Shown here: piece by piece, positions 1 through 42,148 of the stretch
Numbering within the stretch: the stretch's first letter is position 1
Layout: the number at the start of each line of letters is the position of its first letter
Assembly: GCA_025453955.1 (NCBI GenBank)
Contig: JALOPJ010000055.1
Location: forward strand, 1-42,148
From: Candidatus Edwardsiibacteriota bacterium
GTDB lineage: Bacteria > Edwardsbacteria > AC1 > EtOH8
Length of the DNA stretch: 42,148 bases
Direction: 5' to 3'
The notes under the pieces: generated by a model
Told to the model about the DNA's origin: nothing
The model's input: the letters and a program-made list of their open reading frames with translations, nothing else
Databases searched by the model: none
Program-made: the position numbers and the translations under genes

Positions 1-1
1 C

Positions 2-241
2 GGCATCAAGCACGACTACGGTTTCATCACCCCGCTGGACCTGGGCAAGCGCGCGGTGTTCGAGTACGACTACTATCTCGACCATACCGACCCGGCGCAG
101 ATCGCCGTGATGCGGGACGCCGTGATGGCCGCCGGCGCCATGATCGAGGGGTTTTCCGCCGCGCATCCCGGTGTGAAATGGATACGGTACACCCTGTACC
201 AGGGATTCGCGCGCAAGGAACACATCCTGTACATCGACTGA
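2..241 (+). CDS. C-terminal fragment of an unrecognised protein
   Basis: The reading frame is open from the first bases of the window to a TGA at 239-241, so the gene starts upstream of the window. The visible 79 residues are rich in aromatic and charged residues (for example FEYDYYLDHTDP) and end in HILYID. There is no membrane segment or motif that I recognise. A GTG at 56 could act as a start, but nothing before it looks like a ribosome binding site, and the open frame to its left argues for a truncated longer protein. The next gene starts 9 nt downstream, so the two probably share a transcript with the reductase and desaturase that follow. Function unknown. Confidence 0.55.
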   Translation, partial: GIKHDYGFITPLDLGKRAVFEYDYYLDHTDPAQIAVMRDAVMAAGAMIEGFSAAHPGVKWIRYTLYQGFARKEHILYID

Positions 242-250
242 ACGCGCCCG

Positions 251-1465
251 ATGAGGGACGGTGTCCACACCCTCGGCACGCGGAGGGCGGAGCGGAGAAC
301 ACGCTTCCTGGTGACCGGCGCCACCGGGTTCCTGGGAAGCCACCTGTTCATCGCGCTGTGCGAACGGGGCCATCGCGTCACCCTGCTCTGTCGCCCCGGC
401 AAGCACGCGCCGGTCCGTGACCGGGTGAATGAGATCCTTGCATGGTTTGGCAAAACGCCCGCCTGCTACCCGCACTTGGCCGTTGTCGAGGGGCGCATCG
501 AGGTGCCGCGGTTCGGCCTGCCCGATGCGGCATACCGGCGGCTGGCCGCCGGCACCGACGAGATCATCCACTGCGCCGGCAGCACCGATTTCTCCCGGCG
601 CAACCATCCGGCGACCTCGGCCACGAACATCGGCGCCCTGGGCAATGTGCTCGACCTCGCCGCGGCCGGCCGCTGCGTTTTCTTCCACCACATCAGCACC
701 GCCTACGCCGCGGGCGCGTCCCCGGGGCCGTGCCGGGAGCAATTGGTCGATACCGCGACGTTCTGCAACGCCTACGAGGAGACGAAGAACGGCGCCGAGC
801 ACCTGGCGAGTGGGTTCTGCGCGGCCCGCGGCATCCGCCTCTCCATCTATCGGCCGTCGATCGTCTACGGCGACTCGCGGACCGGGCGCAGCCGCAAGTT
901 CAACGCGCTCTACTTCCCGGTGAAGACCATCATCTTCCTGCGCGACGTCCTGGCCGGCGACATCCGGGACAACGGGGGCGCCCGGGCCCGGGCCATGGGC
1001 GTCCGGGTCGCGGCCGACGGCCGGGTGCACCTGCCGATCCGCCTGCCGGTGCGGCCCGGCGGCACCATCAACCTGATCCCGGTCGACTTCTTCACGGCCG
1101 CCGTCATGGCCCTGGTCGAGGAGGACCTGGCGGGCGGCATCCATCACATCGTCAATCACCGCCCCAACACCCTGGACGACCTCGTCGAGTACACCAACCG
1201 CTTCGCCGGCATCGCCGGTCCGACGGTGGCGAACGAGCGCGCGCTGGCGGCCGGCGGCAGGAACCCGCTGGAGCAGCTGTTCGAGTCGTACATCGCGATG
1301 TACCTGCCGTACCTCAGCGACCTGCGGCGGTTCTCGACGGAGCATACCGCCGCCATCCTCGACAAACGGTCCGTGGCCTGCCCCGCCTTCACCTACGAGG
1401 TTTTCCGGCGGTGCATCGAGTATGCCCTGGCCGTCGATTGGGGGAAGAACCTGACGGCAGCATGA
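251..1465 (+). CDS. Extended SDR / NAD-dependent epimerase-thioester reductase-like protein
   Basis: This 404-residue protein has an N-terminal Rossmann nucleotide-binding motif TGATGFLG at residues 22-29. A catalytic-type HHIST stretch lies near residues 146-150 and the YxxxK pair at Y175/K179 (YEETK). These mark the extended short-chain dehydrogenase family, closest in style to the NAD_binding_4 (male sterility / thioester reductase) and epimerase groups that reduce acyl thioesters or modify sugar and lipid intermediates. The substrate cannot be read from the sequence. It lies 115 nt upstream of a CrtI-like desaturase, so a role in making or finishing a lipid or isoprenoid product is plausible but inferred. 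The first Met gives a 17-residue lead before the Rossmann strand. No strong ribosome binding site is visible. Confidence 0.8.
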   Translation: MRDGVHTLGTRRAERRTRFLVTGATGFLGSHLFIALCERGHRVTLLCRPGKHAPVRDRVNEILAWFGKTPACYPHLAVVEGRIEVPRFGLPDAAYRRLAAGTDEIIHCAGSTDFSRRNHPATSATNIGALGNVLDLAAAGRCVFFHHISTAYAAGASPGPCREQLVDTATFCNAYEETKNGAEHLASGFCAARGIRLSIYRPSIVYGDSRTGRSRKFNALYFPVKTIIFLRDVLAGDIRDNGGARARAMGVRVAADGRVHLPIRLPVRPGGTINLIPVDFFTAAVMALVEEDLAGGIHHIVNHRPNTLDDLVEYTNRFAGIAGPTVANERALAAGGRNPLEQLFESYIAMYLPYLSDLRRFSTEHTAAILDKRSVACPAFTYEVFRRCIEYALAVDWGKNLTAA

Positions 1466-1580
1466 GTTGATCGCGGGCATCCCGGCTGGGTTCTCCGCAT
1501 CGGTGTCTACGCATCCGGTCATTTCGCGATCAAGGCCGGGGCTGCGACTCGTCTTAAAGCAATCAAGCCAAAGGACCACG

Positions 1581-3065
1581 ATGAACAAGAAGATCGTCAT
1601 CATCGGCGCCGGGCCCGGCGGGCTGACCGCCGGCATGCTGCTGGCCCACCGCGGTTTCCAGGTCGACATCTACGAGAAGGACGCCCGCGTCGGCGGCCGC
1701 AACGCCGCCATCAAACTGGGCGACTACACCTTCGACACCGGCCCCACCTTCCTGATGCTGCTGGAGACGCTGGAGCAGACCTTCCGCGACGCCGGCCGCG
1801 ACATGAACAAGCTGCTCGACCTGCGGCGGCTGGAGCCGATGTACCGCCTGCGGTTCCACGGCAGCGGCGACTTCTTCCCGGTCAGCGACGAACGCAAGAT
1901 GGTCGAGGAGGTCGAGCGCGCCTTCCCGGGCGACGGCAAGAACTACCTGCGGTTCCGCGAGCAGGAGGGCAGGAAGTTCCAGCGGGTCTACCCCTGCCTG
2001 AAAGTGCCCTACGACAGCCTGCTCTCCTACCTCAAGCCCCGCTTCCTGAAGGCGATCCCTCGGCTCGACCCCTTCGCCTCGGTCTACGGCCGGCTGGCGT
2101 CGTACTTCACGCACGACGACCTGCGCATCGCCATGACCTTCCAGGCCAAGTACCTGGGGATGTCGCCCTGGGAGTGTCCGGCCACCTTCACCATCCTCTC
2201 GGTGATCGAGCACACCTACGGCATCTACCATCCGATCGGTGGCCTCAACCGGATATCGGAGGTGATGGCCGACTGCATCGCCCAGGACGGCGGGAAGGTC
2301 CATTTGAACGCGCCAGTCAGGCAATTGATCGTCAAGGATCGCGTCGCCACCGGCGTGCTGCTGGAGAACGGCGAAACGGTCGAGGCCGACGCGGTGATCG
2401 TCAACCCGGACTTCGCCTGGGCCATGAGCCACATCGTCAAGCCGGAGGACCGCAGGAAATACACCGACGCCAAACTGAAAAGGATGGACTATTCGTGTTC
2501 CACCTTCATGCTCTACCTCGGCGTCGACAAGAAATACGACATCCCCCACCACAACATCATCTTCGCCCGGAGCTACCGGGACAACGTGGACACCATCGTC
2601 AGGACCAAGACCCTGCCCGCCGATCCGTCGGTCTACATCCAGAACGCCAGCATCACCGATCCCACCCTGGCGCCCGCCGGCAAGTCGGCGATCTACGTCC
2701 TGGTGCCAATCGCCAACCAGACCTCGGGGATAGATTGGAATAAGGAAAAGAAGGCCTTCCGCGACCTGGTGATCCGGACCATCGTCGAGAAGACGGAGCT
2801 GAAGGACCTGGAACAACACATCGAGGTCGAGCAGGTGATCACGCCGGCCGACTGGCAGCGCGACTACCACATCTACCACGGCGCCACCTTCAACCTCAGC
2901 CACAAGATCTCGCAGATGCTCTCGTTCCGGCCCCACAACCGGTTCGAGGAGTTCGGCAACTGCTACCTGGTGGGCGGCGGCACCCACCCCGGCTCCGGCC
3001 TGCCGACCATCTACCAGTCGGGCCGGATCGCGGCGGGGATGATCAGCGGCCGGCCCGTGGACTGA
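1581..3065 (+). CDS. CrtI-family FAD-dependent phytoene desaturase-like oxidoreductase
   Basis: The 494-residue protein starts with the dinucleotide-binding motif GAGPGG (G9, G11, G14) right after the first beta strand. It ends with the family's C-terminal FAD signature, VGGGTHPGSGLPTIYQSG. That pairing and the length fit phytoene desaturase/dehydrogenase (CrtI) and its relatives, which desaturate, isomerise or saturate carotenoid-type polyenes at the membrane using FAD. I chose ATG 1581 because AAGGA at 1571-1575 is well placed and the Rossmann strand follows at once. The frame is open further upstream, but that stretch has no family character. No phytoene synthase is in view, so the exact substrate is open and I give no gene symbol. 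The stop overlaps the next start as TGATG. Confidence 0.85.
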   Translation: MNKKIVIIGAGPGGLTAGMLLAHRGFQVDIYEKDARVGGRNAAIKLGDYTFDTGPTFLMLLETLEQTFRDAGRDMNKLLDLRRLEPMYRLRFHGSGDFFPVSDERKMVEEVERAFPGDGKNYLRFREQEGRKFQRVYPCLKVPYDSLLSYLKPRFLKAIPRLDPFASVYGRLASYFTHDDLRIAMTFQAKYLGMSPWECPATFTILSVIEHTYGIYHPIGGLNRISEVMADCIAQDGGKVHLNAPVRQLIVKDRVATGVLLENGETVEADAVIVNPDFAWAMSHIVKPEDRRKYTDAKLKRMDYSCSTFMLYLGVDKKYDIPHHNIIFARSYRDNVDTIVRTKTLPADPSVYIQNASITDPTLAPAGKSAIYVLVPIANQTSGIDWNKEKKAFRDLVIRTIVEKTELKDLEQHIEVEQVITPADWQRDYHIYHGATFNLSHKISQMLSFRPHNRFEEFGNCYLVGGGTHPGSGLPTIYQSGRIAAGMISGRPVD

Positions 3066-4504
3066 TGGCCGGCCCCCGCCGGGCCGCGCAGCGGCTGTGG
3101 TTGGCCCTGCCGGACGGCGGCGGCGCTCCGCGCTACCTGCCGCTCGACATCGAGCTGCGAGCGGCCGACCTGCTGACGGTGGCCGGCCGCTGGGACCGCG
3201 TCGACGCTTGCTACCGGAGGTTCCTCGACCTGCTGGCCGGGGACGGTTTCCCGCGCGAACGGGCGCGCGTCGAGTCGTTCTACGGGATGTTCCTGGAGAC
3301 GCGGGGCGACCACCCCGGGGCGCTGCGTCACTCCGCTGCGGCCGTCACTCTCTACCAACAACTCGGCGATGACGCCGGGCTGGCCTACGCGCTTGGCAAC
3401 ACCGGCGCGGTCTATCTGGAGCTGAGCCGCTTCGCCGAGGCCCAGGACTGCTTCGAACGCCAGCGCGACCTCTGCAGCCGCGCCGGGGATGAGATCGGTC
3501 TGTCACGGGCGTATGGCAACAACGGCATCGTCTGCACCGACACCGGCCGCTACGACGAGGCCCTGGAGCACCTGGGGAGGCAGCGTGAGCTGTGCGAACG
3601 GCTGGGTGACAAACGCGGGCTGGCTCGGGCCGAGGGCAACATCGGCCTGGTATGCTGGCACCGAGAGGACTACCGGCGGGCCCGCGAGCAATTCGAGCTG
3701 ACGATGCGCCTGGCCCGCGAGGTGGGCGACGTGCGGATGATGGCCATTACCGTCGGCAACATCGGGCTGATCCAGGGCGAGACCGGAGACCTGCAGGGTG
3801 CGATCGACAGCTACCGCCAGCAGCTGGACCTGGCGCTGCGGCTGGGCGAGCGTTCGATGGCGCCGCTGGCTCGCGAGAACATCGCCAACGAGCTCATCCG
3901 GCTGGGGCAATTCACCGAGGCAGCGGCGCTGCTGGACCAGGCCGGGCAGGGACACCGCGCCCAGGGCGACTCCTACGGCGAGGCGCGGGTCATGCGGCTA
4001 CGGGCTGACTGGCACAAAGGGCAGGGCGAGCATGCCGCTGCCGGCCAGGCGATGGAGCGTGCGCTGGCCCTGCTGCGGCCGCTGGGCATCGGTCACGACC
4101 TGGGCGACTTCCTGCTGGACGACGCCGAGATCCTGTCGCTGCTGGGGAAACCGTCAGAGGCGCTGGCCGCTGCTGCCGAGGCCGAAGGCCTGTACCGCGA
4201 ACAGCAGCGCCCCGGACCATTGCTGCTGGCCTGGCTTTGGAGGCTCAAGCTGTCGTTCGAGATCGAACCGGCGCGACGTGCCGACCTCGCCGGGCAGATC
4301 GAAGCCCTGCTGGAACGCGATCCCGACCCGGGGTTCCAGGCACAGGTCCTGTACGAGCTGTGCGCCATGCAGCGAGCGCTGGGAAGACCATGGCGCGAGA
4401 CGCGTGACCGGGCGCTGACGATCTACCGTGATCTCTACGAGGCCGTCTCCAAACACGCATACCGCCGGCGGATCGACATCCTGATGTCAATGAACTCAGA
4501 ATGA
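3065..4504 (+). CDS. Tetratricopeptide repeat protein
   Basis: This is a 479-residue cytoplasmic protein with no signal peptide or membrane segment. From about residue 60 onward it consists of ~40-residue helical-pair repeats with the pattern GNIG-(x)n-G-(x)n-A-(x)n-(R/Q)QL. Clear copies contain ALGNTGAVYLE, AYGNNGIVCTD, AEGNIGLVCW and TVGNIGLIQG. This 'NTGxVY' subtype is the one found in MalT-like and regulatory TPR scaffolds, which bind protein partners. No enzymatic domain is attached. The start ATG overlaps the TGA of the CrtI-like gene (TGATG), suggesting translational coupling with it. The partner is unknown; a scaffold for the preceding enzymes is possible but not shown. Confidence 0.85.
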   Translation: MAGPRRAAQRLWLALPDGGGAPRYLPLDIELRAADLLTVAGRWDRVDACYRRFLDLLAGDGFPRERARVESFYGMFLETRGDHPGALRHSAAAVTLYQQLGDDAGLAYALGNTGAVYLELSRFAEAQDCFERQRDLCSRAGDEIGLSRAYGNNGIVCTDTGRYDEALEHLGRQRELCERLGDKRGLARAEGNIGLVCWHREDYRRAREQFELTMRLAREVGDVRMMAITVGNIGLIQGETGDLQGAIDSYRQQLDLALRLGERSMAPLARENIANELIRLGQFTEAAALLDQAGQGHRAQGDSYGEARVMRLRADWHKGQGEHAAAGQAMERALALLRPLGIGHDLGDFLLDDAEILSLLGKPSEALAAAAEAEGLYREQQRPGPLLLAWLWRLKLSFEIEPARRADLAGQIEALLERDPDPGFQAQVLYELCAMQRALGRPWRETRDRALTIYRDLYEAVSKHAYRRRIDILMSMNSE

Positions 4505-4523
4505 ATCAATGGAGGACTCGACC

Positions 4524-5594
4524 ATGAATATCAAACAGACCCTGCTGCCGCAGGACCAGCTCAAGCCGCTCTACGCCGACCCGCTGAAACTGGTGTTCGG
4601 CCGCCAGTTCACCGACCACATGTTCACCATGTGGTGGGACAAGGCGCGCGGCTGGCACGATCCCGAGATCAGGCCCTACGGCCCGCTGCCGCTGGACCCG
4701 GCCGCCATGGTGCTGCACTACGGCCAGGAGGTGTTCGAGGGCATGAAGGCCTACCAGTCGGCGGCGGGCGGGGTGCTGCTGTTCCGCCCCGACGAGAACG
4801 CCCGCCGCTTCAACAGTTCGCTGCGCCGGATCTGCATGCCCGAGGTGCCGGCCGAGGACTTCATCCAGGCGGTGTCCGAGCTGGTCAAGCTGGAGCGGCG
4901 CTGGATCCCCACGGCAGAGGGCTGCTCGCTCTACATCCGGCCGGCGGCCATCGGCACCGAGGCCGCGCTGGGCGTGCGGCCGGCCGAGCAGTACCTGTTC
5001 TTCGTGATCCTCTCGCCGGTCGGTCCCTACTTCCCCGAGGGCTTCAACCCGGTGGGGCTGTGGGTCAGCGATAACTACGTGCGGGCCGCGCTGGGCGGCA
5101 CCGGCGAGGCCAAGACCGGCGGCAACTACGCGGCCTCCCTGTTCGCCTCGCAGCAGGCCAAGGAGCGCGGCTACAGCCAGGTGCTGTGGCTGGACGCCAA
5201 GGAGCACCGCTACATCGAGGAGGTCGGCGCGATGAACATCTTCTTCGTGATCGACGACGTGCTGGTGACGCCGCCGCTGTCGGGCAGCATCCTCAACGGC
5301 GTCACCCGGCGCTCGGTGCTGAAGCTGGCCGACGACGTCGGCATCCGCGCCGAGCAGCGCCAGATCTCGATCGACGAGGTGCTGGACGGCATCACCCACC
5401 GCAACCTGACCGAGTGCTTCGGGGCCGGCACCGCCGCGGTGATCAGCCCGGTGGGGAAGATCAGCTACAAGGGCCAGGAGTACGTCATCGGCTCCGAGGC
5501 CGGTCCGTGGTCCACCAAGCTCTACCAGACGCTGACCGGCATCCAGACCGGCCGGCTGCCCGACACGCACAACTGGGTCCACACGATCAAGTAG
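4524..5594 (+). CDS. ilvE: Branched-chain amino acid aminotransferase
   Basis: This PLP enzyme transfers the amino group between leucine, isoleucine or valine and 2-oxoglutarate in the cytoplasm, the last step of branched-chain amino acid synthesis and the first of breakdown. The 356-residue length and sequence fit the larger, mitochondrial-like BCAT class. Markers include HYGQEVFEGMKAY near residue 70, the PLP lysine K197 in EAKTGGNYAAS, the VLWLD...EEVGAMNIFFV block around 215-235, and the phosphate-binding SGSILNGVTRRSVL loop. ATG 4524 is preferred over ATG 4509 because GGAGG at 4511-4515 sits 8 nt before it, inside the longer version. No other ilv or leu genes are nearby. The fold and length look intact. 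Confidence 0.95.
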   Translation: MNIKQTLLPQDQLKPLYADPLKLVFGRQFTDHMFTMWWDKARGWHDPEIRPYGPLPLDPAAMVLHYGQEVFEGMKAYQSAAGGVLLFRPDENARRFNSSLRRICMPEVPAEDFIQAVSELVKLERRWIPTAEGCSLYIRPAAIGTEAALGVRPAEQYLFFVILSPVGPYFPEGFNPVGLWVSDNYVRAALGGTGEAKTGGNYAASLFASQQAKERGYSQVLWLDAKEHRYIEEVGAMNIFFVIDDVLVTPPLSGSILNGVTRRSVLKLADDVGIRAEQRQISIDEVLDGITHRNLTECFGAGTAAVISPVGKISYKGQEYVIGSEAGPWSTKLYQTLTGIQTGRLPDTHNWVHTIK

Positions 5595-5657
5595 CACTTC
5601 CGGCCCCGCCCTCTCCGCACCAGAACGCGGCGCCGGGCCGGACCAACGGAGGGAACC

Positions 5658-5906
5658 ATGCCCGAACCGATCATCGAGGAGATCAAGGTAACCGGCGAGC
5701 AGCTGCTGGCCAAGGTCCGGGAGCTGATCCGGGAAGGCAACATCCGGCGCATCACCATCGCCGACAAGGACGGCAAGGTGCTGATGACGCTGCCGCTGAC
5801 CATCGGCGTGGTGGGCGCGATCCTGGCCCCGTCGCTGGCGGCGATCGGCGCCATCGCCGCGCTGGTCGCCGAATGCACCGTCAAGGTGGAGCGCGAGACG
5901 CAGTAG
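5658..5906 (+). CDS. DUF4342 domain protein
   Basis: This 82-residue protein matches the DUF4342 pattern. It has an N-terminal helix of the EEIKVTGEQLLAKVRELIREG type, a short beta pair (RRITIADKDGKVLMTLPLT), and a hydrophobic Ala/Gly/Ile-rich segment at about residues 50-70 that could insert in a membrane, then a charged tail. The family is small, common in Gram-positive bacteria and many uncultured lineages, and has no established function. A GGAGGG box at 5648-5653 lies 4 nt before the ATG. It is followed after one base by the repair glycosylase gene, so the two may be cotranscribed. Confidence 0.8.
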   Translation: MPEPIIEEIKVTGEQLLAKVRELIREGNIRRITIADKDGKVLMTLPLTIGVVGAILAPSLAAIGAIAALVAECTVKVERETQ

Positions 5907-5907
5907 C

Positions 5908-6339
5908 GTGCGGCTCTGGTCGCTGCATCCGAGATACCTCGACGCGCGGGGGCTGGTCGCGCTGTGGCGCGAGGCCCTGCTGGCCCAGGCCGTGCTGCGC
6001 GGCCGGACCAAGGGCTACCGGCACCATCCGCAGCTGGGGCGGTTCCGGGCGCAGCGCGACCCGGCCGCGGCCATCGGCGGGTATTTGCGGACCGTTTCCG
6101 ACGAGGCCGCCGCGCGCGGATACCGCTTCGACCGGTCGAAGATCTCCCGGGCCGGGAAGGGGATCCGGATGCGGACGACCCGCGGCCAGCTGGCCTACGA
6201 GTTCCGCCACTTGTTGGGAAAACTGCGGCTGCGCGACCCCGCACGCCACCGATCGCTGCGTGCGATAGAACGGATCGTCCCGAATCCATTGTTCACGGCC
6301 GTCCCCGGCCCGGTCGAACCGTGGGAACGGCCCATCTGA
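5908..6339 (+). CDS. Pyrimidine dimer DNA glycosylase (Pyr_excise family)
   Basis: The 143-residue protein has the hallmark start of the Pyr_excise / T4 endonuclease V family: MRLWSLHPRYLDARGLVALW, then WREALLAQAVLRG and KGYRHHPQL. Members cut the N-glycosidic bond at UV-induced pyrimidine dimers and nick the abasic site; in T4 the N-terminal Thr amine is the nucleophile. Here the residue after the initiator is Arg, as in the cellular DUF-type branch, so the chemistry may differ and activity is inferred from the family. The start is GTG at 5908, one base after the DUF4342 stop, with no clear Shine-Dalgarno. The next gene encodes a DUF523/DUF1722 protein, a family often found with photolyase, so this looks like a small UV-repair cluster. 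Confidence 0.8.
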   Translation: MRLWSLHPRYLDARGLVALWREALLAQAVLRGRTKGYRHHPQLGRFRAQRDPAAAIGGYLRTVSDEAAARGYRFDRSKISRAGKGIRMRTTRGQLAYEFRHLLGKLRLRDPARHRSLRAIERIVPNPLFTAVPGPVEPWERPI

Positions 6340-6349
6340 CGACGATTCA

Positions 6350-6375
6350 TGGATTCCCCTATTCACGGGAATGAC
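6350..6375. repeat. REP-like palindrome between two genes
   Basis: A short imperfect palindrome with arms ATTCCC (6353-6358) and GGGAAT (6367-6372) followed by GAC. It has the look of the dispersed 'ATTCCC...GGGAATGAC' intergenic palindromes seen in many bacterial genomes. Reading through it creates a false N-terminal extension (MDSPIHGND) on the next gene. Confidence 0.6.
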
Positions 6376-6390
6376 GATAGAGAGCAACCA

Positions 6391-7365
6391 GTGCGCAGCT
6401 TCCCCCGCCCGGTCGTCGCCGCCAGCAAGTGCCTGGGGTTCGCGGCCTGCCGCTACGACGGGCAGACCATCGATTGCCCCACGGTGCGTCTGCTGCAGGG
6501 CCTGGTCGACTTCCGGCCCGTCTGCCCGGAAGTGGCAATCGGGCTGGGCGTGCCGCGCGAGCCGATCCGGGTCATCGAGTCCGGCGGCGAACGCCGCCTG
6601 TACCAGCCGGCCACCGGCCGCGACCTGACCGCGGACATGGCGGCGTTCGCATCCCGTCACCTCGGCACGCTGGGCGACGCCGACGGCTTCATCCTCAAGT
6701 CACACTCGCCGTCCTGCGGCGTCAAGGACGTCAAGGCCTATCCCGGCACGGATCCCCGGCACGCGCCGGTGACGGGTAAGAGCGCCGGGTTCTTCGGCGG
6801 CGCGGTGCTGGAGCGGTTCCCCCACCTGGCGGTCGAGGACGACGGGCGGCTGGAGAACTACCAGGTACGGGAGCATTTCTACACCCGCCTCTACGCCGTG
6901 GCCGATTTCCGGCAGGTCCGCGCCAGCGGCGAGATGCGGAAGCTGGTCGATTTCCAGTCGCGCCACAAGCTGCTGCTGATGGCCTGCAGCCAGAAGGAGA
7001 TGCACGCGCTGGGCCGGATCACCGCCAACGGGGAGCGCCGGCCCTGGGACGAGCTGACCGCGGAGTACGGCGCGCACCTGGGGGCGGCGCTGTCGCGCCT
7101 GCCCCGGGCCGCGGCCAACGTCAACGTGCTGCAGCACGCGCTGGGGTACTTCAAGGACGGGCTCTCTCCGGCCGAGAAGGAGTTCTTCCTGGACGAGCTG
7201 GTGCGCTACCGCCGGGGCAAGGTCCCGCTGGGCGCGGTCGTCGCCGTGATGCGCTCGTGGGTCGCACGATTCGGCGACGACTACCTGCGCATCCAGTCGT
7301 ACTTCCAGCCGTACCCGGAGGAGTTGTCGTCGGTCAGCGACTCGGGCCAGGGCCGCGAGCTCTGA
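6391..7365 (+). CDS. DUF523 and DUF1722 (YbgA-like) domain protein
   Basis: This is a two-domain protein of 324 residues. The N-terminal DUF523 part carries SKCLGFAACRYDG, VCPEVAIGLGVPREPIR and the KSHSPSCGVKD block, with several conserved Cys residues that suggest a metal or cluster site. The C-terminal DUF1722/YbgA part contains FQSRHKLLLMACS and the ALGYFKDGLS helix. The fused form is widespread, and YbgA genes often sit beside DNA photolyase (phr). No biochemical function is settled. Its position after a pyrimidine dimer glycosylase supports a link to UV response. I place the start at GTG 6391; the upstream ATG 6349 lies in a REP-like palindrome. The stop overlaps the next start (TGATG). 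Confidence 0.85.
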   Translation: MRSFPRPVVAASKCLGFAACRYDGQTIDCPTVRLLQGLVDFRPVCPEVAIGLGVPREPIRVIESGGERRLYQPATGRDLTADMAAFASRHLGTLGDADGFILKSHSPSCGVKDVKAYPGTDPRHAPVTGKSAGFFGGAVLERFPHLAVEDDGRLENYQVREHFYTRLYAVADFRQVRASGEMRKLVDFQSRHKLLLMACSQKEMHALGRITANGERRPWDELTAEYGAHLGAALSRLPRAAANVNVLQHALGYFKDGLSPAEKEFFLDELVRYRRGKVPLGAVVAVMRSWVARFGDDYLRIQSYFQPYPEELSSVSDSGQGREL

Positions 7366-7970
7366 TGCTGATCGCGTTCAACAAGCCCTACGGGGTGCTG
7401 TCGCAATTCACCAGGCCGACCGATGCCGGACGACCCGTCCCCACGGCGCATCGCACCTTGTCGCAGTTCGGGTTCCCCCGGGGCGTCTACCCGGTCGGCC
7501 GGCTGGACGCCGACAGCGAGGGTTTGCTGCTGCTGAGCGACGAACCGGGGTTGAACTCGAAGCTGCTCGACCCGGTCCGCGGGCATGCCCGCGCCTACTG
7601 GGCGCAGGTGGAGGACGTCCCCGGGCGCGCGGACCTCGACCGATTGGAACGCGGGACCGTCATCGGCGGCCGCCGGACCCTCCCGGCGCGGGCGCGCCTG
7701 CTCGACCCCCAGCCTGACCTGCCGGACCGGGTGCCGCCCATCCGCGTCCGCACGGCCATCCCCACCTGCTGGATCGAGCTGGTGCTCACCGAGGGCAGGA
7801 ACCGACAGGTGCGGCGGATGACCGCGGCCGTCGGGTTCCCCACCCTGCGGCTGGTCCGGGTGCGGATCGGCGCGTTCGCCCTGGCGGGGGTCGCCCCCGG
7901 CGAGTGGCGAGTGCTGGGTCAGCGCGACCGGCGGCTCGTCATGGACCGGCCGGACCGGAATACCTGTTGA
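7365..7970 (+). CDS. rluE: RsuA/RluE-family 23S rRNA pseudouridine synthase
   Basis: The 201-residue enzyme converts a specific uridine in rRNA to pseudouridine. It begins directly with the catalytic fold (LIAFNKPYGVLSQFT), with no N-terminal S4 domain, as in RluE, which modifies 23S rRNA U2457 in E. coli. The catalytic Asp is D48 in VGRLDADSEGLLLL. The C-terminal family block is EGRNRQVRRMTAAVGFPTLRLVR. Length is usual for RluE. ATG 7365 overlaps the stop of the previous gene. The frame is open further upstream, but that is a shadow of the preceding gene. The RluE assignment against other short RsuA-family members is likely but not certain. Confidence 0.88.
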   Translation: MLIAFNKPYGVLSQFTRPTDAGRPVPTAHRTLSQFGFPRGVYPVGRLDADSEGLLLLSDEPGLNSKLLDPVRGHARAYWAQVEDVPGRADLDRLERGTVIGGRRTLPARARLLDPQPDLPDRVPPIRVRTAIPTCWIELVLTEGRNRQVRRMTAAVGFPTLRLVRVRIGAFALAGVAPGEWRVLGQRDRRLVMDRPDRNTC

Positions 7971-7995
7971 CTTCTCCCGGCGTCTCGGGTACAGT
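7967..7995 (+). promoter_or_regulatory. Sigma-70-type promoter for the phosphodiesterase gene
   Basis: TTGACT at 7967-7972 (5 of 6 consensus) and TACAGT at 7990-7995 (4 of 6) are separated by exactly 17 bp. The -35 box overlaps the rluE stop codon. Transcription would start near 8002, about 50 nt before the ATG at 8053. Confidence 0.6.
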
Positions 7996-8052
7996 ATCGT
8001 CATCCCGCCCCAGGACCACACCGCCACGCAACAGATACAACGGGGGTGCCGT

Positions 8053-8814
8053 ATGAAGCTCCGGGTGCTCGGCTCGTCTGGTTCCCAACTGCCGGGACTG
8101 AACCTCACCAGCTTCCTGCTGGACCGGACCGTGCTGATCGACACCGGCAGCGCGGCCTCGATGCTGGATTTCGACGAACAGAAGCGGGTCGAGCTGGTGC
8201 TGCTCTCGCACATCCACATCGACCACAGCATGGGCCTGCTGCTGATGGCCGACAACCTGGTGGGCCAGACCAAGAGGCCAATCAAGGTCCTCAGCATCCC
8301 CGAGGTGCTGGACGGGCTGCGCGGACACCTCTTCAACAACCAAGTCTGGCCCGATTTCACGTCGATCCCCAGCACCAGGAGCGCGGTCTTCGCGCTGCAG
8401 GCCCTGCGGGAGGGCAATCCGACGCGCGCCGGCAAGTACACGGTAACCGCGGTCAAGGTCAGCCATGCCGTGCCCACGACCGGCTTCATCATCGGCGATG
8501 GCAGGTCAAGCCTGCTGTACACCGGCGACACCCGGTCCACCGACCGCATCTGGCAGGTGGCCCGCAAGGTCGGGGACATCCGGGGCGTGGTGATCGAGAC
8601 CTCGTTCCCCAACCAGCTGCAGGAGCTGGCCTGTCTCTCCGGCCACCTCACCCCGCAGACCCTGCGGTCGGAGATCGAAAAATCGGGCCTGAAAGTGCCG
8701 TTCTATGTCTACCACCTCAAGGCGCTTTACATGGGACAGGTGCAGAAGGAGATCGCCGCGCTCAAGAACCCGCAGATCCGGTTCGCCGCCGAGGGCGCGA
8801 CCTACACGTTCTGA
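8053..8814 (+). CDS. Class II 3',5'-cyclic-nucleotide phosphodiesterase (metallo-beta-lactamase fold)
   Basis: The 253-residue protein has the MBL metal-binding motif HIHIDHSMG (H53, H55, D57, H58), the form typical of class II cAMP phosphodiesterases. Downstream ligands are consistent: SHAVPTTGF near 137, TGDTRSTD near 157, and SGHLTPQ near 197. Class II enzymes hydrolyse cAMP or cGMP to the 5'-monophosphate using two metal ions. There is no signal peptide, so it should act in the cytoplasm. GGGGG at 8042-8046 is a modest ribosome binding site, and a good sigma-70 promoter lies upstream. Neighbouring genes give no clue to the cyclase it would balance. Confidence 0.85.
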   Translation: MKLRVLGSSGSQLPGLNLTSFLLDRTVLIDTGSAASMLDFDEQKRVELVLLSHIHIDHSMGLLLMADNLVGQTKRPIKVLSIPEVLDGLRGHLFNNQVWPDFTSIPSTRSAVFALQALREGNPTRAGKYTVTAVKVSHAVPTTGFIIGDGRSSLLYTGDTRSTDRIWQVARKVGDIRGVVIETSFPNQLQELACLSGHLTPQTLRSEIEKSGLKVPFYVYHLKALYMGQVQKEIAALKNPQIRFAAEGATYTF

Positions 8815-8838
8815 ACGGATCCCTGTCCGCTGACACGA

Positions 8839-10524
8839 ATGAATAGAACAAAGTACAACCATACCCTGCGGGCCCTCGCGGCCGCCTGTTGCCTGGCACT
8901 GGCGGTCTCCTGCGCCCAGCGCCCGGCGCTGGACCGGCCCTCGGCCGAGCAGTCGGCGCTGGACCTGGTGGGCCTGGCCACGCTGCGGGCCGAGAACGGG
9001 GACCTGGCCGGGGCCATCGCCCAGCTCAAGCGGGCCCGGTCGTTGGATCCCGGTTCGCCGCTGATCCACCTGATGATCGCCCAGCATTACTACGAGCTGG
9101 GCAACGACACCCTGGCCGGTCTCTACGCCGGCCGCGCGGTCAGGCTCGATCCCGGCAACGCCGACGGCCGGCTGGTGCTGGGCAACAGCCACCTGCTGGC
9201 CCGCCGTTACGACGAGGCGCTGCAGCAGTACCTGGTCGCCGCCCGGCTCCGGCCGCAGTCGGCCGAGATCTCGGTGACCCTGGCCCAGCTCTACGAGGCG
9301 ACCGACCGGCCCGACTCGGCCCTGGCGGTGCTGCGCCGCGAGGTCGACCGCTCGGGCGAGCAGGCCGCCCGCCAGGGGCTGGCCGGCCTGCTGACCCGGC
9401 TGCGGCGGTGGCCGGAAGCCCTGCACCAGTACCGCGGGATCCTGGACGCGGACTCGACCGACCTCAAGGCCCTGTACTCGGCCGGCCTGCTGTTCGAGGT
9501 CACCGAGCAGCCGGACTCGGCCGTCGCCTACTTCGAACGGGCCTCGGCCCAGCAGCCCGCCAATGCCGCCATCAGGCGGCGGATCTTCAACGCCCTGCTG
9601 GGCCGCAAGGACTACGCCGCGGCCGCCCGGGAGGCCGAGGGCGTCCTCGACCTCGAGCCCGGCGACGCCGGCATGCGGCTGCAGCTGGCGCGGATCCGCT
9701 ACCGCCAGGGAGAGATGGATGAGGCCGCCGCCGCGTTCGCGGCGCTGCTGGCGGCCGACAGCGCCAACACCGAGGCGCTCTACACGCTGGCCCGGCTGCG
9801 GCTGCAGCAGAAGCGCTACGAGGAGGCCGCGGCGTACTTCCGTCGGACCCTGCGGATACTGCCGCGCGTGGGCGAGGCGTGGATCAACCTCGGGGTCTGC
9901 CAGCTGCAGCTGGGGCAGCGCGACTCCGCGGAACACAGCTTCAAGCGGGCGCGGCGCCACGGCAGCCGGATGGAGATCGACTACCTGTTCGGCTTCGCCT
10001 ACGCCCAGCTGGACCGCCACGCCGAGGCCCTGCCCCATTACCTCAGGGTACTGCCGCAGCACCGCACGGACCCGGCGTTCCTGTTCAACCTGGCGGCGGC
10101 CTGCGAGCGCAGCGGCGACTTCGCCGCCGCCGAGCGGTGGTTCAAGGAACTGCTGGCGCGCGATCCGGACCACGCCTCGGCCCAGAACTACCTGGGGTAC
10201 ATGTACGCCGAGCGCGGCATCAAGCTGGACGAGGCCGAGGCGCTGATCGCCCGGGCCCTGGCCCAGGAGCCGGACAACGCCTACTACATCGACAGCATGG
10301 GCTGGGTGCACTTCCGGCTGGGGCGGCTGGACGAGGCCCGCGCCAGCATCGAGCGGGCCGTGGCCCTGCTGCCGCGCGACGCCACCCTGCGCGAGCACCT
10401 GGGCGACATCTACCTGGCCCAGGGCGACCGGGAGCGCGCGGTCCAACAGTGGCGGATCGCGCTGGAGATCGACCCCGCCAAGGCGGCGCTGAAGGACAAG
10501 ATCGCCGGGGCGCCGGGCCAGTGA
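8839..10524 (+). CDS. TPR-repeat lipoprotein
   Basis: This 561-residue protein starts with a lipoprotein signal (hydrophobic segment to LAVSC, lipidated Cys at 25), so it is anchored in the envelope. The rest is a long run of 34-residue tetratricopeptide repeats with Gly/Ala-Tyr-Asp/Asn-Pro patterns (for example QLKRARSLDPGSPLIHL and ARAVRLDPGNADGRLVLG). The last repeats read YLGYMYAERGIKLDEAEALI and DSMGWVHFRLGRLDEARA, the pattern of large envelope TPR proteins next to outer-membrane lipoprotein genes in FCB bacteria. It probably scaffolds an envelope complex. The next gene starts one base after its stop and encodes a LolB/DUF4292-like lipoprotein, so the two likely work together. Confidence 0.88.
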   Translation: MNRTKYNHTLRALAAACCLALAVSCAQRPALDRPSAEQSALDLVGLATLRAENGDLAGAIAQLKRARSLDPGSPLIHLMIAQHYYELGNDTLAGLYAGRAVRLDPGNADGRLVLGNSHLLARRYDEALQQYLVAARLRPQSAEISVTLAQLYEATDRPDSALAVLRREVDRSGEQAARQGLAGLLTRLRRWPEALHQYRGILDADSTDLKALYSAGLLFEVTEQPDSAVAYFERASAQQPANAAIRRRIFNALLGRKDYAAAAREAEGVLDLEPGDAGMRLQLARIRYRQGEMDEAAAAFAALLAADSANTEALYTLARLRLQQKRYEEAAAYFRRTLRILPRVGEAWINLGVCQLQLGQRDSAEHSFKRARRHGSRMEIDYLFGFAYAQLDRHAEALPHYLRVLPQHRTDPAFLFNLAAACERSGDFAAAERWFKELLARDPDHASAQNYLGYMYAERGIKLDEAEALIARALAQEPDNAYYIDSMGWVHFRLGRLDEARASIERAVALLPRDATLREHLGDIYLAQGDRERAVQQWRIALEIDPAKAALKDKIAGAPGQ

Positions 10525-10525
10525 A

Positions 10526-11290
10526 ATGAAACAGCCTGCTGTTTTCCTGCTGCTCCTTGTAGCGGCCCTGGCCCTGCGCTGCAGCCACGCGCCGGTCGTC
10601 CCCCCCGGTGACCCCGCCGCCCTGTGGCGCACGGTGCAGGCGGGCTACGACCGTCCCGACGTTCCCTTCGTGGCCGAGGGTACCGCCGGCATCGAGTCGC
10701 GCAACGCCAGCCATTCGGTCGACTTCGCCCTGCGCTGGGAAAGCGCCTCCCGCTTCCGCATCGACCTGACCGGCCCGTTCGGGATCGCGCTGGCCTCGGC
10801 CGCGCTGGTGGACACCCTGGCCTGGGTCAGCGTCCCGTTGCGCGGCACCTACCTGGCCGGTCCGCTGGCGCTGGCCGACTCCGCCGCCGCCGCGTCGCTC
10901 AACCTGTCGCTGGACCGGATCGTGCGCGCGGTGTCCGGCCTGCCGCCCCGCCAGGACGGCGAGTTCCTGAGGGCCGAGCGGGGGCTGAAGGCCTTCGACT
11001 TCCAGTTCCGGAACGGCGACACCATCCGGACGTTCACCGTCGACGGCCGCTGCGCCGATATCACCGGCTACCGGGTGCGGATCTCCGACTCGATATGGGC
11101 CGAGCTGCACTACGGCGACTTCCGTGTCGTCGACGGCGCGCGCCGCCCCCATCGCGTCAAGCTCTCCAGCCCGACCGCGGGAATGGCGCTGGACCTGGCG
11201 TTCGACCGCATCGAGCCGGCCAAGCCGTTCCCCGCCGGCGTCTGGCGGCAGTCCGTGCCCGACGGGCTTTCCCCGCAGCGGTTCAAGTGA
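10526..11290 (+). CDS. LolB/DUF4292-like outer-membrane lipoprotein
   Basis: The 254-residue protein begins with a short signal peptide and lipobox-like ALRC (Cys at 19). The mature part looks like the LolB/LolA-type half-barrel: alternating strands such as ALRWESASRFRIDLTGPFG, then a central helix region, then FRNGDTIRTFTVDG and RRPHRVKLSSPTAGMALDLAFDRIEPAKPF. The pattern fits DUF4292, lipoproteins related to LolB that bind or insert acylated proteins in the outer membrane. The assignment rests on fold-like pattern rather than a sharp motif. It is tightly coupled to the TPR lipoprotein upstream (one base between stop and ATG). The NUDIX gene starts 4 nt downstream. Confidence 0.65.
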   Translation: MKQPAVFLLLLVAALALRCSHAPVVPPGDPAALWRTVQAGYDRPDVPFVAEGTAGIESRNASHSVDFALRWESASRFRIDLTGPFGIALASAALVDTLAWVSVPLRGTYLAGPLALADSAAAASLNLSLDRIVRAVSGLPPRQDGEFLRAERGLKAFDFQFRNGDTIRTFTVDGRCADITGYRVRISDSIWAELHYGDFRVVDGARRPHRVKLSSPTAGMALDLAFDRIEPAKPFPAGVWRQSVPDGLSPQRFK

Positions 11291-11294
11291 GGCC

Positions 11295-11807
11295 ATGAAC
11301 CGGCCGCGCGACCGCCACGGCTGGCGCACCACCGGCGCCCGCACCGTGTACCGCAACCGCTGGCTGGCGCTGCGGGAGTACCGCATCGCCTACCCCGGCG
11401 GCCGGCCCGGCATCTACGGGATGGTGCACAAGCCGCCCGGCGTGGCCTACACGGTCGGCCGCGATTTCCTGGAACTGCCGGCCGGCGCGATCTCGCGGCG
11501 CGAGACGCCGCTGGCAGCCGCCCGGCGCGAGCTGTTCGAGGAGACCGGCCTGCGGGCGAAACGCTGGGCCAGGCTCGGCAGTTTCTTCACCGCGCTGGGG
11601 CACGAGGACGCCGAGATCATCGTATACCTGGCCCGGGACCTGGACGATTCAGCGCTCTCCCACGCCAACAAGGAGCACGACGAGGGCATCTTGGGCATCT
11701 ACGCGCTGCCGATCATCCGGGTGAAGCGGCTGGTCAAGACGGACCGCATCAACTGCGGCATCACGCTGGCCTCCCTCCACCTGTTCTTCTCGCATCAAGG
11801 GAAATGA
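11295..11807 (+). CDS. NUDIX hydrolase, ADP-ribose pyrophosphatase-like, with internal loss
   Basis: This 170-residue protein contains a perfect NUDIX box: G64, E70, then R78-E79, E82-E83 and G85 with the standard spacing. The lead-in ELPAGAI and upstream RNRWLALREYRI are typical of ADP-ribose pyrophosphatases. GTGAGG at 11287-11292 is a close ribosome binding site. The oddity is just before the box. In the family, a 'GIYGxVxKP..V' strand is followed by about 16 residues that include a QYR-type motif before GR..xELPAG. Here the strand GVAYTV runs straight into GRDFLELP, so those residues are missing in frame, around nt 11450-11458. The product may be inactive or the assembly may be collapsed here. 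Confidence 0.75.
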   Translation: MNRPRDRHGWRTTGARTVYRNRWLALREYRIAYPGGRPGIYGMVHKPPGVAYTVGRDFLELPAGAISRRETPLAAARRELFEETGLRAKRWARLGSFFTALGHEDAEIIVYLARDLDDSALSHANKEHDEGILGIYALPIIRVKRLVKTDRINCGITLASLHLFFSHQGK

Positions 11808-11808
11808 C

Positions 11809-12128
11809 ATGAACTGCATCCTGATCTACTCGACCTTCCCGGACAAGGCAACGGCCGTCGCGGCGGCCCGCGCCCTGCTGGAGGAACAGCTGGCGGCCGG
11901 CGCCAACCTCTGGCCGCTGGAATCGCACTTCCGCTGGCAGGGCAAGATCGAAATACGCCAGGAGTGCGCGGCGCTGTTCCAGGCCGAGCGCCGGTTCTAC
12001 CAGCGGATCGAGGCCCGGCTCAGTGGATCATGGACGAGACCGTGCGGCCGGTGGAGCGGCGCGAGCGCAGGGAACGGGTCAAGGATAGCAAGGCAGCAAA
12101 GCAATCAATACTGTCGCGCAGAAAGTGA
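11809..12128 (+). pseudogene. cutA: cutA divalent-cation tolerance protein, internally deleted and frameshifted
   Basis: The first 70 codons encode a recognisable CutA1: MNCILIYSTFPDKATA, then AGANLWPLESHFRWQGKIE and FYQRIEARL. CutA is a small trimeric cytoplasmic protein linked to copper tolerance. The frame then changes at about 12021. In the next frame the sequence QWIMDETVRP, a normal CutA C-terminus, continues to a TGA at 12126-12128. The conserved segment between the two parts (the HPYxxPE region plus the following strand, roughly 24 residues) is absent. The best reading is a deletion of about 70-80 nt, not a multiple of three. In the original frame, translation instead runs on into the AT-rich membrane gene downstream. 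Confidence 0.75.
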
Positions 12129-12132
12129 TCGC

Positions 12133-12624
12133 ATGCACAAGGTGGATCGGACAATGGCTCGATCTATCATCATTGTCCTTTTTGTCGCGCTACTATTCTC
12201 TTTAATTGATTATCGGTTCAATGTTATTGGCATGCCTTACATACCCCATCTCACATTACTAATCGGTATTGTCATTCTCACTATCTATCTCTACGTGTCA
12301 AATACAGTCTTGAGCATTGAACATGACAGGCTTAGGGTAACCCTTGGTCTAATCCTAGTCGATGATATTTCGTATGATAGCATATTGAATTGCGAGCGGG
12401 TTCTCCACTATCCCGGCTCACACAGACCAGTTATCGACCCTATTGACAACATCATTTTTACAAGATACGTCTTCACCGGTAGGCCCTGGCTCGCCGTGCA
12501 TCATGCAAACGGTGACACGCGGTACATCCCCGTCAAGGATTCAATCGATTCACTGAACATCCTCGTGAAAGCAATTGAAGCATATAAAAAGGAACGCCGT
12601 GGATTGCCGGAAAGAATCAAATAA
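12133..12624 (+). CDS. Small AT-rich membrane protein of unknown function
   Basis: The 163-residue product has two adjacent membrane helices near the N-terminus (around SIIIVLFVALLFSLI and HLTLLIGIVILTIYLYVS). A soluble region of about 100 residues follows, with strand-rich text (LSIEHDRLRVTLGLILVD, YIPVKDSIDSLNILVKAI) that resembles a small PH-like or YdbT/YcxB-type membrane-associated domain. No family is firmly recognised. Its base composition is far more AT-rich than everything around it, and the shift starts near 12105, pointing to recent acquisition. Start is ATG 12133, or possibly ATG 12154. The original frame is also open back through cutA, which would give a fusion, but that seems accidental. 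Confidence 0.6.
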   Translation: MHKVDRTMARSIIIVLFVALLFSLIDYRFNVIGMPYIPHLTLLIGIVILTIYLYVSNTVLSIEHDRLRVTLGLILVDDISYDSILNCERVLHYPGSHRPVIDPIDNIIFTRYVFTGRPWLAVHHANGDTRYIPVKDSIDSLNILVKAIEAYKKERRGLPERIK

Positions 12625-12793
12625 AACCTCCTGCACCTGCACCTACGAGCCCTGCCCCCGCAAGGGCGTGTGCTGCGAGTGCGTGGCCTACCACCGGAAG
12701 AACGGCGAAGTACCCGGCTGTTTCTTCTCGCAGGCCGGGGAGGCCAGCTACGACCGCAGCGTGCGGTCGTTCATCAAGGATCAGTCGCGTTGA
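12599..12793 (+). CDS. DUF6485 small cysteine-rich protein
   Basis: This 64-residue protein carries a dense Cys pattern, CTCTYEPCPRKGVCCECV, then YHRKNGEVPGCFFS, characteristic of the DUF6485 family. The many paired cysteines suggest a zinc or Fe-S site; no function is established. I take GTG 12599 as the start: AAGGA at 12589-12593 lies 5 nt upstream, and family members begin only about ten residues before the CxCxYEPC motif. The gene overlaps the AT-rich membrane gene by 26 nt. Its first codons are AT-rich but the rest is GC-rich, so the boundary of the acquired island may fall inside its 5' end. Confidence 0.7.
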   Translation: MDCRKESNKTSCTCTYEPCPRKGVCCECVAYHRKNGEVPGCFFSQAGEASYDRSVRSFIKDQSR

Positions 12794-12807
12794 CGCTGGG
12801 GAACACC

Positions 12808-13380
12808 GTGCGGTACGGCACATGGTCCCTGGCGGTCGGTCTTCAGATACTGGTCCTGACCGGGTGTGCCACGACCGGCAGGGTCGCCGACAACACGTTC
12901 CGCGACGCGCGCCACGGCATCCGCATCACCTTCCCGAGCGACTACTCCGTCAAGCCGGCTTCGGACCGCAACTCCCGGTACCGGGTGAAGGCCGTCCGCC
13001 GGGTCCCGCCCAGCGACAAGCGTTCGGAAGCGATCGTTCCTTCCTACGGGTTATACGTCGCACCGAAAAGCGCATTGCAGCGTCGCGCCAATACCAACGA
13101 CGAATTGTTCGAGGACTTCGTCTCGCTCGAGAGCGACAATTACTGCGCGCGTCTGTACCGCATCGTCGCCCGCCCGCACGGTGACCGGACGGTGAAGCTG
13201 CCGACCGGCGTCACCGCGCTCATCCGGCACTTCAACTCATCCGTCCTGTTGCCGGGCGATACCACGGCCTACGGCAATGGCATGGCGGCGTTCCTGGACG
13301 GGGGCGATTGCTTCGTCAAGCTGGAATACGTCGCGGACAGCGCGTCGTTCGACACCGCCGAGTTCCTCGGCATCCTGTAG
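12808..13380 (+). CDS. Predicted lipoprotein of unknown function
   Basis: The 190-residue product starts at GTG 12808 with GGGGA at 12798-12802 as ribosome binding site. It has a signal peptide ending in the lipobox VLTGC (Cys 20). The mature part contains DARHGIRITFPSDYSV, a pattern seen in lipoproteins with a compact 'fitness to stress' style domain, then strand-rich segments such as VPSYGLYVAPKSALQ and FNSSVLLPGDTTAYGNG. No named family is recognised. It is likely attached to the outer or inner membrane. It lies between DUF6485 and the HerA-like ATPase with only short gaps. Confidence 0.6.
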   Translation: MRYGTWSLAVGLQILVLTGCATTGRVADNTFRDARHGIRITFPSDYSVKPASDRNSRYRVKAVRRVPPSDKRSEAIVPSYGLYVAPKSALQRRANTNDELFEDFVSLESDNYCARLYRIVARPHGDRTVKLPTGVTALIRHFNSSVLLPGDTTAYGNGMAAFLDGGDCFVKLEYVADSASFDTAEFLGIL

Positions 13381-13395
13381 CGAGCATCGAACCGT

Positions 13396-14862
13396 ATGCC
13401 AGCGCAACCGCTGCTGATCGCCAAGAGCGACACGGACCTGTTCCTGCTGCCCCGGATGGCCAACCGCCACGGCCTGGTGGCCGGGGCCACCGGCACCGGC
13501 AAGACCGTCACGCTTCAGACATTGGCCGAGAACTTCTCCCGCGCCGGCGTCCCGGTGTTCATGGCCGACGTCAAGGGCGACCTGGCCGGGTTGTCGCAGC
13601 CCGGCGGGGCCAACCCCAAGATCGCCGAGCGGATCACGCTGCTGAAGCTGGCCGACCACGCCTACCAGGCCTGCCCGACGGCGTTCTGGGACGTGTTCGG
13701 CGAGCAGGGCCACCCGGTGCGGTCCACCATCTCCGAGATGGGCCCGCTGCTGCTGTCACGGCTGCTGAACCTCAACGAGGTCCAGGGAGGCGTGCTGGCC
13801 CTGGTCTTCAAGATCGCCGACGACGACGGCCTGCTGCTCTTGGACCTCAAGGACCTGCGGGCCATGCTGCAGCACGTGGGAGACAACGCCGACCGGTTCC
13901 AGACGGAGTACGGCAACATCTCCAAGGCCAGCATCGGCGCCATCCAGCGCGGCCTGCTGGCGCTGGAGCAGCAGGGCGCCGACCGGCTGTTCGCCGAGCC
14001 GGCGCTCAACCTGGACGACCTGATGCAGACCGATCCCCAGGGCCGCGGCGTAGTCAACATCCTGGCCGCGGACAAGCTGCTGCAGTCGCCGAAGATGTAC
14101 GCCTCGCTGCTGCTGTGGCTGCTGTCCGAGCTGTTCGAGCGGCTGCCCGAGGTGGGCGACCCCGACAAGCCCAGGCTGGTGTTCTTCTTCGACGAGGCCC
14201 ATCTGCTGTTCGACGACGCGCCCGACGCCCTGCTGCAGAAGATCGAGCAGGTGGTGCGGCTGATCCGCTCCAAGGGCGTGGGCGTCTACTTCGTCACCCA
14301 GAACCCGCTGGACATCCCGGACCGGATCCTGGGACAGCTGGGCAACCGCGTCCAGCACGCCCTGCGGGCCTTCACCCCGCGCGACCAGAAGGCGGTCAAC
14401 GCGGCGGCGGAGACCTTCCGCTCGAACCCCACGCTCAAGGTCGAGCAGGTGATCACCGAGCTGCAGGTGGGCGAGGCGCTGGTCTCGTTCCTGGACGAGA
14501 AGGGCGCGCCCGGCGTGGTCGAGCGGGCCTACGTGCTGCCGCCGCGCAGCCAGGTGGGCCCGGTCCAGCCCGGCCAGCGCCAGGAGACGATCAAGGCCTC
14601 GGCGGTGTACGGCGCATACGAGAAGACCGTCGACCGCGAGTCGGCCTACGAGATCCTCAAAGCGCGGACGGAGAAAGCCGGGGCCGCGGCGCCCGCGCCG
14701 CAGGCGCGGCCGGCCACGCCCAAGGGCCGGGCGGCGCCGCAGCGCCAGGGCGTGGCCGAGGCCGTGCTCAAGAGCGCGGCCCGCGCCGCGGCCACCCAGG
14801 CCGGGCGGTCCATCATGCGGGGCGTGCTGGGCACCATCTTCGGCGGCCGGGCCCGGTTCTGA
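13396..14862 (+). CDS. yjgR: HerA-like ATPase / DUF853 (YjgR family)
   Basis: The 488-residue P-loop NTPase of the YjgR/DUF853 group has Walker A GATGTGKT at residues 30-37, preceded by [16 protein letters not shown] follows at about 56. Walker B is [12 protein letters not shown] near residue 265, followed by an [18 protein letters not shown] sensor region. The length matches E. coli YjgR (about 500). HerA-type ATPases form ring-shaped motors that move DNA; the role of YjgR itself is not defined. No NurA-type nuclease gene is adjacent, so a HerA-NurA end-resection complex is not indicated. The C-terminal ~100 residues are Ala/Pro-rich and end with a Gly-rich segment, as usual for this family. 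Confidence 0.9.
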
Positions 14863-14873
14863 CCCGCCGGCCC

Positions 14874-15749
14874 ATGCAGCTGCTGTTGGCGCTGGCCATC
14901 GGCCTGGCCGTGTTCTTCAACCTCCGGGCGCTGGCGGGAAATCATCGCGATGCCTGGTGGGCCCGCCTGCTGTTCCGCCCGCACGGCCCCCGCACCGACG
15001 TCCGCTACCTGACGCGGCGCGAGCTGCTGCGGTCCGGGCTGCTGTCCTGCTGCCTGGCGGCGGGCCTGGGAGCCCTGCAGGTACTGGCCGTGCTGGTCCC
15101 GCAGCGATCTTTCGACCGGCATCCCGCCCTGTTCGCGGCCTGGCTTTCCCTGTCGTTCCTGCTCACGTTCCTTTGCCTGCTGTTCGCACTGTCGGGCATC
15201 ATCCTGGTCGTCCGCGGCCTGTGCCGCAGTTCAAGGTATGTCCCGCCGGTCCCGAAGGAGAAGGAGATCGAGCATACGCCCTACCTGGCGATCGACGACA
15301 GCTGGTACCGCAAGCCCGCCGGCGTCCCCGAGCACGTCTCCTGCGGCGGCGTGGTGGCGCGGGTCGAGCGGGGCACCGTCCTGATCGCGCTGCTCAAGGA
15401 GGACGGATTCCTCCGCCTGGTCCTGCCGAAGGGGCATCTGGAGCGCGGCGAGTCGCTGGAACAGGCGGCCCGCCGCGAGATCGCCGAGGAATCGGGCCTC
15501 ACCGACCTGCGATTGCTCTGCGAGATCGGGGTGCGCGAACGGCTGGACCTGAAGAAACGGTCCTGGAAGACCACCCACTACTTCCTGTTCTCCACGACGC
15601 AGCGGTCCGGGCACCCCACGGACGCACACCACACCTACGTCTTGGAGTGGTCCCCCCTCGACCGCCTGCCCGACATGTTCTGGCCCGAACAGGAGGAACT
15701 GGTGCGCACCAACACCGCGATGATCAAGAGCGCGCTGTTCCGGCCATGA
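14874..15749 (+). CDS. Membrane-anchored NUDIX hydrolase
   Basis: This 291-residue fusion has three hydrophobic helices (around residues 1-20, 50-75 and 85-110) followed by a complete NUDIX hydrolase domain. The NUDIX box runs from G190 through E196 to R204-E205, E208-E209 and G211, with the entry LPKGHLERGE that is typical of Ap4A/8-oxo-type NUDIX enzymes. The hydrolase half has no visible defect. NUDIX enzymes are usually soluble, so attachment to a multi-helix membrane anchor is unusual and suggests a substrate delivered at the membrane, perhaps a lipid-linked nucleotide. ATG 14874 lies 12 nt after the previous stop. The TGA overlaps the next ATG (ATGA). Confidence 0.75.
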   Translation: MQLLLALAIGLAVFFNLRALAGNHRDAWWARLLFRPHGPRTDVRYLTRRELLRSGLLSCCLAAGLGALQVLAVLVPQRSFDRHPALFAAWLSLSFLLTFLCLLFALSGIILVVRGLCRSSRYVPPVPKEKEIEHTPYLAIDDSWYRKPAGVPEHVSCGGVVARVERGTVLIALLKEDGFLRLVLPKGHLERGESLEQAARREIAEESGLTDLRLLCEIGVRERLDLKKRSWKTTHYFLFSTTQRSGHPTDAHHTYVLEWSPLDRLPDMFWPEQEELVRTNTAMIKSALFRP

Positions 15750-16423
15750 ACGGGGCGACGATGGAAGAGCACACCGAAGCGCTCGGGCGCATCGCCGCCG
15801 ATCGCGGGATGGCCGTGTTCGGCGTGGCGGAGCTGGCGCCGGTCCGCGGGACGTTCCGCCCCGAGATCGTCCCCGCGGCGCAGGGCCTGACGCACGGGAT
15901 CAGCATGGGCTACCGGCTGTCCGATCCCGTGCTCGACGGCATCTCCGACCGGCCGACGCTGATCTACAAGCACCACTACAAGGTCGCCAATTACATGCTG
16001 GACCAGGCCGCCGCCCACGTCGCCGCATACATCCATCGGCAACGGAAGCGGGCGCTGCCGGTCCCGGCCTCGCAGGTGATCGACTGGAAGGACAACTACG
16101 GCCACCTGTCGCACAAGGCGATCGCGGCGCAGGCCGGCCTGGGGTGGATCGGCCGCTCGGCGCTGTTCCTCCACCCCGTCCACCGCGGCCGGCTGCGGTT
16201 GGTCACCGTGCTGACCGACCTGCCGCTGGTGCCCGGCATTCCGCTGCCCGAGCTCGACCGCTGCGGGACCTGCCGTGCCTGCATCGACGCCTGCCCGGCC
16301 GGCGCGATCTCCGAGGCGGGGTACGACCGCATCCGGTGCGCCGGGAAGCTGAAGGAGTTCTCCCGCATGCCGGGCATCGGGCAGTCGATCTGCGGCGTCT
16401 GCGTCAGGGTCTGCCCGAGATGA
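15746..16423 (+). CDS. QueG-like 4Fe-4S protein
   Basis: This is a 225-residue protein with the epoxyqueuosine reductase signature KAIAAQAGLGWIGRSALF near residues 124-141. A ferredoxin-type site follows: C173, C176, C179, C183, and then C198, C216, C219 and C223 for a second [4Fe-4S] cluster. QueG reduces epoxyqueuosine to queuosine in tRNA using cobalamin. This protein lacks the C-terminal HEAT-like region of full QueG and belongs to the shorter branch, whose activity is not established. I therefore leave the symbol empty. Its ATG overlaps the previous TGA. No other queuosine genes are visible in the window. Confidence 0.75.
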   Translation: MNGATMEEHTEALGRIAADRGMAVFGVAELAPVRGTFRPEIVPAAQGLTHGISMGYRLSDPVLDGISDRPTLIYKHHYKVANYMLDQAAAHVAAYIHRQRKRALPVPASQVIDWKDNYGHLSHKAIAAQAGLGWIGRSALFLHPVHRGRLRLVTVLTDLPLVPGIPLPELDRCGTCRACIDACPAGAISEAGYDRIRCAGKLKEFSRMPGIGQSICGVCVRVCPR

Positions 16424-16427
16424 CGAA

Positions 16428-17018
16428 ATGAAACACATGACGCCGCTCATCGCGGCGCTCGCCGTTATGGCAGGGCCGTGCCTCGCCGAGATCGCACTGA
16501 CCGGAGGCCCATCCTGGCTGTGGTCGGACGCGCGATCCGGAGCGACCGGACCCGGCATGTCCGTCTCAATACGCCAGTGTGGAGCCCCAATATTCGGTTC
16601 AGATCGGCTGGGGTTCCGGCTGTTCTACGCCCGCATGCCATACCTCTCTTCCAGTCAGTGCCGTGAACGCATTCATATCGGAACGGCATCATTTCACGCA
16701 GGTTTCCATGCCGAGATCGGCCGGTTCACGCTCTCGCTGTTCCCCGGCGTCGGACTCGGCCTGCAAAAGACATGGAAAGATGAGTTTGCGCCAACGGATC
16801 TCGTGGTTTTCGGCGGTGGTGACCGCTGGGGCGATCGTATTTACGCCATCGCGGAGCTTTCGCTTTCACTGCAATACCCTGTCACTCGACATCTGTTCGC
16901 CGGCTGCGAGTTGACTGAACGCGGATATCTGAATCTTCTGGGTAGGATGATCGACCGCTACTCCGGCCCAGAACTGGTCTGCGGCACGAGCCCCTCCCTG
17001 GTGTTCGGATACCGATAG
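16428..17018 (+). CDS. Secreted or outer-membrane protein of unknown function
   Basis: A 196-residue protein with a cleavable signal peptide (PLIAALAVMAGPCLAE). It is followed by alternating hydrophobic and polar strands with many aromatic residues, such as GFRLFYARMPYL and FTLSLFPGVGLGLQKTW. The C-terminus is SLVFGYR, ending in an aromatic-charged pair as in small outer-membrane barrels. This points to an 8-strand-like barrel or envelope protein, though no family is recognised. It follows the QueG-like stop by 4 nt. The Shine-Dalgarno is weak, so ATG 16437 could be the true start. Confidence 0.5.
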   Translation: MKHMTPLIAALAVMAGPCLAEIALTGGPSWLWSDARSGATGPGMSVSIRQCGAPIFGSDRLGFRLFYARMPYLSSSQCRERIHIGTASFHAGFHAEIGRFTLSLFPGVGLGLQKTWKDEFAPTDLVVFGGGDRWGDRIYAIAELSLSLQYPVTRHLFAGCELTERGYLNLLGRMIDRYSGPELVCGTSPSLVFGYR

Positions 17019-17066
17019 AGTGGACATTGTCGTGTTCAACAGGACCCGCCGCCAAGGCGCCAACGA

Positions 17067-17612
17067 ATGACTATGCCCCGACCACCGATGCCGGTCAAGT
17101 ACTTCCTCGGCCTGATCTACTCGCCGCTGGTCAGCCTCTGGCAGCTGGAGCGCGACCTGCTGTCCCGGTTCGACTTCATCGACCAGCGCAGTCCCGTGCT
17201 GGAGTTCGACGCCTTCACGGACTACTACGCCGCGGAGATGGGCCCGCGCCTCTACCGCGCCTGGTGGAGCCTGCACCGGCTGCTGCCCCCCGACCGGCTG
17301 GCTGAGTTCAAGCTGCTCGCCCACGAGCTGGAACAGCGGTACGTCCTGCCGGGCGGCGGCGGCCGCGGCGTCAACATCGACCCCGGCTACCTCAACGAAT
17401 CGCGGCTGGTGCTGGCCTCCTGCAAGGACTTCGCCCACCGCGTCTACCTGGGGCAGGGCGTGTACGCCGAGGTGTCGCTGGTCTACCGCAAGGACGGCTT
17501 CGCCCCGCTGGAATGGACCTACGGCGACTACCAGGCGCCCGAGGCCCTGCGTTTCTTCCAGGCCATGAGGCAGGATTACCGCAAACAGCTGAAAGAGATC
17601 GAACATGACTGA
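17067..17612 (+). CDS. DUF4416 family protein
   Basis: This 181-residue protein has the DUF4416 features: an opening of the VKYFLGLIYS type, SPVLEFDAFTDYYAAEMG near residue 45, and the highly conserved block NIDPGYLNESRLVLASCKDFAHRVYLG with YAEVSLVY near residues 110-145. The family is widespread in deltaproteobacteria and uncultured lineages. Its function is unknown, and no catalytic motif stands out. It overlaps the start of the following membrane protein gene by 8 nt, so the two are likely translated together. Confidence 0.85.
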   Translation: MTMPRPPMPVKYFLGLIYSPLVSLWQLERDLLSRFDFIDQRSPVLEFDAFTDYYAAEMGPRLYRAWWSLHRLLPPDRLAEFKLLAHELEQRYVLPGGGGRGVNIDPGYLNESRLVLASCKDFAHRVYLGQGVYAEVSLVYRKDGFAPLEWTYGDYQAPEALRFFQAMRQDYRKQLKEIEHD

Positions 17613-18036
17613 TCCCGCAGCCGACCACGTATTCGAGTGGACGGTCCACCCGGTCCGGGAATCGATGCCCAAGGCCGTCATCGCCATCGTCTTCCCGGTC
17701 GCGGTCTCGGCGCTGGTGCTGCTGTGGACCCGCTCGGCGTTCTGGTCCGGACTGGGGTTCGTCCTGTTGTTCGCCTCTGAGTTCCCCTTCTTCATCCGGA
17801 CCGTCTACCGGTTCGACGGCGACGGCGTCACCATGAAGCGCGGCGGGGTGACGATCGCCAGGAAATGGGAGCAGGTCCGCAGCTACTATCCCGACCGTAA
17901 CGGGGTCCAGCTCTCGCCCTACTTGAAACCATCCTGGATGGAGAATTTCCGCGGCGTGTATCTGCAGTACGGCAGGCACAAGGAGGAGATACTGGAACAA
18001 CTGGAACAGCGATTGCCACAACCCGCGAAACAATGA
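17605..18036 (+). CDS. Two-helix membrane protein of unknown function
   Basis: A 143-residue protein whose two membrane helices lie around residues 23-60 (AVIAIVFPVAVSALVLLW and SGLGFVLLFASEFPFFI). The soluble tail contains YRFDGDGVTMKRGGVTIARKWEQV, reminiscent of bacterial PH-like (bPH / YcxB) strands that sit beside the membrane. No family could be named with confidence. It overlaps the DUF4416 gene by 8 nt. Its 3' end abuts the left end of the GIY-YIG element: its stop TGA is at 18034-18036, and the repeat begins at 18036. Confidence 0.6.
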   Translation: MTDPAADHVFEWTVHPVRESMPKAVIAIVFPVAVSALVLLWTRSAFWSGLGFVLLFASEFPFFIRTVYRFDGDGVTMKRGGVTIARKWEQVRSYYPDRNGVQLSPYLKPSWMENFRGVYLQYGRHKEEILEQLEQRLPQPAKQ

Positions 18037-18485
18037 ATGTCATCCCGAGAATGCCCTCTTGCCTTACCAACCGAGGGATGGCACTGCAACAACCCATGAT
18101 AAAATGTCATCCCGGGATTGCATTCCCGCCCTGCGAACTGAGGGATGGCTCATCAAGATATGCATGATTATTATGCCTACATCCACGCCAACAATGACGA
18201 AGTCCTCTACATTGGCGTGACCAATGATCTGCGGCGCAGGATTTACGAGCACAAGACCAAGCTTATTCCCGGTTTTAGCAAAACACATACCTGCGATAGA
18301 TTGATCCACTTCGAGCATTTCACTGACATTAAGTATGCCATCGCTCGCGAAATACAACTAAAGCGGTGGCGTCATTCCAAGAAAGTGGTATTGATCGAAC
18401 TGAATAACAAACAATGGCGTGAAATACCTGTATGATGCATCACCCTTCTATTTGACAGGCATGCTGCTTTTCTCAGGGTGACATT
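18036..18485. mobile_element. GIY-YIG element with imperfect terminal inverted repeats
   Basis: The left end reads AATGTCATCCCGAGA (18036-18050) and the right end, reverse-complemented, reads AATGTCACCCTGAGA (18471-18485): 13 of 15 positions match. Inside, a 47-nt unit is repeated directly at 18036-18082 and 18103-18149 with about 10 differences. The second copy runs into the start of the GIY-YIG gene. The element is clearly more AT-rich than its flanks. This suggests a small mobile unit; no target-site duplication is obvious. Confidence 0.55.
18145..18435 (+). CDS. Single-domain GIY-YIG nuclease
   Basis: This is a 96-residue protein consisting only of a GIY-YIG nuclease domain. It has YYAYIHANND (the GIY strand), VLYIGVTNDLRRRIYEHK (the YIG strand and catalytic Arg), and the metal-binding Glu E69 in AREIQLKRWRH. 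It resembles the small COG2827-type proteins related to the UvrC N-terminal domain. Such proteins can cut DNA at a single strand, but the biological role of this group is unknown. The start is uncertain: ATG 18145 lies inside the repeat, and ATG 18160 would better match relatives that begin just before the GIY strand. It is enclosed by inverted repeats, and its AT-rich codons point to transfer. Confidence 0.75.
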   Translation: MAHQDMHDYYAYIHANNDEVLYIGVTNDLRRRIYEHKTKLIPGFSKTHTCDRLIHFEHFTDIKYAIAREIQLKRWRHSKKVVLIELNNKQWREIPV

Positions 18486-18507
18486 CATAAGGTTCGTTAG
18501 GAGATCC

Positions 18508-21252
18508 ATGAAGAATCTGTTTTCCCTTATCGCTTCCTGCCTTCTGCTTTCCTCACTCGGTTTTGCCTGGCAGCAGCGCGTGGCCTACGACATCGACGTC
18601 ACGCTGGACACAACGGCCCACTGGCTGCACGGCAGCGAGCGGCTGACCTACTGGAACAACTCACCGGACACGCTGCGCTCCGTGTGGTTCCACCTCTATC
18701 CCAACGCCTACAAGGACCTGGGCACCGCCCTGGCCGTCGAGGCCGAGGCCTTCCATGATTACCGCGGCCGCCGCCTGGCGGATCGTGACCGGGGGTTCAT
18801 CGAGATCAGCGCCATCCGCGCCGGCGGCGCGGCGCTGGCCCTGCGGCCCGGTGCCGACATCACCTCGGCCTGCTGCGACCTGCCGGCCCCGCTGGCCCCC
18901 GGCGACTCGCTGACGTTCGACATCGTTTTCGGCGTCAAGCTGCCGGCAATCGTCTCGAGGCTTGGCCACCAGGGCACGCACTATGAGATCTCCCAGTGGT
19001 ATCCCAAGATCGCCGTCTACGACGAGCTGGGCTGGCACGCCGACGGATACCACTACATCGGCGAGTTCTACGGCGAGTACGGGTCGTTCTCCGTCGGCAT
19101 CACGGCGCCGCGGGGCACGGTGATCGGCGCCACCGGCGACGAGATCGGCGGCACCGCCGACAGCGATTCCACAAACAACGGATCAACAAGCAATGACCCA
19201 ACCGAGTATTTTCTCTTCTGTGCCGAGAATGTCCACGACTTCGCCTGGTGCGCCGACGCCAAGTACGTCGTGACCGAGGAACTGCACCACGGCGTGCAGG
19301 TCAGGGTGCTGGCCCTGCCGCGCGACACGGTCAAATGGAAGAACGTGATGCAGTACGCCAAGGACGCCCTGGACTACTACGGCAAATGGTACGGTCCCTA
19401 TCCCTATGCGACCCTGACGGTCTGCGACGGGTCGATGCGGGCCGGCGGCGGCATGGAGTACCCAAATCTGGTGATCGTCTCCTCGGGCGAGGACAAGTTC
19501 ACCCGGTCGCTGGAGAACGTGGTGATGCACGAGATCGGCCACCAGTGGTTCTACGGCGTGCTGGGCAACGACGAGATGGACGAGGCCTGGCTGGACGAGG
19601 GCATCAAGCATCAACAGCTTCTCCGAGGAGCGCTATTTCGAGGAGAAGTACGGCCCCGAGGGCAACCTGCTGGCCAAGCCGCGGGCCCGCCGCTGGCTGC
19701 CGGAGCTGACCGACCGCTACGTCGGACGGATGCTGTACCACCTGTTCTCCGCCAGCCGGATGGAGCAGCCGGTGCTGACCCGCGCCTGCGAGGTGCGCGA
19801 ACCGGCCCTCTACGCCGCCATCGCCTACAAGAAACCGGCGATGATGATGTGGTGGTGGGGGTCATCGACAGCGTGGCGAAAAGGGATGTCCGGCCGTATT
19901 TCATGCCGATGCTCACCACCGCCGATCGCTGCGACTACGCCATCGCCTCGGTGGAGCGGGTCGAGCAACAGCGTGACCTCTACCGGGTCCGCCTCCAGCG
20001 GCAGGACAGCCTGGCGCTGCCGGTGTCGCTGCGGCTGACCGACGCCATCGCCAAGACCTACGACGTCCGCTGGAGCGGTACGCAGCGCGACACCGCGTTC
20101 TACCTGCAGACCGACGGCGCGCTGAACGCCGCCGTGCTGGACCCCGACGGGACGCTGCCCGAGACCGAACGCTTCGACAATCACTGGCCGAGGCGGTATT
20201 CCTTCACCCTGCTGCCCCGCCTGCCGTCGTTCGATTCATATCAGATGTGGGCCGTGCCGCTGCCGTGGTACGACGCGGTCAACGGGTTCCGGCTGGGCGC
20301 CATCCTGCACGGCGGCTACCTGGCCGACGGCGGCCCAATGACTGGCCGGCACCAGTGGACGGTGGTCCCCTACTGGGGCTTCAAGTCGCGGCAACTGAGC
20401 TTCAGCGCCGACTACCAGACGCCGGTCACCTCGCTGCCGATGCCGCCGCGGGTCTACGTTTCGGCCGGCAAGGCGTTCGACCTGGGCTGGGCCCGGCTGG
20501 GGCTGCGCCGGGCCTGGGGCCGGGCGTTGATGGCCCCGGAGCAGCGGTTCGACCTGCGGCTGTCCTACGACCGGGTGATCGACACGGCGCGGTTCTGGGA
20601 CTGGCGCGACATCGAGCCCGGGGAGTGCTGGATCGCGTCGGCCGAGCGCGGCTTCGTCCACTCGGAGTGGCTGCTGGGGTCGGACCTGCGGCTGGCCGCG
20701 GCCGCGGGTCTGAGCAACACGCCCGGCGCCGGCATGCGGAACTTCATGCGGACCGAGGCCGAGGAGCGGGCCTACCTGCGGTTCGGCAGGTACGTGCGGG
20801 TCGATCTGCGGGCCATCATCGGCCAGCTGGCCGGCGACCCGCCGGCCCAGGAGCAGTACTTCCTGTCCGGCGGCTTTCGCACCACGGGTTTCGACGACAT
20901 GATCGTCTCCTACCGGGGCTGGTGGTCGGCCCAGCAGCGGTACCACGTCGACGGCGGCGCCAACCTGCCGGGATACGCCGGCCGCCATATCCGCGGCACC
21001 ACGGTGGTGGCTGCGACCGTGTCGCTGCCGGTCCACCGGACCCCGGTCAGCCTTTTCGCCGGCGCCGGGCAGGTGCTGGACGACTGGACGGAGTTCAACC
21101 CCGGCGCGGTCATGGCCAACGCCGGTCTGGACCTGCGGTTGCCCGGCGTCCGGCTGCTGCTGCCGCTGTGGATCAACCGTCCGGAACCCGGCCAACGGCG
21201 GTTCGACTGGCGCTGGAAGATCGGCATCGGCGGGGCGATCAAGATCGGATGA
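18508..21252 (+). pseudogene. M1-family metallopeptidase fused to an outer-membrane barrel, disrupted
   Basis: The start at ATG 18508 has AGGAGA upstream and a signal peptide ending near SLGFAWQQ. The M1 (gluzincin) domain includes GGGMEYPN at about residues 313-320 and the zinc site HEIGH (341-345) with E364, so zinc ligands are intact. Beyond residue ~560 the sequence becomes a long strand-rich region (VPLPWYDAVNGFRLGAIL, and a C-terminal WKIGIGGAIKIG) that looks like an outer-membrane beta-barrel. Between 19608 and about 19860 the frame is wrong. A 7-bp tandem duplication shifts it, and a later deletion brings it back. The normal frame there reads INSFSEERYFEEKYGPEG and LYAAIAYKKPAMMM. The real protein would lack about 35 residues and have ~80 scrambled ones. 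Confidence 0.75.
19601..19614. repeat. 7-bp tandem duplication inside the M1 peptidase gene
   Basis: GCATCAA occurs twice in a row at 19601-19607 and 19608-19614. Removing one copy restores the reading DEGINSFSEERYFEEK, which is the expected continuation after the zinc-binding glutamate region. Confidence 0.85.
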
Positions 21253-21269
21253 GCGATCGTGATGGCTGG

Positions 21270-21313
21270 ACAATAGAAACGGGCGGTCAGCAATGACCGC
21301 CCGTTTCTATTGT
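21270..21313. terminator. Strong hairpin between convergent genes
   Basis: A perfect 20-bp stem (21270-21289 with 21294-21313) is closed by a GCAA tetraloop. It lies 18 nt after the M1 stop and 46 nt before the stop of the opposite-strand SurA-like gene. It can end transcripts from both sides, although there is no long T-run. Confidence 0.85.
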
Positions 21314-21359
21314 ATGCCGAAAATGCTCCGTGTCTCCGTGCCTCCGTGGCAAAACAGTA

Positions 21360-22637
21360 TTACAAGCTCCGCTCGATGAAGTGCTTGGTCTTGAGGTCCT
21401 TCATCCAGCTGTTGTACTCGTCCTGCATCTTCTTGTTCTTGAGGTACTCGGTGAGCTGCTCCTTGACGCTCTCGAACGTGGCCTCCCGGGCCGGCTCGCG
21501 CTTCAGCAGCTTGATCAGATGGTAGCCGGTCTCGGTCTCGATCACGTCCGAGATGTCGCCCTCCTTCAGCACCGCCAGCTCGTCCTTGACCTGCGGCGGG
21601 AAGGCGTCCACCGGCACCAGCCCCAGGTCGCCGCCCTTGGCCTTGGAGTCGGTGTCGTCGGAATAGGTCTTGGCCACCTGGCCGAAGTCCTCCTTGCCGT
21701 CCACGATCCGGCCGCGCAGGCCGGCGGCGGTCTTGCTGGCCTTGGCGATGTCGGCGTCGCCCGGCGTCACCCGGATCAGGATGTGGGCGGCGTGCACCTG
21801 GTCGTCCTTCCGCTCCAGCAGCTTGATGATGTGGAAGCCGAACGGCGACAGGAACGGGTCGGACACCTGGCCCGGCTTCAGCGAGAACGCCACCTGCTCG
21901 AACTGCGGCACCATGGCGTTGCGGCCGAACCAGCCCAGGTCGCCGCCGCGAGCGGCCGACTGGGGGTCCTGCGAATACTTGGCGGCCACGTCGGCGAACC
22001 TCTTCTTGGCCCGCAGTTGGGCCAGCACGGTGCGCATCTTGGCCTGGGCGGCGCCCTGGGCGGCCGCGCCCGGCTTGACCGCGATCAGGATGTGCTGGAG
22101 CTGGACTTTCTCCGGCTCGTTGGGGATCGAATCCTTGTGCGAAGCGAAGAACGCCGCCACCTCCTTGGAGGTGGGGTTGGTCACCCGGGGCCGGATCTTC
22201 AGGTCGATCAGCCGCTGGATGGTCATTCGCTCGCGGGTGTCGCCGCGGTATTTCTCCTTCAGTTTGTCCAGCGTGGTGCCCTCGCGCCGCAGTACTGCCT
22301 TGAAGCTGTCCTCGCTGGGAAAATTGCGCCGCAGGTTCTCGATCGCCTGGCCGATCTGCTCCTCGACCTCGGCCTCGGATACTTTCACCGACTCGCGCTG
22401 GGCCTCCAGCACCATCAGCTTGCCCTCGATCAGGTTCTCCAGCGCCGCCGTGCGCAGCGAGTCGTCCGGCGTCGGGTCGCCCGGGGCCTGCAGCCGGTAG
22501 AGCTGGACCTGGCGCTCGACCTCGCTCTTCATGATGATGTCCTCGCCCACCTTGCCCACGATGGTGTCCAGGGGATCGGCGGCGAACAGGGTGCCCGCCA
22601 GGGCCAGGATGATCGAGGCGGTTCTCAGCAATTTCAT
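21360..22637 (-). CDS. SurA-like periplasmic chaperone with two parvulin domains
   Basis: This 425-residue protein begins with a signal peptide ([17 protein letters not shown]). An N-terminal SurA-type helical chaperone region (residues 25-165) is followed by two parvulin PPIase domains. The first (about 175-285) carries [22 protein letters not shown] and [12 protein letters not shown]. The second (about 290-395) carries [28 protein letters not shown] and [13 protein letters not shown]. This is the layout of SurA, which escorts outer-membrane proteins through the periplasm and catalyses Xaa-Pro isomerisation. It is the third gene of a PPIase operon transcribed from about 25432. Calling it surA is reasonable, but three paralogues are present, so I leave the symbol empty. 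Confidence 0.85.
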
Positions 22638-22695
22638 GGATGTCCTTCCTGGTTGCGTTCCGCTCCCGGCCGCGTCCGGCGGCCGGGCAGCGCGG

Positions 22696-23547
22696 TCATT
22701 TCAGCAGTTCGGGGTGCTTGACCACGGCGGCCTTGGCCTGCAGGCTGTCGAACAGCTGCTCCAGCAGCCGCCGCTGGCGGGCGATGGTCAGGCCGCCGAT
22801 CAGGTCCTCCTTGATGTCGTCGAACTTGACCGTCTGCCAGGCCGGGCGGCGGTCCACCGCCTTGATCACCTGGTAGGCGTTGGCGATCTTGACCGGCTCG
22901 CTGACCTTGCCCTTGGCCAGCGCGAAGATCTTCTCCTCCAGCTCGAAGTCGATCCGCTTGTCGCCGCGCAGCAGGTAGGCCGGCAGCTCGCCGCCGCTGG
23001 CCGCCGTGTTCCGGGCCAGTGACCGCTCGCGGGCCAGCTTGGCGAAATCGGCCCCGTTGTCCAGCGCGGCCTTGACGGCGTCGGCATCGGCCTTGGTGGC
23101 CACCACGATCTCGGCCAGCTTGACCTCGGTCTGGTACTCCTGCTCGTGGGCCGTGAAGTACTCCCTGGCCTCGGCCTCGGTCACCGCCACGTCGGCCAGC
23201 GCGCGCTTCTCCATTTCGTTCATCAGGATGATCTTGGGCCACTCCTTCAGCACCTTGGCGATCTTGGGCTCCTTGTGGACGCCGCGCTTGAGGGCCTCCT
23301 GGTAGAGCAGCTCGGTGCGCACCCACTGCTTGATGGCCTCGTCCTTGTTGGCGGCGATCCAGGCCTCCTTGTAGGCGGGCTGCATCCCGGCGAACTCCTG
23401 GGGCAGCATGTCGTAGAAATCCTGGTCGGTCAGCGCCGCCTTGTTGACCCGGGCGATCACCTGTCCCTTGGACCCTGTCTTGCCGCAGCCTGCCAGCGCC
23501 ACCGCGCTGGCGGCGACCAGCGCCGCGATGACGAGCCGCTTCATCAT
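22696..23547 (-). CDS. Parvulin-type PPIase lipoprotein (PrsA-like)
   Basis: The 283-residue protein has a lipoprotein signal (ALAGC, Cys 21). A SurA/PrsA-like N-terminal helical region and a single degenerate parvulin domain follow ([49 protein letters not shown]). Lipid-anchored parvulins act as foldases for proteins crossing the periplasm. The start ATG overlaps the stop of the 612-residue parvulin upstream (23544-23547), and SurA follows 58 nt later. The active-site His of classic parvulins is not obvious, so a mainly chaperone role is possible. Confidence 0.8.
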
Positions 23548-25382
23548 TCCGCTTCCTTCTGTTGCCCGGCGGCCGCCAGCAGCCGCTGGTCGACCGTGAC
23601 CGGGTATTTCCCCTTGAGCTCGGCGATCAGCTGCTGGAACAGCTGATCGTGCTGGCGCTGCATCAGCATGCTGCGCGCCTGGTCCTTGACCTCGTCGAAC
23701 CGGGGCTGGCGCGCCGCGTCGCGCTTGGAAACCTTGATCACGGCGTAGCCGCCCCGGGACGGGAACGGCTGGGAGACCGTGTTCAGCGGCAGCGCGAAGG
23801 CGCGGGCCGCCACCTCCGGCGCCGGCGGGAAATCGCGGGGGATCGGCCCCACGTAGCCGCCGGCCTGCCGCGACTCGTCGATCGAGCGCTCCCGGGCCAC
23901 CGCCCCGAAGTTCGCCCCCTGCCGCACCGCGGCGGCGGCCGCGGCGGCCTCGGCCTCGGTCCTGGTCACGATCAGGTCGACGTAGGCCAGGGCCGGCCGG
24001 TAGAACTCCTTGTCGTTCTGCTTGAAGTACTGCGCCACCTCGTCGTCGCCGACGCCGACCTTGTCCTGCACCTGGCGCTGGTAGACCATGCCGGCCAGCT
24101 TGTCGGTGCGCTTCAGCAGCAGGTGCCGCTTGACCTTGGGCAGGCGCTCCAGGCCCAGGCTGCGGGCCCGGTCCGCCAGCAGCCGGCGCGACACGATCCG
24201 CTCGGCGTACTTCAGCACGCTGTCGGCGCTGGCGAGGTCCATCCCGTTGCGGAAGAAGAACACCGCACCGTCGGCCAGGTCGGCGCTGGTGAGCGTCCCG
24301 CCCTTGTAGCTGGCCGCGGCGCGCGTCATCTCGTCCGGCGACAGGGCCGGGAACGGCTGGACGCCCCCGCCGTACTGGCTGCGTTGCCGCTCGGCCAGCA
24401 GCGCCACGGTCCCGCTGTCGACGGTGATCCTGGCCTTGGCCAGCAGGTCGGACACGTACTGCTTGGCCTGCTCGCCGGCCTTGGCGTAGGACTGCTGGTC
24501 CAGCTGCATCTTCAGCCGGTCCTTGATCTGGTCGAACGGCGGCAGCTCGGTCTTCTTGGTGGAATCGACGAAGATGATGTGGTAGCCGTAGGGTGTCTTC
24601 ACCGGCGCGCTCATCTGTCCCGGCTTGAGGCCGAAGGCGGCGTCCTGGAACGGCTCGAACCCGGGCGCCACCTGGCCCCAGCCGAACCAGTAGAGGTCGC
24701 CGCCCTTGGCCGCGGTCATTGCCTCCTGCGACCGCTGGTTGGCGACGATCATGAACCGCTCGCGCAGCGTGGCGCCGGACACGGTCCGTTTCTCCAGTTT
24801 GGTCCCCGCCGGGATCTGGTTGGGTTCGGACGGCGCGGCCTGGCCCGGTGCCTGGGCCGGATCGGGCACCAGCACCTCCTCATCGAAGGTCTTGCCCGCG
24901 AACTGGCGTTCGAACATTTTCCGGTCGCGCACCGCCGCGGCCAGCTCCTTGGCCTCGGCCTCGGTCTTGGTCACGATGTGCCGAGCCCGCACCTGCACGC
25001 CCAGCTTGGCGTAGAGGTCCTTCACCGCGCGGTCGCTGGCCCGGTTCTTCTTGAGGAACTCCTCGCGGTACAGCCAGTCGAGCAGCACGTTGTTGGCGAT
25101 CTCGGCCAGCTCGCGGGCGGTCTGGGGGTCCTTGTCGTAGCCCCGGGCCAGCGCCTCGCAGTACATCAGCTTCTCGTCCACCAGCTGGTCCAGCAGCTTG
25201 CGCTTGGCGGACGACACCTCCGCGGTGTCCTTGGCCATGGCCGGCGCCTGGTAATATTGCTCGAACTCGGCGACGGTCACCTTCTGTTTCCCCACCCGGG
25301 CGATCGCGCGGTCGCCGCGGGAACAGGAAACCGCCGCCACGGCCAGACCGACGGCCACGGCGGCAATCAGCATGCGTTTCAT
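23544..25382 (-). CDS. Large PpiD/SurA-like PPIase lipoprotein with two parvulin-like domains
   Basis: This 612-residue protein has a lipoprotein signal (AAVSC, Cys 20). The first parvulin-like domain lies around residues 130-280 (VRARHIVTKTEAEAKEL, AKGGDLYWFGWGQVAPG, TPYGYHIIFVD). A helical linker follows, and a second domain lies around 460-570 (ALAYVDLIVTRTEAEA, AGGYVGPIPRDFPP, RGGYAVIKVSKRD). This fits the periplasmic PpiD/SurA group. It is the first gene of a three-PPIase operon and has a clear AGGGGA ribosome binding site. The promoter lies 50-80 nt upstream with a palindrome in its spacer. Confidence 0.85.
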   Translation of the reverse strand: MKRMLIAAVAVGLAVAAVSCSRGDRAIARVGKQKVTVAEFEQYYQAPAMAKDTAEVSSAKRKLLDQLVDEKLMYCEALARGYDKDPQTARELAEIANNVLLDWLYREEFLKKNRASDRAVKDLYAKLGVQVRARHIVTKTEAEAKELAAAVRDRKMFERQFAGKTFDEEVLVPDPAQAPGQAAPSEPNQIPAGTKLEKRTVSGATLRERFMIVANQRSQEAMTAAKGGDLYWFGWGQVAPGFEPFQDAAFGLKPGQMSAPVKTPYGYHIIFVDSTKKTELPPFDQIKDRLKMQLDQQSYAKAGEQAKQYVSDLLAKARITVDSGTVALLAERQRSQYGGGVQPFPALSPDEMTRAAASYKGGTLTSADLADGAVFFFRNGMDLASADSVLKYAERIVSRRLLADRARSLGLERLPKVKRHLLLKRTDKLAGMVYQRQVQDKVGVGDDEVAQYFKQNDKEFYRPALAYVDLIVTRTEAEAAAAAAAVRQGANFGAVARERSIDESRQAGGYVGPIPRDFPPAPEVAARAFALPLNTVSQPFPSRGGYAVIKVSKRDAARQPRFDEVKDQARSMLMQRQHDQLFQQLIAELKGKYPVTVDQRLLAAAGQQKEAE

Positions 25383-25432
25383 TCGTTCGATCCCCTGCTT
25401 GAGTTATCGTTAAAAAACAACCGCAAGCAGTA

Positions 25433-25461
25433 AGTTTAACACATATATATGTGGTTTTCAA
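25433..25461 (-). promoter_or_regulatory. Sigma-70-type promoter of the PPIase operon with a palindrome in the spacer
   Basis: On the minus strand TTGAAA (25456-25461) and TAAACT (25433-25438) are separated by 17 bp. The spacer contains the perfect 14-bp palindrome CACATATATATGTG at 25440-25453, a good place for a regulator. The gene starts at 25382. The region is strikingly AT-rich for this genome. Confidence 0.6.
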
Positions 25462-25563
25462 TACAATTCTATATTAGCGGAATCGTTTGAATGCCAATGG
25501 GTTAGCATTTATCGACCCCTTGGGTGATCTACTGTCGCCCCGCTGACGCATATACATACGGCG

Positions 25564-26325
25564 TCACGACCGGTTATGTTTCGTCCCCCAGGGCAGGTAA
25601 GCAGGCTTGGGGTTGGAGAGCGCCTGCAGGATGTTGGCCTTGACCGGCGACCCGTCCCGTTGCCAGCGCGCCAGCTGCCGGCGGATCGCAGCCCGCTTGG
25701 AAGCCGCGCCGCCGGGGCACCGGAACCGCCGGATGGGCGGGAACCGCTGGGCGGCGTAGGCATCGATCTGGTCCTTCCAGACGTACGCCAGCGGCCTGAT
25801 GACGGTGACCGCCCCCTGCAACAGCGGTTGGTTGGGGTGCAGCGCCGCGAAATGACCGGCGTAGATGATGTTGAGCAGTGCGGTCTCGACCATGTCGTCG
25901 GCGTTGTGGCCCAGCGCGATTGTGCCGCAGCGGCATTCCCTGGCCAGCTCGAACAGCGCGGCGCGGCGGGCCCGGGCGCAGGCGAAGCAGTCGCGGAAGG
26001 TTTCTTCGGGCAACTCGCGGGCCGCGGTGCGCAGCTCGATCCCCAGCCCGGCGCAGATGCTTGCCAGCCGCGGGACCGATGCGATCGACCGGCCCCGGTA
26101 ACGGCCCGGCACGTGGCCGGCGATCAGCGTCAGCCCCAGCGCTGGGCCGGCGGCGCGCGCTTGGTGGGCCAGCAGGTCGAGCAGCACCATGCTGTCTGCG
26201 CCGCCCGAGAGGGCGACCAGTACGCGGTCGCCCCGCCCCAGCATGCCGAACCGCCGTTCCGCCCGCAGTAGGCGGGAGTAGACGGTGTTCCAATTGGCCG
26301 GCCGCCGCTTCAGATGGATCGTCAT
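25564..26325 (-). CDS. TtcA/TilS-like PP-loop ATPase (tRNA-modifying type)
   Basis: The 253-residue protein has the N-type ATP pyrophosphatase PP-loop SGGADSMVLLDLL near residues 40-52. It also has CFACARARRAALFELA (paired Cys, metal or thiol site) and LGHNADDMVETALLNIIYAGH. This is the TtcA-like arrangement, in which the enzyme adenylates a base and places sulfur or another group on tRNA; TilS instead makes lysidine and has a different C-terminus. The exact tRNA position is unknown. ATG 26325 is the preferred start because a strong promoter lies just upstream, leaving almost no leader; the longer frame from 26367 would overlap that promoter. Confidence 0.8.
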   Translation of the reverse strand: MTIHLKRRPANWNTVYSRLLRAERRFGMLGRGDRVLVALSGGADSMVLLDLLAHQARAAGPALGLTLIAGHVPGRYRGRSIASVPRLASICAGLGIELRTAARELPEETFRDCFACARARRAALFELARECRCGTIALGHNADDMVETALLNIIYAGHFAALHPNQPLLQGAVTVIRPLAYVWKDQIDAYAAQRFPPIRRFRCPGGAASKRAAIRRQLARWQRDGSPVKANILQALSNPKPAYLPWGTKHNRS

Positions 26326-26332
26326 GACCAGT

Positions 26333-26361
26333 ATTAAATCACGCCGCCGCGTCGAAGTCAA
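26333..26361 (-). promoter_or_regulatory. Strong sigma-70-type promoter giving a nearly leaderless transcript
   Basis: On the minus strand TTGACT (26356-26361) and TTTAAT (26333-26338) lie exactly 17 bp apart, each matching 5 of 6 consensus bases. The expected start site, near 26326, lies next to the ATG at 26323-26325, so translation may begin at the 5' end without a Shine-Dalgarno. Confidence 0.6.
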
Positions 26362-26369
26362 GCGCAAAC

Positions 26370-26404
26370 GCCAAGGGGCCGGGCGGTAAGCCCGGCCCCT
26401 TGGC
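26370..26404 (-). terminator. GC-rich hairpin after the endonuclease gene
   Basis: A 15-bp perfect stem (26370-26384 with 26390-26404) closed by a 5-nt loop. It lies 11 nt past the end of the secreted endonuclease gene. The downstream T-run on the minus strand is short (GTTTGCG), so it may act as a weak terminator or an mRNA-stabilising hairpin. Confidence 0.6.
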
Positions 26405-26415
26405 CCCGTACGCCG

Positions 26416-28881
26416 TTACCTGACCAGCAGCAACTTATGCCGGGCCGTGCCCGCCGCGGTCGTCAGCCGGCAGATGTAGACGCCGGCCGCCAGCGCCCGC
26501 CCGCCGTCATCCCTGCCGTTCCACTCCGCACGGTTCGTCCCGCGCTGGCCCACTGCGTCGCCGAGCGTCCGCACCAGCTGCCCCGCCGCGTTGTAGATCC
26601 GCAGCGTCACCCGGCCGGGCGCGGCCAGCTGGTAGCTGATGGTGGTCCGCTCCCGGAACGGGTTGGGGTGCGCGGCCGATGCCAGCACCCGCGCCGTCCC
26701 GGCCGGGACCGTCACGCTCACCGGGCCGTAGTGGGCGACCTCGCCCGACAGGTCCAGCTCCGCAAGGCGATAGTAGTAGGTATGCCCGGGCTGGATATCG
26801 CCGTCCGACCAGGCGTAGCACCGCGGCGCGGCGCTGTTGCCGGCCGCGTCCAGCCGCCCGATCTCGCGGTAGGGGCCGGTATCGGCCTCGGCCCGCGAGA
26901 CCGCCCAGCGGTAGGAGTCGCTCTCGCTCTCGGTGCGCCAGGTCAACCGGACCGCGCCGCCGTCAAGTCCGCAGCTGAACGACGACATCTCCACTCCCAG
27001 CGGGTTCGCGCCGCCGGGCGTCCCGTAGGTGGCGCTGGTGCCGTTGGCGGCGTCGCCGACCCAGCTGGCGGGCAGCGTGCCGAGTTCGAGCGGTTGAGTC
27101 CGGTACTGGCACCAATAGCTGCTGGCGAAGGTGATCGTGGAATCGACCAGTACGCCGCCGCCGTCGTGAAGGCTGAACGTCTCGCCGCCGTTCATCGTCA
27201 GGGATCCAACCACGTTGTAGGGAATGCCGTAGAAATTCGACCAGTTCCCGGTCGACGTCCGGGCCACCACGAAATAGCCGCCGGCCGGGATCGCGTCGCC
27301 GGTCCCGAAGGTGGTCACGTACGCGGCTCCGTCCTGTCGCAGCTGCCAGCCGTTCAGGCTGATGGAACCGCCGGTGCAGTTGTACAGTTCGACATATTCG
27401 TTGGTGTAGAGCGGCAGTGATGAGCGCTGCTCGTTGACCTCGTTGATTACCACGGTGAAGCTGCCGGCCGCCGCCGTCGTGAAGGTGTTGTCCCCGGAAT
27501 ACGTCGGCCCGTTGTCCATCGGATCGGTGGACGACACCTTGTAATGGTAGGTGGTCGATCCCGTCAGCTCCGACAGCCCGATGGAATGGCCGGTGACGTC
27601 GTTCTCGTTCATGAAGGTGTCGCTGTACGCCGTGGTCAACCCGTAGTAGACCCATGAGTTCGATATCTCGTTGGTCGTCCAGGTGATCGTGGCCGAGCTC
27701 GAGGTGATGCCCGTCGCGGCCGGTCCGGCCGTGATGCTGGGCGCGGTCGCGTCGTCGTTGTCCGTCAGCGTCAGCGTCAGCACGCTGTCGCTGCCGGCCG
27801 CCGCGCTGCTGCCGCCCGTGACGTTGCGCAGCCGGAGCACCAGGGTCTCGGTCCCCTCCTCGCCGGCGTCGTCGGTGATGGTCACCGTGTCGTTCCGGCT
27901 GGCCGTGCTGCCGGCTGGGAACGTCAGGGTCCTGGTGACGTAGTTGCCGATGTCGGCGGCGGTGCCGGTGCCGCCGGTGAGGACGACATCGACCGTCGTC
28001 GCCGCCGAGCCGCTGGGGTTGGCGATGCTGACCACCAGGATGGCCGTGCCGTCGCCCTCGCTTTTCGTGACCGATGTCGACGCGAAATTGACCGTGGTGC
28101 TGGTCGGCATCGACGGGAAGAAGGCGCGTCGGATCAGCGTGCTGTCCAGCACGTAGGGGTTGACCTTGCCCTGCTGGTAGGTGGCGATCTTCCTGGTCCG
28201 CGCGATCTCGGCGGCGTCGGCGGGGTCGTTGGCGTGCCAGGCGTAGAGCGTGTTCTTCTGCCCGGTCCACCACGCCAGGTCGGTGTCGCCCAGCTGCCAC
28301 ATGGTCAGCATGTAATACAGCGACCGGGCGGTGTTGCCCTTCTGTATTTCCCGCGGCTCGAAGGTGCCGGAGGCCTCCTCGGCGTAGAGGTCGATGTTCG
28401 AGGACGGGATCGAGGACGTTTCCGTGTTGTTGTAGTACCAGGTGACGGTCTGGGCGTCCGGGATGTCAGAGAAGGGGTCGTTGTCGCGGGCGCCGTTGAC
28501 CTCGATGTCGGTCGGGTAGAGGTGGTGCAGGTCCGCCACGGCGGTGTTGGAATTCAGCATGCTCTGCGGCCACGAGTGCTCGCAGTTGAAATCATGGTCG
28601 TAGGCCCAGCTGCTGGGATCCTGCCCCGGCTGCATGTAGATCTTGTAGCTGCTGTAGACGCACTCCAGGCTGTCGTTCTTCTTGTCGATCACGCCGTACA
28701 TCGTGTCGCGGCCCCGGTCGTATCCGAGGTTGGATGTCGACTTGTACGCCGCGACCAGCGACGAGATCAGCTGCGATCCCGTCTGACCCGCGAATATCGT
28801 CGAATCCGGCGGCACCGTGCCGGCGAAAAGCTCGGGCGCGCTCATCATCGCGACCATGAGAAAAAGGGTGGCTTTTTTCAT
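26416..28881 (-). CDS. Secreted endonuclease I with Calx-beta, fibronectin-like, lamin-tail and C-terminal sorting domains
   Basis: This is an 821-residue extracellular protein. It has a signal peptide (MKKATLFLMVAMMSAP), then an endonuclease I domain (PF04231-type) with CEHSWPQS and DLHHLYPTDIEVNGARDNDPF at about residues 90-140. A Calx-beta-like module (VNFASTSVTKSEGDGTA) covers about 260-375, and a fibronectin-type strand region about 380-460. A lamin-tail domain (VVINEVNEQRS, NEYVELYNCTG) follows at about 465-600. Last comes a FlgD-like/T9SS-type C-terminal module (HPNPFRERTTISYQL, LAAGVYICRL). Such nucleases degrade DNA outside the cell or at the surface. The ATG at 28881 follows GGGGA. 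The unusual domain string fits a surface-attached nuclease, perhaps for nutrient DNA. Confidence 0.85.
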   Translation of the reverse strand: MKKATLFLMVAMMSAPELFAGTVPPDSTIFAGQTGSQLISSLVAAYKSTSNLGYDRGRDTMYGVIDKKNDSLECVYSSYKIYMQPGQDPSSWAYDHDFNCEHSWPQSMLNSNTAVADLHHLYPTDIEVNGARDNDPFSDIPDAQTVTWYYNNTETSSIPSSNIDLYAEEASGTFEPREIQKGNTARSLYYMLTMWQLGDTDLAWWTGQKNTLYAWHANDPADAAEIARTRKIATYQQGKVNPYVLDSTLIRRAFFPSMPTSTTVNFASTSVTKSEGDGTAILVVSIANPSGSAATTVDVVLTGGTGTAADIGNYVTRTLTFPAGSTASRNDTVTITDDAGEEGTETLVLRLRNVTGGSSAAAGSDSVLTLTLTDNDDATAPSITAGPAATGITSSSATITWTTNEISNSWVYYGLTTAYSDTFMNENDVTGHSIGLSELTGSTTYHYKVSSTDPMDNGPTYSGDNTFTTAAAGSFTVVINEVNEQRSSLPLYTNEYVELYNCTGGSISLNGWQLRQDGAAYVTTFGTGDAIPAGGYFVVARTSTGNWSNFYGIPYNVVGSLTMNGGETFSLHDGGGVLVDSTITFASSYWCQYRTQPLELGTLPASWVGDAANGTSATYGTPGGANPLGVEMSSFSCGLDGGAVRLTWRTESESDSYRWAVSRAEADTGPYREIGRLDAAGNSAAPRCYAWSDGDIQPGHTYYYRLAELDLSGEVAHYGPVSVTVPAGTARVLASAAHPNPFRERTTISYQLAAPGRVTLRIYNAAGQLVRTLGDAVGQRGTNRAEWNGRDDGGRALAAGVYICRLTTAAGTARHKLLLVR

Positions 28882-29179
28882 TATCGTTCCCCGCAGTGGT
28901 TTCGTGTCATCTGGTTTATGCAAGTTTTACGCCAGCGACGGCAAGCAACACGATAATGCTTTGCCCGGCAATATTATACGGCATGACAATTTTCCGGCAC
29001 CGGTCGTATGACGTCATGGATCACTGAAAAACCTGCATGCCGTTCATACCATTATTCCGATAATCGAACGCCTATCAACAGGTAACGAAAGAGACGCCCC
29101 TAAAGATAAACGCAATAATTGCGCGAGAGCGGCGCCCAGCGCCGCCCTCCCCATTATACTGGTTTCAATGTCATCCGGA
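28882..29179. other. AT-rich intergenic stretch between rpoD and the endonuclease gene
   Basis: About 300 nt with no gene that I can support. It holds a perfect TATAAT on the minus strand at 28973-28978, 92 nt before the endonuclease start, but no matching -35 at the right spacing. It also holds hairpins near 29111-29123 and 29129-29145, next to the end of rpoD. Confidence 0.5.
29100..29123 (-). terminator. Weak hairpin and T-rich tract after rpoD
   Basis: On the minus strand the palindrome CGCAATTATTGCG (29111-29123, usable stem 5 bp with a 3-nt loop) is followed by TTTATCTTT. A second, stronger GC hairpin (29129-29145, 7-bp stem) lies 35 nt beyond the rpoD stop. Together these may end the dnaG-rpoD transcript. 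Confidence 0.4.
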
Positions 29180-30841
29180 TCACAGGATGTCCGAGAAACC
29201 CTCCAGCCGCTTGCTGCGCGAGGGATGCCGCAGCTTGCGCAGGGCCTTGACCTCGATCTGCCGCACCCGCTCCCGCGTGACGTTGAAGATGGCGCCGACC
29301 TCCTCCAGGGTCCGGGGGCAGCCGTCGTTCAGGCCGAACCGCAGCCGCACGATCGACTCCTCGCGCTTGGACAGCGTCGACAGCACCTTCTCGATCTGGT
29401 CGCGCAGCATCAGGAAGTTGGCGTTGCGGGGCTTGTCCAGCGAGATCGGCTCCTGCGCCACCTTGATGATCGAGCGCACCTTCTCGAACGGGATCTCCAT
29501 GTGCGAGGCGATCTCCTCGCTGGTGGGCTCGCGGCCGTAGTCCTGCACCAGCTTGCGGGTGGCCTTGGACACCTTGTTGATGGCCTCGATCATGTGCACC
29601 GGCACCCTGATGGTGCGGGCCTGGTCGGCGATGGCCCGGGTGATGGCCTGGCGGATCCACCAGGTGGCGTAGGTCGAGAACTTGTAGCCCTTGCGGTAGT
29701 CGAACTTCTCCACCGCCCGCATCAGGCCGGAGTTGCCCTCCTGGATCAGGTCCAGGAACTCCAGGCCGCGGTTGATGTAGCGCTTGGCCGTGCTGATCAC
29801 CAGCCGGACGTTGGCCTCCACCATCTCCTTCTTGGCCAGGTCCTTCTCCTCCTGGGAGCTGATCATCCGGTTGGCCAGGTCCACCACGCCCTCGGCGGTC
29901 ATGCCGATCTCGGCCGCCACGCGGTCGGCCTGCTTCTGCGCGGTGCGGACGTCCTGCCACAGCGCCAGGAACTTGTCCTTGGGCAGGCGGACGGCCTTCT
30001 TCTCCTCGGCGGTCAGCTTGCGGGCCTTGATCACCCGGGCGTAGCGCTCCATCTCGGGCAGCGACAGCTTGGCCCGGGCCAGCGCCTTGTCGCGGGCCTC
30101 GGTGTGGAACCGCACCCGCACCGCAGTGTCCAGGATGCGGTGGACCATCGAACGCAGCAGCTCGGGGTTGAGCTTCAGCGCCTGGAGGTTGACCACCACC
30201 TTCTCCTGCAGCGCCGTGATCTTGGGCGCGGCCTTGTCCTGGTCCTTGAGCTTGGCCAGGTGGACGACCTTCTTGTAGTCGTCCTGGATCTTGCGCACCA
30301 GCTGCAGGATCTTGGCGCGCTCGCGGCTGGGCGAGAACAGCGGCATCCAGCCGTCGATGTCGGTCTGGACCAGCTCCTCCATCGCGATCTCCTCCTTGCG
30401 GAAGCGCTCGGCGACGATCAGGAACTCCTTCATGTTGGGCGCGGCCGAGAACGACAGCGCCAGGATCTCGCGCTGGCAGGCCTCGATCCGCTTGGCGATC
30501 TCGATCTCGCGCTCCCGGTCCAGCAGCGAGATGCGGCCGATCTCGTGCAGGTACATCCGCACCGGGTCGTCGTAGCGCAGGCCCACCGGCGGCTCGATCT
30601 CGACCGCAGCCTCCTTGGCCTTGGCCTTGTCGCGGGCCTCCTTGATCTGGTGCCACTCCTCCTCGGAGTTGACCACCTCCACGCCCATCTGGGCCAGCAT
30701 CATGATGAAGTTCTCCATCTCGTCCGCCGAGACCACGTCCTCGGGCAGCATCTCGTTGAGCTTCTGGTAGGTCATGTAGCCCGCGGCCTTGCCGGCGGTG
30801 ACGATCTGCTTGATGACCTTCTTGAGGTTCTTGTTCTCCAT
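29180..30841 (-). CDS. rpoD: Primary RNA polymerase sigma factor with missing region 3.2
   Basis: The 553-residue protein is a primary (group 1) sigma factor. It has region 1.1 (about 1-60), region 1.2 ([15 protein letters not shown], 89-103), a long non-conserved region, and region 2 ([35 protein letters not shown]). Region 3.0-3.1 follows ([16 protein letters not shown]), then region 4 ([30 protein letters not shown]). It lies 10 nt after dnaG. After EPISL at 464-468 comes [17 protein letters not shown], only 17 residues before VLSTL; E. coli RpoD has 39 there, including the acidic finger motif DSHLGDFIED. The loss is in frame and removes the sigma finger that enters the active site. Confidence 0.9.
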
Positions 30842-30851
30842 GGGACTCCTG

Positions 30852-32624
30852 CTATGTGATTGGGCGGGAGGGTTTGCGCAGCTGGAACTCCTGCAGCAGG
30901 GCGTTGACCCTGGCCGGTTCGCCGGCCTTCTCGGCGTCCCGGATCTGCTCCTGCAGGTCGGCCAACCGGGGCTTGAGGTTCTGCTGGCGCAGCTTGGCGA
31001 TGTAGCCGTCCAGGTCGGCCCGGTCCTGCTCCAGGTTGTCCAGGGTGTCGTCCGGCAGCCTGGCCCGCGCCATGGCCTCGGTCAGCATCATGCGGGCCTG
31101 GGCGTCCTCGAACTTCTCCACCAGCTTGGCCTCGTCGATCACGCCGTGCTCCTGCACCAGGTGGTCCAGCTTGATCAGCGTCTTGGACAGGCCCGTGGAG
31201 ATCAGGCTGAGGGCCTGGACCCTGGACAGCGTCTCGGCGATCAGCTGGGGCCGCCGCAAGAGGATGGTGAAGATCTCGGTCTCCCAGTCCGGCAGCCGCC
31301 CGCCGTCGCCGGCCTCGGCCGCCGGCCGCGGCGCCAGCCCCTTGCGCTTGCGGGCCAGGTCCATCACGAACGACTCCTCCAGCCCGGAGGACTCGGCCAG
31401 CTGCTTGATGTACAGCAGGCGCCGCACCGGGTCGTCGACCTTGGCCAGCAGCGACAGCATCGAGTTGACCATGTCGCTCTTCTCCGACACCTGTGCCAGG
31501 TCATGCTGCTCGCGGGCCCGCATCACCTTGAACTCGATGAACGACAGCGCCTCGGCCAGCATCGTCTTGAAGAACTCCGGGCCCCGTTCGCGCACCACCT
31601 GGTCGGGGTCGGTGCCGGCCGGCGGGATGGCGATCCTGACGTCCAGCCCAGCCTCCAGCAGCAGCTCGATGGCCCGCTCGGCCGCGTTCTGGCCGGCGCT
31701 GTCCGCGTCGTAGCAGACCACGACCCGCCTGGCGTAGCGCGCCAGCAGCTTGCACTGGTCGGCGGTCAGCGCGGTGCCGGCAGTGGCGGCCAGGTTCCCG
31801 AACCCGGCCTGGAACGGCACGATCAGGTCCAGGTTGCCCTCCACCAGCACCGCCTCGCGCGCCTCCGCCACGTGGTTCTTGGCCTGGAAGAAGCCGTAGA
31901 ACCCGCGCCCCTTGTGGTAGATCGGCGTCTCCGAGGAGTTGAGGTACTTGGCGGTCGGCGTCTCCTCCAGGCTGCGGCCGCCGAAGCCGATCACCCGCCC
32001 GCCCAGCGAGAAGAACGGGAACATCACCCGGTGGCGGAAGCGGTCGTAGTGGCTGGTCTCGCGCTCGTTGGGCACGATCAGCCCGGCCTCCTTCAGCAGC
32101 GGCACGGACAGGCCGGCCCTGGCGGCCGCCTTGATCAGCTCATCCCAGGCGTTGGGCGCGTAACCCAGCCGGAATAATTCCACGGTGGCCTGTTCCACGC
32201 CGCGTTTCTTCAGGTACTCGCGGGCGATCTGCCCGGCGGGCCCGGCCAGCCGCTCCTGGAAGAACTTGGCCGCGAACTCGTTGGCCTGGTATAATAGATC
32301 GTGGCCGCCGGGCTGGTATTCCTGCGAGGCCGCCGGCAGGGCGATGCCGGCGCGCTTGGCCAGCGTCCGCACCGCCTCGATGAACGACACCTTCTCGTAC
32401 TCCATCAGGAAGGTGTAGACGTTGCCGCCCTTGCCGCAGCCGAAGCAGTGCCAGATCTGCTTCTGGACGTTGACGTTGAACGACGGCGTCTTCTCCTGGT
32501 GGAACGGGCAGCGCGCCTTCCAGCTGGCGCCCATCTTCTTCAGGGGAATGTACGAGCCGACCACGGCCACGATGTCGCTGGCCTGGCGGACCTCGTCGAT
32601 TATCTCATCGGGGATGCGGGGCAT
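30852..32624 (-). CDS. dnaG: DNA primase
   Basis: The 590-residue DnaG makes the RNA primers for DNA replication. Its CHC2 zinc domain has C39, H42, C60 and C63 in the standard spacing. The primase core follows with the [21 protein letters not shown] block near 210-235, and the Toprim fold carries [11 protein letters not shown] and [11 protein letters not shown] (near 265-320). The C-terminal region is a helical helicase-binding domain of usual length. It is followed after 10 nt by rpoD, the classic macromolecular-synthesis pairing. The ATG at 32624 has only a weak Shine-Dalgarno. It is preceded by a HEPN-MNT module instead of rpsU, and a second copy of its start lies beyond that module. Confidence 0.93.
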
Positions 32625-32666
32625 CTATCTTGAAGACCATCGTTAGCCAGGGTCATCGCAACACCA

Positions 32667-33143
32667 TCACCGTTTCTTTTCGCCAGCTGCCGTGCGCTGA
32701 TCCGGCAGAAGTTTCGGATGTCTTGCTTTTAGCCATTGCCGGGCGATGCGCTCCAATCCGATCACGAATTCGATCAGTTCCTCGGCGTCTGCATCGGTGG
32801 CGCCGCCGACGCAGTCGTATTCCGCTGTATTGCGCTTGGCCCGGCAGGTGTCAAGATACTTCGCATCCTCTTCATGCTCTTTGCCCAATATCAGCGGCAG
32901 CGCCTGAAGGGTGCGGTAATGCGCCAGGTTCTGCGCCGGGCGATAGCCTTCGGCGTAGAGCAGGATCGTGCACAGCTTCAGCGCCGCATTGTAGGCCATC
33001 CCGAACCGCCAATCGGCCGACACGGCTTTCTGCCCGGCATCGGCCAGATCGCGGCGCACGATCGCCAGGAGATTGCCGACCTCCTGGGAGCTGGTGCGGT
33101 GGGCCTTGAGCCAGCCGTCAGCGGCCCATTGCTGCAAGCTCAT
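32667..33143 (-). CDS. HEPN-domain protein (toxin of a HEPN-MNT pair)
   Basis: This 158-residue helical protein has the HEPN-type motif KRNTAEYDC, in which the Arg-Asn-(x)3-Tyr triad takes the place of the RNase RxxxxH site. The EAEELIEFV-like helix (DADAEELIEFVIGLERIAR) follows. HEPN proteins partnered with minimal nucleotidyltransferases form type VII toxin-antitoxin pairs: the HEPN toxin acts on RNA and the MNT protein AMPylates and silences it. Its ATG at 33143 lies within the 3' end of the MNT gene (26-nt overlap), an arrangement typical of this class. The next gene, dnaG, starts 42 nt after its stop with no visible promoter between. Conservation of the RNase active site is not certain. 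Confidence 0.75.
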   Translation of the reverse strand: MSLQQWAADGWLKAHRTSSQEVGNLLAIVRRDLADAGQKAVSADWRFGMAYNAALKLCTILLYAEGYRPAQNLAHYRTLQALPLILGKEHEEDAKYLDTCRAKRNTAEYDCVGGATDADAEELIEFVIGLERIARQWLKARHPKLLPDQRTAAGEKKR

Positions 33144-33705
33144 CGTCCGACCCAATAATCCATATCTTCGGCGCGGCCATCACCGACGCGACAAAGTGCT
33201 CCTTGCCGGCCAGCCGTTTGTCAAACTCCTCGCGCGTCATTACGTGGGGATTGATCTCCCGCCCGATGCGTTCGGCTATCCCGGCAAGCAATGACGACAG
33301 CTTGCGCAGGCCAATATCGCCGACCACCATCAGGTCCAGGTCGCTGGCCGGCCCTTCCTCGTCCCGGGCCACCGAGCCGAAGATGAACGCCGCGTGTATT
33401 CCCTTGGCCCGCAACGCGTGCTTGACGACATCGGCCAGCCCGCTGGTCTTCAGCACCAGGCCGCGGATGTCGGGATACAGCGGGTGGTTTTCGTTGGCCG
33501 CGAAGCAGACCCGGTTGCCGTCCCGGGTGCGCAGGACCAGGCCCAGCTTGACCAGTTTGCCGATGTCCTGCCTGACGGCGCCCAGCGAAAAACCCGTGCG
33601 TCGCTGCAGTTCGTGGAGATGCGGGCGCTGCGGCGTCAACCCGAACAGGACGCGGAAGATTTCCGCCCGCACCCGCGAGCTCAATATCAGCGACAAGCTA
33701 TTCAT
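33118..33705 (-). CDS. MNT nucleotidyltransferase with N-terminal winged helix (antitoxin partner)
   Basis: The 195-residue protein has two parts. Residues 1-70 form an ArsR/MarR-like winged helix (SSRVRAEIFRVLFGL, RTGFSLGAVRQDIGKLVKLGLV). Residues 100-185 hold a minimal nucleotidyltransferase domain with IFGSVARDEEGPASDLDL, catalytic Asp at 122 and 124. MNT antitoxins of the HEPN-MNT class transfer AMP to the HEPN toxin. The fused DNA-binding domain could repress its own promoter, where direct repeats and an inverted repeat are seen. The HEPN gene overlaps its 3' end. The start ATG lies only about 3 nt after the expected transcription start, so a nearly leaderless mRNA is predicted. Confidence 0.75.
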   Translation of the reverse strand: MNSLSLILSSRVRAEIFRVLFGLTPQRPHLHELQRRTGFSLGAVRQDIGKLVKLGLVLRTRDGNRVCFAANENHPLYPDIRGLVLKTSGLADVVKHALRAKGIHAAFIFGSVARDEEGPASDLDLMVVGDIGLRKLSSLLAGIAERIGREINPHVMTREEFDKRLAGKEHFVASVMAAPKIWIIGSDDELAAMGR

Positions 33706-33708
33706 GAT

Positions 33709-33743
33709 GTGCTGTTATACCATACAAACGTGCTGTTTGGCAA
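33709..33743 (-). promoter_or_regulatory. Promoter and likely operator of the HEPN-MNT module
   Basis: On the minus strand TTGCCA (33738-33743) and TATAAC (33714-33719) lie 18 bp apart, with TG one base before the -10 (extended -10). GTGCTGTT repeats directly at 33709-33716 and 33730-33737 (21-bp spacing). A CAAAC/GTTTG inverted repeat spans 33725-33739. These overlap the promoter and fit a repressor binding on one DNA face. Confidence 0.55.
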
Positions 33744-33834
33744 TACATTTGTTTATTCCGGAAGAGCCGCTCATCTCGGCCACGTCGCTGGCCTGGCGGA
33801 CCTGGTCGATTATCTCATCGGGGATGCGGGGCAT
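33715..33834 (-). pseudogene. Truncated near-copy of the dnaG 5' end
   Basis: From 33784 to 33834 the sequence matches dnaG 32574-32624 at 50 of 51 positions, including ATG and the codons [10 protein letters not shown]. After about 20 codons it departs from dnaG and runs to a TAA at 33715. This is either the original start of dnaG left behind by an insertion, or a duplicated piece. Confidence 0.75.
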
Positions 33835-33893
33835 GGGTCAGTGCGCGATCGCTGGGATAGGGAATGAATGGAATTGCAGGAAAATGAAATTAG

Positions 33894-34757
33894 TTACACT
33901 TTCGCCGCCGGCATGTACTGCGCCACGAAGCCCCTCGCGTGCTCCCATCCCGAGAACCGGTGGACGGCCAGCAGCACCACGAGGAAGATCGGCGCGGCCA
34001 TCAGCTCGGCCTTGCCGTGGGCAGCGACCAGCGTCGACAGGATGAAGATGACCAGGAACAGCTCCGCCATCACGTTCAGCACGCCGAACCAGACGTGCCC
34101 GGTGAGGAAATACGCGGCGCCCGGCACCAGCAGGGCCAGCTTCGCCGCCTGCGCCATGGTCCGGAACTGCAGGCGGCACGAGGGGCAGGCGTAGACGCCC
34201 TTGGTCAGCGGCTTGACGCAGCGCGGGCACAGGAAGTGGCGGTCGCGGCGGTCGGTGGGCTCGCCACCGGGGACCAGCTTCGGCAGGAAGGCGTTGATCT
34301 TCTTCCACTCGCCCATGGCCTGGATCGTGAACTTCTCCTTGCGGCCGCCCTTGTAGGCGAGCTCCAGATGCCCGGACAGCATGCCCTTGGCCGTGAACGA
34401 GGCGATGTCGCCGTAGCGGGCCTGCGCCAGGCTCTGCCGCGGCTTGCCGCCGGCATCCGTCGGGATGTAGAGGATGCGCTTGGAGGTGAACACCAGCGCG
34501 CAGGCCTTGAGGTAATAGACGTGCCAGCCCTTGATGAACTGCTCCAGCGCGGACATCGGCGCCACGGCCGGCAGCGCGTACAGGATGCGCTCGTCCGGCT
34601 CCAGGAACTTCCTGACGAAGGGGCCCAGCTTGGCCAGCAGCTTGGTCTGTTGTTTGCGTATCTTGTCGGACTGCTCGCCCTTGTCGTTGGCAAAGCAGAC
34701 CGCACGGTCGACCGGCAGCTGGTTGAGGATGGCGTCGTTGTCCATTACAGCACTCAT
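33894..34757 (-). CDS. Zinc-ribbon membrane protein of unknown function
   Basis: The 287-residue protein has an N-terminal soluble part with PH-like strands (ALVFTSKRILYIPTDAG and ARYGDIASFTAKGMLSG, residues ~85-130), and a four-Cys zinc ribbon (C177, C180, C191, C194 in CPRC...CPSC). Two or three membrane helices near the C-terminus contain ALLVPGAAYFLTG and FLVIFILSTLVAA. No family could be named. PH-like domains of this bPH kind often sit with membrane helices in stress-related proteins, but a function is not claimed. It lies between DUF1232 and the dnaG-start copy. The Shine-Dalgarno is poor, and ATG 34745 is an alternative start. Confidence 0.6.
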   Translation of the reverse strand: MSAVMDNDAILNQLPVDRAVCFANDKGEQSDKIRKQQTKLLAKLGPFVRKFLEPDERILYALPAVAPMSALEQFIKGWHVYYLKACALVFTSKRILYIPTDAGGKPRQSLAQARYGDIASFTAKGMLSGHLELAYKGGRKEKFTIQAMGEWKKINAFLPKLVPGGEPTDRRDRHFLCPRCVKPLTKGVYACPSCRLQFRTMAQAAKLALLVPGAAYFLTGHVWFGVLNVMAELFLVIFILSTLVAAHGKAELMAAPIFLVVLLAVHRFSGWEHARGFVAQYMPAAKV

Positions 34758-34769
34758 GTCCTATTCGCA

Positions 34770-34792
34770 TCCCTCTCCGTTGCGGGGAGGGA
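34770..34792 (-). terminator. Hairpin between DUF1232 and zinc-ribbon genes
   Basis: A 9-bp stem with one mismatch (34770-34778 with 34784-34792) and a 5-nt GTTGC loop lies 29 nt after the DUF1232 stop. It resembles the common CCCTCTCC...GGGGAGGG intergenic palindromes, so it may be a REP-type repeat acting as a terminator. Confidence 0.4.
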
Positions 34793-34821
34793 CAAAGGGA
34801 GGGGTCAGCGAGACGGTATCG

Positions 34822-35109
34822 TCACTTCCCCGCCGCCGACTCCCAGTCGATGAACTTGTCCACGTCCTTCTTGATCCACGACATCAGGAAGCCGAACACC
34901 GCCCCGTCGTCGACGAATCCCAGCACCGGCGCCAGGAAGTCCGGGATCAGATCGAACGGGCTGACGATGTAGGCCGCGGTGAACAACGCGCCGCCGATGG
35001 TGCGCCAGGGGAACGTCCGGTAGCTGCGCTTGCCGAACGCGCCCCACATCCGGCCGAACCCCCGGACGTAGCCGAACAGGCCCGGGCCCTTTTTCTTCTC
35101 GTCCGCCAT
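34822..35109 (-). CDS. DUF1232 (YkvA-like) small membrane protein
   Basis: This is a 95-residue protein with the DUF1232 core, ALFTAAYIVSPFDLIPDF, then LGFVDDGAVFGFLMSWI, the family's hydrophobic hairpin around a 'SPxDLIPD' turn. The function of DUF1232/YkvA proteins is not established; they occur widely as small membrane proteins. The start at ATG 35109 has a perfect AAGGAGG box upstream. A longer reading frame from 35208 exists only because the 105-bp repeat is open in that frame, so it is rejected. Confidence 0.85.
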   Translation of the reverse strand: MADEKKKGPGLFGYVRGFGRMWGAFGKRSYRTFPWRTIGGALFTAAYIVSPFDLIPDFLAPVLGFVDDGAVFGFLMSWIKKDVDKFIDWESAAGK

Positions 35110-35124
35110 GGTGACCTCCTTGCT

Positions 35125-35229
35125 GTTCGTCATCCTGAGTATGGCATCCCGCCCGGCAAGACGAAGGATCTGTCCCCGGGCTCGTGGGATTCTTCGCGCG
35201 CAAGGCACGGAGTGTTTTTCAGAATGACG
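35125..35229. repeat. 105-bp repeat, copy 1, with inverted ends
   Basis: The unit starts with GTTCGTCATCCTGAG and ends with TTCAGAATGACG. Its ends form an imperfect inverted repeat (CGTCATCCTGAG against CGTCATTCTGAA). It differs from the second copy at 10 positions by hand count and contains no ORF. Confidence 0.8.
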
Positions 35230-35237
35230 GGTCCACT

Positions 35238-35342
35238 GTTCGTCATCCTGAGTATGGCATCCCGCCCGGCAAATCGAAGGATCTGTCCCCGGGCTCGTGA
35301 GATTATTCGCGTGCGGGGCACGGGGCGTTTCTCAGAATGACG
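35238..35342. repeat. 105-bp repeat, copy 2
   Basis: Same orientation and length as the first copy, about 90% identical, separated from it by 8 bp. Its end reads CTCAGAATGACG, close to the terminal motif of the GIY-YIG element (CTCAGGGTGACA). Its right end lies 8 bp from the flavodoxin stop. Confidence 0.8.
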
Positions 35343-35350
35343 TATCGCTG

Positions 35351-35935
35351 TTACTTCAGCTTGTCCGCGAACTCCTTCAGCTTGGCCGCATGCGCGCCCT
35401 TCTTGACATCGCGCTGCAGCAGCGTCAGCTGCGTCGCCGGCTCCAGGCCGGTGAGCTCCTTCATGTCCGCGAAGGTGCCCGCGTCGCCCGAGCCGCCCAT
35501 GGTGCAGAGGAACGCGGCCCTTTTGATCTTGCCCTTGTGCTGCGCCAGGTAGGTCCGCAGCGCCGGCGCGATGTGCGCGCCCCATACCGGCGAGGCCAGC
35601 ACCACCAGGTCGTACTGCGCCGGATCGTGCTTGAGCGGCCCGATCACGGTCTGGGACTTGCGCACGGCGTCGCGGCCGCCGCCCAGGTAGCCGAAGACGC
35701 CGGACCGCTTCTTGGTGTCGGTGATCTGCTCGATGTCCGCGCCGACAGCCGCGGCCAGCTCCTCGCAGACCCGCTTGGTGGTGCCGGTGCGGGAATAGTA
35801 GGCGACCAGGATCTTCATGGGCTTTCCTTGCGTGGTTGTATCGTTGGTTGCTGGTTTGACGGCGGTCTTCTGCTGGGCGAGGGCCGGGGCGAACGCGATC
35901 GCCAGCAGTGACAGGATCGTTGCGAGTCCGGTCAT
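35351..35935 (-). CDS. Flavodoxin-family protein with a signal peptide and an alternative internal start
   Basis: The 194-residue product begins with a signal-like segment (GLATILSLLAIAFAPALAQQ). From residue 40 a flavodoxin fold follows: MKILVAYYSRTGTTKRV holds the FMN-phosphate loop, LVVLASPVWGAHIAPALRTY the next FMN loop, and AAFLCTMGGSGDAGTF the third. Flavodoxins carry electrons in the cytoplasm, so a signal peptide is odd. Both starts have a good Shine-Dalgarno: GGAG before 35935 and AAGGA before ATG 35818. The gene may make a periplasmic form and a cytoplasmic form. It is the fifth gene downstream of the M3-kinase-EFR1 group. Confidence 0.75.
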   Translation of the reverse strand: MTGLATILSLLAIAFAPALAQQKTAVKPATNDTTTQGKPMKILVAYYSRTGTTKRVCEELAAAVGADIEQITDTKKRSGVFGYLGGGRDAVRKSQTVIGPLKHDPAQYDLVVLASPVWGAHIAPALRTYLAQHKGKIKRAAFLCTMGGSGDAGTFADMKELTGLEPATQLTLLQRDVKKGAHAAKLKEFADKLK

Positions 35936-35984
35936 CTTCGTTCTCCAGTGTATTGATAGGACGTTATTGGTCCTGTTAACCGGC

Positions 35985-36611
35985 TCAGTAGGGGATGAAG
36001 CTGATGGCGCAGGCCGACATCTTGTCGTAGAACTCCAGGTCGCTGCGCAGGTGCGACGGCATGAAGAACAGCCGGTCGAACCCGTTCCAGATGGTGAACC
36101 AGCCGCCCGGTTCCAGCACCACCAGGAAGAAGTTCATCAGGAACGAGGCGTGCTCCATCGAGCGCAGCCAGGCGCCGGCCAGCAGCAGCACCAGCGCCAG
36201 CCCCACCAGACGCAGGCCGGTGCGGCGGTTCGCCGCGATCGCCGAGTGCGTCAGCCGCCGGTTGTCCGCGAAGAACTCGTGCAGCCGCTTGACGATCACC
36301 TCCTCCTGCGCCGTGTCCTGCAGCTTGTGGGGCACCAGCAGCACCAGCTCGAACTGGCCGCCGCGCTTTTCCTTGCCGAAGGCCTTGGCCTCGCGCAGGA
36401 AGTCGTCGGAGACGACGCGCTCCTCGTAGGGCCGCGGGTCGAAGTCCGAGAACAGGTCGTCGTAGGTGTCCAGCCAGACGCTGATCTCGGCGATCTTGGG
36501 CAGGCGCAGCTTGGCGGCCGGCTTGGTGGTCACCTTGATCCCGGCGGCGGGCTTCTCCAGCCCGGCGGCCTTCTGGATCTCCTGCTTGATGTCGCGCGGT
36601 TCGTCGGGCAT
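35985..36611 (-). CDS. Membrane protein of unknown function
   Basis: The 208-residue protein has a charged N-terminal half (KLRLPKIAEISVWLDTYDDL, then KRLHEFFADNRRLTH) and a hydrophobic helix near residues 131-150 (LVGLALVLLLAGAWL), with a second hydrophobic region soon after (FLMNFFLVVLEPGGWF). The 'DIFSDFDxRPY' style (SVWLDTYDDLFSDFDPRPY) is conserved-looking, but I do not recognise a family. It starts one base after the EFR1 stop and precedes the flavodoxin, so it probably belongs to a redox-related operon. Confidence 0.65.
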   Translation of the reverse strand: MPDEPRDIKQEIQKAAGLEKPAAGIKVTTKPAAKLRLPKIAEISVWLDTYDDLFSDFDPRPYEERVVSDDFLREAKAFGKEKRGGQFELVLLVPHKLQDTAQEEVIVKRLHEFFADNRRLTHSAIAANRRTGLRLVGLALVLLLAGAWLRSMEHASFLMNFFLVVLEPGGWFTIWNGFDRLFFMPSHLRSDLEFYDKMSACAISFIPY

Positions 36612-36612
36612 A

Positions 36613-37389
36613 TCAGTCGTGAAGTATCTCTTCGATTCTGACCGGCTTGTACCGCTCGTACCTGTCCTTGGAGTAGTACAGCGCCTTCTCCGGGCAGTAG
36701 GACACGCAGCGCAGGCACCACTGGCACTTGCCGTTGAGGACGACCTCCTGGTTGAGCTCGATGGCGTCGGCCGGGCACAGCTCCACGCACAGCGCGCACT
36801 TGGTGCACTTGTCGCGGTCGATCCGGACGTAGTCCGGCGCGCTGGACCACATTTTCTTGCTGGTCAGCAGCGGGTGCAGCAGCCGCCCCAGCAGCGGGAA
36901 CGTCCGCCAGCGGGCCTTGCGGTCGGCCAGATCGTTGGCGAAGCGGCGGGCGTGGGCCAGGCCCTGCTCCGTGCGCTTGCTGGTCTTGTCCGGGTCGTAC
37001 CGCTTGGACCACAGGTTGGTCGGCATGCTGATCTGCGTGGCGCCCAGCAAGTGATAACCCTTGGAGTCCAGGATGCGACCCAGCGGGCCCATCGCGGCGA
37101 AGGCCATGCCGCCCATGGTGGCGAAGGCGAAGGCCGGCGCGCCCTGCGACCGCGGCAGCTTCTCGATGAACGTCCACACCAGGGGATACGTGGTGAACCC
37201 GGCGATGGGGAAGCCCAGCCCCAGGACATGGGTCGGGTCGACCGCGGCGGGGTCTGATGTCTCGATCCGGTGCAGCGCGCATTGCCGGCCGCGCCCGATC
37301 AGCGTTTTCTGGACCTCGCGTGCGGCCAGCAGGGTGTTGCCGGTGCCGGTGAAGTAGTAGAGGTCGACCGGGGCGTTCAACGTGCTCAT
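36613..37389 (-). CDS. EFR1-family flavodoxin-ferredoxin fusion protein
   Basis: This 258-residue protein joins an N-terminal flavodoxin-like domain (LYYFTGTGNTLLAAREV, residues 10-26) to a C-terminal pair of [4Fe-4S] sites (CTKCALCVELCPADAI and CQWCLRCVSYCPEKAL). This is the arrangement of EFR1-type ferrodoxins, which move electrons between flavin and Fe-S partners in anaerobes. It follows the histidine kinase by 15 nt and precedes a membrane protein gene after one base. A redox operon under PAS-sensor control is plausible, but this is inference. Confidence 0.85.
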   Translation of the reverse strand: MSTLNAPVDLYYFTGTGNTLLAAREVQKTLIGRGRQCALHRIETSDPAAVDPTHVLGLGFPIAGFTTYPLVWTFIEKLPRSQGAPAFAFATMGGMAFAAMGPLGRILDSKGYHLLGATQISMPTNLWSKRYDPDKTSKRTEQGLAHARRFANDLADRKARWRTFPLLGRLLHPLLTSKKMWSSAPDYVRIDRDKCTKCALCVELCPADAIELNQEVVLNGKCQWCLRCVSYCPEKALYYSKDRYERYKPVRIEEILHD

Positions 37390-37404
37390 GACGCACCCAC
37401 TCGC

Positions 37405-40400
37405 TTATCTCGCCAATGCCCCGGCCAGCGCCTGCAGCAGGGCGTGCAGGTTGTAGGGTTTCGGCAGGAAGGCGTAGTCCAGCTCGCGGATGCGCTGCAG
37501 CCGCTCGTCGTCGCCCGTGAAGCCGCTGGTCAGCACGACCTTGAGCCCCGGCTTGGCGGCCGCCAGCTCCTGCACCAGGTCCAGGCCGTTGCCGTCCGGC
37601 AGCAGCACATCGCTGAACACCAGGTCGATCCCCGCCGCCTGGGCCGCGAAGTGGGCCCGGGCGGCGGCCACGTCGGCGGCTTCGAGCACCTGGAAGCCCT
37701 TCATCCGCAGGATGGAGGCGAACACCTTCATGATGCCGGGCTCGTCCTCGACCATCAGCACCAGCTGCTGCCGGCCGGGCGCCTCCATGACCGGCGCCGG
37801 CGCCGCGGGCCGCGGCTCGGCGGCGACGTGCTCCGGCAGGTAGACCGAGAACTCGGCGCCCTTGCCCGGTTCGCTGGCGAAGGCGATCCAGCCGCCGAAC
37901 TGCTTGGCGATACCGTAGGCCGCCGGCAGCCCCAGCCCGCGGCCCGGCCCCTTTGTGGAGAAGAACGGCTCGAAGATGCGGGCGGCGGCCTGCGGCGGGA
38001 TGCCCGGACCGCTGTCGGTCACGGCCAGCCGCACGAACCGGCCGGGGCGCCCTTCCGGCATCGCCGCGGCAGCCGGCTCGTCCAGTTCGACGTTCCCGCC
38101 GGCCAGCACCACCCGGCCGCCCCCGTCCACCGCCTCCAGCGCGTTCGCCAGCATCGCCTCCAGCACCTGGGCCACGCCGGCGGCCTGGGCCTGGGCCGGC
38201 CACAGTCCCTCCGCCAGTTGCGTTTCCAGCCGGACCCCGGCCGGGGTCTGATCCCGGGCCCTTTGCGCGGCCTGGGCGGCGACCGGCATGACGTTGCAGG
38301 CCGCCAGGTCCAGCGGCTGGCGCTGCGAGAACTGCAGCAGCTGGCGGGTCAGCGCCGCCGCCCGGGACGCCGCCCGGCCGATGCGCTCGGCGTCGGCCAG
38401 CAGCGGGTCGTCGTTGGGCAGTTTGATGTGCAGCAGCTCGGCGCCGCCCTGGATCACGGTCAGCAGGTTGTTGAAGTCGTGGGCAACGCCGCCGGCCATG
38501 GTGCCCATCGCCTCGAGCTTGCTCGACTGCAGCATCGCATCGCGCAGCTTTTCCCGCTGGGCCTCGGCCCGCTTCTCCTCGGTGATGTCGCGGGCCACGC
38601 CGATCAGCGCCAGCGGCGACCCCTGTTCGTCGCGCACCACGGCGGTCGAGAGGTGGACCGGGAATTCGCTGCCGTCCTTGCGCCGGTCGAGCAGCTCGCC
38701 CTGCCAGCCGCCCTCCCGGGTGCGCTGCAGCACGTCCGCCAGTGCCTCCCGGGGCTGCCGCGGCGACAGCACCATGCCGATGTGCCGGCCGATCAGCTCG
38801 GAACGGTCGTAGCCGTAGGTGCGGCAGAAGGCGTCGTTGACGAACAGCAGGACGTCGCGGTCGTCGGTGATGGAGATGCACTCCGAGGCGCTCTTGACGG
38901 CCTGGGCCAGGACGGTGATCTCCTGCAGCGTCTGCCGCCGCTCGGTGATGTCCTGGCTGATCACCACCACCCGGTCGACCGCGCCGCCGGCGCCGGGGAG
39001 GGCGTAGAAGTACTGGGCGATGTAGCGGTCGCCGCCGAACGCCGGCTTGGAGACCTTCAGCTCGGGGATGAACAGCATCCCTCCCGTCCGGTAGACCTGC
39101 TCGACCCGGGGCAGCCAGTCCCGCAGGTAGTTGTCCCTGGTGTCGAACGTCAGCTCGGGCCGTTCGGTGTCCCGGTCGCGCCGGATGTCGTCGTCGGTCA
39201 TCGCCCACAGCTCCTGCCAGGCCCGGTTCCAGGCCAGCAGCCGGCCGGTGCGGCTGCGCACCGAGATGCCGATCGGCGAGTGCTCGATCACCGCCCGGCT
39301 GAGGGCCTCGCTGGCCCGCAGCTCCTGCTCGGCGCGCTTGCGCGCGGTGATGTCGCGGGCCACGCCCAGCAGGCCCGTCACCGCGCCGTCCTTGAGTTGC
39401 GGCGTGACCTGGAACTCGAAGGTCAGGCCGCCGCCCTGCCGCGTCACCACCCGGGCCTCGAACGGCGGCGGGACCTCGCCCCGCAGGCCGGCGGCGGACC
39501 GTTCGCCGACGATTGCCATGTCGTCGGGGTGCACCAGCGCCACCAGCTGCCGGCCGATCATGCCGTCGCAGGGCCAGCCGGTCGCGGCCTCGTAGGCCGG
39601 GTTGAGCGAGGTGATCGTCCCGGAGGAATGGCAGGTGAACACGATGTCCCGGACGGCGTCGATCAGGGTGCGGAACCGCTGCTCGCTTTCGCGCAGGGTC
39701 TGCTCCGCCAGCTTGCGGGCGGTGATGTCGATGAAGTACCCGGCCATCTCCGGCGGCCCGGCGGCCGGGCCCGGGATCGGCTTCGACTCCTCCGCCAGCC
39801 AGCGGTAGATGCCGTCGGCGTGGCGGAACCGGTATTCCTTCACTGCGGCCCGGGCCGCGGGGAACGGCAGGCCGGTGGCCGCCATGGCGGCGCGCTCCTC
39901 GGGATGGACCCGTTCCTGCCAGAACGCCGGATCGGCCAGCCATTCGTCGGCGGAGTAGCCCAGCTCCTGCCGGACGTTGCCGCTGATGAAGGTGGTGGCG
40001 CCGTCGTCGGTCCGGCAGCTGAAGATCACCGCCGGCGTCGACCGCAGCAGGTCCTCCAGCCGGGCCCGGGCGGTGTCCAGCGCCAGTTCCGCCCGCTTGC
40101 GGGCCGAGATGTCCTGGGTCAGCGTCACCACCTGTTCCACCCCGCCCTGGGCGTCGCGGATGGGGTAGAAATGGAACGACACCCAGTCGGCCGATCGCGG
40201 CGAGTAGTCCTCCAGCGACAGCTCGGGCACGAACACCTCGCGGCCGTGCTCGAAGGCCTGGCGCACCTGCTCCGTCCACTGGCCGAGGTAGCCGTAGCGC
40301 CGCTCGATCGGCTGCCCCTCGGTCTCGCGGTCCAGCGCCCGGGCCTGCGCCGCGGTCAGGCCCCAGATCCGCAGCCAGGCGTCGTTGAACAGCAGCAGCT

Positions 40401-40599
40401 GGCCCGCCGGGCTGCGCACCGTGATCCCGATCGGCGAGTTCTCGATGACGGCGCGGGTCAGCGGCCCGGTCCGCCACAGCTGGTCCTCGACCGTGGCCCG
40501 TTCCCGGTCGTCGGTCTCGGACTGGGCCACGATCTGGCGGAAGAGCATCAGTTTCCTGACGATCTCGTCGCGCGAAGGCCGTTCCTGCTGGTCGCTCAT
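37405..40599 (-). CDS. Cytoplasmic hybrid histidine kinase with five PAS domains and a receiver
   Basis: This is a 1064-residue protein without membrane helices. Five PAS-type segments (around 50-165, 185-300, 310-420, 430-545 and 555-680) share NSPIGI / SGTITSLNPAYE-type strands. The HisKA domain has the phosphorylated His H707 in GGVAHDFNNLL, the ATPase domain has SGPGIPPQ and FEPFFSTKGPGRGLGL, and the receiver has acidic D953-D954-like residues and phospho-acceptor D997 in FSDVLLPDG. The kinase senses an internal signal, such as redox or ligand, via PAS and passes phosphate to its own receiver. It lies between an M3 peptidase and an EFR1 protein. No output regulator is in view. Confidence 0.88.
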   Translation of the reverse strand: MSDQQERPSRDEIVRKLMLFRQIVAQSETDDRERATVEDQLWRTGPLTRAVIENSPIGITVRSPAGQLLLFNDAWLRIWGLTAAQARALDRETEGQPIERRYGYLGQWTEQVRQAFEHGREVFVPELSLEDYSPRSADWVSFHFYPIRDAQGGVEQVVTLTQDISARKRAELALDTARARLEDLLRSTPAVIFSCRTDDGATTFISGNVRQELGYSADEWLADPAFWQERVHPEERAAMAATGLPFPAARAAVKEYRFRHADGIYRWLAEESKPIPGPAAGPPEMAGYFIDITARKLAEQTLRESEQRFRTLIDAVRDIVFTCHSSGTITSLNPAYEAATGWPCDGMIGRQLVALVHPDDMAIVGERSAAGLRGEVPPPFEARVVTRQGGGLTFEFQVTPQLKDGAVTGLLGVARDITARKRAEQELRASEALSRAVIEHSPIGISVRSRTGRLLAWNRAWQELWAMTDDDIRRDRDTERPELTFDTRDNYLRDWLPRVEQVYRTGGMLFIPELKVSKPAFGGDRYIAQYFYALPGAGGAVDRVVVISQDITERRQTLQEITVLAQAVKSASECISITDDRDVLLFVNDAFCRTYGYDRSELIGRHIGMVLSPRQPREALADVLQRTREGGWQGELLDRRKDGSEFPVHLSTAVVRDEQGSPLALIGVARDITEEKRAEAQREKLRDAMLQSSKLEAMGTMAGGVAHDFNNLLTVIQGGAELLHIKLPNDDPLLADAERIGRAASRAAALTRQLLQFSQRQPLDLAACNVMPVAAQAAQRARDQTPAGVRLETQLAEGLWPAQAQAAGVAQVLEAMLANALEAVDGGGRVVLAGGNVELDEPAAAAMPEGRPGRFVRLAVTDSGPGIPPQAAARIFEPFFSTKGPGRGLGLPAAYGIAKQFGGWIAFASEPGKGAEFSVYLPEHVAAEPRPAAPAPVMEAPGRQQLVLMVEDEPGIMKVFASILRMKGFQVLEAADVAAARAHFAAQAAGIDLVFSDVLLPDGNGLDLVQELAAAKPGLKVVLTSGFTGDDERLQRIRELDYAFLPKPYNLHALLQALAGALAR

Positions 40600-40615
40600 G
40601 GGTGTGGCGATGCGG

Positions 40616-42148
40616 TCAGGGTTGGACGGCTGTCCGTTCCAGCCGCTCGATCTGCGCGGCGACCAGGTCGATCGCCCCCTTGAGGGTGGCGGCGTCGAAG
40701 GCGAAGCGCGCCCCGGCGGCGGCGAACAGCTCCGGCAGCGGCCGGCTCCCGCCCAGCCGCAGGGCGCGGCGGTAGGCCGCCAGCGCCGCGGCCGGGTCCG
40801 CCAGCGAGTTCCCCCAGAGCTGCACCGCGCCCAGCTGGGCCAGGCCGTACTCCACGTAGTAGAAGGGATGGATGAAGATGTGCAGCCGGCGGTGCCAGCC
40901 GGTCATCCGCGCCTCGTCCAGTCCGCGCCAGTCGGTGCCGGTCTCGAACCGCCGCGACTGGCGCAGCCATTCGTCGTCGCACCGCGCCGGGTCGGCCGCC
41001 TCCTCCGGGTGCAGGTAGGCCCAGTGCTGGAAGGCGTCGACCACGGCCATCGACGGCCAGAACAGGATGATGCCTTCCAGGTGGTCGATCAGCGCCCGGG
41101 CCGCGTCGGCCGCCGGGTAGAACGCTCCCAAATGCGGCCCGGCCAGCAGCTCCATCCCCATCGACGCCACCTCGGCGAACTCCATCGGCGGCTCGGTCTG
41201 CTGGACGTAGGGCAGGGCCGCGCTCTCGAAGACGTTGAAGCAATGGCCGCTCTCGTGCAGCAGGGTCTGGACATCGCCCTGGACCCCGACCGCGTTGGCG
41301 AAGATGAAGGGCCGGTGCGCCGCGGCGAAGGTGGTGCAGTACCCGCCGGGGCGCTTGTTGGGACGGTTCTCCAGGTCCAGCAGCCGCTCCGCGACCATGG
41401 TGCCGAAGTACCCGCCCAGCGCCGGATCGAGCGCCGCGAAGATCCTGGCGGTTTTGGCGGTCAGTTCGTCCATCGAGGTGAAGGGCTTGAGCGGCGGCCG
41501 TCGCTGCGGGTCGACCGCGCCGTCCCAGGGCCGCAGCGCCGGCAGTCCCAATTGGCCGGCCTTCTTCCTCAGCAGGGCCGCCGCGGCAGGCACCGCCACC
41601 TCGGCGATGGCGTCGTGGAACCGCAGGCAATCGTCGGGCGTGTAGTCGAACCGGGCCAGCGACCGCCAGCGGTAGTCGCGGTAGTTCGCCAGACCGGCGT
41701 TGGCCGCGATCCGCTGCCGCAGCGGGAAGTACTCCCGCCACAGGTCGTTGAGCGCGGCGCGGTCCTGCAGCTGGCGCTGGGCGACCAGGCGCCAGGCCCG
41801 TTCCCGCCGCTCGCGGTCCTGCTCCTGGTACACCGGCTTGAGCTGGGTGACGGTGCGCTCCGTCCCGTCCCACTGCACGGTCTGGGCGCCGGTGATGGCG
41901 CCGTAGCGCTGGCGGAGCTTCTGCTCCTGGGCCTGCAGCGGCAGGTTCTCGGTCCGGAAGATCTCGGCCTCCACCCGCATCCGCTTCAGCGGCAGCTCGA
42001 ACCCCGCCGGGCAGTGCCCGCTGGCCAGCAGCTTCTGCTTGAGCCGCTGCTCGGCCTGCTTGAACTGCGGCTGGACCTCGTCCAGGTAGGCGTCGAACAG
42101 CGCCTTGGCGTCCTGGTCGGCGGTGTCGACCGTGGACATCACGTACAG
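40616..42148 (-). CDS. M3-family oligoendopeptidase, 5' end outside the window
   Basis: The visible 511 residues form most of an M3 metallopeptidase (PepF/oligoendopeptidase F-like). The zinc motif HESGH lies in LLHESGHCFN, and a third ligand lies in the MEFAEVASMGMELL helix. The C-terminal HPFYYVEYGLAQLGAVQLW is typical. These enzymes cut short peptides in the cytoplasm. The frame stays open through LYVMSTVDTADQDA to the window edge, and this matches the usual middle of the N-terminal domain, so I treat it as truncated at 42148 rather than starting at the internal ATG near 42139. The histidine kinase starts 16 nt after its stop. Confidence 0.85.
   Translation of the reverse strand: MYVMSTVDTADQDAKALFDAYLDEVQPQFKQAEQRLKQKLLASGHCPAGFELPLKRMRVEAEIFRTENLPLQAQEQKLRQRYGAITGAQTVQWDGTERTVTQLKPVYQEQDRERRERAWRLVAQRQLQDRAALNDLWREYFPLRQRIAANAGLANYRDYRWRSLARFDYTPDDCLRFHDAIAEVAVPAAAALLRKKAGQLGLPALRPWDGAVDPQRRPPLKPFTSMDELTAKTARIFAALDPALGGYFGTMVAERLLDLENRPNKRPGGYCTTFAAAHRPFIFANAVGVQGDVQTLLHESGHCFNVFESAALPYVQQTEPPMEFAEVASMGMELLAGPHLGAFYPAADAARALIDHLEGIILFWPSMAVVDAFQHWAYLHPEEAADPARCDDEWLRQSRRFETGTDWRGLDEARMTGWHRRLHIFIHPFYYVEYGLAQLGAVQLWGNSLADPAAALAAYRRALRLGGSRPLPELFAAAGARFAFDAATLKGAIDLVAAQIERLERTAVQP

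Follow-up and report, generated by a model that had tools for sequence, protein, structure and literature searches.

Two tandem repeats without an open reading frame lie at 35.1 kb of the window (the whole 42,148-nt stretch of DNA analysed, from a Candidatus Edwardsiibacteriota bacterium), and their ends had been likened to those of a GIY-YIG element at 18 kb. This locus raises the question of what the repeats are, and of whether the GIY-YIG gene is their partner.

Architecture of the 35.1-kb repeats and the 18-kb element

The two tandem copies described in the original prediction were recovered at 35128-35229 and 35241-35342, each 102 bp long by its exact CGTC...GACG boundaries and ~91% identical to the other; they also aligned as copies of 107 nt at 91% identity, 113 bp apart from start to start. 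Within each copy, two hairpin units of ~42 nt lie inverted to each other, with their heads facing outward. A unit comprises a CGTC head and two complementary 5-nt stem strands, which enclose a loop of ~25 nt that often contains an inner GGC/GCC helix. The left unit possesses the stem ATCCT/AGGAT and the right unit the stem ATTCT/AGAAT. The first dimer is composed of the CGTC-headed unit A1 (35128-35170, plus strand, 43 nt, stem ATCCT/AGGAT) and its inverted partner B1 (35188-35229, minus strand, CGTC head, stem ATTCT/AGAAT). An 11-bp linker (35230-35240, no strand) separates it from the second dimer, formed by A2 (35241-35283, plus strand, stem ATCCT/AGGAT) and B2 (35301-35342, minus strand), the latter having a CGTCATTCTGAG head, a GAATAATC tail and one mismatch in the stem. 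The end motif previously assigned to the two copies is present in copy 2, which ends in CTCAGAATGACG, but not in copy 1, which ends in TTTCAGAATGACG instead. The pair is bordered by two minus-strand genes, one flavodoxin-like (35351-35935) and one of the DUF1232 family (start near 35109), and the doubling itself may have been caused by local duplication. Dimers of the window class mostly join an ATTCT unit to an ATCCT unit; heterodimers were likewise left unexplained in a 2013 survey.

Dozens of copies of the repeat are dispersed over its own genome, a draft of 2.5 Mb in 211 contigs that is 88% complete. A blastn search with the 35.1-kb pair located ~20 places at E<0.01, and counts by exact pattern gave 31 units of the AT[TC]CT class, 19 of the ATTGC class and 28 of the ATTCC class; controls with reversed patterns gave no match here and hardly any overall. 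Units of 23-26 nt in the same genome resemble the classic CGTC REP form. Among 32 units of the genome, picked by their head and tail motifs alone with pairing as no criterion, a head T is accompanied by a tail A in 11 and a head C by a tail G in 20, with 1 exception (31/32 units; Fisher 9e-8). This covariation supports a hairpin that is putatively selected or inherited. Folded as a single hairpin, a whole 35.1-kb copy is no more stable than its shuffles, so the structured part is the unit and not the long inverted pair; an Rfam search of the site returned no credible RNA-family match.

The 18-kb element carries two REP units upstream of its gene (18038-18079 and 18105-18146, plus strand), both TGTC-headed with the stem ATCCC/GGGAT, and one inverted unit downstream (18442-18483, minus strand; TGTC, ACCCT/AGGGT). 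All three are 41-42 nt long and have perfect 5-bp stems. The motifs reported for the element were indeed present, GTCATCCCGAG at 18039 and, at 18472-18482, GTCACCCTGAG in reverse complement, with a further upstream copy at 18106. As the GIY-YIG gene is flanked by hairpin units of like design, the end motif shared with the 35.1-kb repeats is real, although it represents a shared hairpin REP unit and not a simple terminal inverted repeat; the original prediction had overlooked that each copy consists of two REP units. The 11-mer by itself carries little weight, with 6 matches where 2.1 are expected; over the whole unit, the GIY-flanking units share 64-78% identity with the left unit, compared to ~31% for shuffled sequence. 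The supposed REPIN-like relatedness stands as well, the 35.1-kb repeats being inverted REP dimers with the same architecture as the units beside the GIY-YIG gene. That the pair is an ordinary tandem duplication unrelated to this gene, with the motif shared by chance, could draw on the adjacency of the copies and on an 11-mer only ~3x over expectation, but it is hardly credible against the dozens of dispersed copies, the covarying stems and the systematic gene linkage described below.

The gene between these units (18160-18435, plus strand) encodes a small predicted nuclease of ~93 aa, in which PF01541 is the only domain found (E=8.9e-13). Its homologues begin at the ATG at 18160; a longer start at 18145 falls within the second upstream REP unit. 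The conserved catalytic residues (Y, Y-x-G, R, E and N) are invariant over 43 sequences, and the AlphaFold2 model, with a mean pLDDT of 88.9, finds its best structural match in the UPF0213 protein 1zg2, followed by Slx1. The C-terminal motif KRWRHSKK fits K.W.R.[KR]K at all positions bar one.

The window element, with its TGTC-headed units, has its class in common with the 35.1-kb dimers, but its flanks are not their closest copies. In related genera, CGTC-headed ATTCT and ATCCT units flank GIY-YIG genes (loci L037 in G002, L069 in G009 and L073 in G008), and this pair of units matches the pair in the 35.1-kb dimers. A closer cognate gene of these dimers may lie in the missing part of the draft genome, or may have been lost.

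Linkage between the REPs and a clade of GIY-YIG genes

The homologue sample comprises 241 genomes, plus 80 named loci from GTDB genomes, and covers Proteobacteria, Nitrospirae, Planctomycetes, Chloroflexi, CPR bacteria and others. REP units with heads outward are located within 300 bp on each side of 97 of the 141 genes of the GIY-YIG clade that have enough flank, compared to 0/33 other GIY-YIG genes and 2/1148 random positions in the same loci. The count of 97/141 is a lower bound, since the conservative flank regex misses some true flanks, among them the CCTC-headed units beside the gene of Sinorhizobium meliloti and the CGTCGCC units (CGTCGCCCCG) beside that of Novosphingobium aromaticivorans. 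A looser flank test that accepts any 6-nt stem, at reduced sensitivity, gave 64/141 against 0/33. In the 80 named loci, the density of REPs in the expected orientation is 4.4-4.6 per kb up to 200 bp from the gene and ~0.15 per kb at 1-5 kb. Pair orientations in the analysed loci, a set biased to GIY loci, were heads-out in 100 cases, heads-in in 60 and tandem in 58. The clade has no member among 50,697 phage records.

Genes for DUF559, the 23S IVP (four-helix-bundle) and the Y1 transposase were considered as alternative partners and rejected, as none is flanked by REPs on both sides in REP-rich genomes (0/13, 0/20 and 0/21 genes, respectively). The count for Y1_Tnp bears directly on the proposal that the REPs are moved by a RAYT or another Y1 transposase, as with GTAG REPs, to which the overall similarity of GTAG and CGTC REPs (PMC3733652) and the analogous layout of REPtrons lend some appeal. 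In addition to the 0/21 genes flanked in REP-bearing genomes, no Y1_Tnp match at E<=1e-8 was obtained in the own genome (88% complete), and none was found by Di Nocera et al. either (PMC3733652), which leaves a Y1 mover very improbable. The same counts weigh on the proposal that REPs serve the host at transcript ends, in mRNA stability or in DNA topology, and that the GIY-YIG gene merely tolerates or uses them. REPs are generally intergenic and have been assigned such roles (PMC3733652); passive hitchhiking, however, fails to predict units on both sides of one clade and at none of the DUF559, 23S IVP, Y1 and other GIY-YIG genes, nor does it predict the matching of classes described below, and we regard it as improbable.

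The refutation test set by the original prediction, whether the repeats are equally common in genomes without the GIY-YIG gene, was run and brought no refutation: 39/44 genomes that contain the clade, but 39/197 that lack it, reach at least five REP matches (p=7e-18). After removal of the own family, the numbers are 31/36 and 37/195 (p=1e-14). The association between REP abundance and the clade is thus strong, not exclusive. One exception left unexplained is the complete genome G071, which contains ~598 CGTC-type REP matches and no clade homologue. In the genome G098 (L218, C6:92968-93057), a decayed GIY-YIG remnant with ~30 aa matched is situated between paired CGTC REPs, with no intact gene; gene decay of this kind may explain some of the REP-rich genomes without the gene.

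Further analysis of the clade revealed a correspondence between the C-terminal motif of the protein and the stem of the adjoining units, where K.G.R goes with ATTGC, K.W.R.WK with ..CC and K.W.R.[KR]K with ..CT. Single-class matches of the motif-predicted class number 20 for GC, 78 for CC and 8 for CT, with few exceptions. The correspondence extends over the genome: in 36 genomes with typed genes, the gene class present predicts the abundant REP class (Mann-Whitney 0.0016, 0.0003 and 0.00005), and a permutation test on class abundance gave 0/5000. Contrasts on the gene tree for the match of motif and stem comprise two well-supported ones for GC (the glycine type), both concordant, and no informative one for CT. 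With so few independent transitions, common ancestry of the gene and its flanks may explain the match, and the motif serves as a lead only.

Lineage-specific insertions and a proposed mode of spread

Comparison with relatives revealed lineage-specific insertions. The spacer that carries the window GIY-YIG element is ~490 bp long; the same spacer is without the element in nine relatives and measures ~130 bp in the sister species G001. On contig 69 of the own genome, two dimers are present compared to one in G001, with flanks ~95% identical, so the unit of change is the whole dimer. In Azospirillum lipoferum 4B, the plasmid AZO_p3 (L400, 255.5 kb) carries a REP dimer, a GIY-YIG gene and a second REP dimer between sufB and sufC of the Fe-S assembly operon, a site that is empty in A. 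ramasamyi, A. oryzae and strain B510, the flanking genes of which are 95-98% identical. As these empty sites contain no REP, the REPs and the gene appear together. No target-site duplications beyond chance were found.

The 35.1-kb dimers are absent from G001, where the spacer (contig 56) is occupied by a REP pair from another class, as if REPs had arrived independently in each genome. On plasmid p1 of Planktothrix agardhii (L406), a GIY-YIG gene with REP pairs on each side has a type IIL MmeI gene as one neighbor and the DISARM gene drmA as the other.

The empty sites also bear on the view that the GIY-YIG gene is a homing-type parasite, which would cleave REP dimers and insert copies of itself there, while something else makes and spreads the REPs. 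Homing is well established among other GIY-YIG nucleases, REPs occur in many genomes that lack the gene, and at the GIY locus on contig C179 of the own genome the sister G001 has REP units and no gene. Against this stand the Azospirillum sufB-sufC sites, empty of any REP, the class matching, which reaches genome-wide copies beyond the flanks, and the protein itself, which consists of a single domain of ~93 aa and has none of the extra DNA-binding domains seen in homing enzymes. We therefore consider a homing parasite unlikely.

The reading that we hold probable is that the 35.1-kb repeats are two tandem REPIN-like dimers, of a class that has a small single-domain GIY-YIG nuclease as its dedicated partner. 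We read the arrangement REP > GIY-YIG gene < REP, as at 18.04-18.48 kb, as the autonomous form, and the ORF-less dimer as the non-autonomous form. The best-supported explanation, we infer, is that the nuclease both cuts the units and is responsible for spreading them. In the mechanism that we propose, a REP unit would extrude as a hairpin when single-stranded or supercoiled, and the nuclease, the nearest solved folds of which are UPF0213 and Slx1, would recognise the stem and head and nick close to the base of the hairpin. The repair or replication machinery of the host would then place a copy of the dimer, alone or together with the gene, at new intergenic sites, leaving no target-site duplication. 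GIY-YIG enzymes hydrolyse DNA and, to our knowledge, do not join strands, so integration would need host factors.

Comparison with known nucleases and repeat systems

In sequence and fold, the closest matches of the protein are the small GIY-YIG proteins of UPF0213 type (1zg2, 1ywl) and Slx1, with which it has the GIY-YIG domain in common. Slx1 is a structure-selective nuclease acting on branched DNA, and to judge from the fold, a hairpin substrate would fit. They differ in their surroundings, as the literature searched holds no description of flanking repeats for UPF0213-type proteins or Slx1, and the other GIY-YIG genes tested here are unflanked (0/33). GIY-YIG homing endonucleases likewise are GIY-YIG nucleases encoded within a mobile element; compared to them, the window element lacks an intron and has REPs as its ends. 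Instead of a modular DNA-binding domain and an interrupted target, we found a single domain, and no REP target at the Azospirillum empty sites. Full-text searches of the open-access literature found no paper linking GIY-YIG to REPs; a 2025 REP survey mentions neither GIY-YIG nor transposases, and in the 2006 GIY-YIG phylogenomics paper a search by terms turned up nothing on palindromic repeats.

CGTC-tagged REPs are widespread in Neisseria, Rickettsia, Rhizobiaceae and sphingomonads, include Neisseria dRS3 and Rickettsia RPE-4/RPE-6, and have no associated transposase found (Di Nocera et al. 2013, PMC3733652). That survey (PMC3733652) described CGTC REPs in, among other taxa, Azospirillum lipoferum, N. 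aromaticivorans, S. meliloti and Neisseria. In Neisseria gonorrhoeae (L156, L399), a clade GIY-YIG gene is located within a cluster of dRS3-type repeats (CGTCATTCCCGC..). The units described here resemble the CGTC superfamily in their terminal head (CGTC, TGTC or CCTC), in a stem that opens with paired AT, in the predominance of inverted dimers and in heterodimers of two stem types. There are differences in the stem, which is a continuous 5 bp around a ~25-nt loop in the window class and 8-9 bp around a 4-5 nt loop in CGTC-tagged REPs, and in the tail, which is CTG and CCC in the window units and CCA in CGTC-tagged REPs, although the short classes found here do have CCA. Given the mismatch in stem and loop, the window units are a relative, not a member, of the families CGTC-1 to 4. 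Moreover, the window class is associated with a GIY-YIG gene, whereas CGTC-tagged REPs were reported without a transposase. With a class-matched gene partner, the question of the CGTC REP transposase becomes testable with one enzyme and one substrate.

The system also resembles REPINs and the RAYT-REP systems termed REPtrons (PMC3116915, PMC3733652). As in a REPIN, two inverted REPs and a spacer are gained as a unit, and in the autonomous form a small gene is enclosed by two inverted REPs. The RAYT dependence of REPINs has no counterpart here, as no Y1_Tnp match was obtained in the own genome (88% complete) and none of the 21 Y1_Tnp genes is flanked on both sides by these units. With a predicted GIY-YIG nuclease in place of the HUH/Y1 tyrosine transposase, a different chemistry is required. 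Altogether, we lean somewhat towards a multi-phylum class of mobile elements in which a single-domain GIY-YIG protein replaces the RAYT, mobilises its own CGTC REP dimers and represents the missing partner of the CGTC superfamily. If so, a mobile repeat family would be supported by a hydrolytic nuclease without known strand-transfer chemistry, which implies repair-driven copying.
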